From the NCBI RefSeq assembly GCF_030691135.1, contig NZ_JAUYFA010000070.1, positions 1 to 64,000 on the forward strand: 64,000 bases of DNA, in the 5' to 3' direction. The notes under the pieces are model-generated. The model saw only the letters and a program-made list of their open reading frames with translations, was not told the DNA's origin and searched no databases. Both the position numbers and the translations under genes were made by a program. Shown piece by piece: positions 1 through 64,000 of the stretch; within the stretch, counting starts at the first letter, position 1, and each line of letters opens with the position of its first letter. This DNA is from Phreatobacter sp. (GTDB taxonomy: Bacteria > Pseudomonadota > Alphaproteobacteria > Rhizobiales > Phreatobacteraceae).

Positions 1-2448
<2,448 letters not shown>

Positions 2449-2449
2449 G

Positions 2450-3004
2450 GCTACGGGCGTCGACTTCGCGTCCAGCGAGGTCAACGAGGCAACGGTACGT
2501 CAGCTTCATGCTGGCGCCTTCATTGACGGCGCCGACAATATCGTCCTGATCGGCGGCCCGGGAACCGGCAAGACCCACATTGCATCAGCGATTGGCATCC
2601 AGGCTGTCGAGCATCACCGCAAGAAGGTGAGGTTCTTCTCGACCGTCGATCTGGTCAATGCGCTCGAGCAGGAGAAGGCCGCGAACAAGGCCGGCCAGCT
2701 GGCCGAGCGTCTCATCCGCCTCGATCTCGTCATCCTCGACGAACTCAGGATACCAGACGTTCAGCCCGTCCGGTGGCGCGCTCCTGTTCCACCTGCTCTC
2801 CAAGCTTTACGAGCAGACCAGCATCGTCATCACCACGAACCCCAGCTTCGCCGAATGGGCTGGCGCGTTCGGCGATGCCAAGATGACGACGGCATTGCTC
2901 GATCGCCTGACCCATCATTGCCACATCCTCCAAACCGGAAACGACAGCTTCCGCTTCAAGGCCAGCACAAACCAAAAAACCCGAAAGGAAACGGCACGCG
3001 CTTG
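2450..3004 (+). pseudogene. Broken IS21-family IstB helper ATPase
   Basis: Remnant of the ATP-binding helper protein of an IS21-type transposon. An open frame from 2450 gives VLIGGPGTGKTHIASAIG (Walker A) and VILDEL (Walker B). The typical next residues, [20 protein letters not shown], continue in a different frame and run on to [18 protein letters not shown]. The frame changes at about 2743-2746, where one extra A follows CTC, so this is a single-base insertion. The N-terminal part of IstB and the whole istA transposase are missing, and the first recognisable codons begin 2 bp after the gyrB stop. It is non-functional debris. Confidence 0.9.
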
Positions 3005-3035
3005 ACGACCTGCCATCAAGGCGGGAAACACCTTC

Positions 3036-3070
3036 AATCCGGGTCACTTCTCAACGAAAAATCCGGGTCA
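3036..3070. repeat. Direct repeats at the IS21-type right end
   Basis: The 11-mer AATCCGGGTCA occurs at 3036-3046 and again at 3060-3070, 24 bp apart, just after the istB remnant. IS21-family elements carry multiple short terminal repeats that bind the transposase, and these fit such a right end. No matching left end is visible at the gyrB side, which agrees with a truncated element. Confidence 0.5.
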
Positions 3071-3084
3071 AGTCTTGGCGGGAA

Positions 3085-3349
3085 TCAACACTCAATGACG
3101 AGATTGTCTTCGACGGGAAATGGCTGACGCGCGCCCTGCGCCGCCGCATCGCCGAAGATAACGAGGCGTCCATCAACACCGTGCCCCACCACGAGAAGAT
3201 CTTCGACCCACGACGAGAAGGTCTTCTCGCGCTTCGACAGGCTGGTATCGCTCAGGGACGGGCGGCTCACCCAGATCCATGCTCCAGTCGCGCAAGGCGA
3301 CGCGCATGAGCGCAAAGGCGACCCATCGGTACCCTGGGAGTCTGCGTGA
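3085..3349 (+). pseudogene. Unrecognised gene fragment between IS debris and the lipoprotein gene
   Basis: Downstream of the IS end an open stretch reads NDEIVFDGKWLTRALRRRIA. It then changes frame near 3200 into FSRFDRLVSLRDGRLTQIHA and ends at TGA 3347-3349. The frame change sits on an imperfect tandem duplication (CACGAGAAGATCTTC, then GACGAGAAGGTCTTC), which could have caused it. There is no convincing start codon and I do not recognise the family; the FDRLVSLRDGRL stretch only loosely recalls the C-terminus of ABC-transporter ATPases. Treat it as a decayed fragment. Confidence 0.3.
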
Positions 3350-3351
3350 GG

Positions 3352-3993
3352 CTACCGGATCCGACGGATCCGCGCGAGATAGGCGTTCGCCGCGTCCTGG
3401 GCCGGCAGGAGATCGTAGCGGGCCCGCTCGATTTCGAACATGGCCTGGTCGCTATCAAAGCGAATCGTTGAGAGCTGGTCGCGGATCCGCGACGCCTCGT
3501 TGCGACGAGCATCTTCGCTGAGGTTCCTGTTGCTCCGCAGCGCGTCCAAGCGGTCGCGCAGTCGGTTCCGCTCGTTGCCAAGGCTCCGCAGTCGCTCTTC
3601 CGCCGAGGAGAGGCGGCGCTCGGCCCCTCCCAAGCGCTCACCGACTTGGCGACCCTCCAGGAAAGGTCCGACCACCTGGGCAGGGCAAAGCCCATGGTAG
3701 CTGTCGTTGCGCCGGCCGGTCTCAAAGCCGTTCTCTGGCGTGCAGTACTGAAGGATCCCGCGATCCCAGCCCGCCCGGTAAGCGGCGGCGTTATGGGCGA
3801 TCCCATGATTGGCGCAGGCCTCGGCATGCTGCGTGATGCGGGAAGGTGGATAGCCGGTTGCCCCGTCCCTTTGCCCGACGCTTGCCCAGTCCCCTTGGCG
3901 GCACTCATCTCTCGACATCGTCGCGCAGCCCGACATGCCGATCGATAGGAAACCTGCTCCTGCAAGAGCAAGGAGCTTGAGGGTCATGCGCAT
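3352..3993 (-). CDS. DUF2799 outer-membrane lipoprotein
   Basis: 213-residue predicted lipoprotein. The N-terminus has a signal sequence ending in a lipobox with the acylated cysteine at residue 23 (IGMSGCATM). The middle holds the DUF2799 pattern: C-R-x-GDW, repeated short motifs such as HAEACANHG and YRAGWDRG, and LCPAQVVGPFLEGR. Residues from about 120 to 175 are rich in R, E and L and should form a coiled coil. The function of the family is unknown. The gene stands alone between two patches of transposon debris on the minus strand. Confidence 0.8.
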   Translation of the reverse strand: MRMTLKLLALAGAGFLSIGMSGCATMSRDECRQGDWASVGQRDGATGYPPSRITQHAEACANHGIAHNAAAYRAGWDRGILQYCTPENGFETGRRNDSYHGLCPAQVVGPFLEGRQVGERLGGAERRLSSAEERLRSLGNERNRLRDRLDALRSNRNLSEDARRNEASRIRDQLSTIRFDSDQAMFEIERARYDLLPAQDAANAYLARIRRIR

Positions 3994-4068
3994 GAGTGAG
4001 ACCTCTGGGGGGACGCTGCCACCGGCGGGCGATCTCGTCAGGGAATATTCTTTTGGTATCGATCGAAG

Positions 4069-4173
4069 TCAATATCTCCCGTGCCTGCGCGCCAGATCGG
4101 CGGTCTTCGCGCCGGCCTCCTGCGGTTCCAGCACCAAAATGATCCGCTCTTCCCTGAACCTTGCTCGCTTCAT
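4069..4173 (-). pseudogene. 5' fragment of an IS3-family orfA transposase
   Basis: A 34-codon frame starts MKRARFREERIILVLEP and continues QEAGAKTADLARRHG before a premature stop. It matches the N-terminus of IS3-family OrfA proteins (typical form MKRSRFTEEQIIGVL...EAGAKTADVCRRHG). The rest of the HTH transposase and all of orfB are missing, so this is a short relic. It abuts the dctM/IS256 mosaic at its 5' end. Confidence 0.75.
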
Positions 4174-4340
4174 CAGTCCGCCCTCATGAGGGCCGGACCC
4201 TCACCCCGCGTGGAGGCGAAGAGGCCGTTGGTCAGGCCGGTCACCGAGGCGATATAGCCCATCAGCAGGAACATCGGCGCCGCCGACAGATTCCAGTCGC
4301 CGATCAGGCGGCAGGGGATGGCCTTCGCGATGCCGCTGAC
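4173..4340 (-). pseudogene. Fragment of a TRAP transporter large permease (DctM)
   Basis: In the same frame as the IS256 piece, the translation changes to IGDWNLSAAPMFLLMGYIAS and then VTGLTNGLFAS. This is the characteristic early segment of TRAP dicarboxylate transporter large permeases of the DctM family. Only about 45 codons remain before unrelated residues and a TGA at 4175-4173. No DctP or DctQ gene is nearby. It appears to be a scrap of a transporter gene interrupted by insertion or deletion events. Confidence 0.6.
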
Positions 4341-4520
4341 CACCACCGAGACGATCCGACCGGCGTGGCGCATCTTCACATAGGTCGCGTCGATCCACAG
4401 ATAGAGCCAGTCGCCCTCGATCGGCCGATCGAGGAAGGCCTGGACCCGTTCGTCGATCTCCTCGCAGAGCCGAGAGACCTGGCTCCTGCTTTGCCTGTAC
4501 AGGTCGTCGATTGAGTCAGG
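4341..4520 (-). pseudogene. Fragment of an IS256-family (mutator) transposase
   Basis: The reading frame encodes SRSQVSRLCEEIDERVQAF, then LDRPIEGDWLYLWIDATYVK and AGRIVSV. These are hallmark residues of IS256-type DDE transposases, with the first catalytic Asp in WIDATYVK. Roughly 55 codons survive. The frame then runs without a stop into a DctM-like segment, so an element end or deletion junction lies close to 4340. Confidence 0.8.
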
Positions 4521-4552
4521 TTTTGGAGTTCGCTCACAGCGTGGAATGGCGA

Positions 4553-4577
4553 GGCGATCGCTTGAAATCGCCTTTTT
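4553..4577 (+). terminator. Intrinsic terminator-like hairpin
   Basis: GGCGAT (4553-4558) pairs with ATCGCC (4567-4572) and is followed at once by TTTTT. It has the form of a rho-independent terminator reading rightward. No intact gene ends here on the plus strand, so it may be a leftover of the destroyed region or insulate the downstream small gene. Confidence 0.5.
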
Positions 4578-4686
4578 CGCTGCGCCGGTGCTCGGTGTTC
4601 CCGCCGGAACATCGTGGATCCCAGGTTCGGCCTATTGATTGGACATCGGGGCAACGGAGCCCCTGCCAAACAATGGGACGATCGCC

Positions 4687-4962
4687 ATGACCCGCTTCAA
4701 GACCCTCGCTCTCGCCACCGTCGCCGCCGCCGCCCTCTCGCTTGCCGCCGCCCCGCAGGCCGAAGCCCGCCCGCGCCACGGTGGCGCCGGCCTCGCCGCC
4801 CTCGCAGTCGGCCTCATCGTGGGCGGCGCAATTGTTGCGAGCCAGTCCCGTGCCCATGCCCACGCCTATGGCCGCGCCTATGCCCGCGACTGCTACCTGA
4901 CCCGCCGCTGGGTCGACGGCCCCTACGGCCCGGAGCGCCGCACGTTCCGTGTTTGCGAGTGA
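4687..4962 (+). CDS. Small secreted protein, glycine/alanine-rich, unknown function
   Basis: 91-residue protein beginning MTRFKTLALATVAAAALSLA, with a clear signal peptide likely cleaved after AEA near residue 27. A short glycine-rich hydrophobic stretch follows (ALAVGLIVGGAIVAS). The C-terminal domain has two cysteines (DCYLTRRW and FRVCE) that could form a disulfide in the periplasm. An in-frame ATG lies 16 codons upstream at 4639, but the signal peptide fits the start at 4687. Many Rhizobiales genomes carry such short exported proteins; I do not know a function. Confidence 0.65.
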   Translation: MTRFKTLALATVAAAALSLAAAPQAEARPRHGGAGLAALAVGLIVGGAIVASQSRAHAHAYGRAYARDCYLTRRWVDGPYGPERRTFRVCE

Positions 4963-4973
4963 TGCCGATCGCC

Positions 4974-4997
4974 CCGGGGTCCTGCCGCGGACCCCGG
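4974..4997 (+). terminator. GC-rich hairpin after the small secreted gene
   Basis: CCGGGGTCC (4974-4982) and GGACCCCGG (4989-4997) form a perfect 9-bp stem with a 6-nt loop, starting 11 bases after the stop of the small secreted gene. There is no T-run, so it may act as a transcript-stabilising or weak terminator hairpin. The remaining bases to 5243 show no gene I can support. Confidence 0.4.
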
Positions 4998-5243
4998 TGG
5001 TCCCCGGCGGGTCGGCAGGCCCGGACCGTGGGAGCGACGCTTCGATGACGCGCGTCTCCCGGGCCGTCATTGCGCCGGCCAGCGGCACCGGGCGAAGTGA
5101 AACAATGTCTGGCCCTCGCCCGATCGACGCCAGGGCGCTGTCGCGCCCACAGGCGCGCCAGGGGTCGAGGCGATCGAGGCGAGAGTCGCGGACGGATCAA
5201 CCGGACTTCCCTGTGCGATCACAGGTGGTTGTCGCAGCGGCCG

Positions 5244-5765
5244 TCACGGCCAGTACTTGGCCGCGGCGTAGCCGGGACCGAGCCAGACGGCTGCCCACAA
5301 CAGCGATGACGTCCAGTTCGCAATCTGGAAGCGGATCTGAGGCATTCGGAAGGCGCCGGCGAGAAGCGGTACCACGCCGCGCAAGGGGCCGATGAATTTC
5401 GCGATGAAGACGCCGAGAACGCCCCAGGTCGAGATCAGCTTGACGCTGCGTTCGACCAGATCGGGGTGACGCGAGAGGGGCCAGATCCCGGACACCCGCT
5501 CCTTCAGGACATAGCCGACCGCATAGGAGACCCACTCCCCGAGGGCGGCACCGATCGTCGCAGCCAGCAGGATGGGAATCGGGTTCATGTCCGCTGCTCC
5601 GACCAGCGCTCCGAAGCCGATCAGGATGACCGAGGCGGGGATGAACAACGAGAACAGTATGATCGACTCGGCGAAGGCCAGAGCCGCGACGACGGGGAGG
5701 AACAGGGATGTGTTGTTGCGGGCCAGTGCCACGAGTTCGTTGGCGAAACTCTCGATGGACCACAT
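5244..5765 (-). CDS. DedA family (SNARE-associated/VTT) membrane protein
   Basis: 173-residue integral membrane protein. It has an N-terminal amphipathic segment, two hydrophobic re-entrant-like stretches (FLPVVAALAFAESIILFSLF and ILIGFGALVGA), a conserved GEWVSYAVGY segment, and the DedA signature in FIAKFIGPLRGVVPLLAG. Homologs take part in lipid-carrier (undecaprenyl phosphate) recycling or lipid scrambling at the inner membrane. It is somewhat shorter than typical DedA proteins (about 200), with a short C-terminus. It is monocistronic on the minus strand, divergent from the PhnD-like gene. Confidence 0.85.
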   Translation of the reverse strand: MWSIESFANELVALARNNTSLFLPVVAALAFAESIILFSLFIPASVILIGFGALVGAADMNPIPILLAATIGAALGEWVSYAVGYVLKERVSGIWPLSRHPDLVERSVKLISTWGVLGVFIAKFIGPLRGVVPLLAGAFRMPQIRFQIANWTSSLLWAAVWLGPGYAAAKYWP

Positions 5766-5932
5766 GCCTGACCTCTGACGGTAACCGCGCCGCCTGTGAG
5801 GTAACTGAAAGCGGTGAAAGAATCTCCCCCCGCCGTTGCGATTTTTGATGCGCGTGCCAATCCGTGTGATGCGCCCGGCTGCGCGCCGTATGGCGCAGGC
5901 CGCATTGACGCCCGGTTCGGATTGCTTCCATC

Positions 5933-6856
5933 ATGCTCGAAACGAAAAAGACAGGGAGGAAATGGTTGCCGCCCCCGGGCACAGCCTCTGTCGCGCCACG
6001 CTCTGACCGTCGGCGCCTGCTGTTGGCTGGCGGTTTCGCCGGTCTCGCTGCGCTTGCCGCGCCTCGTGTGCTGCGTGCCGAGCGGCCGTTCCAGTTCGGA
6101 CTAACGCCGGTCTTCCTGACCTCCGACCTCGTGCTCCTGGAAGCGCTGCAGGCCTATCTGTCACGGGCCCTGGACGGCGAGGTGCGCCTGGTGCTCAGGC
6201 GAACCTACCAGGAGATCACTTCGCAGCTGGTCGCCGGGCAGATCGACGCGGCCTGGATCTGCGGCTTTCCCTTCGTCGCCTACCGGTCCCGGCTGGAACT
6301 CGTGGCCGTTCCCGTCTGGCGGGGGCGCACCACCTACCAATCCTACCTCATCGCCGGGGCACGAGCGCCGGGGGCCGCGCTCAAGGACCTGAAGGGCCAT
6401 GTCCACGCCTTCTCCGACCCCGATTCCAATTCCGGCTATCTCGTCACCCGTGCCGGGCTGGCCGAGACGGGCGAGCGCCCGGAAAGCTTCTTCGGCCGCA
6501 CCTTCTTCACCTACGGCCACCGCAACGTCGTTCGTGCCGTGGCCTCGGGGCTGGCCCAGTCAGGCAGCGTCGATGGATATGTCTGGGAGGTCATGACCGA
6601 GACCGAGCCGGAACTGACGTCGCGGACGCGGGTCATCTGGAAGTCCGACTGGATGGGTTTCCCGCCGGTCGCGACCTCGGCCGGTCGCCTCCGAGAGGAC
6701 AGCATCGCCCGCCTGCAGAGGGGATTGCAGAGGATGGCAGCGGACCCGCTGGGACAGCGCGTGCTCGGCCTTCTCCGGCTCGACGGCTTCGCTCTCGCCG
6801 ATCCCGGTCTTTTCCAGAGCATCGCCGACCGGGTCGCCCTGGTCGGACGCGATTGA
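5933..6856 (+). CDS. PhnD/AioX-like periplasmic binding protein (sensor component)
   Basis: 307-residue periplasmic substrate-binding protein of the phosphate/phosphite/phosphonate (PhnD) family. The N-terminus holds SDRRRLLLAGGFAGLAALAA, a twin-arginine-like export signal ending near residue 50. Diagnostic core motifs are YQEITSQLVAGQIDAAWICG (with a cysteine) and SDPDSNSGYLVTRAGL. No ABC permease or ATPase is adjacent. Instead the stop overlaps or abuts a histidine-kinase gene followed by a response regulator. This is the AioX-AioS-AioR layout, in which the binding protein senses an oxyanion for the kinase. The ligand here is unknown, and a role in transport is unlikely. Confidence 0.8.
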   Translation: MLETKKTGRKWLPPPGTASVAPRSDRRRLLLAGGFAGLAALAAPRVLRAERPFQFGLTPVFLTSDLVLLEALQAYLSRALDGEVRLVLRRTYQEITSQLVAGQIDAAWICGFPFVAYRSRLELVAVPVWRGRTTYQSYLIAGARAPGAALKDLKGHVHAFSDPDSNSGYLVTRAGLAETGERPESFFGRTFFTYGHRNVVRAVASGLAQSGSVDGYVWEVMTETEPELTSRTRVIWKSDWMGFPPVATSAGRLREDSIARLQRGLQRMAADPLGQRVLGLLRLDGFALADPGLFQSIADRVALVGRD

Positions 6857-6861
6857 CGGCG

Positions 6862-8313
6862 ATGTCCTGGGCCAATCCCCTTCGATGGCCGCTGGCGGTG
6901 AAGGCCCCGGCCATGGTGGTCATTTTCATGCTGGCCGTCAGCGCCGTCATCACCCATGCCGTGCTCGAAAGGCTCAGGGAGACGCAGGAACGCCACCTCT
7001 CGGCGCTGTCGACGACCTTCCTCGAGGGGCTGGCTTCCGCTGTGCTGCCATATGTTCTGCGCGAAGACGTCTGGGAGGTCTTCGACGCCATCGAGCGCAA
7101 CGCCACGCTCAGCGTCGGTTTCGGGCGGGCCTTCATCGTCATCACCGATGAACGGGGCCGGACACTGGCGTCCAGCAATCCGCTGGACGTGCCTCTCGGG
7201 GCAGACCGCGCCTCGTTGAACGATCGGTTCGCCGCGAGCCAGCTGCTGTTCGTCGACGCGGGCGACGGCAAGGCTCATGCCCGCAAGATCCTGCGCTATC
7301 AGGACAGGGATATCGGACGCATCTTCGCCGACTACGACATCACCCATCTGGTCGCCGAACGTCGCAACGTGCTCACCACGCTGATCGCGACCAATGCCTT
7401 CCTGACCCTGTGCCTGGCTGCACTCGCCTACTGGACCATCCGCCGGATGCTGTCTCCGCTCGCCCGCCTGTCGCGCCACATCGACAGCGGCGCCGCCGGG
7501 CCGCTGGTGCCCATCGACCTCGCCGGCACGGGCCATCACGACAGTGAATTCGCGCGGCTGTTCCGACGCTACAACACGCTCGTCGAGGCGCTGTCCGAGC
7601 GCGAAGAGCTGGCGCGTCAGCTGGCGGCCGAAGAGCGGGTGGCGAGCCTGGGACGGCTGGCGTCGGGCATGGCGCACGAGATCAACAATCCCCTCGGCGG
7701 CCTGTTCAACGCCATCGACACCCTCAGGACACATGGCGAGCGTCCCGCCGTCAGGACGTCATCGATCGAACTGATCGAAAGGGGTCTGCGCGGGATCAGG
7801 GATGTCGTCCGCACGGTCCTCGCCACCTACCGCGCCGATCGACATCTGCGACCGCTGGTGCCCGAGGATCTCGACGACATGCGCCTCCTCATCGGCTCGG
7901 AGGTGCGCCGCAAGAATGTCGACCTCGGCTGGCGCAACGCCGTCGTCGGAGAACTGGCCCTGCCGGCCTCCGCCATCCGCCAGATCCTGCTCAACCTGAC
8001 CCTCAATGCGGTCAGCGCCGTCGCGGAGGGCGGGCGGGTGCTGGTCGACATCGCCTGCCTCTCCGCCGAGTTCCGCCTCGTCGTCGAAGACGATGGATCC
8101 GGCCTGTCCCCCGCGGCCGCGGACGTCCTGACCGGTCGCAGCACGCGCCCCCTGCTTCAGGGAGAAGGCGCCGGCCTCGGTCTGTGGGTGTCGCAACGGC
8201 TGGCGGCAGGGCTCGGCGGCAGGATCGCGGTCGAGACCAGCGCCGCCGGTGGCGCCCGGATCGTGGTGGTCATCCCCCTGCCGGAGATCGCGGAGCATCG
8301 CGATGTCGCTTGA
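6862..8313 (+). CDS. Membrane sensor histidine kinase
   Basis: About 483 residues. One membrane helix near the N-terminus (MVVIFMLAVSAVITHAV) and a second around residue 180 (LIATNAFLTLCLAALAYWTI) flank a periplasmic sensor domain of roughly 140 residues. The cytoplasmic part has a HAMP-like linker, the H-box LASGMAHEINNPLGG (phospho-His near 271), an N-box LLNLTLNAVSAV, and ATP-lid motifs VEDDGSGLSP and GAGLGLWVSQRLAAG. ATG 6862 was chosen; a TTG at 6853 that overlaps the upstream stop is an alternative. It probably reads the periplasmic PhnD-like protein and phosphorylates the next gene product, with which it overlaps by 11 bp. Confidence 0.88.
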   Translation: MSWANPLRWPLAVKAPAMVVIFMLAVSAVITHAVLERLRETQERHLSALSTTFLEGLASAVLPYVLREDVWEVFDAIERNATLSVGFGRAFIVITDERGRTLASSNPLDVPLGADRASLNDRFAASQLLFVDAGDGKAHARKILRYQDRDIGRIFADYDITHLVAERRNVLTTLIATNAFLTLCLAALAYWTIRRMLSPLARLSRHIDSGAAGPLVPIDLAGTGHHDSEFARLFRRYNTLVEALSEREELARQLAAEERVASLGRLASGMAHEINNPLGGLFNAIDTLRTHGERPAVRTSSIELIERGLRGIRDVVRTVLATYRADRHLRPLVPEDLDDMRLLIGSEVRRKNVDLGWRNAVVGELALPASAIRQILLNLTLNAVSAVAEGGRVLVDIACLSAEFRLVVEDDGSGLSPAAADVLTGRSTRPLLQGEGAGLGLWVSQRLAAGLGGRIAVETSAAGGARIVVVIPLPEIAEHRDVA

Positions 8314-8899
8314 AGGCGTGTCCATCATCCTGGTCGAGGACGATCCGATCATGGGCGAGTCTCTCGTCCAGAGGCTTGGCCTGGAAGGCGCTGAGGTCGT
8401 CTGGTTCCGATCTCGCGGAGAGGCATCGCACGGGCTCGCCGGGGCGTCGGCGGACGTCGTCATCTGTGACATCCGACTGCCCGACGGAACCGGCGAGGAT
8501 GTCTTTCTCCATGCCGGCCGGTCCGGACCGATACCGCCTTTTCTGTTCATGACGGCCTTCGCCGACATCGACCAGGCGGTTCGCCTGATGAAGGCGGGAG
8601 CCGGCGACTACATCGCCAAGCCCTTCGAAATGCAGAAGCTGCTCGCAAGGGTCCTCGGAATTCTCGGCGAGCGGCATGGGCGTACAGCCCAGATCCCGGA
8701 CCTCAAACTGGTGCGCGGGGAGGCGGAGAGGGCGTTGATCGAGCGCACGATCGCCGAAACGGGAGGCCGGATCGGCGAGGCCGCCCGTCGCCTGAACGTT
8801 TCCAGGACGACGCTGTGGAGCCGCATGAAGGTGCTGGGAGTCGCCGGGCCCCGATCTGTTCAGAAAACTGAACATGGCCCCGGTCGATTGTCAAAATAG
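8303..8899 (+). CDS. Two-domain response regulator (receiver + Fis-type HTH)
   Basis: 198 residues. The receiver domain has the acidic pair in LVEDD, the phospho-acceptor near Asp56 in VICDIRLPDGTG, and the conserved Lys in YIAKPF. After a short linker a Fis/NtrC-type HTH follows directly (RIGEAARRLNVSRTTLWSRM), without an AAA+ sigma-54 activation domain. It therefore resembles RegA/ActR-type regulators rather than AioR. ATG 8303 lies inside the end of the kinase gene and gives a normal receiver start; a longer frame from 8249 has no domain support. Likely target: the molybdoenzyme and cytochrome genes just downstream. Confidence 0.87.
   Translation: MSLEGVSIILVEDDPIMGESLVQRLGLEGAEVVWFRSRGEASHGLAGASADVVICDIRLPDGTGEDVFLHAGRSGPIPPFLFMTAFADIDQAVRLMKAGAGDYIAKPFEMQKLLARVLGILGERHGRTAQIPDLKLVRGEAERALIERTIAETGGRIGEAARRLNVSRTTLWSRMKVLGVAGPRSVQKTEHGPGRLSK
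8857..8874. promoter_or_regulatory. Perfect 18-bp palindromic site TGTTCAG-AAAA-CTGAACA
   Basis: Arms TGTTCAG (8857-8863) and CTGAACA (8868-8874) are perfect inverted repeats around AAAA. The site lies in the last codons of the response-regulator gene, about 155 bp upstream of the molybdoenzyme start. Its size and symmetry suit a dimeric HTH regulator such as the Fis-type protein encoded here. There is no following T-run, so a terminator is less likely. Regulatory role is inference. Confidence 0.45.
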
Positions 8900-8968
8900 T
8901 CAAACAAGTATCTGAAATATAGACGTATTTTCCTGAATCTCCTTGCCTTCCCGCAGGTCTTCGGCAAG

Positions 8969-8989
8969 CCTCCGTTACGGTCACGGAGG
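8969..8989. promoter_or_regulatory. Inverted repeat in the molybdoenzyme leader
   Basis: CCTCCGT and ACGGAGG form a perfect 7-bp inverted repeat around TACGGTC, 40 bp before the start codon of the sulfite-oxidase-family gene. It could be an operator or a 5' leader hairpin. The gene's own ribosome-binding site, GGAGGG at 9018-9023, is separate from it. Confidence 0.35.
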
Positions 8990-9028
8990 AGTCCGTGATC
9001 CACAACAAGGCTTGTCCGGAGGGATGCC

Positions 9029-10384
9029 ATGGGGATGAAACGCCATCAGGCGGAAGATGCCGCAACTGTCAGTCAGGTCCTGCGCGAGGGCACCAACCTC
9101 GACCGCCGAAGCCTGTTCGTCTCGGCCGCGGCCTTCGGTGCCGTCGCTGCCACGCCGGTTCTCGCACAGGCGCCCGCTGCGCCAACGCCCGCTGCCGCGC
9201 CGGCGCGACGCATACTGGTGAAGGACGACAGCCGTGTCCTGAACATCGGCGCCACCGTCCGCTCAGGCAATTACTGGAATTTCACGACCTTCATGACGCC
9301 CGTGGAGGAGTTCTACGTCCGCAACCATTATCCGACGCCGCGTGCCGAGGACAAAACGGTTCTGGCGCGCGAGAACTGGAAGCTGAAGGTGCATGGCGCC
9401 TCGGTCGAGCGGCCCTTCGAGATCGGCTACGAAGACCTGCTCAAGATGCCGTCCCGCTCGATCATCGCCACCATGGAGTGCCATGGCAACGGCCGCACGC
9501 TGTTCTGGGAGCAGGGTGGCTTCACCGGTCAGCAGGTCGGTGGCGGCAACTGGGTCATGGGCGCTGTGGGCCAGGCGGAATGGCAGTATGTGCCGATGAG
9601 CGCCATCCTGGCGCGCTGCGGCGTGAAGCCCGATGCGGCGACCGTGCTGTTCTGGTCGGGGGTCGACGGCAACGATATGGGCCGGCCGATGCCCTATGCG
9701 GAGATCGCGTCGCGTGCCGACGACATCGGTGTCTGCTTCGCCATGAACGGCAATGCGCTGACGCCCGACCACGGTGCGCCCGTCCGCATCGTCGTGCCCG
9801 GCTGGGGCGGCACCGCCTCGATCAAGTGGGTGACGGAGATCCGCATCACCAACAAGCGCGTCTGGTCGCGGCTCAACACCAAGGGCGAGGTCTATATCGG
9901 ACCGACCTATTCGGCGCCGGAACATGCTGCCGACGACGAGTATCTGCCGGGGATCACAGCCGCCGACATCAAGGGGCCGATGGTCACCTGGATGCCGCCG
10001 AAGTCGACTCTCACCGTGCCCCTCGTTCTCGAGAAGTCGCCGTCGGTTCCCTCCAACTACCCGCTGAAGCGCGGTGAACTTCCCAAGCTCAGCGCCGGCC
10101 GCCAGACCATGCGGGGCTATGCCTGGGCGCCGCAGCACGGTGTCAATGCGGTCGAGTACCGGATCGACGGCGGTGCCTGGCAGCGTGCCACCATCCAGCC
10201 CCCCAATATGGGCCGCTACACCTGGGTCCGGTTCACCTTCCCGTGGGACGCTGCCGCAGGGACCCATACGATCGAAACCCGGACGACGGACAATGCCGGC
10301 GTCTCCCAGCCGGAACAGATCCCGCTGAACTCGCTCGGCATGGCCAACTGGTCCATTCCGAAGTTCCGCATCGAAGTGGTCTGA
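9029..10384 (+). CDS. Sulfite-oxidase-family molybdopterin enzyme (SorA/SoxC-like), Tat-exported
   Basis: 451-residue periplasmic molybdoenzyme. A twin-arginine signal (NLDRRSLFVSAAAFG) precedes cleavage near AQA. The Mo-pterin domain includes EEFYVRNHYPTP and TMECHGNGR, whose cysteine (about residue 151) is the expected Mo ligand. The C-terminal dimerisation domain of the family follows (AWAPQHGVNAVEYRIDGGAW). A strong ribosome-binding site GGAGGG precedes ATG 9029. The next gene is a monohaem cytochrome c, as in SorAB sulfite dehydrogenases. The substrate may be sulfite, but the three-component sensor upstream leaves other S- or N-oxyanions or sulfoxides open. Confidence 0.85.
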   Translation: MGMKRHQAEDAATVSQVLREGTNLDRRSLFVSAAAFGAVAATPVLAQAPAAPTPAAAPARRILVKDDSRVLNIGATVRSGNYWNFTTFMTPVEEFYVRNHYPTPRAEDKTVLARENWKLKVHGASVERPFEIGYEDLLKMPSRSIIATMECHGNGRTLFWEQGGFTGQQVGGGNWVMGAVGQAEWQYVPMSAILARCGVKPDAATVLFWSGVDGNDMGRPMPYAEIASRADDIGVCFAMNGNALTPDHGAPVRIVVPGWGGTASIKWVTEIRITNKRVWSRLNTKGEVYIGPTYSAPEHAADDEYLPGITAADIKGPMVTWMPPKSTLTVPLVLEKSPSVPSNYPLKRGELPKLSAGRQTMRGYAWAPQHGVNAVEYRIDGGAWQRATIQPPNMGRYTWVRFTFPWDAAAGTHTIETRTTDNAGVSQPEQIPLNSLGMANWSIPKFRIEVV

Positions 10385-10444
10385 ACGCGACCCGGAGCGG
10401 CGCGCGCCGGTGCGCCGCTCCCGACCCCCCCGAAAGTGCAACAG

Positions 10445-10846
10445 ATGATGATCCGTGTTTTCGTCGCCACGACTCTCGTCGGCGCGTCATTTCTGCTGGG
10501 CCCGTTGATGAAACCCGACGGCGCCGCTTTCGCGAGCCAGGAATCACCTCAAATCGCGCAGGGACGGGCCCATTACGTCGAGCATTGTCTGCTCTGCCAC
10601 GGCGCCGACGGACAGCGTGGCGAAGGCTACCAGACGCCGATCTGGGGCAACGGCACCCAGATCGCCAAGTTCGGCAACGCCCAGGGTCTTCTCGACTACA
10701 TGCAGTTGATGCCCTTCAACGATCCCTCGTTGCTCGACGAGACGCAGAAACTGGCCGTGGTCGCCTTCATGCTGGCCCAGCATGGGGCGATCAAGCCGGC
10801 CGATTCCATCGAACCCGCCGCGGCGGCCCGTATCGGCATCCGGTGA
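10445..10846 (+). CDS. Monohaem c-type cytochrome (SorB-like electron acceptor)
   Basis: 133-residue exported cytochrome c. An N-terminal signal/anchor (MMIRVFVATTLVGASFLLG) is followed by the haem-binding motif CLLCH at residues 48-52, and by methionines in YMQLMPFND that could supply the axial ligand. It lies 60 bp after the molybdoenzyme and most likely takes electrons from it. GAAAG at 10432-10436 sits 8 bp before the ATG; a GTG at 10436 is an alternative start adding three codons. Acts in the periplasm. Confidence 0.85.
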   Translation: MMIRVFVATTLVGASFLLGPLMKPDGAAFASQESPQIAQGRAHYVEHCLLCHGADGQRGEGYQTPIWGNGTQIAKFGNAQGLLDYMQLMPFNDPSLLDETQKLAVVAFMLAQHGAIKPADSIEPAAAARIGIR

Positions 10847-10980
10847 CCGCGGCCGCCCCGTCCTCAGGGCGCGCCCATGGCGGATGGGGCCTGGTCTGCT
10901 GCGGCCTCCAGTTTCCGGCGGGCAGCCCTCCCGACGATGATGTTCCGCGCCCTGCGGATCGGGGGCTTGGCAGCGGCGCT

Positions 10981-11547
10981 TCAGGTCGCCGCGTCGATGT
11001 CGTAGAGGCTGACGCCGTGGGCATCGATGGCGACCGTGACGGGACCCATGTCCTCGACCTGCAGCCGCACCAGCCGGTAATGCATCAGCATGTCTGACCA
11101 GCCGACCTCGATGACGCGGCGGATGGCCTGCGTGTGCAAGGCCGCGCCGCCGCCGAGAAACGAGAGATAGACCCCGCCGACCTGGCGCAGCGCCTCGACG
11201 CAGGGCCTGTCCAGCCCGCCCTTGCCGCCCACCGCATGCCAGTTGAAGCCGCTGATAAGCGTCGGCATCAGGGCGTTGAACCGGGTGCTGGTCGTCGGGT
11301 TGATGTAGTGGAGCTGCAGCGTGCCGTCCTTCTCCTCGCTGTAGCTGCCGAGATGGAAGACCGAGGCGCCGTTCAGGTCCATCGGCATCGGCTCGACGCC
11401 ATTGAGGCAACCGATCAGGCGGTGATGGGTGGGCAGTCCGGCTGTCACGACGATCTCGCCGCTCATGATGACCATGTCGCCGGCGCGCAGGGACCGGGCG
11501 GATTCGGCCGTCAGGGGAAAGGTGAGGCGGTGCGTTGTGATCGCCAT
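10981..11547 (-). CDS. Class I fumarase-type hydratase, beta subunit
   Basis: 188 residues, corresponding to the C-terminal (FumA_C/TtdB) domain of iron-sulfur fumarases and tartrate dehydratases. Motifs include AGDMVIMSGEIVVTAG and PTTSTRFNALMPTLI, and a GGKGGLD-type loop. It starts 3 bp after the alpha-subunit gene stop, so both are co-translated. Together they should form a [4Fe-4S] hydro-lyase on an unsaturated or hydroxy dicarboxylate (fumarate, mesaconate or tartrate type). Its place in a CoA-transferase and amidohydrolase operon argues against housekeeping fumarase. Confidence 0.85.
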   Translation of the reverse strand: MAITTHRLTFPLTAESARSLRAGDMVIMSGEIVVTAGLPTHHRLIGCLNGVEPMPMDLNGASVFHLGSYSEEKDGTLQLHYINPTTSTRFNALMPTLISGFNWHAVGGKGGLDRPCVEALRQVGGVYLSFLGGGAALHTQAIRRVIEVGWSDMLMHYRLVRLQVEDMGPVTVAIDAHGVSLYDIDAAT

Positions 11548-11550
11548 GAC

Positions 11551-12423
11551 CTACTCGATAATCTCGACGCGGCCGTCGTTGAACAGACGCGCGCGCGTGC
11601 GCCGGTTGATCCAGCAATTGAACGTCACGGCCACCGGGGTGAAGCCGTGGCCGGCGGCATAGTCGACATGAACCGCGGTCGCCGTGCTGTCCCCGCCGGT
11701 GCCCATGGGGCCGAAGCCGGTGCGGTTGACCGCCGCCAGCAGACGCTCCTCCATCGCTTCGACTATCGCCTCCGGATGCGACTGCCCGATCGGCCGCAGC
11801 GTCGCCTCCTTGGCGAGCTTGCAGGCGTAATCGAAGGTGCCGCCGATGCCGACGCCGACGACGACGGGTGGGCAGGGCTGGCTGCCCGCCTTCCGGACGA
11901 CGTCAAGGACATAGGCCTCGATGGTCGGCAGGTCGGGGAAGCTGAAGATCTCCATCGCCGACCAGCGGCCCGACCCGAGCGCCTTGGGCGAACAGGTGAT
12001 GTCGATGAAGTCGCAATCGTCCACCATGTCGAAGGTGACGATCGGCATGTGCCGGCCGCTATGGCCGCGCTCCAGCGTCAGGGGATTGGTGACGTGGGGC
12101 AGGAGCGGCGGCTGGATGCTGGCGACCAGGTCCGCGAAGCCCTCGACGATCGCCTGCCGCACATTGCCGGAAAACCGCGCCTGCGTGCCGACCTTGATGA
12201 CATAGACCGGCACGCCGGAATCGGAGCAGACGAACCGCCAGGACTGCTCGGCAGCCTCGGCGCTCCTGATCATGGTCTGCAGCGTGTGGCGAGCAGTCTC
12301 GTTCGTCTCGATGCCGTCGGCCTTGCGCAGCGCCACCTTGGAATCCGCCGGAATGAACCGGAGGGACCGGTCATAGAGGTCCGCCGTGACGCGTTTGATG
12401 GTGTCGAAGCCGATCCCCGTCAT
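11551..12423 (-). CDS. Class I fumarase-type hydratase, alpha subunit
   Basis: 290 residues of the iron-sulfur fumarate/tartrate hydratase N-terminal family. Three cysteines fit [4Fe-4S] ligands: C66 in FVCSDSG, C184 in SQPCPPVVVGVGIGG, and C270 in VTFNCW. The ATG at 12423 gives the usual N-terminus; a longer frame upstream is antisense-like and lies over the crotonase gene. It sits 4 bp after the crotonase stop and 3 bp before the beta subunit. The two-subunit form resembles L-tartrate dehydratase and mesaconase-like enzymes; the substrate cannot be told from the sequence. Confidence 0.87.
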   Translation of the reverse strand: MTGIGFDTIKRVTADLYDRSLRFIPADSKVALRKADGIETNETARHTLQTMIRSAEAAEQSWRFVCSDSGVPVYVIKVGTQARFSGNVRQAIVEGFADLVASIQPPLLPHVTNPLTLERGHSGRHMPIVTFDMVDDCDFIDITCSPKALGSGRWSAMEIFSFPDLPTIEAYVLDVVRKAGSQPCPPVVVGVGIGGTFDYACKLAKEATLRPIGQSHPEAIVEAMEERLLAAVNRTGFGPMGTGGDSTATAVHVDYAAGHGFTPVAVTFNCWINRRTRARLFNDGRVEIIE

Positions 12424-12427
12424 GACG

Positions 12428-13195
12428 TCAGAAGCTCGGCTTGCGCTTTTCGGCGAAGGCGCGCTGCGCCTCGCGGAAATCATCCGTCGTCGCCAGCATC
12501 GCGGTCTGCGACTGTTCGAACTTGTAGCCATCCTGCAGTGGCATGCCCTCGGTGGTGAGGAAGGACTTCTTCGCCGCGCGGACGGCGGCAGGGCTCTTCG
12601 TGGCGATCTCGCGGGCGATCTCGAGGGCGGCCGGCAGCATCTCGTCACGCGGCAGGGACACAGACGCGACGTTCATCCGCAGCGCCTCCTGGCCGGAGAT
12701 CCGGCGCGCCGTATAGGTCATCAGCCGCGCATCGGATTCGCCGAAATGCCTGCGGATATGGCTGACGCCGCCGGCGAGCACATAGTCGACCTCGGTCATG
12801 GCGAGATAGGCCTCGTCGGCCATCACGACGATGTCGCAGACCAGCGCCAGCACGCAGCCCGCACCGATCGCCGCGCCGTTGACCGCGGCGATGACCGGCT
12901 TCGGGCATTCCATGACGCAGTTGAAGGCCTCGCGGACATTGCGGCTGTGGGTCGGATAGGCTCCGGGAACCTTCGGATCGGGACGGTCCTTCAGGTCAGC
13001 TCCGGCGGAAAAGATCTTGCCAGCGCCGGTCAGCACGATCGCGCGAACGTCCGTCCTCTCGCCGAGGCTGTCGAAGAGCCGGGTGATCTCCTCGCGAAAG
13101 GCGCGGTTCTGCGCGTTCACCGGTGGCAGCGTGATGGTGACGGTCGCGACATAGTCTGAAACGTCGACCGAAAAGGCGCTGTAGGTGTCCGTCAT
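12428..13195 (-). CDS. Enoyl-CoA hydratase/isomerase family (crotonase)
   Basis: 255 residues with the crotonase fold. Oxyanion-hole motifs are FSAGADLKD near residue 64 and NGAAIGAGCVLAL near 106. The C-terminal helix region is typical (AEKRKPSF, where the KRKP pattern is common). The start overlaps the amidohydrolase stop. It implies that the pathway uses a CoA thioester, which the CoA-transferase in the same operon could make. Reactions may be hydration, isomerisation or C-C cleavage. Confidence 0.85.
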   Translation of the reverse strand: MTDTYSAFSVDVSDYVATVTITLPPVNAQNRAFREEITRLFDSLGERTDVRAIVLTGAGKIFSAGADLKDRPDPKVPGAYPTHSRNVREAFNCVMECPKPVIAAVNGAAIGAGCVLALVCDIVVMADEAYLAMTEVDYVLAGGVSHIRRHFGESDARLMTYTARRISGQEALRMNVASVSLPRDEMLPAALEIAREIATKSPAAVRAAKKSFLTTEGMPLQDGYKFEQSQTAMLATTDDFREAQRAFAEKRKPSF

Positions 13196-14085
13196 GGCAA
13201 GGCTCGCTTGGCTGGTTCGAATTGGTAGAGGTGCTGTGGGTTGTCGACGAGGATCTGCCGGACGAGGGTCTCGTCACCGGCCCATTCGGCGAAAACGTCG
13301 AGCATGGCGCCGGCGTCGGGCGCGGGCTCGAGCCGCACATAGGGCCAGTCCGAGCCCCAGAGCAGGCGGTCGGGATTGGCGGCGATCAGCGCATCATGGA
13401 ACGGCCTGGCATCGGCATAGGCCGGAAAGGCCTTGCCGACCCGGCAGACCGCCAGCTTCACCCAGACCGCCCCTTCGCGAAGCGCGTAGAGCACGGCCCG
13501 GAAGGCCGGAGCATCGGCCCCCCCGGCGATGTCCGGGCTCGCCATGTGATCGAGAACCAGCGGCAGCCGCAGTGCCTGCAACATCGAGAGGTGATCGGCA
13601 TAGGTCTGCGCGCTCGCCCAGAGCTGCGCATGGAGACCCAGGGCCCGCATGCGCGGGGCGAGCTTTGCGAGACCGTCGAAGCCGACACTGCCGGGATAGC
13701 GCTGGCCGTTCGGTGCGCGCATCTCGACGAAGCGAAGACCGCGGACGCCGCGCGCCACCCAGTCCGCGAGCGTCGCGTCGCTGATTTCCTCGTCGGCAAT
13801 GGCGATGGCCCTGAGGGCCCCGTCCGACCGGGCGACGGCGGCCAGCATCGCCGCGGGATCCATGCCGTAGGGGGCGGGCTGGACCAGCACGCCGCGGCTG
13901 ATGCCCATCGTCGCGCGCGCCGCGGCGTGAACATTGTCGGATGCGGCAGGCAACGGGTAGGTCGAGGCCTGGCTGGGCGGGAAGGTGTCGAACGGGCCGA
14001 AGACGTGGCTATGGGCGTCGCAGGCCCCCGGCGGAACCTTGAGGCGCGGCGCGGTGACCGGCGGTGCCGGTACTGTCGCCGTCAC
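13192..14085 (-). CDS. Amidohydrolase family 2 (PDC-lactonase/LigI-like TIM barrel)
   Basis: 297 residues. Metal- and substrate-site motifs of the COG3618 amidohydrolases are present: CDAHSHVFGP near residue 22, LVLDHMASPD in mid-protein, and LLWGSDWPY near 245. The family contains 2-pyrone-4,6-dicarboxylate lactonase (LigI) and other lactonases and decarboxylases of small cyclic acids. It overlaps its neighbours on both sides by 4 bp, so it belongs to one transcript. In this pathway it likely opens a lactone or hydrolyses a cyclic intermediate. Confidence 0.82.
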   Translation of the reverse strand: MTATVPAPPVTAPRLKVPPGACDAHSHVFGPFDTFPPSQASTYPLPAASDNVHAAARATMGISRGVLVQPAPYGMDPAAMLAAVARSDGALRAIAIADEEISDATLADWVARGVRGLRFVEMRAPNGQRYPGSVGFDGLAKLAPRMRALGLHAQLWASAQTYADHLSMLQALRLPLVLDHMASPDIAGGADAPAFRAVLYALREGAVWVKLAVCRVGKAFPAYADARPFHDALIAANPDRLLWGSDWPYVRLEPAPDAGAMLDVFAEWAGDETLVRQILVDNPQHLYQFEPAKRALP

Positions 14086-14678
14086 GGGTGCCTCGCCGCC
14101 GGCAGGCAGGTGAGACCCTCCGCCGCGATCGGCGTCAGCGGCGGCGTGCTGCCCTCCGGTACCGGGATCTCGTGCACGTTGAGCGTCATCGAGACCATCG
14201 TGTAATAGCCGATCACCGCAGTGAGCTCGACCACGCCGCGCGCGCCGTGACGGTCGACGATGCGGTCATAGACCGCCTGCTCGACCGTTCCCGTCATCTG
14301 CAACTGCCTGGCGAATTCGTAGACATCGGCTTCGCCGGGATCGGCGAAGACGGGCGCCTCTCCGAGATGGATGGCGTCGATAACGGCTGTCGGGATGCCG
14401 GCCGTCTCGGCGGCCTTCGCATGGACGAGCCATTCGACCTGGCTGGTCCAGCGCCGCGCCGTGACGATGATCGCAAGCTCCTTGCAGGCCGGCGGCAGGC
14501 AGGTGCGGAAACGGATGTATTCCCCGAAGCCGGACCACAACCTCGCCAGATCCGGGCTGTGGATGACCGCCCTGAGAGGTCCGATCACGGCTCCCCGCGG
14601 TCCCGACACGGCAGCGTCATAGATGCGCTGCTGCTCCTCGGTCATGTCGTTGCGGCCGGGTAGTGGAATGCGTGGCAT
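14082..14678 (-). CDS. Carboxymuconolactone decarboxylase/AhpD-like family protein
   Basis: 198 residues with the all-helical CMD fold: AVIHSPDLARLWSGFGEYIR, then CKELAIIVTARRW and VEWLVHAKAA. The redox CxxC of AhpD-type proteins is not present in the expected helix, which favours a decarboxylase- or binding-type role over peroxidase activity. It overlaps the CoA-transferase stop by 1 bp and the amidohydrolase start by 4 bp. Members of this group often sit in operons for aromatic or lactone breakdown. Confidence 0.75.
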   Translation of the reverse strand: MPRIPLPGRNDMTEEQQRIYDAAVSGPRGAVIGPLRAVIHSPDLARLWSGFGEYIRFRTCLPPACKELAIIVTARRWTSQVEWLVHAKAAETAGIPTAVIDAIHLGEAPVFADPGEADVYEFARQLQMTGTVEQAVYDRIVDRHGARGVVELTAVIGYYTMVSMTLNVHEIPVPEGSTPPLTPIAAEGLTCLPAARHP

Positions 14679-15910
14679 CAGATGATCCCCTTGCCTCTGA
14701 GGGCGGCGATCTCGTCGGCGCCGAGGCCCAGTTGCACGAGCGCGTCGTCGGTATGCTCGCCGAGGAGCGGCGCGGACCGTGGAAATGCCAGGGGAGCATT
14801 CTCGAAACGCAGCGGACTGACGACGTGGCGGACGCTTCCGGCCTCGGTGTGAGGCAGATCGCGCACCATTTCGCGATGCCGGATCTGCGGATCGCTCAGC
14901 ACCTGCGGGACGGAATTGATCGGTGCCGCGGGAACGCCCTCGGCATCGAGGCGCGCGATCAGGTCATCGCGGGCGAAGGTCATGAAGCGGCCGCTCAGCA
15001 GCGCGGTCAGCTCCGGATTGTGCCGGACCCGGGCGGCATTGCTGGCGAACCGTTCGTCGCTGGACCATTCCGCATGGCCGAGCACTTCGCAGAGCTTGGC
15101 GAACTGACCATCATTGCCGACGGCGAGCACGAAGAAGCCGTCGGCACAGGCGAACACATCCTGCGGCTGGATGTTGGGATGACGGTTGCCGCCGCGCTGG
15201 GGGTTGCGCCCGCCTACCAGGTGATTCATCGCCTGGTTGGCGAGGAAGGCCGCCTGGACGTCCAGCATCGCAAGGTCGATCACATCGCCGACGCCGGTCC
15301 GGTCGCGCTTCGCCACTGCGGCGAGCACCGCGACGGCGGCATACATGCCCGTCATCAGGTCGACGATCGGCACGCCGACCTTCTGGGGTCCGCCGCCGGG
15401 CTTGTCGTCCCGTTCTCCAGTGACGCTCATCAGCCCGCCCATGGCCTGAATGGCGAAGTCATAGGCGGCCTGGTCCTTGCGCGGCCCGTCCTGCCCGAAA
15501 CCGGTGACCGAGCAATAGATCAGTCGCGGGTTGTCGGCCCGCAGGCTGGCGGCATCCAGCCGATAGCGCTTCAGCGTCTCGGCCTTGAAGTTTTCGATGA
15601 CGATGTCGGCCTGCCGCGCCAGACTGCGGACGATCTCCTGGCCCTCGGTGGTGGCCATGTCGACGGTCACCGAGCGCTTGCCGCGATTGACCGACAGGAA
15701 ATATCCGGATTCCTTCGTCGCCCGGCCCTGGCTGTCCTTCAGAAAGGGCGGCCCCCAGCTACGCGTGTCGTCGCCGACGCCGGGACGTTCGATCTTGATG
15801 ACGTCGGCACCGAGGTCCGCAAAGATCTGCGTCGCCCAAGGAGCGGCCATGATGCGGCTGAGATCGAGCACCGTCAGGTGCGCGAGGGGGCCTGTCCGTT
15901 CACTGGCCAT
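14678..15910 (-). CDS. Family III CoA-transferase (CaiB/BaiF type)
   Basis: 410 residues. Typical features are VLDLSRIMAAPWATQIFADL at the N-terminus, GADVIKIERPG, SVNRGKRSV, and the YDFAIQAMGGLMSVTG block holding the catalytic aspartate. The enzyme moves CoA between a donor thioester and an organic acid, activating the acid for the crotonase. The start at 15910 gives the conserved N-terminus; it lies inside the end of the GST gene (11-bp overlap). An upstream longer frame is not supported. Confidence 0.87.
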   Translation of the reverse strand: MASERTGPLAHLTVLDLSRIMAAPWATQIFADLGADVIKIERPGVGDDTRSWGPPFLKDSQGRATKESGYFLSVNRGKRSVTVDMATTEGQEIVRSLARQADIVIENFKAETLKRYRLDAASLRADNPRLIYCSVTGFGQDGPRKDQAAYDFAIQAMGGLMSVTGERDDKPGGGPQKVGVPIVDLMTGMYAAVAVLAAVAKRDRTGVGDVIDLAMLDVQAAFLANQAMNHLVGGRNPQRGGNRHPNIQPQDVFACADGFFVLAVGNDGQFAKLCEVLGHAEWSSDERFASNAARVRHNPELTALLSGRFMTFARDDLIARLDAEGVPAAPINSVPQVLSDPQIRHREMVRDLPHTEAGSVRHVVSPLRFENAPLAFPRSAPLLGEHTDDALVQLGLGADEIAALRGKGII

Positions 15911-16517
15911 CGACGATGACCGTTGCCCGCGCCGAATCGCGTGCGCTGAAGGTCTCATGCCAGGCCGCCAGCTGCGGTCGGGACGCGCGCCAGGCGAGAT
16001 CGGCGAAGCGGAAATCGATATAGGACAGACAGCAGCCGACGGTGATCTGGCCGATGGCGAAGGGGGCCTCGGCCAGCCGTGCGGCTGCCTGTTCGAGCCG
16101 ATCGAGGCCAATGCCGACGCGCAGTGCGAAGCTCTCGAGCAGTGCGGCGGTCTGGCGGTCGGCTGGCTTGTCACGCTCGTTACGCCACAGGATCAAGAGG
16201 TCGAGCATGCCGTTGGCGAGCGCGTGGTCGGTCAGTGCCTGCCAGCGCGCGTCGCCGGGGGGCGGGAACAGCCGATGACCTCCGGCCCTGAAGTCCAGGT
16301 ACTCGCAGATGGTCAGCGAATCGAAAAGCACGCGGCCGTCATCCAGCACAAGGGTCGGAATCTTGCTGAGCGGGTTGTCGACCATGATGTCCGGGTTCGG
16401 CTTCGTCATCATGGCGACGCTGCGGACCAGGGTCATCTCGTCGGCCAGCCCCAGTTCGTGGGCAGCGATCATGACCTTGCGCACGAAGGGCGAGCGCGGC
16501 GACCAATGCAGTCTCAA
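15900..16517 (-). CDS. Glutathione S-transferase family protein
   Basis: 205 residues. A thioredoxin-like N-domain starts RLHWSPRSPFVRKVMIAAHE with a serine in the active-site loop, has the cis-proline in KIPTLVL, and the GSH-contact DSLTICEYLD. A helical C-domain follows. It is the first gene of the catabolic operon. In such operons GSTs may act as isomerases (maleylacetoacetate-type) or protect against reactive intermediates; which applies here is unknown. Confidence 0.82.
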   Translation of the reverse strand: MRLHWSPRSPFVRKVMIAAHELGLADEMTLVRSVAMMTKPNPDIMVDNPLSKIPTLVLDDGRVLFDSLTICEYLDFRAGGHRLFPPPGDARWQALTDHALANGMLDLLILWRNERDKPADRQTAALLESFALRVGIGLDRLEQAAARLAEAPFAIGQITVGCCLSYIDFRFADLAWRASRPQLAAWHETFSARDSARATVIVDGQ

Positions 16518-16565
16518 GGTGGGCTCCTCGACCCGATCGCTCGGATCATTCGATAGGCTATATGT

Positions 16566-16573
16566 TTGTACAA
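16566..16573. promoter_or_regulatory. Possible GntR operator in front of the GST operon
   Basis: TTGTACAA is a perfect 8-bp palindrome between the GntR stop (16579) and the GST start (16517). HutC-type GntR proteins often bind sites with TTGTA/TACAA halves. On the operon strand it is followed by ATATAGCCT, a 9-mer that also occurs at the GntR/TctC intergenic inverted repeat. Assignment is speculative. Confidence 0.3.
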
Positions 16574-16578
16574 GCAGC

Positions 16579-17301
16579 CTAACGGAGCTTCATGTCAAGC
16601 CTGACGAGGTCGCCGCGGTAGATGCCGTCGGCGACGAGAACGATGAAGCCTTCCCGGTCCACGGCCGTCCGCTGGACCAGGGCGACCGGAGCGTTCAGCG
16701 GCAGGCGCAGACGCTCCGCCGTCTCGATGTCGGCGCTGCCGATCGTCAGGGTCTGCTGCGCATCGGTGATCTCCACCCCCGGCAGATCGGCAACCAGCTT
16801 CAGCGCCGTCTTGGAGTGGATGTCCTGGTCCGTGATCCGGTCCATCAGCCGCTCGTCGATATAGACGTCGGCGAGCAGGAAGGCCTCGCCGTCGCGTGAA
16901 TGGAGGCGGCGCAGGTGACGATAGCGCTCGGCCGGCGTGCCGATGGAATGAGGGAAATTCGCCGGTATTTCGCCCGACTTATCGGCGATAATCTCGATCG
17001 TCGCGCCTTCGCGGGCGCGCAGCAGGCCGGCGAAATTGGTCTCCATCGTCAGCCACATCTGATCTCTCGGCCGCCGGCGGACGAACGTTCCCTTGGCCCG
17101 CAGGCGTTCGATCATCTCCTCCTTCTCGAGCATGCCGAGGGCCTGGCGCAGGGTGGCGCGCGCGACGCCAGTTTCCGCCGCGAGGGCGTCGACGGTGGGG
17201 ATCTGCTCGCCGACCTTCCACTGCCCCGTCTCGATCCGCCGACGAAACATGGTCGCGAGCTGGATGTAGCGGGGAATGGGGCTCTGGCTGAGGCTGTCCA
17301 T
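16579..17301 (-). CDS. GntR-family regulator, HutC type (UTRA domain)
   Basis: 240 residues. The N-terminal winged helix (IPTVDALAAETGVARATLRQ, wing KGTFVRRRPRD) is followed by a UTRA ligand-binding domain (residues about 95-235, with YIDERLMDRI and the typical LVQRTAVD/VLVADGIYRGD strands). ATG 17301 starts the normal wHTH; an in-frame start at 17352 would add 17 residues. It sits upstream of the catabolic operon on the same strand and divergent from TctC, and probably represses both until a pathway acid binds. Confidence 0.88.
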   Translation of the reverse strand: MDSLSQSPIPRYIQLATMFRRRIETGQWKVGEQIPTVDALAAETGVARATLRQALGMLEKEEMIERLRAKGTFVRRRPRDQMWLTMETNFAGLLRAREGATIEIIADKSGEIPANFPHSIGTPAERYRHLRRLHSRDGEAFLLADVYIDERLMDRITDQDIHSKTALKLVADLPGVEITDAQQTLTIGSADIETAERLRLPLNAPVALVQRTAVDREGFIVLVADGIYRGDLVRLDMKLR

Positions 17302-17367
17302 GGTGGTTCCAGACGGGCGGTACGACACTTCAGATGCAACCCTGCTTGACAAAGGTCAATGATATAG

Positions 17368-17397
17368 CCTTTTGTTGTTCAATCAAATAACAAAAGG
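17368..17397. promoter_or_regulatory. Perfect 9-bp inverted repeat between gntR and tctC-like genes
   Basis: CCTTTTGTT (17368-17376) and AACAAAAGG (17389-17397) are exact inverted repeats separated by 12 bp. The right arm ends 11 bp before the ATG of the TctC-like gene, so a bound repressor would block it. The region is AT-rich against a GC-rich background. It is the best candidate operator for the adjacent GntR protein. Confidence 0.55.
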
Positions 17398-17408
17398 GAG
17401 ATTACGAT

Positions 17409-18413
17409 ATGGGAGCGCCTTTCCATACCCGAGCTTCGCGCCTGCGTTCACGCCGGCTCGCCATGCTGGCGGGTTGTCTGCTCGCGATGGTGGTCATCGC
17501 CCCCGCCACGGCTCAGGATTTTCCGGTCAAGGCGATCACGCTGGTCGTCCCCTTCCCGCCGGGTGGCTCGACCGACATTGCGGGGCGCGCGCTCGGCGAG
17601 AAGATGTCCCAGATCCTCCGGCAGCCGGTCGTCATCGACAATCGCGCCGGCGCCGCGGGTGCCATCGGCATCAGGGCCGTCGCGACGGCGCCGCCCGACG
17701 GCTACACGCTGGGTGTCAGCGGCATCGGCCCTTCCGCCGTGCTCCCGGCGCTCGGCCGCGAGATCGGCTATGACCCCGCAACCCTGACCTATGTCGGGCA
17801 TATGGGGTCGACGGCGCTGATGCTCGGCGCCCGCCGGGACCTCAACGTGCGCACGCTTTCCGACCTCGCGGCTCTGGCCCGGTCGACCCCCGGCGGCATC
17901 AGCTACGGCACATCCGGTGCAGGCTCGCCGGGCCACCTCGCCATGGAACTGCTGCTGCACCGGCTTGGCGTGAAGATGAACCACGTTCCCTACAGGGGGA
18001 ATGCGCCCCTGCTGAACGACGTCATCGGACGCCATGTGGATGTCGGCGTGCTGACCATGCCCGGCACGCCCGAACATGTGAGGTCCGGCTCGGTCCTCGG
18101 CATCGTCGCGCTCGGCGGCGAGCGCACGAAAGACCTGCCGGATCTGCCCACCGTTCGGGAGGGCGGCGTTCCCGACTATGCCTTCGAACTGTGGAACGTG
18201 CTCGTCGGGCCACCGGGCCTGCCTCAGCCTGTCGTCGACAGGCTCTCGGCGGCGCTTGCGACGGCCATGGCCGACCCGGATGTCCGGGCGAAGCTGGAGG
18301 CCAGCAGCATCATCCCGGTCACCATGTCGCCGGCACAGGCCAAAGCCCTCGTCGATCGTGAGAGGGGCATCTGGCGCGAGGTCGTCACGTCGCTCGGCAT
18401 CAAGGTGGACTGA
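17409..18413 (+). CDS. Tripartite tricarboxylate transporter substrate-binding protein (Bug/TctC)
   Basis: 334 residues. A long signal peptide (to about residue 35, ending ATAQD) precedes the Bug-family start PVKAITLVVPFPPGGSTD. The conserved VIDNRAGAAGAIG, DGYTLGV and VPYRGNAPLLNDVIGRHVD loops that bind carboxylates are present. No TctA or TctB membrane genes are in the window, so it is an orphan receptor. Its position divergent from the GntR gene suggests that it captures the substrate of the catabolic operon. Confidence 0.9.
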   Translation: MGAPFHTRASRLRSRRLAMLAGCLLAMVVIAPATAQDFPVKAITLVVPFPPGGSTDIAGRALGEKMSQILRQPVVIDNRAGAAGAIGIRAVATAPPDGYTLGVSGIGPSAVLPALGREIGYDPATLTYVGHMGSTALMLGARRDLNVRTLSDLAALARSTPGGISYGTSGAGSPGHLAMELLLHRLGVKMNHVPYRGNAPLLNDVIGRHVDVGVLTMPGTPEHVRSGSVLGIVALGGERTKDLPDLPTVREGGVPDYAFELWNVLVGPPGLPQPVVDRLSAALATAMADPDVRAKLEASSIIPVTMSPAQAKALVDRERGIWREVVTSLGIKVD

Positions 18414-18425
18414 GGCCCTGCGACA

Positions 18426-18455
18426 CGCCGGCGGGAGAAGATCCGTCCGCCGGCG
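18426..18455. terminator. Hairpin between convergent genes
   Basis: CGCCGGCGG (18426-18434) pairs with CCGCCGGCG (18447-18455). It lies in the 44-bp gap between the convergent TctC-like gene and the small membrane protein gene, so it could serve as a two-way transcription barrier. No T-run is visible. Confidence 0.45.
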
Positions 18456-18457
18456 GT

Positions 18458-18742
18458 TCAGCCCGCGCTACAGGCATTCAGCAGCAGCGTGATGAGCGCC
18501 ACGCCGATGGCAACGATCCGCAGGGCAGACATCCACGCCGGTCCGAAAGCGGCGAGGATGGCGGCGAAGGCGAGCGTTAGCCCCGCCGAGGCCGAGCCAG
18601 CGATCAGGGCAGTCTGCGGAGTCGGCCTGAATTCCGTGAGATAGACGAAGGAATAGCCGAAGCCGAAGAGGACGGGCGTCAGCCAGAGAAGCGCCGTTAC
18701 CGCACGCCTGCGCCGCTCCGGTTCGTTGAAGCCGTCGTTCAT
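18458..18742 (-). CDS. Small membrane protein, unknown function
   Basis: 94 residues with an arginine-rich N-terminus (EPERRRRAV) and three predicted membrane helices: LLWLTPVLFGFGYSFVYL, LIAGSASAGLTLAFAAIL and ALRIVAIGVALITLLLNA. The start at 18742 has the first helix in the right place. It lies 52 bp downstream of the yhaN-like gene on the same strand and may be co-transcribed. I do not recognise a family. Confidence 0.55.
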   Translation of the reverse strand: MNDGFNEPERRRRAVTALLWLTPVLFGFGYSFVYLTEFRPTPQTALIAGSASAGLTLAFAAILAAFGPAWMSALRIVAIGVALITLLLNACSAG

Positions 18743-18794
18743 CGCGCCGCCTCCGGATCACCATCCTCGCATCGCGGCGGCCATCCTGCCAAGA

Positions 18795-21700
18795 TCAAGG
18801 CGTCAGGTCGTGGATGCGCGTGCCGGGAACGATACGGGCGGCCATGTCGCAGAGGTGACGGTGGTGGGTCAGGTAGATCACCTGGCCGATGGTTGCCATG
18901 CGCCCGAAGAGCCGGAAGACCTCCTCCGATCGCATCTCGTCGAAGGTCTCCATGATGTCGTCGGCGATGAAGGGGACCGAGGGCCTGACGGCGGCGAATT
19001 CCTCGTAGCCGGCGAGGCGCAGTGCCAGATAGAGCTGGAACCGCGTGCCCTTGGACAGGTCCTGCGCCGCCTTCGAGCCGCCCTCCCGCGGCAGGGCGAT
19101 CAGCACCTCGCGCTCCTTCTCCGCCCGGGTCGTGAGGCCGAGATAGGCGTCGCGGGTGATCAGCCGGAACGCCTCCGAGGCGCGCTGCATCATGGCGCTG
19201 CGGTGACGGTCGCGATAGGCGGTCAGGGCGTGGTCGGCGAGGATTCGGCCGGTGCGCAGCCGCAGGAAGCGTTGGGCCAGATCCTCGATCTCCAGGACGA
19301 CGACGCGGCGCTCGGCCTCGATCCGGGCGACGGAATCATCGCCGCCGATGGCAAGAAGCCGCTCGGCGGCGAGCGTCCGGTCGCCATAGAGCTCCCGGGC
19401 CCGCGCCTCGCCCTGCGTGATCCTGGCGCCGAGCTCGCCGGCCTCGATCTCCAACCCGTCTCCGGCGACGCTGTCGAGCCTGCCGAGTGCCTCTTCCAGC
19501 GGGACGGTCTGCATCTCCACGGTGATGCGGGCCGCAAGGCTCGCGGCCTCTCCGACGAGCCCGTCGCGCCGGGCACAGGCCTGCAGGCGGGCATTGACCG
19601 CCATGAGGTCTTCGACGCCGAAAAAGACGAGACGAGCCTGTTTCTCGGCCTGGTGCGCCATCATCTCGGCGTCGAGCGCCTGCTTTTCGGTGCGTAGGGC
19701 GGCGAGCTTGTCCTGCGTGTCGCGCTGAATCTTTTGTTCCAGCCGGGCCACCTCGTGGCGGCCGAGGAGCCGTTCGGCGGCCGCCAGCGCCGTGCCGTCG
19801 TCGAAGGGCTCGGCCAGGGCCTCGTGCAGCGCGGCTAGGTCGGAGACGAAGCTGCGGCAATCCGCCTCCATGGCGGCGATGCGGTGGGCGACGTCGTCGC
19901 GCGCCCGCAGCGTCGCGGGCAGGTCCCCGAGCACGTCGAGAAGGGCGCGGACAGCGCCGGTGCTGCCGCCACGGTCGGCGAACCAGGTGGCGGCGAGGGC
20001 CGTCTCCCAGGCCGCGCGCCATGTCGCCATGGCGGTTTCGGCGGTGCGGGCATGGCGCGTCCGCGCATCGAGATCGGCCCCGCGGTCGCGGATGGCCGCC
20101 GCGGCCATGTCGGCGGCGCGGGCGCGCTCGGCCCCGGCCTTCAGGGCGTTCTCGGCGGTCTGGGCGAGCGCCGCGAGGCCGAGTTCCGCGGGTTCGAGGC
20201 CGATGGCGGCGATGGCGGCGGCCAGATCGCGGCGTGCCCTGCCGGCCTCGGCACGCGCCGCTGCAAGGCGGTCCTCGCCGTCCTTGGCGCGGACTGCCGC
20301 ATCGAGGGCGCTGTCGCGGAGCGCCGTCCAGCGCTCGATCGCGTCGAGGCCGGCAGCGAGGGGGGCGTCGTCCGGCAGACCGATCGGCACTGGGAAACGT
20401 GCCAGCACAGTGCCCTGCAACAGCGCCATCGCTGCGGCGGCCTCCGCCGCGTGCCGTGTCTCCCGCGCCATGGCCGCCTGCCGGGTCGCCACGACGACCG
20501 AGAGGTTGCGCAGTTCCGCGAGGCGGTCGGCATGGGCGGCGCGTGCATCTGCGACGGCATCGGCCGCCCGCATGGCCGCCTCGAAGGTCGCCGCCGTGGC
20601 GCGGTCGAGAGTCCCGAGATGGGCTGTCCAGGCGGCCTCGCGCGCGCCACGCAGGGCGGTGGCGGCGGCATCGTCGACGAGACCGGCAGCGTCGCGCAGC
20701 GCGTTCAGCGAGGCCGTCGCCTGGTGATGCTCGGCGGCGAGATCCTGCAACTGCCGGCGGGAGCGCGCTGCCTCCGCTGCATGCTCGGTGAGGGCGCGCC
20801 GCCAGCCGGCGAGCTCGGCGCGGTCGGGGACGGGGAGCGTCGCGAGGGCCGCCGGCGGTCCCGTCCAGGGCGCCAGAGCCGCCATGGCGGCAGAGAGGGT
20901 GCGGCGGTCCTTGTCCACCTCGCGTTCCAGCAGGGCGAGCCGGGCGGTGAGGTCGCCCTGCCGGACCGGCGCGAGCGCTGCTTCGAGGGCCGCGGTCCTT
21001 TCGGGTGCGAGCAGCGCTCCGGCCGCGGCGAGACGGCAGTGATCATCCTCGGCGCGCGCCTGCGCCTCGCGGGCATCCTGCAACTCCCGGTTCGCCGTCG
21101 CCAGGGCGGCGCTGACCCCGGAATGCTCTTCGATCAGGTCGCGCAACTGGCCGATCAGGCCGGCGGGAAGCGCCAGGGTGGCGGGATCGGTCACATCCGG
21201 GCGGCCGAGCGAGGCGGCGATCGTTCGCAGTTGCTGGTCGGCCTCGGCGAGTGCCCTCCGGCGTTTCGGCAAATCCTCGGCGGCGGTGCGATAGCGCGCC
21301 GTCTCCTGCGCGAGGCGGGCGAGCCGTTCCTCCAGCGGGTGGAGGGCGGCTTCGGGTTTCGGGCTGGCGAGGGCGTCCTCAAGGGCCGCGATCTGCCTGT
21401 CGAGGGCATCGGCCCGGGCCGTCAATGCGGCGTCGCGGGTCAGAAGCGCCGGCATGGTGCCGATCCAGTGGCCGGGGGGATCGGGAAGGTCAGCGAGTGG
21501 CGCGAGTTCGGCCAGGATGCGCGCGCGCTCGGTCCGCAGCGGAATGGCGCGGAGGATGCGGGCGAGTTCGTCTGCGCGCGCGCGAGAGACGGCGAGTTCA
21601 CGGGCGGCGAGGCCATAGGCCTCATCCGCGCGCGCGAGGGTGTCGGCCAGCCGCTGATGTTCCGACGCCTGGACGTCGATCTGATCGCGGGCGGCCTTCA

Positions 21701-22283
21701 GGTCGGTGAGGCGGCGTTTCAGCGCGGCGATGCGGGTCGTGCTCGCCCGCTTGCGGAAGATGTCGTCGGCCTCCTTGGTCACGGCGTCGAGCTTGCGGGA
21801 GAGGTCGGCGAGGCCGCTGCTGGCGGAGAACAGCAGTTCGCCGATGTCGCCCTGGCTGTCGAGGATCGCCTCGCCGCCCATTTCGAGCGTCTCGTCGTCG
21901 AGCGAGAACATCATGCGGTAGCTGTCGCGTGTCAGGCCGGCGAGGGGGGCGGCGAGCAGGGTCGGCGCGACAGGCTGGCCGCGGCTGTCCCGCAGGGAAC
22001 CCGTGCGCTGCTTGACCCGCCTGAGTTCGTGGGTTTCGCCCTCGAAGGTGAGGAGGGCGCCGACCTCCATCGTCGCATAGGGATGCAGGAAGGCGTAGCG
22101 GGTCTGTTCCTGGATGCCGAAAAGAAGGTCGAGATAGCCGTTCAGCGACGTCGACTTGCCGGCCTCGTTCGGACCGTAGACGACGTGGAAATCCGGGCCT
22201 TCCGCCGGCGCCGCGCCGAAATCGAGCACGCGGTCGGTGAAACGGCCGTAGCGGATGAGGTCGAGGCGCTGCAGCCGCATCAC
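18795..22283 (-). CDS. SMC/SbcC-like ATPase of the YhaN type
   Basis: 1162-residue ABC/SMC-like ATPase. Walker A VYGPNEAGKST lies near residue 36. The long middle (roughly 180-900) is alanine/arginine/glutamate-rich coiled coil. The C-terminal half of the ATPase has the signature-like DLSKGTRFQLYLALRLAGYEE and Walker B VPFIADDIMETFDEMR. It overlaps by 4 bp with an SbcD/YhaO-like nuclease gene, the common YhaN-YhaO pair. By analogy with Rad50-Mre11 they process DNA ends. The zinc-hook CxxC of true Rad50 is not evident. Confidence 0.85.
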   Translation of the reverse strand: MMRLQRLDLIRYGRFTDRVLDFGAAPAEGPDFHVVYGPNEAGKSTSLNGYLDLLFGIQEQTRYAFLHPYATMEVGALLTFEGETHELRRVKQRTGSLRDSRGQPVAPTLLAAPLAGLTRDSYRMMFSLDDETLEMGGEAILDSQGDIGELLFSASSGLADLSRKLDAVTKEADDIFRKRASTTRIAALKRRLTDLKAARDQIDVQASEHQRLADTLARADEAYGLAARELAVSRARADELARILRAIPLRTERARILAELAPLADLPDPPGHWIGTMPALLTRDAALTARADALDRQIAALEDALASPKPEAALHPLEERLARLAQETARYRTAAEDLPKRRRALAEADQQLRTIAASLGRPDVTDPATLALPAGLIGQLRDLIEEHSGVSAALATANRELQDAREAQARAEDDHCRLAAAGALLAPERTAALEAALAPVRQGDLTARLALLEREVDKDRRTLSAAMAALAPWTGPPAALATLPVPDRAELAGWRRALTEHAAEAARSRRQLQDLAAEHHQATASLNALRDAAGLVDDAAATALRGAREAAWTAHLGTLDRATAATFEAAMRAADAVADARAAHADRLAELRNLSVVVATRQAAMARETRHAAEAAAAMALLQGTVLARFPVPIGLPDDAPLAAGLDAIERWTALRDSALDAAVRAKDGEDRLAAARAEAGRARRDLAAAIAAIGLEPAELGLAALAQTAENALKAGAERARAADMAAAAIRDRGADLDARTRHARTAETAMATWRAAWETALAATWFADRGGSTGAVRALLDVLGDLPATLRARDDVAHRIAAMEADCRSFVSDLAALHEALAEPFDDGTALAAAERLLGRHEVARLEQKIQRDTQDKLAALRTEKQALDAEMMAHQAEKQARLVFFGVEDLMAVNARLQACARRDGLVGEAASLAARITVEMQTVPLEEALGRLDSVAGDGLEIEAGELGARITQGEARARELYGDRTLAAERLLAIGGDDSVARIEAERRVVVLEIEDLAQRFLRLRTGRILADHALTAYRDRHRSAMMQRASEAFRLITRDAYLGLTTRAEKEREVLIALPREGGSKAAQDLSKGTRFQLYLALRLAGYEEFAAVRPSVPFIADDIMETFDEMRSEEVFRLFGRMATIGQVIYLTHHRHLCDMAARIVPGTRIHDLTP

Positions 22284-23584
22284 CGGTCTCCCGCCGGTTC
22301 CGCGGCGAGGCGCGCCAGCACGTCCTCGCCCGCCTCACCCAGAAGGGTCTCCACGAAGGCCTCGAACTCCTCCTCCGTACCGCCCGAGAAGCCGCGGGCA
22401 TCGCCGGGCAGATCGTCCCGCAGCTCGCGGACGAGGTCGCGCACGGCTTCGCGCACGCCGTGCTGGCGCATCGCGTCCGACCGCATGAGGTCGCCGAGTT
22501 CGCGCACCGGATCGGCGGACCCGGCGCCCTCGGCCGGACCCGGCGCCATGACGGAGAGGTCGATCTTGTCGATCCAGGTCCGCCCTCCCGCCTCCAGCCG
22601 CTGCTCGATCTCCGCCAGCAGCAGGTCGCGGTCGCGCCGCATCCGCCAGGCGAGCGGCGTGCGCCCGGACAGCATCAACCGTCCCACCAGATGCGGCGCC
22701 TCGATCCGGTCCCGCATCCGGCCGACGGCCTGTTCGATCGCCTCGACCGCCTCGCGCCACCCGGCGATGCCGCCGAGATCGACCGGGATGCGCTCGAACT
22801 GGGCGATGCTGGTCGGCCATTCCTCGACACTGATACTGCGATCGTCGCCGATGGTGACGAGCGACACCGATTTCGGACCGGCTTCGTTGATGTCCCGCCC
22901 CTGCGGCATGCCCGGCATCACCACGGTCCGGGCACCGGCATGCTCGGCGCGGGCGTGGACATGGCCGAGTGCCCAGTAGTCGAAGCCGGAGCCGTGAAGG
23001 TCCGGGAGCGCGCAGGGGGCATAGACGTCGTGACCCGGCGAGCCGGCAAGGCTCGTGTGCATGATGGCGATGTTGACCGCGTCGGGCACGGGGGGGCGGA
23101 ACTTCGGCACCAGGCTTTCGGGTGCCTGGGGGCGGGCGAAGCTGATGCCGTGAACGGCGATTCCGACGCCCTTTCCCGCGATCTCAACGGCTTCTCCGCG
23201 TCCGCCGAAGACTTTCACGGAGGGCGGCAGGATCAGTTCCTGGGTGATCTTCGACAGGGCGTCGTGATTGCCGCGGATCTTGAAGACGGCGATGCCTGCC
23301 TCATGCAGCCGGCCGAGTTGGGTCGCCAGGAAACGCGCCGTCTTCATCGAGGTCTGGTCGCCATCATAGAGGTCGCCGGCGATGACGAGGGCATCGACCT
23401 TCTGGTCGAGGCAGAGATCGACGATCGCCACCAGGGCCTGCCGCGTCGAATCGCCGATCAGGGAAGCAAGCTTGGGGTTTCGCAGCGCCAGCGACCGCAG
23501 CGGCGAATCCAGGTGGATGTCCGCGGTGTGGACGAAGCGGAATGGCAAGGAATTGTCCCTCGTGGCCGGCGCGGAATCGGCCAC
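22280..23584 (-). CDS. Metallophosphoesterase DNA nuclease of the YhaO/SbcD type
   Basis: 434 residues. The calcineurin-like phosphodiesterase motifs appear in order: I HTADIHLDSPL, II VIAGDLYDGDQ, III IRGNHDALS, then the histidine motifs IMHTSLAG and WALGHVHARA. These bind two metal ions. The C-terminal 150 residues are a capping and partner-binding domain. It is the nuclease partner of the overlapping YhaN-like ATPase and acts in the cytoplasm on DNA ends. It is longer than E. coli SbcD and shows the YhaO-type layout. Confidence 0.87.
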   Translation of the reverse strand: MADSAPATRDNSLPFRFVHTADIHLDSPLRSLALRNPKLASLIGDSTRQALVAIVDLCLDQKVDALVIAGDLYDGDQTSMKTARFLATQLGRLHEAGIAVFKIRGNHDALSKITQELILPPSVKVFGGRGEAVEIAGKGVGIAVHGISFARPQAPESLVPKFRPPVPDAVNIAIMHTSLAGSPGHDVYAPCALPDLHGSGFDYWALGHVHARAEHAGARTVVMPGMPQGRDINEAGPKSVSLVTIGDDRSISVEEWPTSIAQFERIPVDLGGIAGWREAVEAIEQAVGRMRDRIEAPHLVGRLMLSGRTPLAWRMRRDRDLLLAEIEQRLEAGGRTWIDKIDLSVMAPGPAEGAGSADPVRELGDLMRSDAMRQHGVREAVRDLVRELRDDLPGDARGFSGGTEEEFEAFVETLLGEAGEDVLARLAAEPAGDR

Positions 23585-23748
23585 CGACCTTGCCCGGTTG
23601 TGCCCCGCCGCTCAACCGTGGTGGACGGCGCCCAATTCGGCCGCATCAAGGCGACGGGGCGGCCCTGTCGAAGGTGCGGAGGCAGTGCCCGAGCGTTCGT
23701 GCTAGGCCTTGGACGGTTTGCATGTCGCCACCGGACGGAACAGGGCCC

Positions 23749-24531
23749 ATGACGAAGGATCAACAGCGCGTCGCGCTCATCACGGGCGCAGCCCAGGGCA
23801 TCGGCCTTGCCGCGGCGCAGCGTTTTCTCGCCGATGGCTGGGCGGTCGCCATGCTCGACAACAACGGCGCCGTCCTCGCTGCGGCCGCCACGGCGGCGGG
23901 AGCCCCGGACCGGGTGCTTGCCCTGACGCTCGACGTCTCCCGCCCGGCCGATGCGGAGGCGGCGATTGCCGCCATTGCCGGGCGCTTCGGACGGCTCGAT
24001 GCCCTGGTCAACAATGCCGGCATCGCCCATTTCGGGCCGCTGATGGAGACCCCGCTGGAGGCCTGGAACGAGGTCATGGCGGTCAACCTGACGGGGCCCT
24101 TCATCATGACCAAGGCGGCGGTGCCGCTGATGCGCGAGACCGGCGGGGCGATCGTCAACATCACCTCGATCTCGTCGCTGCGCGCCTCGACGCTGCGCGT
24201 CGCCTATGGAACGTCGAAGGCCGGGCTCGGCCACCTCACCAAGCAGATGGCCGTTGAACTCGCCAGCTACGGCATCCGCGTCAACGCGGTGGCGCCGGGT
24301 CCGGTCGACACGGCCATGGCCAAGAAGGTCCATTCGCCCGAGATCCGCGCCGACTATCACGATGCCATCCCGCTCAACCGCTACGGCCTGCCGGAGGAAC
24401 TGGCGGACGCCATCGTCTATCTGTGCGGACCGGGTGCGAGCTACGTCACCGGCCAGACGCTGGCGGTGGATGGCGGGTTCGACGCCGCCGGGATCGGCCT
24501 GCCGACGCTCAGGCGCGACCAGAACGGCTAG
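23749..24531 (+). CDS. Short-chain dehydrogenase/reductase
   Basis: 260-residue classical SDR. The NAD(P)-binding TGAAQGIGLAAA, the NNAG motif, the catalytic serine in ITSISSL, and the YGTSK pair are all in place; the C-terminal TGQTLAVDGG is typical of the family. The ATG at 23749 gives the normal N-terminus. The gene ends in a 3-bp CTAG convergent overlap with the FAD monooxygenase gene. The substrate is unknown; the sequence is FabG/glucose-dehydrogenase-like. Confidence 0.88.
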   Translation: MTKDQQRVALITGAAQGIGLAAAQRFLADGWAVAMLDNNGAVLAAAATAAGAPDRVLALTLDVSRPADAEAAIAAIAGRFGRLDALVNNAGIAHFGPLMETPLEAWNEVMAVNLTGPFIMTKAAVPLMRETGGAIVNITSISSLRASTLRVAYGTSKAGLGHLTKQMAVELASYGIRVNAVAPGPVDTAMAKKVHSPEIRADYHDAIPLNRYGLPEELADAIVYLCGPGASYVTGQTLAVDGGFDAAGIGLPTLRRDQNG

Positions 24532-25811
24532 GAGGCGCGGGCCCGCGCTCCCGCCGCGATCGTCGGCGGTGCGGCGTTGAGCTGCTCCACGGCGAAGCCG
24601 GCGGCCGCCTTGTAGCCGGCCATGAAGGCGGCGCGCTCGGCAGCCGGCACGACGGTGTCGATGTCGTCGAATGTCCCCCCGCAGCGCTCATCGACGAGGT
24701 TGAGGAGCCCGAAGGGACCGGCACCGCGGTTGCGGAGGACGACCTGCGAGATGGGCCCGCAGAGCTTCGCATCATAGGCGGCGAGCGCCTCCGGGGTCAC
24801 GCCGTGCGCAACGATGGCCGCGCCGAGGACACGGGCGTCGACGATCGCCTGGCTCGCCCCGTTCGACCCGGTCGGATACATGGCGTGGGCGGCGTCGCCG
24901 AGCAGAGCGACGGGGCCGTCCTGCCAGGTGGCGACGGGATCGCGGTCGATCATCGGGTTCTCGTAGACGCTGTCGGCGCCGCGGATCAGGGCCGGCACGT
25001 CGAGCCAGTCCCAGCGCCAGTCCTCGAAATGATGGATGAAGTCGCCGATGCCGACCTGGCGGAACCAGCCGCGCTGGTTCCACCCGTCGGACGGGTCGAC
25101 CACCACCTCGGCGATCCAGTTGATCGTCGCTAGGCCGTCGGCGTCTGGGGCCGAGATCGGATAGACCACCATGCGGTGGCGATGGGTGCCGAGGCCGATG
25201 AAGGATGCCCCTGTGCGGATGGGCCGGGCGCGGCTGGTGCCCCGCCACATCAGCGCGCCACCCCAGTGGATGGGCGGCTGATCGGGATGCATCTGCGCCC
25301 GGATGGCGGAGTGGATGCCGTCGGCGCCGATGAGGAGCGTGCCGTGCTCGTCGGAAGCGGTGCCGTCGGCCGCGGTGATCAGGGCGGTCACGCCGTCCGC
25401 CTCCTTGCGATAGCCCCTGACCTGCGCACCGAGCCGGACAGCCGCCGGGCCGAGGCGTTCCACCACCTTCTCGTGGAGCAGCATGTGCAGCCGGCCGCGA
25501 TGGGCGGCATATTGCGGCCAGCGATAGCCGGCGAGGCGGCCGCGCGGTTCGGAATAGATGTCATTGCCGTTGAGGCCGACCAGCGCCCATTCCTTCGCGG
25601 GAAAGCCGACCTGGTCGAGATCGGCCTCACCGATGCCGAGATCGGCGAGTTCGCGCACGGCATTGGGCTGCAGGTTGATGCCAACGCCCAGCGGGCGTAT
25701 CTCGCGCACGGATTCGAACACCGTGCAGGGCACGCCGATCTGATGCAGGGTCAGGGCAGTGACGAGACCACCGATGCCGCCGCCTGCGATGATGACGCGA
25801 TGGTCGGTCAT
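24528..25811 (-). CDS. FAD-dependent aromatic monooxygenase (salicylate hydroxylase/PhzS-like)
   Basis: 427 residues. FAD fingerprint VIIAGGGIGGLVTALTLHQ at the N-terminus, the LLIGADGIHSAIR (DG) motif in the middle, and GPVALLGDAAHAMYPTGSNG (GD motif) near residue 300 identify a group A flavoprotein monooxygenase. HFEDWRWDWLDVPALIR is typical of the PhzS/5-methylphenazine-carboxylate-type subgroup. The single-component enzyme uses NAD(P)H and O2 to hydroxylate aromatic rings. There is no neighbouring pathway gene apart from the convergent SDR. Confidence 0.87.
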   Translation of the reverse strand: MTDHRVIIAGGGIGGLVTALTLHQIGVPCTVFESVREIRPLGVGINLQPNAVRELADLGIGEADLDQVGFPAKEWALVGLNGNDIYSEPRGRLAGYRWPQYAAHRGRLHMLLHEKVVERLGPAAVRLGAQVRGYRKEADGVTALITAADGTASDEHGTLLIGADGIHSAIRAQMHPDQPPIHWGGALMWRGTSRARPIRTGASFIGLGTHRHRMVVYPISAPDADGLATINWIAEVVVDPSDGWNQRGWFRQVGIGDFIHHFEDWRWDWLDVPALIRGADSVYENPMIDRDPVATWQDGPVALLGDAAHAMYPTGSNGASQAIVDARVLGAAIVAHGVTPEALAAYDAKLCGPISQVVLRNRGAGPFGLLNLVDERCGGTFDDIDTVVPAAERAAFMAGYKAAAGFAVEQLNAAPPTIAAGARARAS

Positions 25812-25935
25812 GATGGTGTTCGGCTCGACATGAAAGGAGCGCCGTCGATTTTACAGGAATTTCCCGCGCCGCCTTTACCGATTTCCTGCGACGTCTGCCA
25901 GTGCGTCCGGCGAACGAGGCTGGTCTCCGATCTCG

Positions 25936-26457
25936 TCAGGTCGCTTGCGGCGCGAAGTCGCGGATCAGCGGCGCGAGTTCGCCGTCGTCGATGATGCTTG
26001 CCGCTTCCGTCAGGTCCATCCACCGGCGCTCGCGCCGTTTGCGCTCCGGCCAGGCGGAGTTCTGGCGGCGTACATCGAGCGCATAGACGTCGACCCGGCA
26101 GCGCGCCACGGCTCCTGTGGAGAGCAGCTTGTCGTAATGATAGAAGCCGATCGCTTGCTTGCCGATCTTGCCCTCGACGCCGGCCTCCTCGGCAGCCTCC
26201 AGCGCCGCGACCTTGTGGGCGGGGCGCTTGCCCATGGGCCAGCCCTTCGGGATGATCCAGCGTCGGGTGCTGCGGGAGGTGATCAGCAGGATCTGCAGTT
26301 CACCCTCGTCCGTGATGCGATAGGGCAGGGCGGCGAACTGCACACGGTTCCGCGTGCCCTGGTCGGCATCGCGCTCGCCCGATCGTCCGGCATCGATCAT
26401 CGCCGCGACGGGCGCTTCATCCACCAAAAAAGTCTCCCCGCAATCCGCCGCGTCCAT
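25936..26457 (-). CDS. Nudix hydrolase (DIPP-like)
   Basis: About 173 residues. The Nudix region reads KGWPMGKRPAHKVAALEAAE then EAGVEGKIG. This is the variant form seen in diadenosine/diphosphoinositol polyphosphate (DIPP) Nudix proteins of Rhizobiales, where the usual REUXEE becomes EAAEEAG. The catalytic E-E pair is kept. The substrate is probably a nucleotide or polyphosphate. Start uncertain: ATG 26457 or in-frame ATG 26487; a much longer frame to 26697 would run over the promoter region. Confidence 0.8.
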   Translation of the reverse strand: MDAADCGETFLVDEAPVAAMIDAGRSGERDADQGTRNRVQFAALPYRITDEGELQILLITSRSTRRWIIPKGWPMGKRPAHKVAALEAAEEAGVEGKIGKQAIGFYHYDKLLSTGAVARCRVDVYALDVRRQNSAWPERKRRERRWMDLTEAASIIDDGELAPLIRDFAPQAT

Positions 26458-26723
26458 GATCCCAAGTCTGGTTTGGACAGACGTCATTCCGACGTCGACC
26501 GTCAGATTGCAAGCCGATATGGCGACCGCAAGGCAGCCACTGCAGCCGGGTGTTACATAATTGTCATAATTTGTCTCATCTGTCTGTGATGTGTCGGGAA
26601 AGGACCTTTTCTGTCCTTTGTCCCAGGCGCCCTGCTCCACGTGCAAAGCAGGGATGAGGCTTCCGCCGGGAGGGAACATCGCGTATGGCCCCGGCAAGCT
26701 TCGTTTTCGGGTTTCTGACGCGC

Positions 26724-28346
<1,623 letters not shown>

Positions 28347-28461
28347 TCCGGCCAACGCGTTCTCCCGTATCTGGAACAGGCTGCGACAGTCCGCAACACG
28401 TCGGAGCCATCAGCCAGGCCCATGGCTGAGGACCAGCGCGGCCGTTCCCCCCGGTCCGCGC

Positions 28462-28491
28462 GGGAGGCTGCCCCGGCCGGGGCAGCCTCCC
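28462..28491. repeat. Perfect 30-bp palindrome
   Basis: GGGAGGCTGCCCCGG is followed directly by its exact reverse complement, giving a 30-bp uninterrupted palindrome 48 bp before the next start. It can form a very stable hairpin and may terminate the ABC-F transcript. The downstream bases are CT-rich but have no clean T-run. Confidence 0.5.
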
Positions 28492-28539
28492 CTTCTCCGC
28501 TCCGCCCGCCTATGGTGGCGGCGGGATCAGGGGGGATGG

Positions 28540-29553
28540 ATGGCCGACCACGACATTTTCGAGATCAGGTCCTTCGCCCTGCAACGCGGGCTGACGCTGC
28601 CGCTCGCCCGCCTCGCCTACAAGACCTACGGCACGCTGAATGCCGCGCGCAGCAACGCCATCCTCTACCCGACCTCCTACGGCGCTCATCACAGCGACAT
28701 CGACTGGCTGATCGGGCCGGGACGGGTGCTCGATCCGACGCGCTGGTTCATCATCATCCCGAACCAGTTCGGCAACGGCCTCTCCTCCTCGCCCAGCACG
28801 CTGGCCGAGCCCTTCGGCCTCGGACGCGACCCGGTCTTCACCCATGTCGACAATGTCGCGGCACAGGAGCGGCTGCTGCAGGAGGTCTTCGCAATCGAGC
28901 GCCTCGCCCTCGTCTATGGCTGGTCGATGGGCGGCCAGCAGGCGCTGCACTGGGGCGCGCTCCATCCCGACCGGGTCGGCGCCATCTGCGCTGTATGCAC
29001 CTCGGCCCGCACCAGCCCGCACAACCGGGTGTTCCTGGAAGGGATCCGCGCCACGCTCACCGCCGATTCCGCCTGGCGCGACGGCCGCTTCGTCGAGCGC
29101 CCGGTGAAGGGCCTGCGTGCCTTCGCCAGGGTCTATGCCGGCTGGGCGATGAGCCAGGCCTTCTACCGGGAGGAGGTGTGGCGGACCGTCGGCTTCTCCT
29201 CGCTGGAGGATTTCCTGGTGCGCAGCTGGGAGGCGAATTTCCTGCGACGTGACCCGGCCGACCTGCTGTCGATGATCGAGACCTGGCTGGCCTCCGACAT
29301 TTCCGACAATCCGGTTTTCGGCGGCGACCTGTCGCGCGCCCTCGGGGCGATCACCGCGCGGTCGATCATCATGCCATCGGAGACCGACCTCTATTTTCCC
29401 ACGGCCGACAGCGCCATCGAGACCGCCATGATGCCGAATGCCGAACTGCGGCCGATCCCCTCGATCTGGGGCCACCGTGCCGGCAACCCGGCCCAGAATC
29501 CCGCCGACGAGGCACTGCTGCGGCAGGCGGTGCAGGACCTGATGGCAGCCTAG
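28540..29553 (+). CDS. Alpha/beta hydrolase of the homoserine O-acetyltransferase (MetX-like) family
   Basis: 337 residues. N-terminal LPLARLAYKTYGTLNAA, then the family hallmark GAHHSDIDWLIG. The nucleophile elbow is YGWSMGGQQALHWG (Ser), the acid is in PSETDLYFP, and the base is in WGHRAGNP. True MetX enzymes acylate homoserine; this copy may be a paralog that acts as an acyltransferase or hydrolase. ATG 28540 follows a G-rich ribosome-binding site (GGGGGGATG) and was preferred over a longer in-frame start. No methionine genes are adjacent. Confidence 0.82.
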   Translation: MADHDIFEIRSFALQRGLTLPLARLAYKTYGTLNAARSNAILYPTSYGAHHSDIDWLIGPGRVLDPTRWFIIIPNQFGNGLSSSPSTLAEPFGLGRDPVFTHVDNVAAQERLLQEVFAIERLALVYGWSMGGQQALHWGALHPDRVGAICAVCTSARTSPHNRVFLEGIRATLTADSAWRDGRFVERPVKGLRAFARVYAGWAMSQAFYREEVWRTVGFSSLEDFLVRSWEANFLRRDPADLLSMIETWLASDISDNPVFGGDLSRALGAITARSIIMPSETDLYFPTADSAIETAMMPNAELRPIPSIWGHRAGNPAQNPADEALLRQAVQDLMAA

Positions 29554-29666
29554 AGGCGGCGGCCATCGCCGGGAGCCTTCTCCCAGGAGCCCGCCATTCG
29601 CCGGCGTCGATGGCCAAGAGCCGCGGCGCACGGCATGGTGGTGGTCCCATCAGGGAAGGAAAGTCT

Positions 29667-29993
29667 ATGATCTACGAATTGCGCGTCTACAACTGCCTGC
29701 CCGGTCGCCTGCCCAAGCTGCTCGCCCGCTTCCAGAATCACACGCTGAAGATCTGGGAGAAGCACGGCATCCGCCAGGCCGGGTTCTTCACCACGGCGAT
29801 CGGCCCGTCGAACAACGACCTGACCTATCTGCTGGCATGGGAATCCATGGCCGAGCGCGAGGCCAAGTGGGTCGCCTTCCAGCAGGATCCGGACTGGAAC
29901 GCCGCGCGCAGCGAGAGCGAGAGCGACGGGCCGATCGTCGCCAATATCGCGAGCTCATTCCTGGCGCCGACGGCCTTCTCTTCCGTGAAATGA
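29667..29993 (+). CDS. NIPSNAP family protein
   Basis: 108 residues: MIYELRVYNCLPGRLPKLLA, the GFFTTAIGPSNNDLTYLLAW core and WVAFQQDPDW. These fit the ferredoxin-like NIPSNAP fold, a family of dimeric proteins with no settled bacterial function. GGGAAGGAAAG upstream of ATG 29667 is a good ribosome-binding site. The last codons form the start of a 54-bp tandem repeat. Confidence 0.85.
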   Translation: MIYELRVYNCLPGRLPKLLARFQNHTLKIWEKHGIRQAGFFTTAIGPSNNDLTYLLAWESMAEREAKWVAFQQDPDWNAARSESESDGPIVANIASSFLAPTAFSSVK

Positions 29994-30092
29994 CGGGCGC
30001 GGGACGGGCTCATCGGAACCCGTCCCGACCCTGCCGCAGTGAAATGACGGGCGAGGGGCGGGCTCGCTGGAACCCGCCCCGACCCTGTCGCC
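29985..30092. repeat. Two tandem 54-bp hairpin repeats with compensatory changes
   Basis: Units at 29985-30038 and 30039-30092 both begin GTGAAATGACGGGCG and end in CCGACCCTG followed by a few bases. Each encodes a hairpin. Unit 1 pairs GGGACGGG with CCCGTCCC; unit 2 pairs GGGGCGGG with CCCGCCCC. The differing bases change together and keep pairing. The first unit includes the NIPSNAP stop codon, and the second ends at the stop of the convergent secreted-protein gene. Possible twin terminators. Confidence 0.7.
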
Positions 30093-30458
30093 TCATTCGA
30101 CCGTGAAGCGCGTCGTGCCGGCCGAACGGTTGTAGAAGAGCGTGACCTTGCTGACGCGGCACAGGTCGACGCCGCGGAACTCGGCGGTCTCCTTGTCGTC
30201 ATAGACGACCTTGATGTCGAAGCTGCACTCGGTGGTGCTGCCGTTGAAGCGGACCGTGACCTGCCGGGCATTTTCCAGCGTGTCGGCTCCGAGGACGTCG
30301 TTGCCCCAGGCGGTGACGCGGGAGGGGCTGACATAGACCTCCTCGATCGTGTAGCCGGTGCGGTTGATCAGGACGAAGTCCTGACGCGACTGGGCATGGA
30401 CATCGCCGGCAACCATAAGGGAAAGAGCGGCAAAAGCCGCGATGAGCAGGGCTCGCAT
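30093..30458 (-). CDS. Secreted protein of unknown function
   Basis: 121 residues. A signal peptide (MRALLIAAFAALSLMVAGDV, cleavage near HAQ) is followed by a small beta-rich domain: FVLINRTGYTIEEVYVSPS and VRFNGSTTECSFDIKV, with two cysteines likely bridged. The pattern of an N-terminal NRTGYTIEEVYVSPS strand and a C-terminal LCRVSKVTLFY recurs in small exported proteins of alphaproteobacteria; the role is unknown. Start 30458 was chosen because it heads the signal peptide; a longer frame to 30545 exists. Confidence 0.7.
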   Translation of the reverse strand: MRALLIAAFAALSLMVAGDVHAQSRQDFVLINRTGYTIEEVYVSPSRVTAWGNDVLGADTLENARQVTVRFNGSTTECSFDIKVVYDDKETAEFRGVDLCRVSKVTLFYNRSAGTTRFTVE

Positions 30459-30613
30459 GTCGGGTATCTCGGTTCTCTCCGCGGGGTGCATGACGGGATG
30501 TGGCGGAGCTGATGGGCAGGTGCACCTTGCGCGAACCATGCTCACCCGGAAGAGACTGGGTCAATCTGCCGCAGCCGGTGGCGATGGCCTAGGCCGTCCC
30601 ACGAAAAGGCGGC

Positions 30614-30982
30614 TCACATCCGCGCGTCGAGGACGATCGGCTGGCCATGCGGGGTCGCCTCCGCCGCGCGATGCCAGGCGGCGGTGGTGTCGGCGATGGC
30701 CGGTGCGCTGGTGACGCCCTTAGCGATCACCAGCCGTTCCAGCGCTGCCAGCCAATGGCTGTAGTAGGTCTCGCCCGTATCGGGATCGCCGGCGGCCTGG
30801 GCGGCGCGTATCTCACCGGAGAGCGTCTCTGCCCATTCGGCCCAGGTGAACAGGCCCCGCTGGTGCAACGTCACGGCGAGAGCGAAGGCATGGGCCTCCC
30901 AGGGTTCGCGAAAGACGGGCCCCTCGGCATCACAGGGGATGTGGGGCAGGGCGGCGAGGTCGGGAACGATGGTCTGGGTCAT
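30614..30982 (-). CDS. Nitrile hydratase accessory protein
   Basis: 122 residues, related to the N-terminal half of the nitrile hydratase beta subunit: EGPVFREPWEAHAFALAVTL, LFTWAEWAETLSGEI and SHWLAALERLVIAKG. Such small proteins (P14K/NhlE-like) help insert cobalt and oxidise the active-site cysteines. It overlaps the beta gene by 4 bp and is the last gene of the alpha-beta-accessory operon. Confidence 0.85.
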   Translation of the reverse strand: MTQTIVPDLAALPHIPCDAEGPVFREPWEAHAFALAVTLHQRGLFTWAEWAETLSGEIRAAQAAGDPDTGETYYSHWLAALERLVIAKGVTSAPAIADTTAAWHRAAEATPHGQPIVLDARM

Positions 30983-31641
30983 GCCGGGCTCAGATAGCTG
31001 TCCCAGGCGTCGACGGAGACGCTGGATGCGGGGTCGCCCTCGGTCCCGAAGAGCTCCCGCCCGTCGAACCGCACGGTGTAGAGCCATTCGGGCTCCTCGC
31101 CCGCGCCGGTGGCGTTGATGTCGGCGAAGACGTGGACGCCGTGCAGATAGGTGACCGTGCCGGTCTTGCCCTGGACATAGCGCGGCAGGCGCGTATGGCC
31201 CTTCGGCGCCGGCATGCTCGCGGTCCTGACGCGTTCGCCGACGGCGAAGCGGGCGGGACCTGCCGCTTCCCGTTCGGTCGGGCCTCCGCGCGCCAGCACG
31301 GCCGGGACGTTCTCGGCGGTGAGGACCCGGGGGACGGACTTCGCCGGGTCGACAGAACGGCCGGCGGCGAGATCGGCTTCGGTGACGAGGCCGCGGTCGG
31401 TCACCAGGCGTTCGAGCCCGCCGGTCCAAACCTCATAATAGCTCATGCCGAGATAGCCGGGCTGCTGCTCGCGGGCGGCGCGCGACTGGTCGATGTTCCA
31501 GGCGCCGGTCGCGCCCATGGCCAGGGTCAGCGCCAGGGCCCTGGCTTCCCAGGGGGCGTGGAACAGGGGCTCGTCGCGCTCCGGCATCACCGGCCCGAGG
31601 CCGTGACGCCCGCCGAGATCGGCATGGGTGACGTAGGTCAT
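30979..31641 (-). CDS. nthB: Nitrile hydratase subunit beta
   Basis: 220 residues. The N-terminus has [16 protein letters not shown] and [17 protein letters not shown]. The middle carries the [14 protein letters not shown] motif, and the C-terminal SH3-like domain holds [15 protein letters not shown] and [15 protein letters not shown]. It pairs with the alpha subunit to hydrate nitriles to amides in the cytoplasm. It overlaps genes at both ends by 4 bp, so translation is coupled. Confidence 0.93.
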
Positions 31642-32291
31642 GCCGTCGCCTCCGGGCTGCGGGCGAGGCCCGTGCCGATCATCGAATCGCGGCTGACGAG
31701 ACCGGCGAGGCGGGCCTCGTCCCAGCCGTCGGTTCCGACGGGACGTTCCGGCACGACGAGGTAGCGGATCTCGGCGGTCGAATCCCAGACCTTGATGGCC
31801 TTGCCCGCAGGCAGCGACACACCAAAATCGGCGAGGACGCCGCGCGGGTCGCGCACCGCCTTGGCGCGGTAGGGCGCCGACTTGTACCAGACCGGCGGCA
31901 GGCCGAGCACCGGCCACGGGTAGCAGGAGCACAGGGTGCAGACGACCATATTGTGGGTTTCGGCCGAATTCTCCACCGCAACGAGGTGCTCGCCCTGGCG
32001 ACCGGCATAGCCGAGTTCGGCGACAGCGGCGGTGGCGTCCGCGAGCAACCGGGCACGGTAGGCGGGGTCGACCCAGCTCCTCGCCACGACACGGGCACCG
32101 TTGTGCGGCCCGACCTTGGTCTCGTAGGTCTCGATCAGCACGTCGAGGGCGGCCGGATCGACATAGCCCTTCGCGACGAGGATCGTCTCCAGCGCCCGCA
32201 CCCTCGCGTCCATGGCCGAGAGTTCGCTGTGGTCGTGATGGTGGTGGTCGTGGTCGTGGTGATGATGGTCGTGGTGATCGTGATCGGTCAT
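31638..32291 (-). CDS. nthA: Nitrile hydratase subunit alpha, cobalt type, with His-rich N-terminus
   Basis: 217 residues. The metal site is [10 protein letters not shown], with C118, C121, S122 and C123. The threonine after the first cysteine marks the cobalt class (iron enzymes have CSLCSC). The remainder matches known alpha subunits ([27 protein letters not shown]). Unusually, residues 4-21 contain 13 histidines alternating with aspartates (starting [14 protein letters not shown]), which looks like a metal-binding tail. It is the first gene of the operon, 87 bp after fadD. No amidase or cobalt transporter gene is nearby. Confidence 0.94.
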
Positions 32292-32341
32292 GGCGCGTCT
32301 CCACCTGCGCAGAGGCTAGCGCGTCGGCGACGGAGGGGAAA

Positions 32342-32364
32342 GGCGGCCGCCGTGCGCGGCCGCC
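32342..32364 (-). terminator. Terminator-like hairpin after fadD
   Basis: GGCGGCCGC (32342-32350) and GCGGCCGCC (32356-32364) form a perfect 9-bp stem. Read on the minus strand it is followed by TTTCCCC, so it could partly terminate the fadD transcript before the nitrile hydratase operon. Some read-through would allow co-expression. Confidence 0.5.
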
Positions 32365-32378
32365 CTGCGGGCAGGCCC

Positions 32379-34112
32379 TCAGGCCTTCGGTGCCTTCGCC
32401 ATTTCCTCGGCGCGCAGGTCCTTGCGCAGGATCTTGCCGACGTTCGACTTCGGCAGCTCGGTGCGGAACTCCACCGTTTTCGGCACCTTGTAGCCGGTCA
32501 GATGCTCCTTGCAGAAGGCGCGGATTTCCTCGGCGGAGATATCGGAGCCCGGCTTCCGGACGACGAAGGCCTTGACCGCCTCGCCGGCTGCGCCGTCCGG
32601 CACGCCGACGACAGCGACTTCAAGGATGTCGGGGTGCTTGGCCAGCGTATCCTCGACCTCGTTGGGGAAGACGTTGAAGCCGGAGACCAGCACCATGTCC
32701 TTCTTGCGGTCGACGATGGTGAAATAGCCGTCCGCGTCCTGGGTGGCGATGTCGCCGGTGTAGAGCCAACCGTCGCGCACGGTGCGGGCGGTCTCGTCGG
32801 GCTTGCGCCAGTAACCCGCCATGATCTGCGGCCCGCGGGCGATCAGTTCGCCGGGATGGCCAAGCGGCACTTCCTTGCCCTCGTCGTCGACGCACTTGAT
32901 GTCGGTGGAGGGAACGGGAACGCCGATCGTGCCTTCCCGCACCGCATCGAGCGGGTTGAAGGTGAGGACGGGGGAGGATTCGGTCAGGCCGTAGCCCTCG
33001 ATCACCGGCGTGCCCGTCACCTCGTGCCAGCGCTTGGCAACAGCGTCCTGCAACGCCATGCCACCGGCGCAGGAACTCTTCAGAGCCTTGGGCGGGTTGT
33101 CGCGGAACCAGGCTTCGTTGTTGAGCCCGTTGAACAACGTGTTGACGCCGGTCAGGGTCGAGATCGGGAACTTCTCGAAGGCCTTCTGCAGGTTGGTCAG
33201 CGGCCGTGGACTGGGAACCATCACGTTGTGGGCGCCGAGCACCCAGTAGCCGAGCATGTTCACCGTGAAGGCGAAGATATGGTAGAGCGGCAGCGCGGTG
33301 AGGATCGTCTCCTCACCCTTGACCATGTTCGACGCGACCATTTCCAGCGCCTGCGCCATGTTGATGACGAGGTTGCCGTGGGTCAGCATGGCACCCTTGG
33401 AGACGCCCGTGGTGCCGCCCGTATACTGCAGCACGGCGAGCGTATCGAGGCCGACGGTCTCGGCATAGGCGGTGACCTTGACGCCTGCCTTGCGCGCCTC
33501 GCCGGCGGCGAGGGCGGCACGGAAGGTCGTGTGCTCCACCGGAACCGGCTTCACCGACTTGTCCTTGTACTTCTGTACGAGGCCGACCAGCGTGCCCTGC
33601 AGCCAGGGCATGAAGTCGGTAATCGAGGAGACGACGACGTTGCGGACCTTGTGGCGCGCGAAGGCCGCCGGCAGCTTGTCGGCGAACATGTCGATGATGA
33701 CGAGCAGGTCCGGGTCGCCGTCGGCAAAGACATTGCCCATCTCTTCGGCGGTGTAGAGCGGATTGACGTTGATGAGCACGCATCCGGCCTTGAAGACGCC
33801 GAAGGCGACGATCGGGAAGGCGAGGGCGTTCGGCGTCTGCAGCGCGACGCGCGCGCCGGCCTCAAGCCTAAGGACCTCGCGCAGATAGACCGCGAAGTCG
33901 TCGGACAGGCGGTCAATGTCGGCATAGGTCAGCGAGCCGCCCATGCCGTTGGGCAGGCAGAGCGAGAAGGCGGTCTTGGCCCCGAAGGTGCGCGCCACGG
34001 AGCGGACCATGGCGGCGAGATTGGGATAGGGGGCCTCGTCGATCGTGTGGCGCATGCCGACCGAATAGAATTTCGTCCAGGGCCTCGCAGGCGCGCTGTC
34101 GACGTGGGTCAT
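32379..34112 (-). CDS. fadD: Long-chain fatty-acid-CoA ligase (FadD-like)
   Basis: 577-residue ANL-superfamily adenylating enzyme. The AMP-binding P-loop is YTGGTTGVSKGAML; further motifs are EGYGLTESSPVL, the GWLYTGDIATQDADGYFTI block, and the C-terminal PKSNVGKILRKDL with the catalytic lysine. It activates fatty acids via acyl-AMP and loads them onto CoA. It lies upstream of the nitrile hydratase operon on the same strand. Substrate chain length cannot be told, but LYHIFAFTVNMLGYWVLGAH fits long-chain FadD proteins. Confidence 0.9.
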   Translation of the reverse strand: MTHVDSAPARPWTKFYSVGMRHTIDEAPYPNLAAMVRSVARTFGAKTAFSLCLPNGMGGSLTYADIDRLSDDFAVYLREVLRLEAGARVALQTPNALAFPIVAFGVFKAGCVLINVNPLYTAEEMGNVFADGDPDLLVIIDMFADKLPAAFARHKVRNVVVSSITDFMPWLQGTLVGLVQKYKDKSVKPVPVEHTTFRAALAAGEARKAGVKVTAYAETVGLDTLAVLQYTGGTTGVSKGAMLTHGNLVINMAQALEMVASNMVKGEETILTALPLYHIFAFTVNMLGYWVLGAHNVMVPSPRPLTNLQKAFEKFPISTLTGVNTLFNGLNNEAWFRDNPPKALKSSCAGGMALQDAVAKRWHEVTGTPVIEGYGLTESSPVLTFNPLDAVREGTIGVPVPSTDIKCVDDEGKEVPLGHPGELIARGPQIMAGYWRKPDETARTVRDGWLYTGDIATQDADGYFTIVDRKKDMVLVSGFNVFPNEVEDTLAKHPDILEVAVVGVPDGAAGEAVKAFVVRKPGSDISAEEIRAFCKEHLTGYKVPKTVEFRTELPKSNVGKILRKDLRAEEMAKAPKA

Positions 34113-34205
34113 GCTGTCCTCCCGGGATTTTCTTGGTTATCAGCCTATAATCGAACGCTGCCGGGCCCGCCAGACGGCTAAATGCCTCCGCTGTGGAAGA
34201 TCGGC

Positions 34206-34487
34206 CTAGCGCAGCTTGCCGGCGGCACGCAGCACGAAGCCGATGACCTCGGCGACGGCACGATAGAGTTCTTCGGGGATATGGTCGTCCACCGCGACAC
34301 CCGAAAGGGCCTCGGCGAGGAGCGGATTGCCCTCGATGGCGACGCCGTGTTCGCGCGCCGTGGCGATGATCTTCTCGGCGACGAGCCCGCGCCCGGACGC
34401 GGTGACGCGCGGGGCGGCGTCCTTGCCCATGTCATATTCGAGCGCCACCGCTATGGTGGGGCGAACCGGGATGTCCTCCGCGCTCAT
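34206..34487 (-). CDS. FhlB-like protein (FlhB C-terminal domain homolog)
   Basis: 93 residues similar to the cytoplasmic C-domain of FlhB/YscU export switch proteins: PTIAVALEYDMGKDAAPRV, IATAREHGVAIEGNPLLAEAL and VDDHIPEELYRAVAEVIGFV. The NPTH autocleavage motif of FlhB is missing, as in the stand-alone FhlB/YlqH proteins. It overlaps fliK by 4 bp, so the two act together in flagellar export control. Confidence 0.85.
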   Translation of the reverse strand: MSAEDIPVRPTIAVALEYDMGKDAAPRVTASGRGLVAEKIIATAREHGVAIEGNPLLAEALSGVAVDDHIPEELYRAVAEVIGFVLRAAGKLR

Positions 34488-35968
34488 GACGAGAGGTCCA
34501 GGCGCTGGCGGGGCAGGCCGGTCGGGGTGCGCGGATCGGGCGGCGTCCCCGATGCGATGGTCAGCCGCTCGACCGTGAAGGCGGAGGCCGCGAGGGCGTC
34601 GGAAAGTCCCGCCCGCTGGGCTTCGAGCGCCGCCGCGACGTTGTCCCGCTCGGCCCAGAGCTGGATGCCGACGCGGCCGTCGTGCCAGCGCACGGCGGCA
34701 TGGATCGGCCCGAGGGGCTCCGCATCGAGCGAAAAACGCATGGTCCAGTCGCCGGCCTTGCGGGAGCGGGCCGTCGGCTCGTCCGCCTCGTCCCGGTCGC
34801 GCTGGATCTGGAACTGGACGACGGCGGTCTCGACGCCGACGCGCAGGGGCACTTCCAGCGTGGTCAGACCCTGCAGGTCCGGGCGGATGCCGTCGCGCAT
34901 GTCGGGAAGCGAGGCGGCCTGCAGCAGGGTGATGCGCGCCAGCGCGGCTTCCGTGCGTTCGGTGAGGATCTGCGCCACCTCGGCAGGGGTCGAGGCCGCG
35001 CCAAGCTGGCTCTGCTGGACCGGCTGGCCATGGGGAAGGGCGCCGCGGAGCGGCGGGCGCTCGTGACCCGACGTTTTCGCGGCGGCCTGACCCCCAGCGG
35101 GGTCGTCGAGACCCGCCGGCCAGCCGGCGAGGGCCGATTGCAGCCGCTGCAGCGCCGCCTTCAGATCCGGTGGCAGTGGCATTCCCGGCGGCAGCGCCGC
35201 GAGCCTCGCCTCCAGCTGCGCGCCGGAATCCTGCAGTGCCCTGGCCAGTCCCGCCGGCGTCGCCAGGGCCTCCGCCGGCACGCGGAAACCGAGGACCTCG
35301 GCCATGGCGCGGGCGACCGGCGCCGGTATCGTCGCCCGCGTGCGGCCCTGGGCCACGGCGGTGAGGTCGGCGAACAGCGCGGTCAGGCTCTCCTGCCGCC
35401 CGGCGGCTGCCCGGACGCCCTGGACGAGGGCTTCGCGGAGCGCTTTCGGAGGCGAGGCGCCGTTCTCACCCATTTCAACCTGAGCCGGGTTCGATGTGCC
35501 ACGCGCCGCCAGCGCGACCTGCCCACCCTCCACCAGCTTGGCAGCGCCGGACGATACGAGACCGCGTGCCAGGAGGTCGACGAGGGCGGTGGTGACCGTC
35601 CCTGCGCCGGGCACCGACGCGGTGCCGGCGGAAGCAGGTGCTGCGGTGGTCCGGGCCGGCGCTCCGGGTGAACCCTGCATGCTGCGCAGGGTGGCGAGCC
35701 CGGCCTCCGCCAGGGCGATTCTCACCGCCTGGCCGCCGCGTTCCACCGTCAGCATGACGTCGGTTCCCGGCACCAGCGGCTGGCTGGTCCTGACGTCGAG
35801 CGTACCGGTACCGATGGCGAGCCGGGCGATGCCTTCGGGCAACATGGCGGCCACCCGCGCGGCGACGGCCTCGCCGGCCTTCGCGCCGAGGGCCTCCAGC
35901 GCTGCGCGCAGGTTGACGGGCTCGACTGGAGCCACCGCCTGGGTGGGCCTGATGCTCTCCACACTCAC
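34484..35968 (-). CDS. fliK: FliK-like flagellar hook-length control protein
   Basis: 494 residues. A long alanine/proline-rich, low-complexity middle is followed by a C-terminal flagellar hook-length control domain: LTTLEVPLRVGVETAVVQFQ, WTMRFSLDAEPLGPIHAAV and GRVGIQLWAERDNVAAAL. The start was set at GTG 35968, which has a GGGGGAC ribosome-binding site 5 bp upstream; an in-frame TTG at 36124 has no such signal. The sequence is poorly conserved between species, so I call it by domain and by the overlap with the FhlB gene. Confidence 0.75.
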   Translation of the reverse strand: MSVESIRPTQAVAPVEPVNLRAALEALGAKAGEAVAARVAAMLPEGIARLAIGTGTLDVRTSQPLVPGTDVMLTVERGGQAVRIALAEAGLATLRSMQGSPGAPARTTAAPASAGTASVPGAGTVTTALVDLLARGLVSSGAAKLVEGGQVALAARGTSNPAQVEMGENGASPPKALREALVQGVRAAAGRQESLTALFADLTAVAQGRTRATIPAPVARAMAEVLGFRVPAEALATPAGLARALQDSGAQLEARLAALPPGMPLPPDLKAALQRLQSALAGWPAGLDDPAGGQAAAKTSGHERPPLRGALPHGQPVQQSQLGAASTPAEVAQILTERTEAALARITLLQAASLPDMRDGIRPDLQGLTTLEVPLRVGVETAVVQFQIQRDRDEADEPTARSRKAGDWTMRFSLDAEPLGPIHAAVRWHDGRVGIQLWAERDNVAAALEAQRAGLSDALAASAFTVERLTIASGTPPDPRTPTGLPRQRLDLSS

Positions 35969-36165
35969 GCCGGTTGTCCCCCGCGCGTTCCGGAAACGGA
36001 GCCTGCCGGATAAATCATGACCGATTCGGTAATGCCGATCTTGACTCGCGTGGCGTTCCGCACCGAAATCTCCTTGAAACCCGTCCGCCTGGTCTGCTTG
36101 CGGCGCGCAGGCGAGGCGGGACAAGCCGGCCGCACAGCGGCGGTGAACGAGTGAGGACGAGTTTC

Positions 36166-38451
36166 ATGTTGCATCAGCCGCGTCGTTGGCTTCCAGGCCT
36201 GCTGCCGCTCGCCCTCCTGGCCGGCGGTTCCCTGTGGTGGAAACAGAACAGCATCGAAGCCGATCTGGCCGCCCGTGCGACGCGGGCGATCGCCGCGACG
36301 TCCACCGTCGACGGCAAGCCCTGGGCGGTCGTCAGCGTCCGCGGGCGCGATGCGGTCATCACCGGTACGGGCCCGGCGCTCGCCGCGGGTGCCGTGGCCG
36401 AGACTGCCGCCGAGGGCCAGTTCGGCGTTCGCCGCGCCGATGCCGCCAATGATCTCCTGCCGGCCGCCAATCCCTTCGGCTGGTCGGCGCGGCGTGAAGG
36501 CCAGACCCTCACGCTGTCCGGCCAGGTCGCGCCGGACGGCGCGCGGGCCCGTCTCGTCGAGGCGGCGCGCAGGGCGGTGTCCGGCGCCGAGGTCAGCGAT
36601 CTGATGACGCTGGCGCGCGACATTCCCACCACCGCTACCCGTGCGGCCGAACTGGGGCTCGAACAGCTGGGACGGGTCACGTCCGGATCGGCGACGCTGA
36701 CCGGAACGGCCTTCCGCTTCACCGGCACGGCCGGCGATGCCGCGACCAAGGCCGTGATCGAAAGCGCCTTGGGCGCGTTGCCGCAGGGGATCACCAGCGG
36801 TGGCATCAACGTCGCCGTGCCGGGCCGCGCCGTGCCGCAGACGCCGCCGCCCGCGGCGATCCTGCCGCCTGAGGCAGACTGGTCGGCGGTCAAGTCTGCC
36901 GACGGTGCCATCCGGCTCGTCGGATCGATCGGTTCCCCCGAGGCGCGCGACCGGATCCTGGCCGCCGCCCGTGCCTCGACCACCGGTCCTGTGACCGACG
37001 CCATGACCGTCATCGGCGGACTTCCCGCCAATCTGGAGGCCAAGGCGCTCTCCTCCATCGATCAGTTGAAGGGCCTCGCCAGCGGCACGGCGAAGATCGC
37101 CGGCACCGTCTATTCGTTCACCGGCGTCGCGGCCGATCCGGCCGCCTTCGACCGGCTCGCCGGCGCGGTGCGCGGCACCCAGGACGGGTTCTCGATCGGC
37201 GACCTGATCGTCGCGCCGCCCGTCGTGTCGCTCTTCAGCTGGAGCGCGCAGAGGTCTCCGGATGCACTGACTCTGCAAGGCTTCGCCCCGTCGGAAGCCG
37301 CCAAGGCGGCGGTTCTGGCGCTGGCCGGACGGGTTGCCGGAGGCTTGCGCGTCGTCGACGAGATGCGGCTCGCAGGCGGATTTCCCGACGGCGTCAACTA
37401 TGCGGAGCTGACGGAGGCGGCCCTCACCCAGCTCTTCCGCCTGACCGAAGGCTCGGCCCAGATCAACGGCAACAGGCTGACGCTGGCCGGCCGCGCGCCG
37501 GATGCCGGCGTCGCGATGAGCGTCAGGCAGGCTCTCGCCGCGGTTGGTGCGCCGGTGGTCGCGATGACCGACATCGCCTTGCCCCCGGCCGAGATTCCGC
37601 CGCCGCCGGCGCCACCGCCGCTCTCGGCGGATCTCGTCGCGCCGCTGCCGCGGCTCGAAACGCTCGCGCCGGTCGCCCAGCAATTGCCTTTGCCGGTGGT
37701 GCCGGTGCCACCGCCGTCGTTGGAGGCCATGGCGCCGCCCGTGCAGCAACTCATTCTTCCCGTCGTCCCGCCGGCCTTGCCGCCGGTCGTGCTTCCCGTC
37801 GTCCCACCGGCCTTGCCGCCGGTCGCGGCTCAGCCGACCGCGCCGGTCGCAGCGACCTCCGGGAGTTCCGGATCGGGAACCGTCGCTGCCGCGGCAGCCT
37901 CTGCTCCCACGGCGGGGGCGCCGCCGGCTCCCACCCCGTCGGCCAGCGCATCGTCGGTGGCAGGTTCGGGAGGCGCCGCCGCAACGGTCGCGAATGCCGC
38001 CGGTTCTGCGGCGGCACCACCGCCGGCGCCGGCCGCCATGCCGCCCCCGCCCTCCCCCGCACCGCTCTGGCTGCCGCCGCCCGACTGCAGCGCGATCATC
38101 CAGACCGCGCTCGAGGGCGACCGCATCCTGTTCGACTACTTCAAGGCGGAGCAGCGCGCCGAGCATGGACCGGTGCTCGACCGCCTCGCGGCTGCGGTCA
38201 AGCGCTGCGGCGGCGAGGCGCGGATCGAGGTGGCAGGCCATACCGACAGCCACAACTGGACCGGACAGAACCAGAAGCTGTCCGAGGATCGCGCCGGCGT
38301 GATGCGGAGCGAACTCCTGCGACGCGGGGTCGAGGCGCGGGCACTGGTCGTGGTCGGCCATGCCGCCTCCAAGCCTGTCGCCCCGAACGACTCGGAAGAG
38401 GGCCGCGCTCTCAACCGCCGGGTCGAATTCCACGTCCTGCCGCGCAATTGA
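36166..38451 (+). CDS. OmpA-family envelope protein with BON-like repeats and Pro/Ala-rich linker
   Basis: 761 residues. One N-terminal anchor helix (LLPLALLAGGSLWWKQ) is followed by several similar repeats of about 90-120 residues, each beginning with PFGWSARREGQTLTLSGQV-like or FSWSAQRSPDALTLQGFAP-like strands. These resemble BON/OmpATb domains. A proline/alanine-rich linker spans about 470-640. The C-terminal OmpA peptidoglycan-binding domain holds RIEVAGHTDSHNW and LNRRVEFHVLP. It likely spans the periplasm. It is divergent from fliK and 10 bp upstream of a membrane gene. Confidence 0.8.
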   Translation: MLHQPRRWLPGLLPLALLAGGSLWWKQNSIEADLAARATRAIAATSTVDGKPWAVVSVRGRDAVITGTGPALAAGAVAETAAEGQFGVRRADAANDLLPAANPFGWSARREGQTLTLSGQVAPDGARARLVEAARRAVSGAEVSDLMTLARDIPTTATRAAELGLEQLGRVTSGSATLTGTAFRFTGTAGDAATKAVIESALGALPQGITSGGINVAVPGRAVPQTPPPAAILPPEADWSAVKSADGAIRLVGSIGSPEARDRILAAARASTTGPVTDAMTVIGGLPANLEAKALSSIDQLKGLASGTAKIAGTVYSFTGVAADPAAFDRLAGAVRGTQDGFSIGDLIVAPPVVSLFSWSAQRSPDALTLQGFAPSEAAKAAVLALAGRVAGGLRVVDEMRLAGGFPDGVNYAELTEAALTQLFRLTEGSAQINGNRLTLAGRAPDAGVAMSVRQALAAVGAPVVAMTDIALPPAEIPPPPAPPPLSADLVAPLPRLETLAPVAQQLPLPVVPVPPPSLEAMAPPVQQLILPVVPPALPPVVLPVVPPALPPVAAQPTAPVAATSGSSGSGTVAAAAASAPTAGAPPAPTPSASASSVAGSGGAAATVANAAGSAAAPPPAPAAMPPPPSPAPLWLPPPDCSAIIQTALEGDRILFDYFKAEQRAEHGPVLDRLAAAVKRCGGEARIEVAGHTDSHNWTGQNQKLSEDRAGVMRSELLRRGVEARALVVVGHAASKPVAPNDSEEGRALNRRVEFHVLPRN
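37756..37827 (+). repeat. Tandem 36-bp repeat inside the OmpA-family gene
   Basis: A 36-bp unit occurs at 37756-37791 and 37792-37827 with few changes. It encodes LPVVPPALPPVV followed by LPVVPPALPPVA in the proline-rich linker. Such repeats expand and contract by slippage, so the linker length may vary between strains. Confidence 0.7.
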
Positions 38452-38461
38452 GGAGAGGGTG

Positions 38462-39235
38462 ATGCTGTATCTCGTTCAAACCTTCACCGCTCCGCTCCTC
38501 CTGGCCCTCGCCGGCGGCCTCGCCGTCGGCTGGATCACGTCCGACCGGGAGGACAAGGGTCGGAGTGCATGGGCCGCGCTCGCCATGACCGTCTTCGCGC
38601 TCATGGTGGTGGCCGCCGCGCTGAACTGGGTGCCCGGGCGCCCCGGCCTCTGGCTCGACACGATGGTGCTCTTCGGCGCCGCCTATCTCCTCGGCTGCAT
38701 CGTCGGCGCCTTCGCCCGCGTCTTCACCGACAAGGCCGAGGATGCGGCAGCCGAGCCGCTGCAGCAAATGGCTGTCGCCGGGCAGGCCTTCACCTCCGGC
38801 ACCGAAGCGGTCAAGGCGGTGGCCGGCGCCACCACCGCGGTGGCCGGCCTGGTCGGCGAGGCTGTCGCGTCGCCCCCGCTGTCGGCCAGCGCCGTGGCGG
38901 CGTCGGAGGCTATGGCACAGGGCAGCAAGCCGCAGGGTGTCGCCACGCCGCGCTCCGGCAAGGCCGACGAACTCGAACTGATCCGGGGCATCGGGCCGCA
39001 GAACGAAGCGCGGCTCCATGCGCTCGGCGTCTTCCACTTCGATCAGATCGCCGCCTGGACCCCCAGGGAGGCCCAGTGGGTCGGCGGCTATCTCGCTTTC
39101 CCCGGCCGCATCGAGCGCGAGGACTGGATCGGCCAGGCCAAGCTGCTGGCCGCAGGCGGCACGACCTCCCATGCCGATCGCGTCAGGAGCGGCGAGATCA
39201 CCAGTACGCCCGACGGGCGCCCACCGAAGGCGTGA
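38462..39235 (+). CDS. Membrane protein with C-terminal helix-hairpin-helix-like domain
   Basis: 257 residues. Three membrane helices at the N-terminus (FTAPLLLALAGGLAVGWIT, ALAMTVFALMVVAAAL, MVLFGAAYLLGCIVGAF) and an alanine-rich linker precede a small C-terminal domain with DELELIRGIGPQNEARLHAL and FHFDQIAAWTPREAQWVGGY. This is the H3TH-type fold also found at the end of some NuoE proteins (COG3743 group). Despite the nuclease-like fold name, DNA binding is unproven. It starts 10 bp after the OmpA-family gene, so the pair is probably an operon. Confidence 0.7.
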   Translation: MLYLVQTFTAPLLLALAGGLAVGWITSDREDKGRSAWAALAMTVFALMVVAAALNWVPGRPGLWLDTMVLFGAAYLLGCIVGAFARVFTDKAEDAAAEPLQQMAVAGQAFTSGTEAVKAVAGATTAVAGLVGEAVASPPLSASAVAASEAMAQGSKPQGVATPRSGKADELELIRGIGPQNEARLHALGVFHFDQIAAWTPREAQWVGGYLAFPGRIEREDWIGQAKLLAAGGTTSHADRVRSGEITSTPDGRPPKA

Positions 39236-39251
39236 GGACCGGTCCCGAATG

Positions 39252-39286
39252 CGAAAGGCCCCGGCTGTCGATGCCGGGGCCTTTCG
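39252..39286 (+). terminator. Strong bidirectional intrinsic terminator
   Basis: CGAAAGGCCCCGGC (39252-39265) and GCCGGGGCCTTTCG (39273-39286) form a 14-bp perfect stem with a 7-nt loop. The A-run and T-run at the stem base allow termination in both directions. It separates the OmpA/HHH operon from the minus-strand small ORF and flhA. Confidence 0.75.
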
Positions 39287-39304
39287 TCATTGTGGTGACC
39301 GCGA

Positions 39305-39397
39305 TCAGATCAGGTAATGGACGCCGGCGGCGATGATCAGGGTCCATACGACGAAATTGACGGTGATGGTGGCCAGAACGGCCCTGGCAGGAGACAT
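39305..39397 (-). CDS. 30-residue single-helix membrane peptide
   Basis: A short frame reads MSPARAVLATITVNFVVWTL, then IIAAGVHYLI and TGA. Nearly all of it is one transmembrane helix with a positively charged N-terminus. GAGG lies 6 bp upstream of the ATG at 39397. It ends next to the strong terminator at 39252-39286, as a real gene would. Small hydrophobic proteins of this type are common but often missed. No homolog known to me. Confidence 0.45.
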   Translation of the reverse strand: MSPARAVLATITVNFVVWTLIIAAGVHYLI

Positions 39398-39527
39398 GCG
39401 GAACCTCATCGAAAAGCCTCGCCCCGATGGGACAGACCCCCTCCACACGCTGTTCTAGCGCAGCCAGTCCGGGCGTCGATGAAAGGATGAAGGCAGGGTT
39501 AACCGACCGTCCCGGTCCGGGGCGGCG

Positions 39528-41654
39528 TCAGACGCTGCCGACCGTCTTCAGGCGCACGCGCGGATGGATCTCCGCCTGGCTGAGGACCGGCGTCTGGGCG
39601 CGGAAGCGCTCAACGATGGAGCGTACGAAGGGCCGGATGCCTGGGCTGGTGAGGAGGACCGGCGCCTCGCCCATGCGGGCGGCATCCTCGAAGGAATCGC
39701 GCACCAGCATGATGAATTCGGACAGTTTCGACGGCTGCATGGCGAGCTGGCGGTCGTCGCCCTGGCCGACGATGGAATCGGCGAAGGCCTGTTCCCAGAC
39801 GGGCGACAGCGCGATGAGGGCGAGGCCGCCGTCATAGCCGGCATATTGGGCGCAGAGCTGGCGAGCGAGGCGCGCGCGCACATGCTCGGCGATCTGTGCC
39901 GGCGAGCGGGTGAAGGCGACGGCCTCGGCGATGCCTTCGAGGATGGTCGGCAGGTCGCGGATGGAGACGCGCTCGGTGAGAAGCGTCTGCAGGACGCGCT
40001 GGATGCCGGATATGGTGATCTGGCCGGGGACGAGGTCCTTGATGAGGTCGCCCTGGTCCTTGGGCATGTCCTTGATGAGCTTCTGCACCTCGGAATAGCT
40101 GAGCAGGTCGGAGACGTTGGCCTTGAGGATCTCGGTGAGATGCGTCGACAGCACGGTCGCGGCATCGACCACCGTATAGCCGCGGACGCTCGCCTCTTCC
40201 TTCAGCGCCGCATCGACCCAGGTCGCGGGCAGGCCAAAGGTCGGTTCGGTCGTGTGGACACCGGGAAGGTCGACCCGACCGCCGGCCGGATCCATGACCA
40301 TGTACTGCATCGGCCAGATCTGGCCCTGGCCGGCATCCACCTCCTTGACGCGGATGATGTACTGGTTGGGCGGCAGCTGCACGTTGTCGAGAATGCGCAC
40401 CGAGGGCATGACGAAGCCCATGTCGGAGGCGAGCTGGCGGCGCAGCGCCTTGATCTGGTCGGTCAGTCGGTCCGAGCCGCCCTCCGACTGGACGAGCGGC
40501 AGCAGGCCGTAGCCGAGCTCGATCTTCAGGTCGTCGATCTTAAGGACGGAGGACATCGGTTCTTCCGCCGGCGGCGCGGCGGCGGCGGCGACCTCCGCGG
40601 CCTCGGCCACGTCCGAGTCCCGGGCGATGCGCTTGGATTCCTCGCCGAGCGAGTAGGCCGCCCAGCCGGCGAGGGCCGCAAGGCCGGCGAAAGGCAGGAA
40701 CGGGATGCCCGGCAGGAGGGCCATCGCGCCCATGACGCCGGCCGAGAGGCCCAGCGCCTTCGGGTAGCCGGTCAACTGCTTGAGCATCGCCTGGTCGGCC
40801 GAGCCGGTGACGCCCGCCTTGGACACGAGCAGGCCGGCGGCGGTTGAGATGATCAGGGCGGGGATCTGGCTGACGAGGCCATCGCCGACGGTCAGGATCG
40901 TGTAGGTCCGCGCCGCCTCGAGGAAGGGCATGCCCTGCTGGGCGACGCCGATGATGAGACCCGCGATGATGTTGATGAAGGTGATGATCAGGCCGGCGAT
41001 GGCATCGCCCTTCACGAATTTCGAGGCGCCGTCCATCGCGCCGTAGAAGGCGCTCTCGTCTTCGAGGTCCTTGCGGCGCGTCCTGGCGGTCTGCTCGTCG
41101 ATCAGGCCGGCGGAGAGGTCGGCGTCGATCGCCATCTGCTTGCCGGGCATGGCGTCGAGGGAGAAGCGCGCCGCGACCTCGGCGATGCGGCCGGAACCCT
41201 TGGTGATGACGATGAAATTCACCAGCACCAGGATGGCGAAGACGATGATGCCGATGACGAAAGAGCCGCCCATCACGAAGTTGCCGAAGGCTTCGATGAC
41301 ATGGCCGGCGGCGTGGGTGCCCTCGTGCCCGTGCGAGAGGATCAGGCGGGTCGAGGCCAGGTTCAGCGCCAGTCGCAGCATCGTGGCGATGAGCAGAACC
41401 GTAGGGAAGGACGAGAATTCCAGCGGCTTGTGGATGAACAGCGCGGTCATGAGGATCATGACCGAGGAGATGATCGATACCGCCAGCATCAGGTCGAGCA
41501 CGATCGCCGGCAGCGGGAAGATCAGGATGATCAGGATGCCGATGACACCGACGGCCATCCACAGGTCGGGCCGGCGCAGCCAGCCGGCCATCTGGCCGAC
41601 CGACATGCCACTGGCCGTCGCGCGCTGTCTGTCGGCTGCCGCCGTATCGCTCAT
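39528..41654 (-). CDS. flhA: Flagellar biosynthesis protein FlhA
   Basis: 708 residues, normal for FlhA. The N-terminal half has about eight membrane helices and the conserved FHIPEP/T3SS gate segment (VNFIVITKGSGRIAEVAARF, SLDAMPGKQMAIDADLSAG, ARTRRKDLEDESAFYGAMDG). The C-terminal cytoplasmic domain (from about 360) binds export substrates and chaperones. It is the main gate of the flagellar type III export apparatus. The upstream region carries a CtrA-like box and a 19-bp element shared with fliF. Confidence 0.97.
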   Translation of the reverse strand: MSDTAAADRQRATASGMSVGQMAGWLRRPDLWMAVGVIGILIILIFPLPAIVLDLMLAVSIISSVMILMTALFIHKPLEFSSFPTVLLIATMLRLALNLASTRLILSHGHEGTHAAGHVIEAFGNFVMGGSFVIGIIVFAILVLVNFIVITKGSGRIAEVAARFSLDAMPGKQMAIDADLSAGLIDEQTARTRRKDLEDESAFYGAMDGASKFVKGDAIAGLIITFINIIAGLIIGVAQQGMPFLEAARTYTILTVGDGLVSQIPALIISTAAGLLVSKAGVTGSADQAMLKQLTGYPKALGLSAGVMGAMALLPGIPFLPFAGLAALAGWAAYSLGEESKRIARDSDVAEAAEVAAAAAPPAEEPMSSVLKIDDLKIELGYGLLPLVQSEGGSDRLTDQIKALRRQLASDMGFVMPSVRILDNVQLPPNQYIIRVKEVDAGQGQIWPMQYMVMDPAGGRVDLPGVHTTEPTFGLPATWVDAALKEEASVRGYTVVDAATVLSTHLTEILKANVSDLLSYSEVQKLIKDMPKDQGDLIKDLVPGQITISGIQRVLQTLLTERVSIRDLPTILEGIAEAVAFTRSPAQIAEHVRARLARQLCAQYAGYDGGLALIALSPVWEQAFADSIVGQGDDRQLAMQPSKLSEFIMLVRDSFEDAARMGEAPVLLTSPGIRPFVRSIVERFRAQTPVLSQAEIHPRVRLKTVGSV

Positions 41655-41698
41655 GCCCGGTCCCCGTCCGCAAACACGCGCGGATTTGTTGAATCGTC

Positions 41699-41739
41699 CT
41701 GGGCAAGAATTGCCGGGCAGATGGTTAACGCGAGGTTAC
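41699..41739 (-). promoter_or_regulatory. flhA composite promoter: CtrA-like box plus 19-bp ftr-like element
   Basis: Read towards flhA the order is GTAA-CCTCGCG-TTAAC (a CtrA-type TTAA-N7-TTAAC box with one mismatch; 41739-41724), six bases (CATCTG), then CCCGGCAATTCTTGCCCAG (41717-41699). The end is 44 bp before the flhA ATG. The same arrangement, with the same 6-bp spacing, precedes fliF. The 19-mer is partly symmetrical (GGCAA/TTGCC), which suits a dimeric regulator such as FlbD. Confidence 0.65.
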
Positions 41740-41825
41740 CCGGCGGCCACGCGCAGGCGCTTGTTCCCGGCGGGGAGGAATGGCAAAGCTCTGGGCGGGC
41801 GACCCAGCCCCTCATGGAGCCCGAC

Positions 41826-42203
41826 ATGGCCGACTTCCGTCTGTCCGGCGCCGGCGGCACGCCCGGCGGCCTGATCACCTTCTTCGTCGGCCTCGGCATG
41901 ACGGTTGCCGGGGCCTATCTGCTGACGAATCAGGTCTCCGTCCACGGGGGATCGTGGACTTTGGGCGGCTATTCGGCCTTCGGCCTGTCGCTGGTTCCCA
42001 TCCTCTTCGGCATCGGGATGCTGTTCTTCGACGGCTCGTCGCGCTTCGGGTTCCTGCTGCTCTTCGCCGGCGTGATCATCATCGCCGCCGGTATCCTGGT
42101 CAACCTGACGATCTATTTCGTTCCCACCAGCCTCTTCAACACGCTGATGATGCTCGGGCTGACGGCCGGCGGAATCGGGCTCGTCCTGCGCTCGCTGCGG
42201 TAA
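41826..42203 (+). CDS. Small multi-helix membrane protein next to fliF
   Basis: 125 residues with about four membrane helices: LITFFVGLGMTVAGAYLL, GLSLVPILFGIGMLFF, FLLLFAGVIIIAAGILV and LMMLGLTAGGIGLVLRSL. The N-terminus is glycine-rich (GAGGTPGG). ATG 41826 has GGAG six bases upstream. It lies between the divergent flhA gene and the fliF operon; its place suggests a link with motility but nothing in the sequence proves it. Confidence 0.65.
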   Translation: MADFRLSGAGGTPGGLITFFVGLGMTVAGAYLLTNQVSVHGGSWTLGGYSAFGLSLVPILFGIGMLFFDGSSRFGFLLLFAGVIIIAAGILVNLTIYFVPTSLFNTLMMLGLTAGGIGLVLRSLR

Positions 42204-42236
42204 AATCGACATACCGCCCCAAAACGCACGGCCGCG

Positions 42237-42277
42237 TTAACCATCCGGTAACCACCCACCCGGCAAATCTTGCCCAG
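42237..42277 (+). promoter_or_regulatory. fliF composite promoter: CtrA-like box plus 19-bp ftr-like element
   Basis: TTAA-CCATCCG-GTAAC (42237-42252, one mismatch to TTAA-N7-TTAAC), then six bases (CACCCA), then CCCGGCAAATCTTGCCCAG (42259-42277). The fliF start follows 33 bp later. The 19-mer differs from the flhA copy at one position only. In Caulobacter, fliF is activated by CtrA and repressed by FlbD bound at an ftr site near its start, and FlbD is encoded in this operon. Confidence 0.7.
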
Positions 42278-42310
42278 CGAACGGCGGCAGGCCGCGTCGC
42301 TTGGGACCGG

Positions 42311-44011
42311 ATGGCTGGTGGCGTCTTGAACGGCATGATGGAGTTCATGAAGAAACTGGGAGCGCCCCGCCTCGCGGCGATGGGGGCGGTCTCGTTCGGC
42401 CTGGTCGGGTTCTTCGTCTACATCATCCTCAGGATGAGCCAGCCGCAGATGGCGCTCCTCTTCTCCGATCTCACGCTGGAGGATTCCGCACAGGTCGTGA
42501 AGGAACTGGAACGCCGGCAGGTGAAGTTCCAACTGCGCAACGAGGGCGCCCAGGTCTTCGTCCCGCAGGAACAGGTCGCCCGCGTCCGCCTGCAACTCGC
42601 CGAGGGCGGCATGCCGCGCGGTGGCGGCGTCGGCTACGAGATTTTCGACAAGGGCGACGCGCTCTCCTCTACCTCCTTCGTGCAGAACATGAACCAGCTG
42701 CGGGCGCTGGAAGGCGAGCTCGCCCGTACCATCCGCGGGATCGAGCGGGTGCAGTCGGCCCGCGTCCACCTGGTTCTGCCCGAGCGCGCCCTGTTCTCGC
42801 GCGAGCGGACCGAGCCCTCCGCTTCCATCGTGCTCCGGGTCCGCGGCGGGCTGGAGCCGCAGCAGATCCGCGCGGTGCGCCACCTCGTCGCCTCGGCGGT
42901 GCGCGGCCTGTCGCCGCAGCGCATCTCCATCGTCGACGAGGGCGGCCGGCTCCTCGCCGACGGTGCGGGCGATGCGACGGGCATGATGGGGTCCACCGTC
43001 GACGAGCGGAAGGCTGGCCAGGAGCGTCGCCTGCGCGAGCAGGTCGAGAGCATCATCGCCTCCGTCGTCGGTCCCGGCCGGGCCCGCGTCCAGGTCGCCG
43101 CCGACATGGACTTCAACCGCGTCACCCAGACCTCCGACGATTTCGATCCGGAGCGTCGCGTGGTGCGCTCGACCCAGACCCGCGAGGAACAGTCCAGCTC
43201 CAACGAGGGGCGCGGCGACGGCCAGGTCACGGTCGGCAACGAGCTTCCCGGCGCCAACCAGACCGGTGCCGGCGCCAATCCGTCGCGCGAGGCGAGCCGC
43301 AAGACCGAAGAGACGGTCAATTACGAGATCGCGCGCACCCAGCGCACGGAGGTGATCGAGGGCGGTCGCATCAGGCGCGTGTCGGTGGCGGTTCTCGTCG
43401 ACGGCATCTATGCCCGTGACGCGCAGGGCAACGTCAACTACCAGCCCCGGCCGGCCGAGGAGCTGGAGCGCATCGGCGCACTGGTGCGTTCCGCCATCGG
43501 CTTCGACCAGCGGCGCGGCGACCAGGTCGAGATCGTCAACCTGCGCTTCGCCGAGGCGCCCCAGCTCGCCGCACCGGAAGCCGAGAGGCCCTGGTGGATG
43601 GTCTACGACTTCACGAAGGAGGACATCCGCTACGCCATCGAGCTGGCGGTACTGCTGCTGGTGTCGCTGCTGGTCATGCTGTTCGTCGTCCGGCCGCTGC
43701 TTCGCCGCATCGTGGCGCCGGACGAGGTCCCGGCGGCGCTGCCTGCTGGTAGCACCGGCACTGCCGCGGCGCGTGCCGATGGGGCCACGGGCGGCGAGCC
43801 CGGTGAGCGTGGCGACGGCACCGTGGCGATGAAGTCGCCGCCGCTGGTGCCGGGCGCAGAAAGTGCCACCATGAAGATGATCGAATTTGCCCAGATCAAG
43901 GGCGAGGTGCATCAGGCCTCGCTCACGAAGGTCGGAGAACTGGTCGAAAAGAACCCGCATGAGACGGTGTCGATCATCCGCCAGTGGCTTAATGACGGGG
44001 AACCGAAATGA
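42311..44011 (+). CDS. fliF: Flagellar MS-ring protein FliF
   Basis: 566 residues. An N-terminal helix ([19 protein letters not shown]) and a C-terminal helix near 445 ([19 protein letters not shown]) flank the periplasmic ring-building domains ([44 protein letters not shown]). The cytoplasmic tail (about 520-566) ends with the FliG-binding part. It forms the membrane ring on which the rotor is built. ATG 42311 was used; ATG 42335 is a possible later start. It overlaps fliG by 4 bp. Confidence 0.95.
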
Positions 44012-45093
44012 CCGTGGCCCAGATTCAACGCGACGCGGAATTCGGCAGCGCTCTCGCCGCCCTCTCCGCCGATGGCCGCATCAACACTCTCGCCGCCAAG
44101 GGGCTGAACGGCCAACAGCGCGCCGCCATCCTCATGCTGACGCTGGGCGACAAGGTGTCCTCCCGCATCTGGAAGCTGCTCGATGACGACGAGATCCGGG
44201 TCCTGTCCATCGCCATGTCGCAGCTCGGCACGGTCGAGCCGGACGTGGTGGAGAGCCTGATGCTCGAGTTCGTCGGCCGGCTGTCGGCCGCCGGCGGCCT
44301 GATGGGCAATTTCGACGCCACCGAACGCCTGCTCTCGCAGTTCATGCCGTCGGACCGCGTCGCCAGCCTGATGGAGGAGATCCGCGGACCTGCCGGCCGC
44401 AACATGTGGGAGAAGCTCTCCAACGTGCAGGAGCAGGTGCTCGCCAACTATCTCAAGAACGAATATCCGCAGACGGTCGCGGTGGTGCTCTCCAAAATCA
44501 AGCCGGAACATGCCGGCCGGGTGCTCGCCATCCTGCCCGAGGAGTTCGCCCTCGACGTCGTCGGCCGCATGCTCAAGATGGAGGCGATCCAGAAGGACGT
44601 GCTCGAGCGCATCGAGCAGACGCTCCGCACCGAGTTCATGTCCAATCTCTCGCAGACCTCGCGGCGCGACAGCCACGAGGCCATGGCGGAGATCTTCAAT
44701 TCCTTCGACCGGCAGACCGAAACGCGGTTCATCACGGCGCTGGAAGAGCAGAGCCGCGACTCGGCCGAGCGCATCAAGAGCCTGATGTTCACCTTCGACG
44801 ACCTCGCCAAGCTCGACGCCGGCTCGGCGCAGACGCTCGTCCGACAGGTCGAGAAGGACAAGCTGGCGATCGCGCTCAAGGGCGCTTCGCAGACGATGCG
44901 CGACTTCTTCCTCGCGCAGATGTCGACCCGCGCGGCCAAGATGCTCCAAGACGACATGCAGGCGCTCGGACCCATGCGCCTCAAGGACGTGGACGATGCG
45001 CAGGGCGTGCTCGTCAATCTCGCCAAGGACCTCGCCGCGAAGGGCGAGATCATGATCTCCAAGAACCGTGCCGACGACGAACTGGTCTTCTGA
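44008..45093 (+). CDS. fliG: Flagellar motor switch protein FliG
   Basis: 361 residues. The N-terminal FliF-binding domain ([20 protein letters not shown]), the middle FliM-binding domain with the EHPQT-type motif in its variant form [20 protein letters not shown], and a C-terminal torque domain with charged residues ([20 protein letters not shown]) are all present. It forms the rotor ring that meets the stator. The ATG is within the end of fliF, so translation is coupled. Confidence 0.95.
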
Positions 45094-45097
45094 GGAC

Positions 45098-45742
45098 ATG
45101 AACGTGGCAGCGCCGGTCAAATATCTCTTCGAGACGGAGTTCGGGCAGGAGGCGAAGCGCGCCGCCGAGCCGCAGATCGCGCTCACCGACCATGAGCAGT
45201 TGATCGCGCTCGCCCGCCAGGAAGGCCACGCGGCGGGGTTCATCGCCGGCGACGCCCGGGCCATGGCTTCCATCGAGCGGCAACGCGCCATCGCCCTCGG
45301 TGACCTCGGCGACCGGCTGACGGTGGCCGCCGCCGCGCTGGCCACCCTCGAGGGCCGTCTGGAGGCTGAGGCCATCGACATCGCGGTGGCCGTGGCGCGG
45401 AAACTGTCAGGGGCTCTGGTCGCCCGCGAGCCGCTGGTCGACATCCGCGATCTCGTCGCCGACTGCTTCGCCAATCTGCGCAGCGCGCCGCATCTGGTCG
45501 TGCGTGTCAGCGATGAACTCCTCGAGGACGCCCGCGCCGAACTGACCAAGCTCGCCGCCGAGCGCGGCTTCGACGGGCGCCTCGTCATCCTGGCGGAGCC
45601 GGGCATCCCGCTGGGCGACTGCCGCATCGAATGGTCGAGCGGCGGCGTCATGCTCGACCGTGACGAGACCGCCCGCCGTATCGCCGAGGCGGTCGGCCGC
45701 TATATCGCCTCCACCTCCGGTAACGCCGAGGCCCTGACATGA
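45098..45742 (+). CDS. fliH: FliH-like flagellar export ATPase regulator
   Basis: 214 residues. A short N-terminal part is followed by a helical region (HEQLIALARQEGHAAGFIAG) and a C-terminal FliH/HrpE-type domain: VARKLSGALVAREPLVDIRD, VRVSDELLEDARAELTKLA and CRIEWSSGGVMLDRDETAR. FliH binds and restrains the FliI ATPase; fliI itself is not in the window. Conservation is low, but the location between fliG and fliN and the C-terminal motif support it. Overlaps fliN by 4 bp. Confidence 0.85.
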   Translation: MNVAAPVKYLFETEFGQEAKRAAEPQIALTDHEQLIALARQEGHAAGFIAGDARAMASIERQRAIALGDLGDRLTVAAAALATLEGRLEAEAIDIAVAVARKLSGALVAREPLVDIRDLVADCFANLRSAPHLVVRVSDELLEDARAELTKLAAERGFDGRLVILAEPGIPLGDCRIEWSSGGVMLDRDETARRIAEAVGRYIASTSGNAEALT

Positions 45743-46104
45743 CCAATCCGACCGAAACCGGCATGCCGCTGCCCGATCTCGAAAATGACGGCATGGACGT
45801 GGTGCCCGGCAGCAATGCCGGTATGGAGGCCGACGAGGGCGCCGACGACAGTTCCAAGGACGCTGCGGATCTGGAAGCCGTCTTCGACGTGCCGGTCAAT
45901 GTCTCCGCCGTGCTCGGCCGGTCGCGGATGGATGTCGGCGAACTCCTCAAGCTCGGCCCGGGTACTGTTCTCGAACTCGACCGCAAGGTCGGCGAGGCCA
46001 TCGACATCTATGTGAACGACCGTCTCGTCGCGCGTGGCGAAGTGGTGCTCGTCGAGGATCGCCTCGGCGTCACCATGACCGAAATCATCAAAGCCGAGCG
46101 CTGA
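45739..46104 (+). CDS. fliN: Flagellar motor switch protein FliN
   Basis: 121 residues. After an acidic N-terminal extension (ADEGADDSSKDAADLEAVFD) the SpoA/FliN domain begins: VPVNVSAVLGRSRMDVGELL, then LGPGTVLELDRKVGEAIDIY and VNDRLVARGEVVLVEDRLGV. It forms the C-ring base with FliM, which is not in this operon. It lies between fliH and flbD with a 4-bp overlap upstream. Confidence 0.94.
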   Translation: MTNPTETGMPLPDLENDGMDVVPGSNAGMEADEGADDSSKDAADLEAVFDVPVNVSAVLGRSRMDVGELLKLGPGTVLELDRKVGEAIDIYVNDRLVARGEVVLVEDRLGVTMTEIIKAER

Positions 46105-46117
46105 AGGAAACCGAACG

Positions 46118-47497
<1,380 letters not shown>

Positions 47498-47558
47498 TAC
47501 CGGAGGGCGTTGCGCCGGGCCTCGTCGCTGCTAGAGTTTCCCAAAGGGGAGGCTAGCC

Positions 47559-47816
47559 ATGGGCGTGATTGCCGAGCTAATCGTCTACGTCATCGTGGAC
47601 ATTCTTCTCCTCGGGCTCGCCACCCTGCTGCTGCCGCTGCTGAGTTTCGGGCGAGCCCGCGTCGCCCCGGCCGATGCGCCCGGGCCCTTCCCCTTCCACG
47701 GATTCCGCCGCGCGAGTGACGGACGCGTGGAGGTCGGCCGCTCGCAGGTGGGCGTCTACACGCTGCTCGTACTCTTGATCCTCCTCGCCCTCTGGCTGAT
47801 CGCAGCGGGGCGCTGA
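47559..47816 (+). CDS. Small membrane protein, two helices
   Basis: 85 residues. An N-terminal helix (LIVYVIVDILLLGLATLLLP) and a C-terminal helix (VYTLLVLLILLALWLIAAG) flank a basic cytoplasmic or periplasmic loop of about 35 residues (FRRASDGRVEVGRS). AAAGGGGAGG upstream of ATG 47559 is a strong ribosome-binding site. Family unknown. It ends 10 bp before the convergent DUF2256 gene. Confidence 0.7.
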   Translation: MGVIAELIVYVIVDILLLGLATLLLPLLSFGRARVAPADAPGPFPFHGFRRASDGRVEVGRSQVGVYTLLVLLILLALWLIAAGR

Positions 47817-47826
47817 TATAGCGCCG

Positions 47827-47991
47827 CTAGCTCTGCTCGGCGGCCGCTTTCGGACGGCTTGTCCGGCAGCGGTCCGAGCAGTAACGCACCTCGTCCCAGA
47901 CCCGCTCCCACCTCTTGCGCCAGGCGAAAGGGCGGCCACAGGTGGCGCAGGTCTTCTGCTGCAGGTCTGCCTTGCGGACCATCTTCGCCAT
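47827..47991 (-). CDS. DUF2256 zinc-ribbon-like protein
   Basis: 54 residues: [20 protein letters not shown], then [20 protein letters not shown] and RCRTSRP. The CATCGR...YCSDRC pattern gives four cysteines for a zinc site, typical of DUF2256. Such genes are often found beside FeS-type photolyase genes, as here. The gene is divergent from the SDR gene and has a 10-bp convergent gap to its other neighbour. Confidence 0.85.
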
Positions 47992-48075
47992 CGCGCACCC
48001 ATCCCTGAACCGCCGCCCGGTGCCCGCCGTATCACACAGACCGGCCACGAAGCCGGCAGCGGAACAGCGGGAAAC

Positions 48076-48807
48076 ATGGCCGATACCTTCCTCATCTACG
48101 GCGGCTCGGGTGGCATCGGATCGGCGCTGGCGCGCCGGCTGTGCGGCCGCGGGCATCGGGTTCACCTGGTGGCGCGCGACCGCGAACGCCTGGAGGCCCT
48201 CGCGACCGAGATCGGCGCGAGCTATTCGGTGGCCGACGTCACCAACCGCGCCAGCATTGAGGCGGCCGCAGCCGAGGCCGGCGACAGGCTCGCGGGCCTC
48301 GCCTATTGCGTCGGCTCGATCAATCTCAAGCCCGTGGCGCGTCTCACCGATGCCGATTTCACCCGCGATTTCGAGATCAACGCCCTCGGTGCCGTGCGTG
48401 CCGTCCAGGCGAGCCTCCCGGCCCTCAAGGCCTATGAGGGATCGACGGCCGCGATCCTTCTCGTCTCGACGGTGGCGGTGGCCCAGGGCTTCGCCGCCCA
48501 TGCCTCCGTCTCGATGGCGAAGGGCGCGGTGGAAGGCCTGACCGTGGCGCTCGCGGCCGAACTCGCCCCGAAGATCCGGGTCAACTGCGTCGCGCCATCG
48601 CTGACGCGGACGCCGCTGGCCAAGGCGCTGACCGGCTCGGAGACCATGGCCAACGCCATCGCCGCGCTGCATGCAATCCCGCGGCTCGGCGAGCCGGACG
48701 ACGTGGCGGCGCTCGGCGCGCTGTTGCTCGATGCCGAGGCGGGATGGATCACCGGCCAGATCATCGGCGTCGACGGCGGCCGCTCCATGCTGCGCACCAA
48801 GGGCTGA
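48076..48807 (+). CDS. Short-chain dehydrogenase/reductase adjacent to photolyase gene
   Basis: 243 residues. The nucleotide-binding start is [18 protein letters not shown], with the variant [14 protein letters not shown] where NNAG is usual. The catalytic tyrosine region is altered: [11 protein letters not shown] occupies the YxxxK place, so Tyr is replaced by Ser while Lys is kept. The C-terminal [13 protein letters not shown] is typical. A changed catalytic tyrosine suggests altered or lost dehydrogenase activity. It precedes the photolyase gene by 8 bp and is probably co-transcribed with it. Confidence 0.82.
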
Positions 48808-48815
48808 GACGGGCC

Positions 48816-50384
48816 TTGCCGACGCTGCGCCTCGTTCTCGGCGACCATCTGTCGCGTGACGTCGCCGCCCTCGACGGGCTGGATGCGGCCGGCGACGTCG
48901 TGCTCATGGTCGAGGTTGCGGCGGAGACGACCTATGTCCCTCACCACAAGCAGAAGATCGTCTTCATCCTGGCGGCGATGCGGCATTTCGCCGAGGCACT
49001 GCGGCAGGAGGGCATCCGTGTCGACTATGTGCGGCTCGACGACCCGGCCAATAGCGGCAGCTTCACCGGCGAGCTGACGCGGGCGCTGGCGCGACATGCC
49101 GTCGACCGCATCGTGGTGACCGAGCCCGGCGAGTGGCGGGTGCGCGCCATGATGGAGGATTGGGCCGCGGCGACCGGGCTGTCGGTCGAGATCCGCGAGG
49201 ACGACCGGTTCTTCTGCCGGCGCGGCCGCTTCGCCCGCTGGGCGGATGGTCGCAAGTCGTTCCGCATGGAATTCTTCTATCGGGAGATGCGGCGCGAGAC
49301 GGGGCTGCTGATGGAGGGTGACCAGCCCGTCGGCGGGCAGTGGAACTACGACGCCGAGAACCGGAAGACCCTGCCGAAGGGCGCGCGGCCACCGCTTCGC
49401 CTGCGTTTCGCACCGGACGCAGTGACCCGCGGCGTGATGGACCTCGTGAACACGCGTTTCGCCGGCCATTTCGGCGATCTCGAACCCTTCGGCTGGGCGG
49501 TGACGCGGGCGGATGCGCTGAAGGCGCTCGACCATTTCATCGCCGAGGCGCTGCCCGCCTTCGGCGACGTGCAGGACGCGATGAAGCGCGGTGAGCCCTT
49601 CCTCTATCACGGCCTCGTCTCGCCCTATCTGAATGTCGGCCTGCTGACGGCGCGCGAGGTGTGTCTGGCGGCGGAGACGGCCTGGCGCCGTGGCGCCGCC
49701 CCGCTCAATGCGGTTGAGGGTTTCATCCGCCAGATCCTCGGCTGGCGCGAATATGTCCGCGGCATCTACTGGCACCAGATGCCCGGCTATGCCGAGACGA
49801 ACGCGCTGGCCGCGGCGCGCCCGCTGCCCTGGTTCTACTGGTCCGGCGAGACCGATCTCGCCTGTCTGGCCGAGGTGGTCGGCGACACCCGTCGCAACGC
49901 CTATGCTCATCATATCCAGAGGCTGATGGTCGCCGGCAATTTCGCGCTCCTCGCCGGCATCCGCCCGGCTGAGGTGGAGGCCTGGTATCTCGCCGTCTAT
50001 GTCGACGCCTTCGACTGGGTGGAACTGCCCAATGTCCACGGCATGGTGATGTTCGCCGATGGCGGGCTCCTCGCGTCCAAGCCCTATGCCGCGTCCGGCG
50101 CCTATATCGACCGGATGTCCGACTATTGCGCGGGCTGCACCTACGACCCCAAGGTGAAGGTCGGCAAAGGGGCCTGCCCGTTCAACCTGCTCTACTGGAA
50201 CTTCATCGCCGAGAATGCCGGCACGCTGCGCGGCAATCCGCGAATGGCCATGCCCTATCGCACCTGGGAGGGCATGGAGAGCGGCCGCAAGGCGCAGATT
50301 CTGACCGAGGCGCGCGCCTTCCTCGACGGGCTGGATGCACGCCCGGCGGCATCGCGCGGGCGCCAGACGATGCTCGATCTCTAG
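48816..50384 (+). CDS. FeS bacterial cryptochrome/(6-4) photolyase (PhrB type)
   Basis: 522 residues. The N-terminal domain begins [17 protein letters not shown]; the FAD-binding C-domain has [40 protein letters not shown] and [13 protein letters not shown]. With the TTG start at 48816, the four cluster cysteines fall at 350, 438, 441 and 454 (DLACLAE, YCAGC, GACPFN). These are the positions I recall for Agrobacterium PhrB, which supports both the call and the start. It repairs (6-4) photoproducts using blue light. GAGACGGG precedes the TTG. Confidence 0.93.
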
Positions 50385-50494
50385 GTCCGCCATGCCATCC
50401 GCCGACCGGGAGGGCTTCCCCCGCCGGCGGCGATCGGCTTTCATGCGACGTGTCGATACACGTCACGAAACATTTGGCCCCCGGAACGCTCCCC

Positions 50495-51499
50495 ATGTCG
50501 CTTCCCGCTTCGCTTGCCAGCCGCCTGCAGCTCCCGGCCATCGGCTCGCCGCTGTTCATCGTGTCGAACCCCGACCTCGTCATCGCCCAGTGCAAGGCCG
50601 GCATCGTCGGCTCCTTTCCGGCGCTGAACGCCCGGCCTGGTCCGGTGCTCGAGGACTGGCTGAAGCGCATCACCGAGGAATTGGGCGCCTATGACGAGGC
50701 CAATCCGCACGCGCCCTCGGCGCCGTTCGCGGTGAACCAGATCGTCCACAAGTCGAACGACCGGCTCATGCACGACGTCGAGATGTGCGTGAAATACAAG
50801 GTACCGGTGGTCATCACCTCGCTCGGTGCCCGCCCGGAGCTCAACGACGCGATCCATTCCTATGGCGGCATCACGCTGCATGACATCATCAATATCACCC
50901 ATGCCAAGAAGGCGCTGGAGAAGGGTGCCGACGGCCTCATCGCCGTGGCGGCCGGCGCCGGCGGCCATGCCGGCACGCTTTCGCCCATCGCCCTGATCCA
51001 GGAGATCCGCGAGTTCTTCCAGGGGCCGCTGGTGCTGTCGGGCGCCATCGCGACGGGCCGTGCCATTCTCGCGGCCCAGGCGCTGGGGGCAGACCTCGGC
51101 TATATCGGCTCGGCCTTCATCGCCACGAAGGAGGCCAATGCGACCGAGGCCTACAAGCAGGCGATCGTCGATGGCACGGCCGGCGACATCGTCTATTCGA
51201 ACCTGTTCACCGGCGTGCACGGCAACTACCTGCGCGCCTCCATCGTCAATGCCGGTCTCGATCCGGACCACCTGCCGGAGAGCGACCCGTCCAAGATGAG
51301 CTTCGGCTCGGGCGGCTCGGAGAAGACCAAGGCCTGGCGCGACATCTGGGGTTCGGGCCAGGGCATCGGCGCCGTCAAGGTGGTGGAAAGCGCCGGCGAG
51401 TTCATCGCAAGGCTGAAGCGGGAATATGCCGAGGCCTACAAGGGCCTTTCCGCCGTCACCGCCTGGCCGTTGCGCGAGGCCCAGCGCCTCGCAGGCTGA
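50495..51499 (+). CDS. Nitronate monooxygenase-family FMN protein
   Basis: 334 residues. The TIM-barrel start is LPAIGSPLFIVSNPDLVIAQ, followed by GIVGSFPALNARP. The FMN phosphate loop and catalytic area are in AVAAGAGGHAGTLSP (HAG motif) and SGAIATGRAILAAQALGADL. The family oxidises propionate-3-nitronate or related nitro compounds; some members have other roles. ATG 50495 was used. It follows the photolyase gene by 110 bp and may have its own promoter. Confidence 0.85.
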   Translation: MSLPASLASRLQLPAIGSPLFIVSNPDLVIAQCKAGIVGSFPALNARPGPVLEDWLKRITEELGAYDEANPHAPSAPFAVNQIVHKSNDRLMHDVEMCVKYKVPVVITSLGARPELNDAIHSYGGITLHDIINITHAKKALEKGADGLIAVAAGAGGHAGTLSPIALIQEIREFFQGPLVLSGAIATGRAILAAQALGADLGYIGSAFIATKEANATEAYKQAIVDGTAGDIVYSNLFTGVHGNYLRASIVNAGLDPDHLPESDPSKMSFGSGGSEKTKAWRDIWGSGQGIGAVKVVESAGEFIARLKREYAEAYKGLSAVTAWPLREAQRLAG

Positions 51500-51608
51500 A
51501 CCACAGGACGCTTGACGCGGCGCGCAACCGCGTCATCCTCTCTGGTCAACCCCCGAAATCAGCTGGCCTCGAAGCCGGCGGCGTCACGCCATGCGGGGAA
51601 GCACCATC

Positions 51609-52409
51609 ATGACCGACACATCGGTAACGGGCATCGCGCCGCGACCGCCGGAGCCCATCGTCAAGATCGCGACGGTCGAGGACATCAAGGCAGCGCTGGA
51701 GGCGGCCTGGGGCGACCTGAGGGCAGTGCCCGCCTACGGCCTGTTCTTCGGCGCCATCTATTGGCTCGGCGGCCTGATGCTGCTGATCCTGCCGGCGCGG
51801 TTCGGTTATGCCTGGGCGGTGTTTCCGCTCGCCGCCGGTTTCGCGCTGATCGGCCCCTTCGTCGCTGTCGGGCTCTACGAGGTGTCGCGGCTGCGCGAGA
51901 CCGGCATCCGTCCGACCTGGGGGGCGGTGCTGGCGACGGTGTGGCGGCAGGGCGGGCGGGAGCTCTCCTGGCTCGCCTTCCTCACCATCTTCATCTTCAT
52001 CATCTGGATGTACCAGGTGCGCATGCTCTATGCGCTGTTCTTCGGCTTTGCCAGCCTCGATCCCGTGCTCTTCGCCAAGGCGCTGTTTCTGACCACCGAC
52101 GGCTGGGCCTTTCTCGCGGTCGGCACCACCGTCGGCGCGGCGATGGCGCTCTTCACCTTCTCCATCACGGTGATCTCCTTCCCGCTGCTGCTCGACCGCG
52201 ACCTCGACATCGTCACCGCCATGATCACCTCGGTCAGGACCGTGCAGGCGAGCCCGGTGGTCATGCTGGGATGGGGGGCAGTGACCGCCGTCGTCGTCTT
52301 CCTCGCCATGGCGCCCTTCTTCGCCGGGCTGCTGGTCGTCCTGCCTCTCTGGGGCCATGCGACGTGGCACCTCTACCGGCGGCTCATCATTTTTGCCCCG
52401 CCTGCCTGA
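51609..52409 (+). CDS. DUF2189 membrane protein
   Basis: 266 residues with six predicted membrane helices, including GLFFGAIYWLGGLMLLIL, FPLAAGFALIGPFVAVGLYE, FLTIFIFIIWMYQVRMLYAL and MLGWGAVTAVVVFLAMAP. The VSRLRETG loop and the ISFPLLLDRD segment are typical of DUF2189. Family function is unknown. ATG 51609 was preferred to an upstream in-frame start at 51591. Confidence 0.85.
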   Translation: MTDTSVTGIAPRPPEPIVKIATVEDIKAALEAAWGDLRAVPAYGLFFGAIYWLGGLMLLILPARFGYAWAVFPLAAGFALIGPFVAVGLYEVSRLRETGIRPTWGAVLATVWRQGGRELSWLAFLTIFIFIIWMYQVRMLYALFFGFASLDPVLFAKALFLTTDGWAFLAVGTTVGAAMALFTFSITVISFPLLLDRDLDIVTAMITSVRTVQASPVVMLGWGAVTAVVVFLAMAPFFAGLLVVLPLWGHATWHLYRRLIIFAPPA

Positions 52410-52511
52410 GGCTGCGGCAACCTGTATGGTCCCTATGGCAAAGTTCTTGCGTCGGGTCGGGTCGTGACTGTCCGGCCGCCTTCGCGCGGCCCTTTCCGCG
52501 GAGCCAGCCCC

Positions 52512-53543
52512 ATGATCACCCGACGCGCAGCCACTGCAGGCCTCGGCCTCACCCTCTTCGCCCCCGCCGTGCGGGCGCAGGGGCTGACACCCATCAAGTT
52601 CACGCTGGGATGGAAGACCCAGGGCTCCGACGCGCCCTATTTCGTCGCCCGCGACAAGGGCTATTTCCGCGAGGCCGGGCTCGACGTCACCATCGACCAG
52701 GGCGAGGGCTCGGGCGCCACCGTCACCCGCATCATGGGCGGTGCCTATGATGCAGGCTTCGGCGACATCAATGCGATCATTCAGAATGCAGCGACGCGAC
52801 CTGCCGACACCCCGGTGATGGTCTACCAGATGTGGAACCAGCCGCCCTTCGCGATCGTCGCGAAGAAGTCGACTGGCATCACCACGGTGAAGGACCTCGA
52901 GGGCCGCAGGCTCGGCGGTGCGCCGGGCACGCCGACGACACGTCTGCTACCGGTCTTCGCCAAGGCCAACAATCTCGACATGGCCAAGCTCGTCGTCACC
53001 AGCATGGCGCCCAACCTGCAGGAGCCGATGCTGATCCAGGGCCAGATCGACGCGGCGCTGGTCTTCAACATCACCAGCTATTTCAACCTGGTGCTGAACC
53101 GCCAGGACCCGGACAAGGACTTCGTCTGGTTCGCCTTCGGCGACCATGGCCTCGATCTCTATTCCAACGGAACGATGGTCTCGCAGAAGCTGCTGAAGGA
53201 CAATCCGCGGGCGGTTGCCGGCCTGGTCAGGGCGGTCAACCGTGCCAATATCGAGGTCGCCGCCGATCAGAACATGGGCATGGCGGCGGTGCGCGCCTAT
53301 GATGGCCTCGTCAACATCCCGGTCGAGAAGCGCCGCCTGCAATATGCCTTCGACAAGCTGATCATGTCGCCCGAGCTGAAGGATATCGGCGCTGGCGACG
53401 TGAAGGACGACCGTCTCGCCCGCGCCATCGGCATGGTGGTGACCGGCTACGCGCTGACGCGGACACCGGCGCCGGCGGAAATCTTCAACCGCTCGTTCCT
53501 GCCGTCCCGCGCCGAGCGGGAGATGACCTACACGATGACCTGA
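52512..53543 (+). CDS. Orphan ABC substrate-binding protein (NMT1/THI5-like)
   Basis: 343 residues. A twin-arginine-like signal (MITRRAATAGLGLTLFAPAV, cleaved near RAQ) precedes the SsuA/THI5-type fold: FTLGWKTQGSDAPYFVARDK, GYFREAGLDVTIDQGEGSG, FGDINAIIQ and LEGRRLGGAPGTPTTRLLP. No permease or ATPase gene is in the window. It is convergent with a PuuE-like deacetylase. Ligands of this group include sulfonates, pyrimidines and nitriles; this one is unknown. Confidence 0.85.
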   Translation: MITRRAATAGLGLTLFAPAVRAQGLTPIKFTLGWKTQGSDAPYFVARDKGYFREAGLDVTIDQGEGSGATVTRIMGGAYDAGFGDINAIIQNAATRPADTPVMVYQMWNQPPFAIVAKKSTGITTVKDLEGRRLGGAPGTPTTRLLPVFAKANNLDMAKLVVTSMAPNLQEPMLIQGQIDAALVFNITSYFNLVLNRQDPDKDFVWFAFGDHGLDLYSNGTMVSQKLLKDNPRAVAGLVRAVNRANIEVAADQNMGMAAVRAYDGLVNIPVEKRRLQYAFDKLIMSPELKDIGAGDVKDDRLARAIGMVVTGYALTRTPAPAEIFNRSFLPSRAEREMTYTMT

Positions 53544-53553
53544 GGCGGGCGCT

Positions 53554-53575
53554 GCGGGGGGCTCAAGCCCCCCGC
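53554..53575. terminator. GC hairpin between convergent genes
   Basis: GCGGGGGGCT (53554-53563) and AGCCCCCCGC (53566-53575) form a perfect 10-bp stem with a tiny loop. It overlaps the stop codon of the PuuE-like gene and lies 11 bp after the SBP stop, so it can act for both convergent transcripts. Confidence 0.55.
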
Positions 53576-54489
53576 GAACCCGGCACGATGCCTTCCGGCA
53601 GGGCTGCGACATGGCTCGCGATGGCACCGGCCGTCGCAAGCCAGACGTCGTCGCGGCGGAGCGCGATATGGGCGAGGGCCCGTCGCAACTGCCTGAGGCG
53701 GTAGGGCTGGCCGACGATATAGGGATGGAGCGCGATGCCCATGACCAGCGGCATGGCGCGCGACTGTTCCAGCATCTCCTCGAACTGGTCGATGATCATG
53801 TCGGCGAACTGGCCGGCGGAATCCTTGCGCGCGACGATGGCCGGGATGTCGTTGAGCTCCTGCGGATAAGGCAGTGACAGGATCCGGCCGCCGCCGCGGG
53901 TCGAGAACCAGACCGGCTGGTCGTCCTGGCACCAGTCCAGCAGATAGGTGTAGCCGCCCTCGGCTAGGAGGTCGGGCGTCACCTGGCTCTGCGAGATCCA
54001 GGGACCGAGCCAGCCCTGCGGCGCCTTGCCCTCGGCAGCAGAGATCACCGCCGTCGTCTCGCCGATCAGCATCCGCTCGCCGGCCTCGTCGAGGAGACCC
54101 TGGCGCTCGGAATTGGTCCGGCCATGGCCGAGGACCTCGTCGCCGCGCGCGCGGAAGGCATCCATGACCTCCGGGCAATAGCCGTAAATCGATGAGTTGA
54201 CGAGGACGGAGGCGGGCAGGGCGAGCGTGTCGAACAGCTCGATCATCCGCCAGACGCCGACGCGGTTGCCGTAGTCGCGCCAGGCGTAGTTGAGGACGTC
54301 CGGCTGCGGGCCGCCGGGTGCGAGTTCGGCGCCGAGCCCGGTGCCGAAGGCGAAATGCTCGAGATTGACGCCGAGATAGACGGCGAGCCGCTTGCCCTCC
54401 GGCCAGTCATAGACCGGCCGCCGCGTGATGGCGCTGTAGGCATAGCGTCCGTGGGAGGGCAGGGCGGGCGGCACGGGTAACTGGGTCAT
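53563..54489 (-). CDS. Polysaccharide deacetylase-family protein, PuuE (allantoinase)-like
   Basis: 308 residues. NodB-fold features: LAVYLGVNLEHFAFGTG at the start of the barrel, RDYGNRVGVWRMIELFDTL, DEVLGHGRTNSE, and LVMGIALHPYIVGQPYRLRQ. The group includes cofactor-free allantoinase (PuuE) and related enzymes acting on cyclic amides rather than sugars. ATG 54489 gives the family N-terminus (MTQLPVPPALPSHGRYAYS). It is convergent with the SBP gene, which could supply a related substrate. Confidence 0.82.
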   Translation of the reverse strand: MTQLPVPPALPSHGRYAYSAITRRPVYDWPEGKRLAVYLGVNLEHFAFGTGLGAELAPGGPQPDVLNYAWRDYGNRVGVWRMIELFDTLALPASVLVNSSIYGYCPEVMDAFRARGDEVLGHGRTNSERQGLLDEAGERMLIGETTAVISAAEGKAPQGWLGPWISQSQVTPDLLAEGGYTYLLDWCQDDQPVWFSTRGGGRILSLPYPQELNDIPAIVARKDSAGQFADMIIDQFEEMLEQSRAMPLVMGIALHPYIVGQPYRLRQLRRALAHIALRRDDVWLATAGAIASHVAALPEGIVPGSRGA

Positions 54490-54670
54490 GATCGCACGGG
54501 CATGGAGGGAAAAGGGAGATGGCGGCAGCGTGCCGAAAGGCCATGGGGCTTTGCAAGCGCCGTACCGCGGAAGGCCCCATGCGCGCGGGCCTGTGGACCT
54601 TCCCATGCGCCGCCATTGCCTTCCCCGAGCTTCTGGGGATGATCGGCCGGCCCTTCATACCGGATGATCC

Positions 54671-55642
54671 ATGACCTCCCTTCCCGCGCTTTCCGACCTG
54701 ACCATCGGCTTCGGCCATTCCGCCTATCGCCTCGGGGAGGAGTTCGCCCGCCGGAACACCGGCATCCGCTTCGAGGAGTTCCGCTCGGCCGCCGACTTCC
54801 ATGCCCGCATCGGCGACTTCGACGTCGTCTGCGTCTCCGCCTTCTGGCGGGGCGCGCCGCTGGAACAGGCGGGCAAGCTGCGCTTCATCCAGTCGGTGAG
54901 TGCCGGCATCGACGTCTTCGGCATCGAGGCGCTGAAGGCCCGCGGCATCCGTCTCGCCAGCGCCCAGGGGGCCAATGCCATCGCCGTCGCCGAGCACGCC
55001 ATGGGGCTGACGCTGGCGCTGTCGCGGATGATCCATACCGCCCGCGACAACCAGGCGCGCAAGCACTGGCGGGGCATGATCTCCGATCCGCGCGCGCGCG
55101 AGGACGAACTCGCCGGCAAGACGATGCTGATCGTCGGCCTCGGCGGCATCGGCGGGCGCCTCGCCCGCTTCGCCAAGGCTTTCGACATGCGCGTCATCGG
55201 CCTGAAGCGCGACACGAGCGTCCGCGTTGAGAACGTCGACGCGCTGGTCGGTCCCGCCGATCTCGACCGGGCCCTGGGCGAGGCCGACATCGTCGCGCTG
55301 ACCTGCCCGCTGACGCCGGAGACGCAGGGGCTGATCAACGCCGACCGGCTGAGGGCGATGAAGCCGACCGCCCATCTCATCAATTGCGCCCGCGGCAAGG
55401 TGGTGGACGAGGATGCGCTGGTGGCGGCGCTCCAGGCCGGCACGATCGCCGCGGCCGGTCTCGACGTGACGCGCGACGAGCCGCTCCCCGAGGCCTCGCC
55501 GCTGTGGGCCATGGAGAACGTGCTGATCACCCCGCATACGGGTGGCGAGACGGCTTCCTACGAGAAGCGCGTCGTCGATCTCCTGGTCGACAATCTCGGC
55601 CGCCTGTCGCGGGGCGAGCCGCTGGTCAACGGCATCGTCTGA
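54671..55642 (+). CDS. D-2-hydroxyacid dehydrogenase (GhrA/phosphoglycerate dehydrogenase type)
   Basis: 323 residues. NAD-binding motif IVGLGGIGGRLARFAKAFDM near residue 155, the conserved arginine in LINCARGKVVDEDAL, the glutamate in LDVTRDEPLPEASPLW, and the histidine in ITPHTGG form the active site. It reduces 2-oxoacids or oxidises D-2-hydroxyacids in the cytoplasm. It is divergent from the PuuE-like gene. Confidence 0.88.
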   Translation: MTSLPALSDLTIGFGHSAYRLGEEFARRNTGIRFEEFRSAADFHARIGDFDVVCVSAFWRGAPLEQAGKLRFIQSVSAGIDVFGIEALKARGIRLASAQGANAIAVAEHAMGLTLALSRMIHTARDNQARKHWRGMISDPRAREDELAGKTMLIVGLGGIGGRLARFAKAFDMRVIGLKRDTSVRVENVDALVGPADLDRALGEADIVALTCPLTPETQGLINADRLRAMKPTAHLINCARGKVVDEDALVAALQAGTIAAAGLDVTRDEPLPEASPLWAMENVLITPHTGGETASYEKRVVDLLVDNLGRLSRGEPLVNGIV

Positions 55643-55709
55643 CGGGGAGACTCGGCCTTTTCCCGGTCATGTTGCCTTTCACGCGCGGATACCGCCAAAT
55701 TCAGAGGTG

Positions 55710-56663
55710 ATGATTCTTTCCGGTGGTCGAGGTCTGTGGCTGGCGACCTTGGCGGGGCTGGCGATGGTTCTCGTCGCCCTGACCGGGGCAGTTCGGCCTG
55801 CCGCAGCGCAGGGTGCCATCACGCTGACCTATCAGATGCCGGGCGGCAACCGCACAGCGCTCATGACCGACTTCGCACGCGGTCGCCCGGCGCCGCTCGT
55901 CATCGTCCTGCACGGGGCGGAGGGATCTGCGGAACAGATCCGCCGTTATCTCACCTGGGACGAGATCGGTGCGCGCGAGAAACTCGTCGTGGTCTATCCG
56001 CAGGGGGTACGGGGGTCGTGGAACGACGGCCGGCCGACCGATGGGCGCCGCTTCAACCCGCTGTCACGCATCGACGACGTCGCCTTCATCCGCAACCTCG
56101 TCGCCGATCTCAACAACAAGGGCCGCATCGACCGTCGCCGCGTCTATGTCGTCGGCCTGTCGGCCGGCGGCCACATGACGAACCGGCTGATCTGCGAGGC
56201 GAGCGACATCTTCGCCGCCGCGGCCCCGCTGCTCGCCACGCTGTCGGTCCGCTGGAGCCGCTTCTGCCCCGGCCAGCCGATGCCTGTCCTGATGGTCGCC
56301 GGCACCGAAGATCCGATCACGCCCTTCGGCGGACGGGCGGGCGGCGTCGACCCCGACAGCGCCCTCCATCCCGTCATGGACAGTTTCGCCTTCTTCCGCA
56401 GCCGCAACGGCTGCCTCTCCGCTGGTGAGCGGGTGCTTCCCGAACAGGAAACGTCCGACAATTCGCGGGTCTTCCTCAGCGAGGGCACGGGCTGCCTGCA
56501 TGCGGTGAGGGTCTATCGCGTGGAGGGCGGCGGACATCACACACCGACCCGGCTCCAGCGCCGGCAGAGGCCGCCGATGGGCGCCCTGCTCGGCCAGCAG
56601 AACCACGACATCGAGACGGACGAGGAGATCTGGGCCTTCTTCGCCGGCAAGCGCCGGCCCTGA
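55710..56663 (+). CDS. Secreted alpha/beta hydrolase, LpqC/PHB-depolymerase-like esterase
   Basis: 317 residues. A signal sequence (LATLAGLAMVLVALTGAV, cleavage near AAAQ) is followed by PLVIVLHGAEGSAEQIRRYL with the oxyanion-hole HG, the nucleophile elbow VVGLSAGGHMTNRLI, an acid in VAGTEDPITPFGG, and the histidine in VEGGGHHTPTR. The family includes PHB depolymerases and feruloyl esterases. AGAGG precedes ATG 55710. It acts outside the cytoplasm on an unknown ester. Confidence 0.83.
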   Translation: MILSGGRGLWLATLAGLAMVLVALTGAVRPAAAQGAITLTYQMPGGNRTALMTDFARGRPAPLVIVLHGAEGSAEQIRRYLTWDEIGAREKLVVVYPQGVRGSWNDGRPTDGRRFNPLSRIDDVAFIRNLVADLNNKGRIDRRRVYVVGLSAGGHMTNRLICEASDIFAAAAPLLATLSVRWSRFCPGQPMPVLMVAGTEDPITPFGGRAGGVDPDSALHPVMDSFAFFRSRNGCLSAGERVLPEQETSDNSRVFLSEGTGCLHAVRVYRVEGGGHHTPTRLQRRQRPPMGALLGQQNHDIETDEEIWAFFAGKRRP

Positions 56664-56676
56664 CGCGGCCGCCCGT

Positions 56677-57189
56677 TCAGGGGACGAGCTGCGCCTTCAC
56701 GGCGGGCCAGCGCATCTCGGCGCGGTCGAGAGCCTGTTCCGGATCGGTGACGAAGGCCTGCCGGTTGGCTTCGGAGTGGAAAACGTAGAGGCGATCGCGG
56801 TAGAGGGCCCAGACCGAGGGATGCCCGGCGGTCGGCACGCCGTCGCCGATGGCGACCGGATCGTGGCCGCCGAAGCGCGGCTCGTAGATGGCCGGGTCCT
56901 GCATGAAGGCTTCGCGATTGCCTTCGTTGATGAAGCGCCAGGTGGCGCCCGCCCAGGCCAGTTCATAGGTCGCGGAACCCGGGCGCGGTGCCCGTTCGGT
57001 GAAATAGGCGACGGGGTCGAAGCCGAAGATGGCGAGGCCCGTGAGCCGGTCGGTGACGACGCGTTCGGTGGTGGCGGCGCGGGTGCCGGTCTCGCTGGTC
57101 ATGCTGATGAGCACGGCGATGCCGGCATACAATCCCGTGATCGCCAGCGTCCAGGCGAGCGGGCGCAGAAACTGCCTCAACACCGACAT
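56677..57189 (-). CDS. YHS-domain protein, membrane-anchored
   Basis: 170 residues. An N-terminal helix (LAWTLAITGLYAGIAVLISM) anchors a periplasmic YHS domain: GLAIFGFDPVAYFTERAPRP, YELAWAGATWRFINEGNREA and RFGGHDPVAIGDGVPTAGHP. YHS domains are often linked to metal (copper) binding. The gene is divergent from eipA and convergent with the LpqC-like gene (13-bp gap). Confidence 0.8.
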   Translation of the reverse strand: MSVLRQFLRPLAWTLAITGLYAGIAVLISMTSETGTRAATTERVVTDRLTGLAIFGFDPVAYFTERAPRPGSATYELAWAGATWRFINEGNREAFMQDPAIYEPRFGGHDPVAIGDGVPTAGHPSVWALYRDRLYVFHSEANRQAFVTDPEQALDRAEMRWPAVKAQLVP

Positions 57190-57278
57190 GATCTCACCTG
57201 ATTCTGGGGCCTCAACGTCACTGGACCATGCTTTCAGAGGGTAACTTCTTCCTTACCGGCGTCGTTTAAATGCCGGTC

Positions 57279-57298
57279 TGGTGACCAGATGGTTACCA
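57279..57298. promoter_or_regulatory. Two adjacent TGGTNACCA palindromes upstream of eipA
   Basis: TGGTGACCA (57279-57287) and TGGTTACCA (57290-57298) are each palindromic and lie 11 bp apart centre to centre, one DNA turn. A further inverted pair GGTAA/TTACC is at 57240-57257. The region is shared by the divergent YHS and EipA genes and may bind a dimeric regulator cooperatively. Confidence 0.4.
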
Positions 57299-57363
57299 TC
57301 CGCGTCTAGCATGAGCCAACCTGCTCCGGCGCCGCTCGGCCCGGGCCCTTTCGAGAGGTGAGC

Positions 57364-57963
57364 ATGCGCCATCCCACGTCATACGACCGCCGCACGATCG
57401 TCGCCGGCCTCGGTGCGTCGTTCCTCGTCGGCCTCAACCAGAGCGCCCATGCCCAGCGCTCCTACGATTCCCAGTCGCCGCAGACCTTCTCGGGCAACGA
57501 GGTGCTGACGGCAGGCCATCGCTTCTTCGGCGGCACGAGCCGCGGCCTCGCCAATCTCGTCGAGCGGGCGACCCGCCAGTGGGGCCAGCCGACGGCCTAT
57601 ATCCTCGGCCAGGAGGGCTCCGGCGCCTTCGTGGCGGGCCTGCGCTATGGCGAGGGCATGCTCTACACCAAGGGCGGCGGCGACGCGAAGGTCTATTGGC
57701 AGGGACCGACCCTCGGTCTCGACTTCGGCGGCGACGGCGCGCGCACGATGATGCTCGCCTATCGCGTCCGCGACATCTCCGACCTCGAGCGCCGCTTCAT
57801 CGGGATCGACGGCTCCGCCTATCTGGTGGGTGGGCTCGGCATGACCGCGCTCGGCGCCGACAACATGCTCATCGTGCCCATCCGCACCGGCGTCGGCGCC
57901 CGCCTCGGCGTCAACGGCGGCTACCTGAAGTTCACGTCCCAGCCCACCTGGAACCCCTTCTGA
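57364..57963 (+). CDS. eipA: EipA/DUF1134 cell-envelope integrity protein
   Basis: 199 residues. A signal peptide with twin arginine (YDRRTIVAGLGASFLVGLNQ) precedes the DUF1134 domain: VLTAGHRFFGGTSRGLANLV, QWGQPTAYILGQEGSGAFVA and GLRYGEGMLYTKGGGDAKVY. In Brucella EipA is a periplasmic protein needed for envelope integrity, and its gene is CtrA-controlled. GAGAGG lies 5 bp before ATG 57364. An in-frame GTG at 57358 is an alternative. Confidence 0.85.
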   Translation: MRHPTSYDRRTIVAGLGASFLVGLNQSAHAQRSYDSQSPQTFSGNEVLTAGHRFFGGTSRGLANLVERATRQWGQPTAYILGQEGSGAFVAGLRYGEGMLYTKGGGDAKVYWQGPTLGLDFGGDGARTMMLAYRVRDISDLERRFIGIDGSAYLVGGLGMTALGADNMLIVPIRTGVGARLGVNGGYLKFTSQPTWNPF

Positions 57964-58080
57964 GTGGTAGCCGGCTGGACGGCATGCCCTAACGTTGTCG
58001 CCTGACGGCCTTGGCACTTTCCGCCGCATCGTCAGCGTGGCAGAAGGGTGATGGCCGGCCACCATGGGAGATGCGCCGTC

Positions 58081-59475
58081 GTGACCATCGAGACCGCCAT
58101 GGTCTTCGTCCTGGGCTTCGTTGTCGCAGCGCTCCTGTCGCTGGCGCTGATGGGGGCCGTATGGCGGCGGGCGGTGCGGCTGACAACCCGACGGGTGGAA
58201 AGCGCCGTGCCGCTGTCGATGGCCGAGATCAAGGCGGACAAGGACCAGGTGCGGGCCGAATCCGCCCTGGCGATCCGGCGCGCCGAGATCGTCGCGGACA
58301 AGCTGCGCGAGGCGGCCAATCTGCAGACGATCGAGATCGCCCGCCGCGTCGAGACCATCCGCGATCTGAATGTCGAGCTCGACGCCCGTGCCGCGCGTAT
58401 CGCCGGGCTGGAAGGCGACAGGACCCGCCTCGAGGCGCAGGTCGCGGCCACGGAGGCGACCGTCGCGGCGCGGGCCGAGGACCTCGCCGGTGCCAGGATC
58501 GAGATCGCCGCAGGCGCAGCCGCCCTTGCCGCGCTGACGTCGGAGCATGAAGCCAAGGTCGCCGAGAGTGACGCCCAGCGGGTCGCGATCGTGGCGCTTC
58601 GCACGCAGGTCGATAACCAGCGCAGCCAGATCGGGAAGTTATCGGCGGATCTTGCCACCGCCGAGGCCGATCTCGCCGGCCACCGGCTCTCCTATGCCGA
58701 AACTTCCAACCTCCTGACCTCCGAGCGCCAGCGCATCGCCGACGTCCAGGCCGCGCTCAAGCGCGAGCAGGAGGGGACTGCGGGTCTGCGCGCAGACCTG
58801 GCCGATACCGGCAGGAAGCTCGCAGAGACGGCGACGCTGCTCACCGCAGAGCGCAAGCGCAGCGGCGAGCAGGCCGGCGAGATCAAGGGATTGCAGGGCC
58901 GGCTGGCGGCGGAGGAGAAGCGCGCCGCCAAGCTGGAGCGCGAGCGCGACAAGCTGCAACTCTCCCTCGCCTCCGAAACCGAGCGGGCGACCCGCGAGCA
59001 GAGCGCCCGCGACGCCGTCGAGCGCAGTCTCGCTCGCATCGAAGCCGATCGCGACCGCGTCCGGAAGGAGGTCGAGGAGGTCAAGGAACGCAGTTCCGAG
59101 GCTGCCCGCCGCCTGCAGATCGCAGCGGAGACCGCCATCGCCGAAAAAAACGTCCTGGAAGGCTCGCTCGCCAATGTCCGCGAGGATCGCACACGGATCC
59201 AGCGCGAGGTGGCGGCGCTGACCCGCTCGGCCGAGAACGTCCTTGTCCGGGAGACGGTGGACGGCGACGAACTCCGCAGCCGGATCGACGACGTGGCCAT
59301 CGAAGTGGCGCGGGTGACGTCCCTGCTTGAGGGGCCTGGCTCGCGCATCGACCAGATCCTCGCCGCCTCCGCACCGACCGGTGCCGGCGGTCGTCGCCGT
59401 CGGAACGATCTGCCGCTCGCAGAGCGCATCCGGGCCGTGCTCGACGCCAGCCGCGGCAACCAGGCCGCAGAATAG
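58081..59475 (+). CDS. Membrane-anchored coiled-coil protein
   Basis: 464 residues. One N-terminal helix (AMVFVLGFVVAALLSLALMG) is followed by a long alanine/arginine/glutamate coiled coil from about residue 60 to 400. The C-terminus has a short conserved-looking tail (ELRSRIDDVAIEVARVTSLL, DLPLAERIRAVLDASR). The start is GTG 58081, preceded by GGGAG; an ATG at 58048 is less likely. It may organise the cell envelope or poles; this type is widespread in Rhizobiales without an assigned function. Confidence 0.7.
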   Translation: MTIETAMVFVLGFVVAALLSLALMGAVWRRAVRLTTRRVESAVPLSMAEIKADKDQVRAESALAIRRAEIVADKLREAANLQTIEIARRVETIRDLNVELDARAARIAGLEGDRTRLEAQVAATEATVAARAEDLAGARIEIAAGAAALAALTSEHEAKVAESDAQRVAIVALRTQVDNQRSQIGKLSADLATAEADLAGHRLSYAETSNLLTSERQRIADVQAALKREQEGTAGLRADLADTGRKLAETATLLTAERKRSGEQAGEIKGLQGRLAAEEKRAAKLERERDKLQLSLASETERATREQSARDAVERSLARIEADRDRVRKEVEEVKERSSEAARRLQIAAETAIAEKNVLEGSLANVREDRTRIQREVAALTRSAENVLVRETVDGDELRSRIDDVAIEVARVTSLLEGPGSRIDQILAASAPTGAGGRRRRNDLPLAERIRAVLDASRGNQAAE

Positions 59476-59548
59476 ACACTTCGGCTTCGATCAGGACCGG
59501 CGCCGCCAGGCAGTTCGGATATCGCGCGTGCAGGTCGCCATGACCCGG

Positions 59549-59574
59549 CTCCCCCTCGCGCGAGCGCGGGGGAG
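59549..59574. terminator. Hairpin between convergent coiled-coil and phasin genes
   Basis: CTCCCCC (59549-59555) and GGGGGAG (59568-59574) form the stem, with the inner palindrome TCGCGCGA. It lies 74 bp after the coiled-coil gene stop and 26 bp before the phasin stop on the other strand, and is followed by TGAAGTTATT. Confidence 0.45.
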
Positions 59575-59599
59575 TGAAGTTATTGCCTCCAGTCCGGTA

Positions 59600-60022
59600 T
59601 CAGCGGCGCGTGAAATTCTGGCGGATTTCCTCGAAGCTCTCCTTCATGCGGTCCTGGATGACCCGCACGGCTTCGGCATTGGATTTCTGCATCAATTCGG
59701 CCATGTCGCGGGTGTTCTTGACCGCGGCCTCCATGGCGCGCTTGGCGAACTCGGTCTGCGCCGCCATGATTTCCTGCGCGCTGCCCGGGAGCTTGAAGCT
59801 CTCGGCGGCCGCCTGAATCTCTTTCACGGCCGTCTCGACGATCTCTTTCTGCTTGGCGGCGACGGCCGTCGCGCCCTCGGCTGCGGCCTTGCCACTGGCA
59901 GCGAGCGCCTCGAGATTCTTGCGGTGATGCTCGACGATCTTCTCCATGTCGACGGCCGGGACCTTCATGTCCTCGCCGAGCTTCTTGAACATGTCGAGCA
60001 TGGCCTGGGGCGTCTGGGTCAT
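59600..60022 (-). CDS. Phasin family protein
   Basis: 140 residues, almost wholly helical: MLDMFKKLGEDMKVPAVDME, then EHHRKNLEALAASGKAAAEG and FAKRAMEAAVKNTRDMAELM. This is the phasin_2/TIGR01841 pattern for proteins coating polyhydroxyalkanoate granules. It lies downstream of the DUF445 gene on the minus strand. No PhaC or PhaR gene is in the window. Confidence 0.85.
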   Translation of the reverse strand: MTQTPQAMLDMFKKLGEDMKVPAVDMEKIVEHHRKNLEALAASGKAAAEGATAVAAKQKEIVETAVKEIQAAAESFKLPGSAQEIMAAQTEFAKRAMEAAVKNTRDMAELMQKSNAEAVRVIQDRMKESFEEIRQNFTRR

Positions 60023-60128
60023 GGAATGTCTCCGCTGCGAGGGACGTTTGGAGGGACGGCGGGCCGCCTGTGACGTGCCGGCCGGAACCGGAGCAGTCCT
60101 TGGACTCTAGGCTTCCCCGGTGACCGTA

Positions 60129-61442
60129 TCAAGAAGCCCGCAACAGCACCTCGATGGTGTGGAGCACCAGGCCTGCAAGCCCGCCGATCAGCGTGCCGTT
60201 GAGCCGGATGTATTGCAGATCGCGGCCGATGTTCAGCTCGATCAGGCGGATCAGCTGCTGCATGTTCCAGGCCTTGACCTGATCGGCGATGAACCGGGAG
60301 GCGCCGCTCTTCTGCTGGTCGACGAGCGTTGACAGCGCCACGACGAAGCCCTCGTTCATCTCCGCCTTCATGCGCGGGTCGGAGGCGAGCTTGGCGCCGA
60401 TTTCCGTCAGGATCGCGGTCATCTGCGCCTCGATCCGCGACTGGGGCGAGGCGACGTCCTTCTCGACATAGGCGATGATGTTGCGCCACAGCGCCTGGGC
60501 GACGTCGCGCAGTTCCTGGCGGCCGAGGACGTCATGCTTGAACTGCTCGGCGCGTGCCTCGTAGTCCGGGCTCTCGCGCAGGCCGACGATGAAGCTCTGC
60601 ACGAAACGATCGAACTCCTGGCGCAGCGCATGGTCGGGATCCTGCTTCACCTCGTCGAGAAAGGTCGATGTGGACCGCAGGATGCGGGAGAGGAGATAGG
60701 CGTCGGCCTTGAACAGGTTGAAGAGTGTCGGCAGTTCCTTGCGGATCTTCTCGCGGATGCCTTCCACCGTCGCCGGGTCGTTCAGGATGCGCTCGACCGC
60801 GCCGATCAGTTCGTCGAGCAGGCGCTGGTGGCGGCGGTCGGCGGTCACGGCGCCGAGGAGTTGCGCCGCCAGGGGGCCGAGCTTGAGGGCATTGACCTGG
60901 TCGGTGAGCCGCTCGGCAAGGAACTCCTTCATCCGCGACTGATCCATGCCGGCAATGGCGTTGGGCAGCAGGTTCACGGCGAAGCGGGAGAGGCTGGCGC
61001 TCTTGGCGGGGTCGGCGAGCCAGGCGGCGATCAGCGCGGCGAAATCCACCTCGCGCAGCTTGGTGCCGACGGGTCCGGGGGCGAGGAAGTTGGTCTCGAC
61101 GAACTTGCCCAGGCTGTCGGCGATGCGCGCCTGGTTCTTCTGGATGATGGCGGTGTGCGGGATCGGCAGCCCCATCGGATGCTTGAACAGGGCGACGACC
61201 GCATACCAGTCGGCGAGACCGCCGATGGTGGCTGCTTCCGCGAAGGCGGCGATGAAGCCGAAGGCGGGGTGACGGTGCTCGAGGAGCTTCGCCGCGATCA
61301 TCACCGTGATGCTGCAGACGAGAAGTGCGGTGGCCACCAGCTTGGCGCGGCGCAGGCCCGCCTCCTTCTCCAGATCCCGCGCCGACAGCGCTGTCGCGTC
61401 GGTCGCGGGCGGGGTCTGGTCGGCTGGCGGGGATGCGGCCAT
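60129..61442 (-). CDS. DUF445 membrane protein
   Basis: 437 residues. Two N-terminal membrane segments (LVATALLVCSITVMIAAKLL and FGFIAAFAEAATIGGLADWY) are followed by the conserved AVVALFKHPMGLPIPHTAII. A long helical domain with QRLLDELIGAVERIL and a C-terminal hydrophobic segment (LNGTLIGGLAGLVLHTIEVL) complete the DUF445 layout. The function is unknown; some family members affect septation or envelope. ATG 61442 gives the usual N-terminus. It is divergent from the second phasin. Confidence 0.85.
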   Translation of the reverse strand: MAASPPADQTPPATDATALSARDLEKEAGLRRAKLVATALLVCSITVMIAAKLLEHRHPAFGFIAAFAEAATIGGLADWYAVVALFKHPMGLPIPHTAIIQKNQARIADSLGKFVETNFLAPGPVGTKLREVDFAALIAAWLADPAKSASLSRFAVNLLPNAIAGMDQSRMKEFLAERLTDQVNALKLGPLAAQLLGAVTADRRHQRLLDELIGAVERILNDPATVEGIREKIRKELPTLFNLFKADAYLLSRILRSTSTFLDEVKQDPDHALRQEFDRFVQSFIVGLRESPDYEARAEQFKHDVLGRQELRDVAQALWRNIIAYVEKDVASPQSRIEAQMTAILTEIGAKLASDPRMKAEMNEGFVVALSTLVDQQKSGASRFIADQVKAWNMQQLIRLIELNIGRDLQYIRLNGTLIGGLAGLVLHTIEVLLRAS

Positions 61443-61534
61443 GCGATCGGTCTCCGGAGGGTGCGATGCGTCAGATAAGCGGAACGTGCGGCGGGAAAAA
61501 GAGTTCAGCGCACCGCTCGTGAATACGGCAGACA

Positions 61535-61568
61535 TGCTGCATTGCACAATAAATGTTGCAATGCAGCA
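61535..61568. promoter_or_regulatory. 34-bp inverted repeat (PhaR-like operator) between DUF445 and phasin genes
   Basis: TGCTGCATTGCA (61535-61546) and TGCAATGCAGCA (61557-61568) are exact 12-bp inverted repeats 10 bp apart. The phasin repressor PhaR of alphaproteobacteria binds CTGC/GCAG-rich sites in front of phasin genes, and this site fits. It lies 79 bp before the phasin start and 93 bp from the divergent DUF445 start. Confidence 0.65.
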
Positions 61569-61646
61569 TAAGACGGTCTATAGCGGAAGTCTCCACCGGG
61601 CCGTCCCGGACGGTGGACCATGGCTCACTGGAGAATGGAGAACGAC

Positions 61647-62135
61647 ATGTTCGATGCAACGATGAAGACGGCCGCCGAGGCCACCCTGACGCAGATGAAG
61701 CAGGCCTTCCAGGGCTTCGCCACCGTCCCCGTTCAGTTCCACGTCGCGCCCGCCGTCGAGGAATTCGCCGCCCGTGGCGCGCAGACGGCGAAAGCCCATC
61801 TCGCCGATGCCGATGCGGCTGCCCGGAAGGCCGCTGCCAGCGCCGAGGCCCTCTCCGTTTCCCTTGCCGGCGCCCATGCCGATCTGACCCGTGCCGCCGT
61901 CGAGAGCGCTGTCGCCAACGCCACCATGGCCATCGATGCGGTCCAGCACGTCCTCGCCGCATCGACCCTGCAGGAGGCGCTGCAGCGCCAGGGCGACTTC
62001 CTCAAGGCGTTCGGCGAGGCGAACCTCACCCGGGCCCAGGACGGTCTCGCCAGGGCGCGCGATGTCGCCACCGACAGCGTCAAGGCGATGCAGGCGGAAG
62101 CGGCGACCTTCACCGCCGGCTTCAAGGCCGCCTGA
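61647..62135 (+). CDS. Phasin-like protein
   Basis: 162 residues, helical and alanine-rich: MFDATMKTAAEATLTQMKQA, AAARKAAASAEALSVSLAGA and LQEALQRQGDFLKAFGEANL. It matches phasin_2-type PHA granule proteins. ATG 61647 has GGAG 8 bases upstream. The PhaR-like inverted repeat lies in its promoter region, and a clear terminator follows. Two divergent phasin genes within 2 kb suggest a PHA-storing organism. Confidence 0.8.
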   Translation: MFDATMKTAAEATLTQMKQAFQGFATVPVQFHVAPAVEEFAARGAQTAKAHLADADAAARKAAASAEALSVSLAGAHADLTRAAVESAVANATMAIDAVQHVLAASTLQEALQRQGDFLKAFGEANLTRAQDGLARARDVATDSVKAMQAEAATFTAGFKAA

Positions 62136-62173
62136 GCCTCATTCTCGGCATCACCGTTCCCCCTCATGAAAAG

Positions 62174-62199
62174 GCCCGCCGGGATCCGTCCCGGCGGGC
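62174..62199 (+). terminator. Intrinsic terminator of the phasin gene
   Basis: GCCCGCCGGGA (62174-62184) pairs with TCCCGGCGGGC (62189-62199), with AAAAG before and TCTTTC after. It begins 38 bp after the phasin stop and can also serve the convergent GNAT gene. Confidence 0.75.
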
Positions 62200-62230
62200 T
62201 CTTTCGTGCGGTGTGGGCGCCGCCGGCGGT

Positions 62231-62767
62231 TCAGAGCGCCGCGGCGAGCTCTTCGGCATCCCGATGATGGCGGGGCACCGCGAGGGCCGGCTCGAAGGGC
62301 AGGCTCAGCAGGCCCGTGACGTCGCCGCCGTCGAAGGTGAACCGCGCTCCGAAATTGCGTGCCAGGGCGCGCATCGCCCGGTTGCCGGCGGTGGAGGTGA
62401 TGCGGAGTTCGGAAAAGCGCGAATAGCGGGCGGCGACCATCACCGTTTCGAACAGTCCGGTACCGATCCCGCCATTGCGGAAGTCGGGCTCGACGGAAAA
62501 GGCGATGTCGGCCGGATGCCCGGCGGAGGGCGGGTGGAGTTCGGCGGTGCCGCGCACCGTGCCGCCCTGGTCGATCCAGGCGAAGACGCGGGTGCGTCCG
62601 GCGAAGCAGCGCGTCGAATAGGCCGTGATGAAGCGGTCGTCCGCGACACCGTTGAACCGCTCGCGCCGCCCCTGCGGATCCAGCCGCAGCAGGTGGTCGC
62701 GGTGGCGTACGGCATCCGGGCCGGAGAGTTCGCGAATCGTGCCGAGCGCGTTGGAGGCTCGTGCCAT
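62231..62767 (-). CDS. GNAT-family acetyltransferase
   Basis: 178 residues. The acetyl-CoA pyrophosphate loop is in FRNGGIGTGLFETVMVAAR (R/Q-x-x-G-x-G variant NGGIGTG). Other GNAT parts are VRGTAELHPPS before it and LRITSTAGNRAMRALARNFG after it. The substrate is unknown. A partial copy of the PhaR-like site lies 60 bp upstream. Confidence 0.8.
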   Translation of the reverse strand: MARASNALGTIRELSGPDAVRHRDHLLRLDPQGRRERFNGVADDRFITAYSTRCFAGRTRVFAWIDQGGTVRGTAELHPPSAGHPADIAFSVEPDFRNGGIGTGLFETVMVAARYSRFSELRITSTAGNRAMRALARNFGARFTFDGGDVTGLLSLPFEPALAVPRHHRDAEELAAAL

Positions 62768-62826
62768 GGTGATCTCCTCGTGAATCGTCGTCCCGAGGCG
62801 TTCACATCCCTAGAAGCCGTAGATTG

Positions 62827-62839
62827 TGCAGTGCAGCAT
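62827..62839. promoter_or_regulatory. Second partial PhaR-like site upstream of the GNAT gene
   Basis: TGCAGTGCAGCAT (62827-62839) matches the right arm of the phasin inverted repeat (TGCAATGCAGCAT) at 12 of 13 positions. A full left arm is not seen, so binding may be weaker. It lies 60 bp upstream of the GNAT start. Confidence 0.4.
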
Positions 62840-62914
62840 GAATGTCAATGGCGCCGCCGCGCGAGGCCGCCCGCATTTCCGCACGCGCCCCATGCGACGC
62901 GGCGAGGGAACCTG

Positions 62915-64000
62915 TCAGCGAGTCGTCTGGGCGCGTCGTGGAACCGGACGGGCCGGAGCGGGAGGATCGCTCCATTCGGCCGGGGCGGCGACGCGGACGG
63001 CGGCGTCCGGTTCGGCCTTCGGCGCGAAAGTCTGCACGGCAAGCCGGGCTGCCACCAGCGTCTGCGGATCGAGGCGGGCTGCGACCTCCTCACGCTTCTT
63101 GGCCGAGTCCTGGTCTCCGCCGGCGGCGGCGAGGGCGAACCACTTGTAGCTTTCGGCCAGGCTCTGGTCGACGCCGAGGCCGCGGGCGTAGAGGATGCCG
63201 AGATTGTACTGGCTGTCGGTGACGCCGTGTTCGGCCGCCCGGCGGAACCATTGGGCGGCGATCTTATAGTCCGGCCGCGGCGTCGCCTGGCCCTGCGCAT
63301 GCATGACGGCGAGGTTGTGCATGGCCTTGGCGTTTCCGGCCTCGCCGGCACGCTCGTAGAGCCGGCGGGCGCGCTCGAAGTCGCGCAGGACGCCGGTGCC
63401 CTTCTCGTAGAGGCTGCCAAGGCGGTACTGCGCCGGGACGATGCCGGCATCGGCGGCGCGCTGGTACCACCTGGCCGCTTCCGCGGCACTGACCGCGACG
63501 CCGCGGCCTTCCAGGTGGCGCGTGCCCATTTCGTGAGCGGCCAGCGGATCGCCGGCATCGGCGGCGGCCTTGAGGGCGGCCGGAACGGACACGGCGCGTC
63601 CCGTGCGGGTGTCGACCGGCTGCCAGCCCGAGGGCGAGAGGGTCATGCCCGGCGGCGGCGTGCGGCCTCCTGTCACCGAGCCGGTGGTCTCCGGCGCGGT
63701 ATCGCTCCCCGGCAGGGCCGGGGTGGGATCGGTCGCGCCGGGGCCTGCGGCAGGCGGCGTCAGTTCGGACGGGGTCGAACTGGTAGAGGCCGGTGACAGG
63801 TTCGAGGCCGGCGCGGGCATGCCGGGCGTCGCCGCGGGAGCGCCGGAGATGGGTGCCGCGGCGGTGGCGTCGATCGATGGAGTCGGGACCGCGGTCTGCT
63901 GCGTCCCGGTGGCGTCGAGCAGGCTGCGGATCTTCGGCACCGTCGCGATGCCGGCCGCGAGCACGAGCAGGGCCGCCGCGATGCCCATCAGGATGGTCTT
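62915..64000 (-). CDS. Sel1-repeat protein (PodJ-like localisation factor), cut by the window end
   Basis: C-terminal part of a longer protein whose start lies beyond the window. The visible part begins with a membrane helix (MGIAAALLVLAAGIATV), then a proline/threonine-rich linker of about 95 residues. Three to four Sel1/TPR-like repeats follow: AARWYQRAADAGIVPAQYRL, ARRLYERAGEAGNAKAMHNL, AAQWFRRAAEHGVTDSQYNL and SYKWFALAAAGGDQDSAKKR. This layout matches periplasmic Sel1 parts of PodJ-type polar proteins in Rhizobiales. The frame is open to the last base. Confidence 0.8.
   Translation of the reverse strand, partial: KTILMGIAAALLVLAAGIATVPKIRSLLDATGTQQTAVPTPSIDATAAAPISGAPAATPGMPAPASNLSPASTSSTPSELTPPAAGPGATDPTPALPGSDTAPETTGSVTGGRTPPPGMTLSPSGWQPVDTRTGRAVSVPAALKAAADAGDPLAAHEMGTRHLEGRGVAVSAAEAARWYQRAADAGIVPAQYRLGSLYEKGTGVLRDFERARRLYERAGEAGNAKAMHNLAVMHAQGQATPRPDYKIAAQWFRRAAEHGVTDSQYNLGILYARGLGVDQSLAESYKWFALAAAGGDQDSAKKREEVAARLDPQTLVAARLAVQTFAPKAEPDAAVRVAAPAEWSDPPAPARPVPRRAQTTR

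Follow-up and report, generated by a model that had tools for sequence, protein, structure and literature searches.

CtrA-type boxes joined to a putative FlbD operator upstream of flhA and fliF in Phreatobacter sp., and their conservation in the order Hyphomicrobiales

The stretch of Phreatobacter sp. DNA analysed here (the window, 64,000 nucleotides) carries a flagellar gene cluster in which flhA and fliF lie on opposite strands. The gene flhA (39528-41654, minus strand) matches PF00771 with E=1e-259, and its product is 89 and 92% identical to FlhA of two Phreatobacter genomes, the closest named loci, placing the locus in the order Hyphomicrobiales. On the plus strand, fliF (42311-44011; PF01514, E=5.7e-60, and PF08345) is followed by fliG (44008-45093; PF01706, PF14841 and PF14842), a fliH-like gene (45068-45742) whose match to PF02108 is weak (E=0.0029; 18 bits, cut-off 24.1), fliN (45739-46104; PF01052) and flbD (46118-47497). 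The latter encodes a sigma-54 activator with a Fis-type helix-turn-helix, which reaches 805.7 bits against NCBIfam NF050807 (cut-off 750) and shares 67% identity with the FlbD protein of Caulobacter sp. D5. A previous reading of this DNA, made from the sequence only, had assigned flbD to the fliF operon; the gene is contiguous with fliF-fliG-fliH-fliN and all lie on the same strand, forming a probable operon. The genome further encodes CtrA, with 82% identity to the Caulobacter protein, one RpoN, and a FliX candidate that scores 108.2 bits against PF10768 (cut-off 25) and stays below the stricter NCBIfam FliX cut-offs in the profile search. Just past the flagellar genes, at 48744-50384 (plus strand), the window holds a gene for a deoxyribodipyrimidine photolyase-related protein (PF04244). 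A hydrophobic ORF of 125 aa without a Pfam match is situated between flhA and fliF (41826-42203, plus strand). Among 12 Phreatobacter-type loci compared, it was 85-98% identical in full-length or long matches, and two loci were without a match.

Two divergent 41-bp elements flank this small ORF. In both, a TTAA-N7-TTAAC box that carries one mismatch is followed after six bases by CCCGGCAAWTCTTGCCCAG. The flhA copy (41739-41699, minus strand) reads GTAA-N7-TTAAC, 6 bp, CCCGGCAATTCTTGCCCAG; its CtrA-type box GTAACCTCGCGTTAAC occupies 41724-41739, the spacer 41718-41723 and the 19-mer, a putative FlbD operator, 41699-41717, with the palindromic core GGCAATTCTTGCC at 41702-41714. The fliF copy (42237-42277, plus strand) reads TTAA-N7-GTAAC, 6 bp, CCCGGCAAATCTTGCCCAG, and consists of the box TTAACCATCCGGTAAC at 42237-42252, the spacer at 42253-42258 and the second putative FlbD operator at 42259-42277, whose palindromic core GGCAAATCTTGCC lies at 42262-42274. 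The sequence-only reading had described a CtrA-like box with one mismatch at both genes, a distance of 6 bp and 19-mers that differ by one base, and each of these features was recovered in both copies. The observation of two copies at flhA and fliF is confirmed, and the 41-bp pattern matched twice in the window, compared with no match in 100 dinucleotide-preserving shuffles. That reading had also termed the promoter duplicated. The two copies are real, but a recent event in which one promoter was copied to the second gene is unsupported, given that nine of the 11 further genus genomes contain both; of the remaining two, one has a single copy and the other none. The start of fliF bears on the position of its copy. 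We chose the ATG at 42311, but the open frame extends upstream as far as an ATG at 41780, a start that would place the fliF copy inside the gene. Third-position GC upstream of 42311 in the fliF frame is 0.51, compared with 0.88 in fliF, and this low value, together with the conserved 125-aa frame, points to a start near 42311, downstream of the copy.

In the 4.2-Mb Phreatobacter genome, the 19-mer with up to three mismatches was detected at 6 places (2 for the reversed control pattern) and the core GGCAANNNTTGCC at 9 (reversed control, 3). Six of the nine core places precede flagellar operons, namely flhA, fliF, fliK-flgD, flgI/fliX, flgF/fliL and flgB/fliO, where fliO scored just under the Pfam cut-off. 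The remaining three are non-flagellar as far as seen: C49 lies in a frame that matches a molybdopterin-binding enzyme and C111 in one that matches a pyridine nucleotide-disulphide oxidoreductase, both profile-scanned, and the third is C54. The distance of nine bases (N9) between the palindrome and the adjacent CtrA half is kept in this genome only at flhA and fliF, and not at the flgB/fliO, flgF/fliL, flgI/fliX and fliK sites. At fliK, flgI and flgF, a -24/-12 match of 10/11 that points to the gene is located 98, 98 and 103 bp, respectively, from the palindrome start; at flhA, fliF and flgB/fliO, the promoter scan revealed no -24/-12 match of 9/11 or better. A separate sigma-54-like site (10/11) was noticed in locus L017 at 10855 (plus strand), upstream of dksA at 11002 (PF21157, PF01258) and beside fliX.

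To follow the element through the order, TAAC-N9-GGCAANNNTTGCC was searched in 297 genomes with the outer CtrA half left free, and genes were placed by tblastn. This fixed-spacing composite yielded 141 sites in 108 genomes, and the reversed-pattern control 9 (counted from the result table). With gene starts that are approximate due to their placement by tblastn, 117 of the 141 sites precede flhA (48), flgB (45), fliF (20), fliO (2) or flgF (2) by less than 450 bp, so that copies of the motif are present at flagellar genes of relatives throughout the order. A full TTAA-N7-TTAAC box with at most one mismatch is found at 116 of these 117 flagellar sites, at 58 of them exactly, and at 7 of the other 24 sites, in a comparison of nine letters of which the search pattern had already fixed four; this supports the assignment of the box to CtrA. 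When the spacing was left free from 3 to 20, TAAC-N9-GGCAA was the commonest form among the 150 matches listed (N9 62, N20 13, N8 11), most of the N20 class corresponding to the outer halves of these CtrA boxes. The argument that equal spacing and order reflect functional constraint, initially drawn from two promoters, receives comparative support from the prevalence of N9 among the matches listed. The conservation of these promoters is unusually strict, and the composite or a near form of it is present in Bradyrhizobium, Methylobacterium, Bosea and Devosia loci.

The 24 exact matches without an assigned flagellar gene are heterogeneous. Nine are coding look-alikes that read GN[LI]CRCTGY in an open frame, which we take to be the [2Fe-2S] motif of CoxS/XdhA-type proteins. 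Five, all from one family of the order, precede a similar frame adjoining flbD; the one scanned of these five, in L121, encodes a LysE-type exporter (PF01810), which may be under flagellar and cell-cycle control in this family. One match, the second site of genome G027, precedes flhA by its coordinates, another adjoins fliO, and the last eight are taken as chance. TAAC at N7 was also seen on the far side of the palindrome in G137, G249, G295 and G027, and some palindromes may therefore serve two divergent promoters.

Degenerate forms were sought in 28 loci chosen from approximately 40 named loci without an exact composite, using a 92-site matrix that is strict because it was built from distinct exact-pattern sites. 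In eight of the 28 (Pseudovibrio, two Devosia, NORP94, CSMAG2577, Caulobacteraceae H1, Caulobacter D5 and Parvibaculum) the composite was the top match upstream of fliF, with scores of 17 to 34. Among the remainder, one locus reached 12.7 in reverse orientation and the others at most 3.5; the maximum in shuffles was 9.9.

The palindrome recurs in a different arrangement upstream of flgI. The 30 flgI loci fetched scored best among the 72 genomes in which FlgI was found (101 searched). All 30 contain the palindrome, with no more than one mismatch, in the 400 bp ahead of the gene; in 26 of the 30 a -24/-12 match (at least 9/11) follows 87-132 bp after the palindrome start. Shuffled flgI-locus sequence gave the palindrome in 32 of 3000 cases and the palindrome with a sigma-54-like site in none of 3000, while unshuffled 400-bp flgI windows, in which the true sites are included, gave the palindrome in 441 of 3000 and also the sigma-54-like site in 94. 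Its location some 100 bp ahead of promoters of the sigma-54 type suggests a sigma-54 activator as the binder of the palindrome. At the composites, a sigma-54-like site 40-140 bp downstream was present in 3 of 117, two of them at flgF. A single operator sequence thus appears to be used in two ways, joined directly to a CtrA box and as an enhancer of sigma-54 promoters. This would agree with the two roles that FlbD plays in Caulobacter, as described in the accessible parts of two studies (PMC3930126, PMC3096577).

FlbD was detected in 161 of the 297 genomes (E at most 1e-120) and FlhA in 215 (E at most 1e-150). Over all genomes, a composite match occurs in 95 of the 161 with FlbD compared with 13 of the 136 without it. 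After exclusion of the nine coding look-alikes, the composite is present in 91 of 157 genomes with both FlhA and FlbD versus 4 of 58 that have FlhA without FlbD (Fisher p=1.3e-12), an association that is partly due to shared ancestry since the FlbD-less genomes mostly belong to a different flagellar clade. The four genomes with FlhA alone and a composite are G137, which has a piece of FlbD by the site, and G123, G128 and G214, which are 56, 88 and 90% complete. FlhA is divergent (best E above 1e-200) in 52 of the 297 genomes, none of which contained FlbD or the composite, which implies that flagella are controlled by a separate scheme in this group. The composite was also found in 5 of the 82 genomes without an FlhA match, 2 of which have FlbD.

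The exact composite is absent in 66 of the 161 FlbD genomes. Of these 66, we picked 20 in which flbD and flhA lie together, and 17 of them carry a near-match of the same geometry (score at least 23.7; best of 400 shuffles 7.8), located at fliF in 14 cases and beyond flbD on the flhA side in 3. No near-match was found in L345, L346, where the contig is cut, and L351. These near-matches weaken the notion that genomes without an exact composite are free of FlbD control. The recognition helix of FlbD is almost invariant in 43 aligned proteins including that of Caulobacter D5, with those of Blastomonas and L069 the most different. The sequence-only proposal that the 19-mer is an FlbD site is strengthened by the comparative data, with FlbD as the predicted binder.

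From the sequences and their spacing, the degree of conservation, the neighbouring genes and the joint occurrence with FlbD, we infer CtrA and FlbD as binders, the operon, the positions of the start sites and the direction of control, and we consider it probable that both elements are early class II promoters of the Caulobacter fliF type, which are activated by CtrA and repressed by FlbD. Phosphorylated CtrA would bind TTAA-N7-TTAAC at approximately -39 to -24 and recruit housekeeping RNA polymerase. The product of flbD, a gene that follows fliF in the same run of genes, would later occupy the adjoining palindrome GGCAANNNTTGCC, which by geometry would cover approximately -14 to -2, so that bound FlbD would block the polymerase and switch the early genes off. 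At fliK-flgD, flgI and flgF, with the palindrome about 100 bp upstream of the -24/-12 site, the same protein would act as a sigma-54 enhancer-binding activator. Position would then decide between repression and activation, resulting in a switch from early to middle genes.

Full CtrA sites in Caulobacter start close to position -35, the one in ctrA P2 at -39, according to the accessible part of PMC4287350. Laying this geometry on the two elements predicts start sites at about 41700 for flhA and about 42276 for fliF. In 40 distinct flhA composites, conservation stayed at or below 0.5 bits at every position between 4 and 48 bases beyond the palindrome, and in 38 flgB composites one downstream position reached 0.54 bits. 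Since no conserved block lies downstream, the -10 is most simply placed inside the palindrome, and the fixed spacing would represent promoter geometry. It may also let FlbD touch bound CtrA. More tentatively, and as a possibility to which we would give somewhat less than even weight, the 41-bp element could be a rigid bipartite module that predates the split of Hyphomicrobiales and Caulobacterales, in which the FlbD operator serves as the -10 of a CtrA promoter and the switch is coded by position alone.

Several other explanations of the palindrome have to be weighed. It could be bound by a regulator other than FlbD that was co-inherited with this flagellar type, with CtrA activating and that factor repressing. 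The assignment to FlbD is a prediction, any clade-specific factor would co-occur with the composite when FlbD-less genomes mostly have a divergent FlhA, and the motif is not enriched in Caulobacter D5, where GGYAANNNYTGCC gave 17 matches compared with 55 for the control. We nevertheless regard this explanation as unlikely in view of the flbD gene downstream of fliF, the almost invariant FlbD helix and the sigma-54-type promoters about 100 bp after the palindrome at 26 of 30 flgI loci. Moreover, an exact palindrome without a CtrA half at N9 precedes fliF in 11 of 34 usable named loci. It also seems improbable that FlbD binds at flhA, fliF and flgB as an activator or as a co-activator with CtrA instead of repressing. 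The rigid spacing could reflect a contact between CtrA and FlbD, and the sign of control cannot be told from sequence, but 114 of the 117 composites lack a sigma-54-type site 40-140 bp downstream and the palindrome is predicted to overlap the core promoter. The accessible part of PMC3096577 further reports for Caulobacter that deletion of fliX raises the expression of fliF-lacZ and lowers that of fliK-lacZ.

A sigma-54 promoter could itself be suspected in the 19-mer, which contains GG...TTGC. Its GG-to-GC gap is 8 and not 10, and neither promoter region holds a -24/-12 site; on this spacing and the negative scan at flhA and fliF, the candidate was rejected and its probability is very small. 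An origin of the repeated motif from chance or coding constraint is suggested by the nine coding look-alikes among the 141 matches and by the fliF frame, which is open through the fliF copy. It has a next to negligible probability given the lack of matches in shuffles, the 117 of 141 sites at flagellar genes, and composition and conservation that favour the downstream fliF start; chance was rejected by the shuffles and the gene context across the order.

The preferred explanation of both elements as promoters activated by CtrA and probably repressed by FlbD agrees with the earlier interpretation, whose combination of a CtrA box, an FlbD palindrome and a spacing constraint is supported by the comparisons presented here. 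Promoters of the Caulobacter class II type were already known. Our analysis adds that putative members of this type are widespread in FlbD-bearing genomes of the order and share one spacing at three operons. In the open-access literature that was searched, we found no report of the composite outside Caulobacter. A model from one organism is thereby turned into a searchable rule: a CtrA box, nine bases and GGCAANNNTTGCC would mark flagellar operons of the early class, and this palindrome placed about 100 bp ahead of a -24/-12 site those of the middle class. This rule predicts FlbD targets in little-studied relatives such as Bradyrhizobium, Methylobacterium, Bosea and Devosia, in which it would link flagellar timing to the cell cycle, and it offers a simple place to probe the fixed spacing.

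In Caulobacter sp. D5, the fliF promoter carries TTAAC-N9-GGTAAATCCTGCC, with the same distance as in the Phreatobacter elements. This element reads TTAACCATCGACTG-GGTAAATCCTGCC, differs at 2 of 10 core bases and has a poor outer CtrA half; we take its palindrome to be ftr4. The fliF element of Caulobacteraceae H1 shows the same geometry and, like that of D5, two palindrome mismatches. The D5 element fronts a cluster of fliF, fliG, flbD and flhA, and Phreatobacter likewise encodes CtrA, FlbD, FliX (by Pfam only) and RpoN. Unlike D5, Phreatobacter has the perfect palindrome GGCAANNNTTGCC and a further element at flhA, and elsewhere in the order the element also stands at flgB. In D5, where flhA lies downstream of flbD, no palindrome with zero or one mismatch was found at flhA in 1.2 kb. 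Within the flagellar query set, GGYAANNNYTGCC matched in D5 only at fliF and at a flagellin locus, where a sigma-54-like site follows 88 bp on.

The palindromes located 98-103 bp before the -24/-12 sites of Phreatobacter fliK, flgI and flgF resemble the ftr enhancers of sigma-54-dependent class III/IV promoters in Caulobacter. At flgI, a palindrome and a sigma-54-like site 74-98 bp apart were present in three of four Caulobacterales genomes; in the fourth, that of Caulobacter D5, no palindrome with a sigma-54 site was detected at this gene. According to the accessible part of PMC3930126, FlbD acts through ftr4 to repress fliF in Caulobacter and is an activator of the middle genes. FlbD sites in this organism have been mapped by Fumeaux et al., as cited in PMC12421884.

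CtrA-dependent fla2 promoters are known from Rhodobacter sphaeroides, and flbD is absent in the Rhodobacteraceae shown in the accessible portion of the same study (PMC6180460). This system resembles Phreatobacter in having CtrA-type boxes at flagellar promoters, but differs from it in the reported absence of flbD; in two Rhodobacterales-type loci with fliF placed, composite scores were no better than those of shuffles. Control of a Bradyrhizobium flagellum by FlbD and FliX has been described by Dardis (2021), as cited in the accessible part of PMC9977809. Bradyrhizobium belongs to the same order and has FlbD and FliX as in Phreatobacter, and the composite stands before flhA in all four Bradyrhizobium loci examined.
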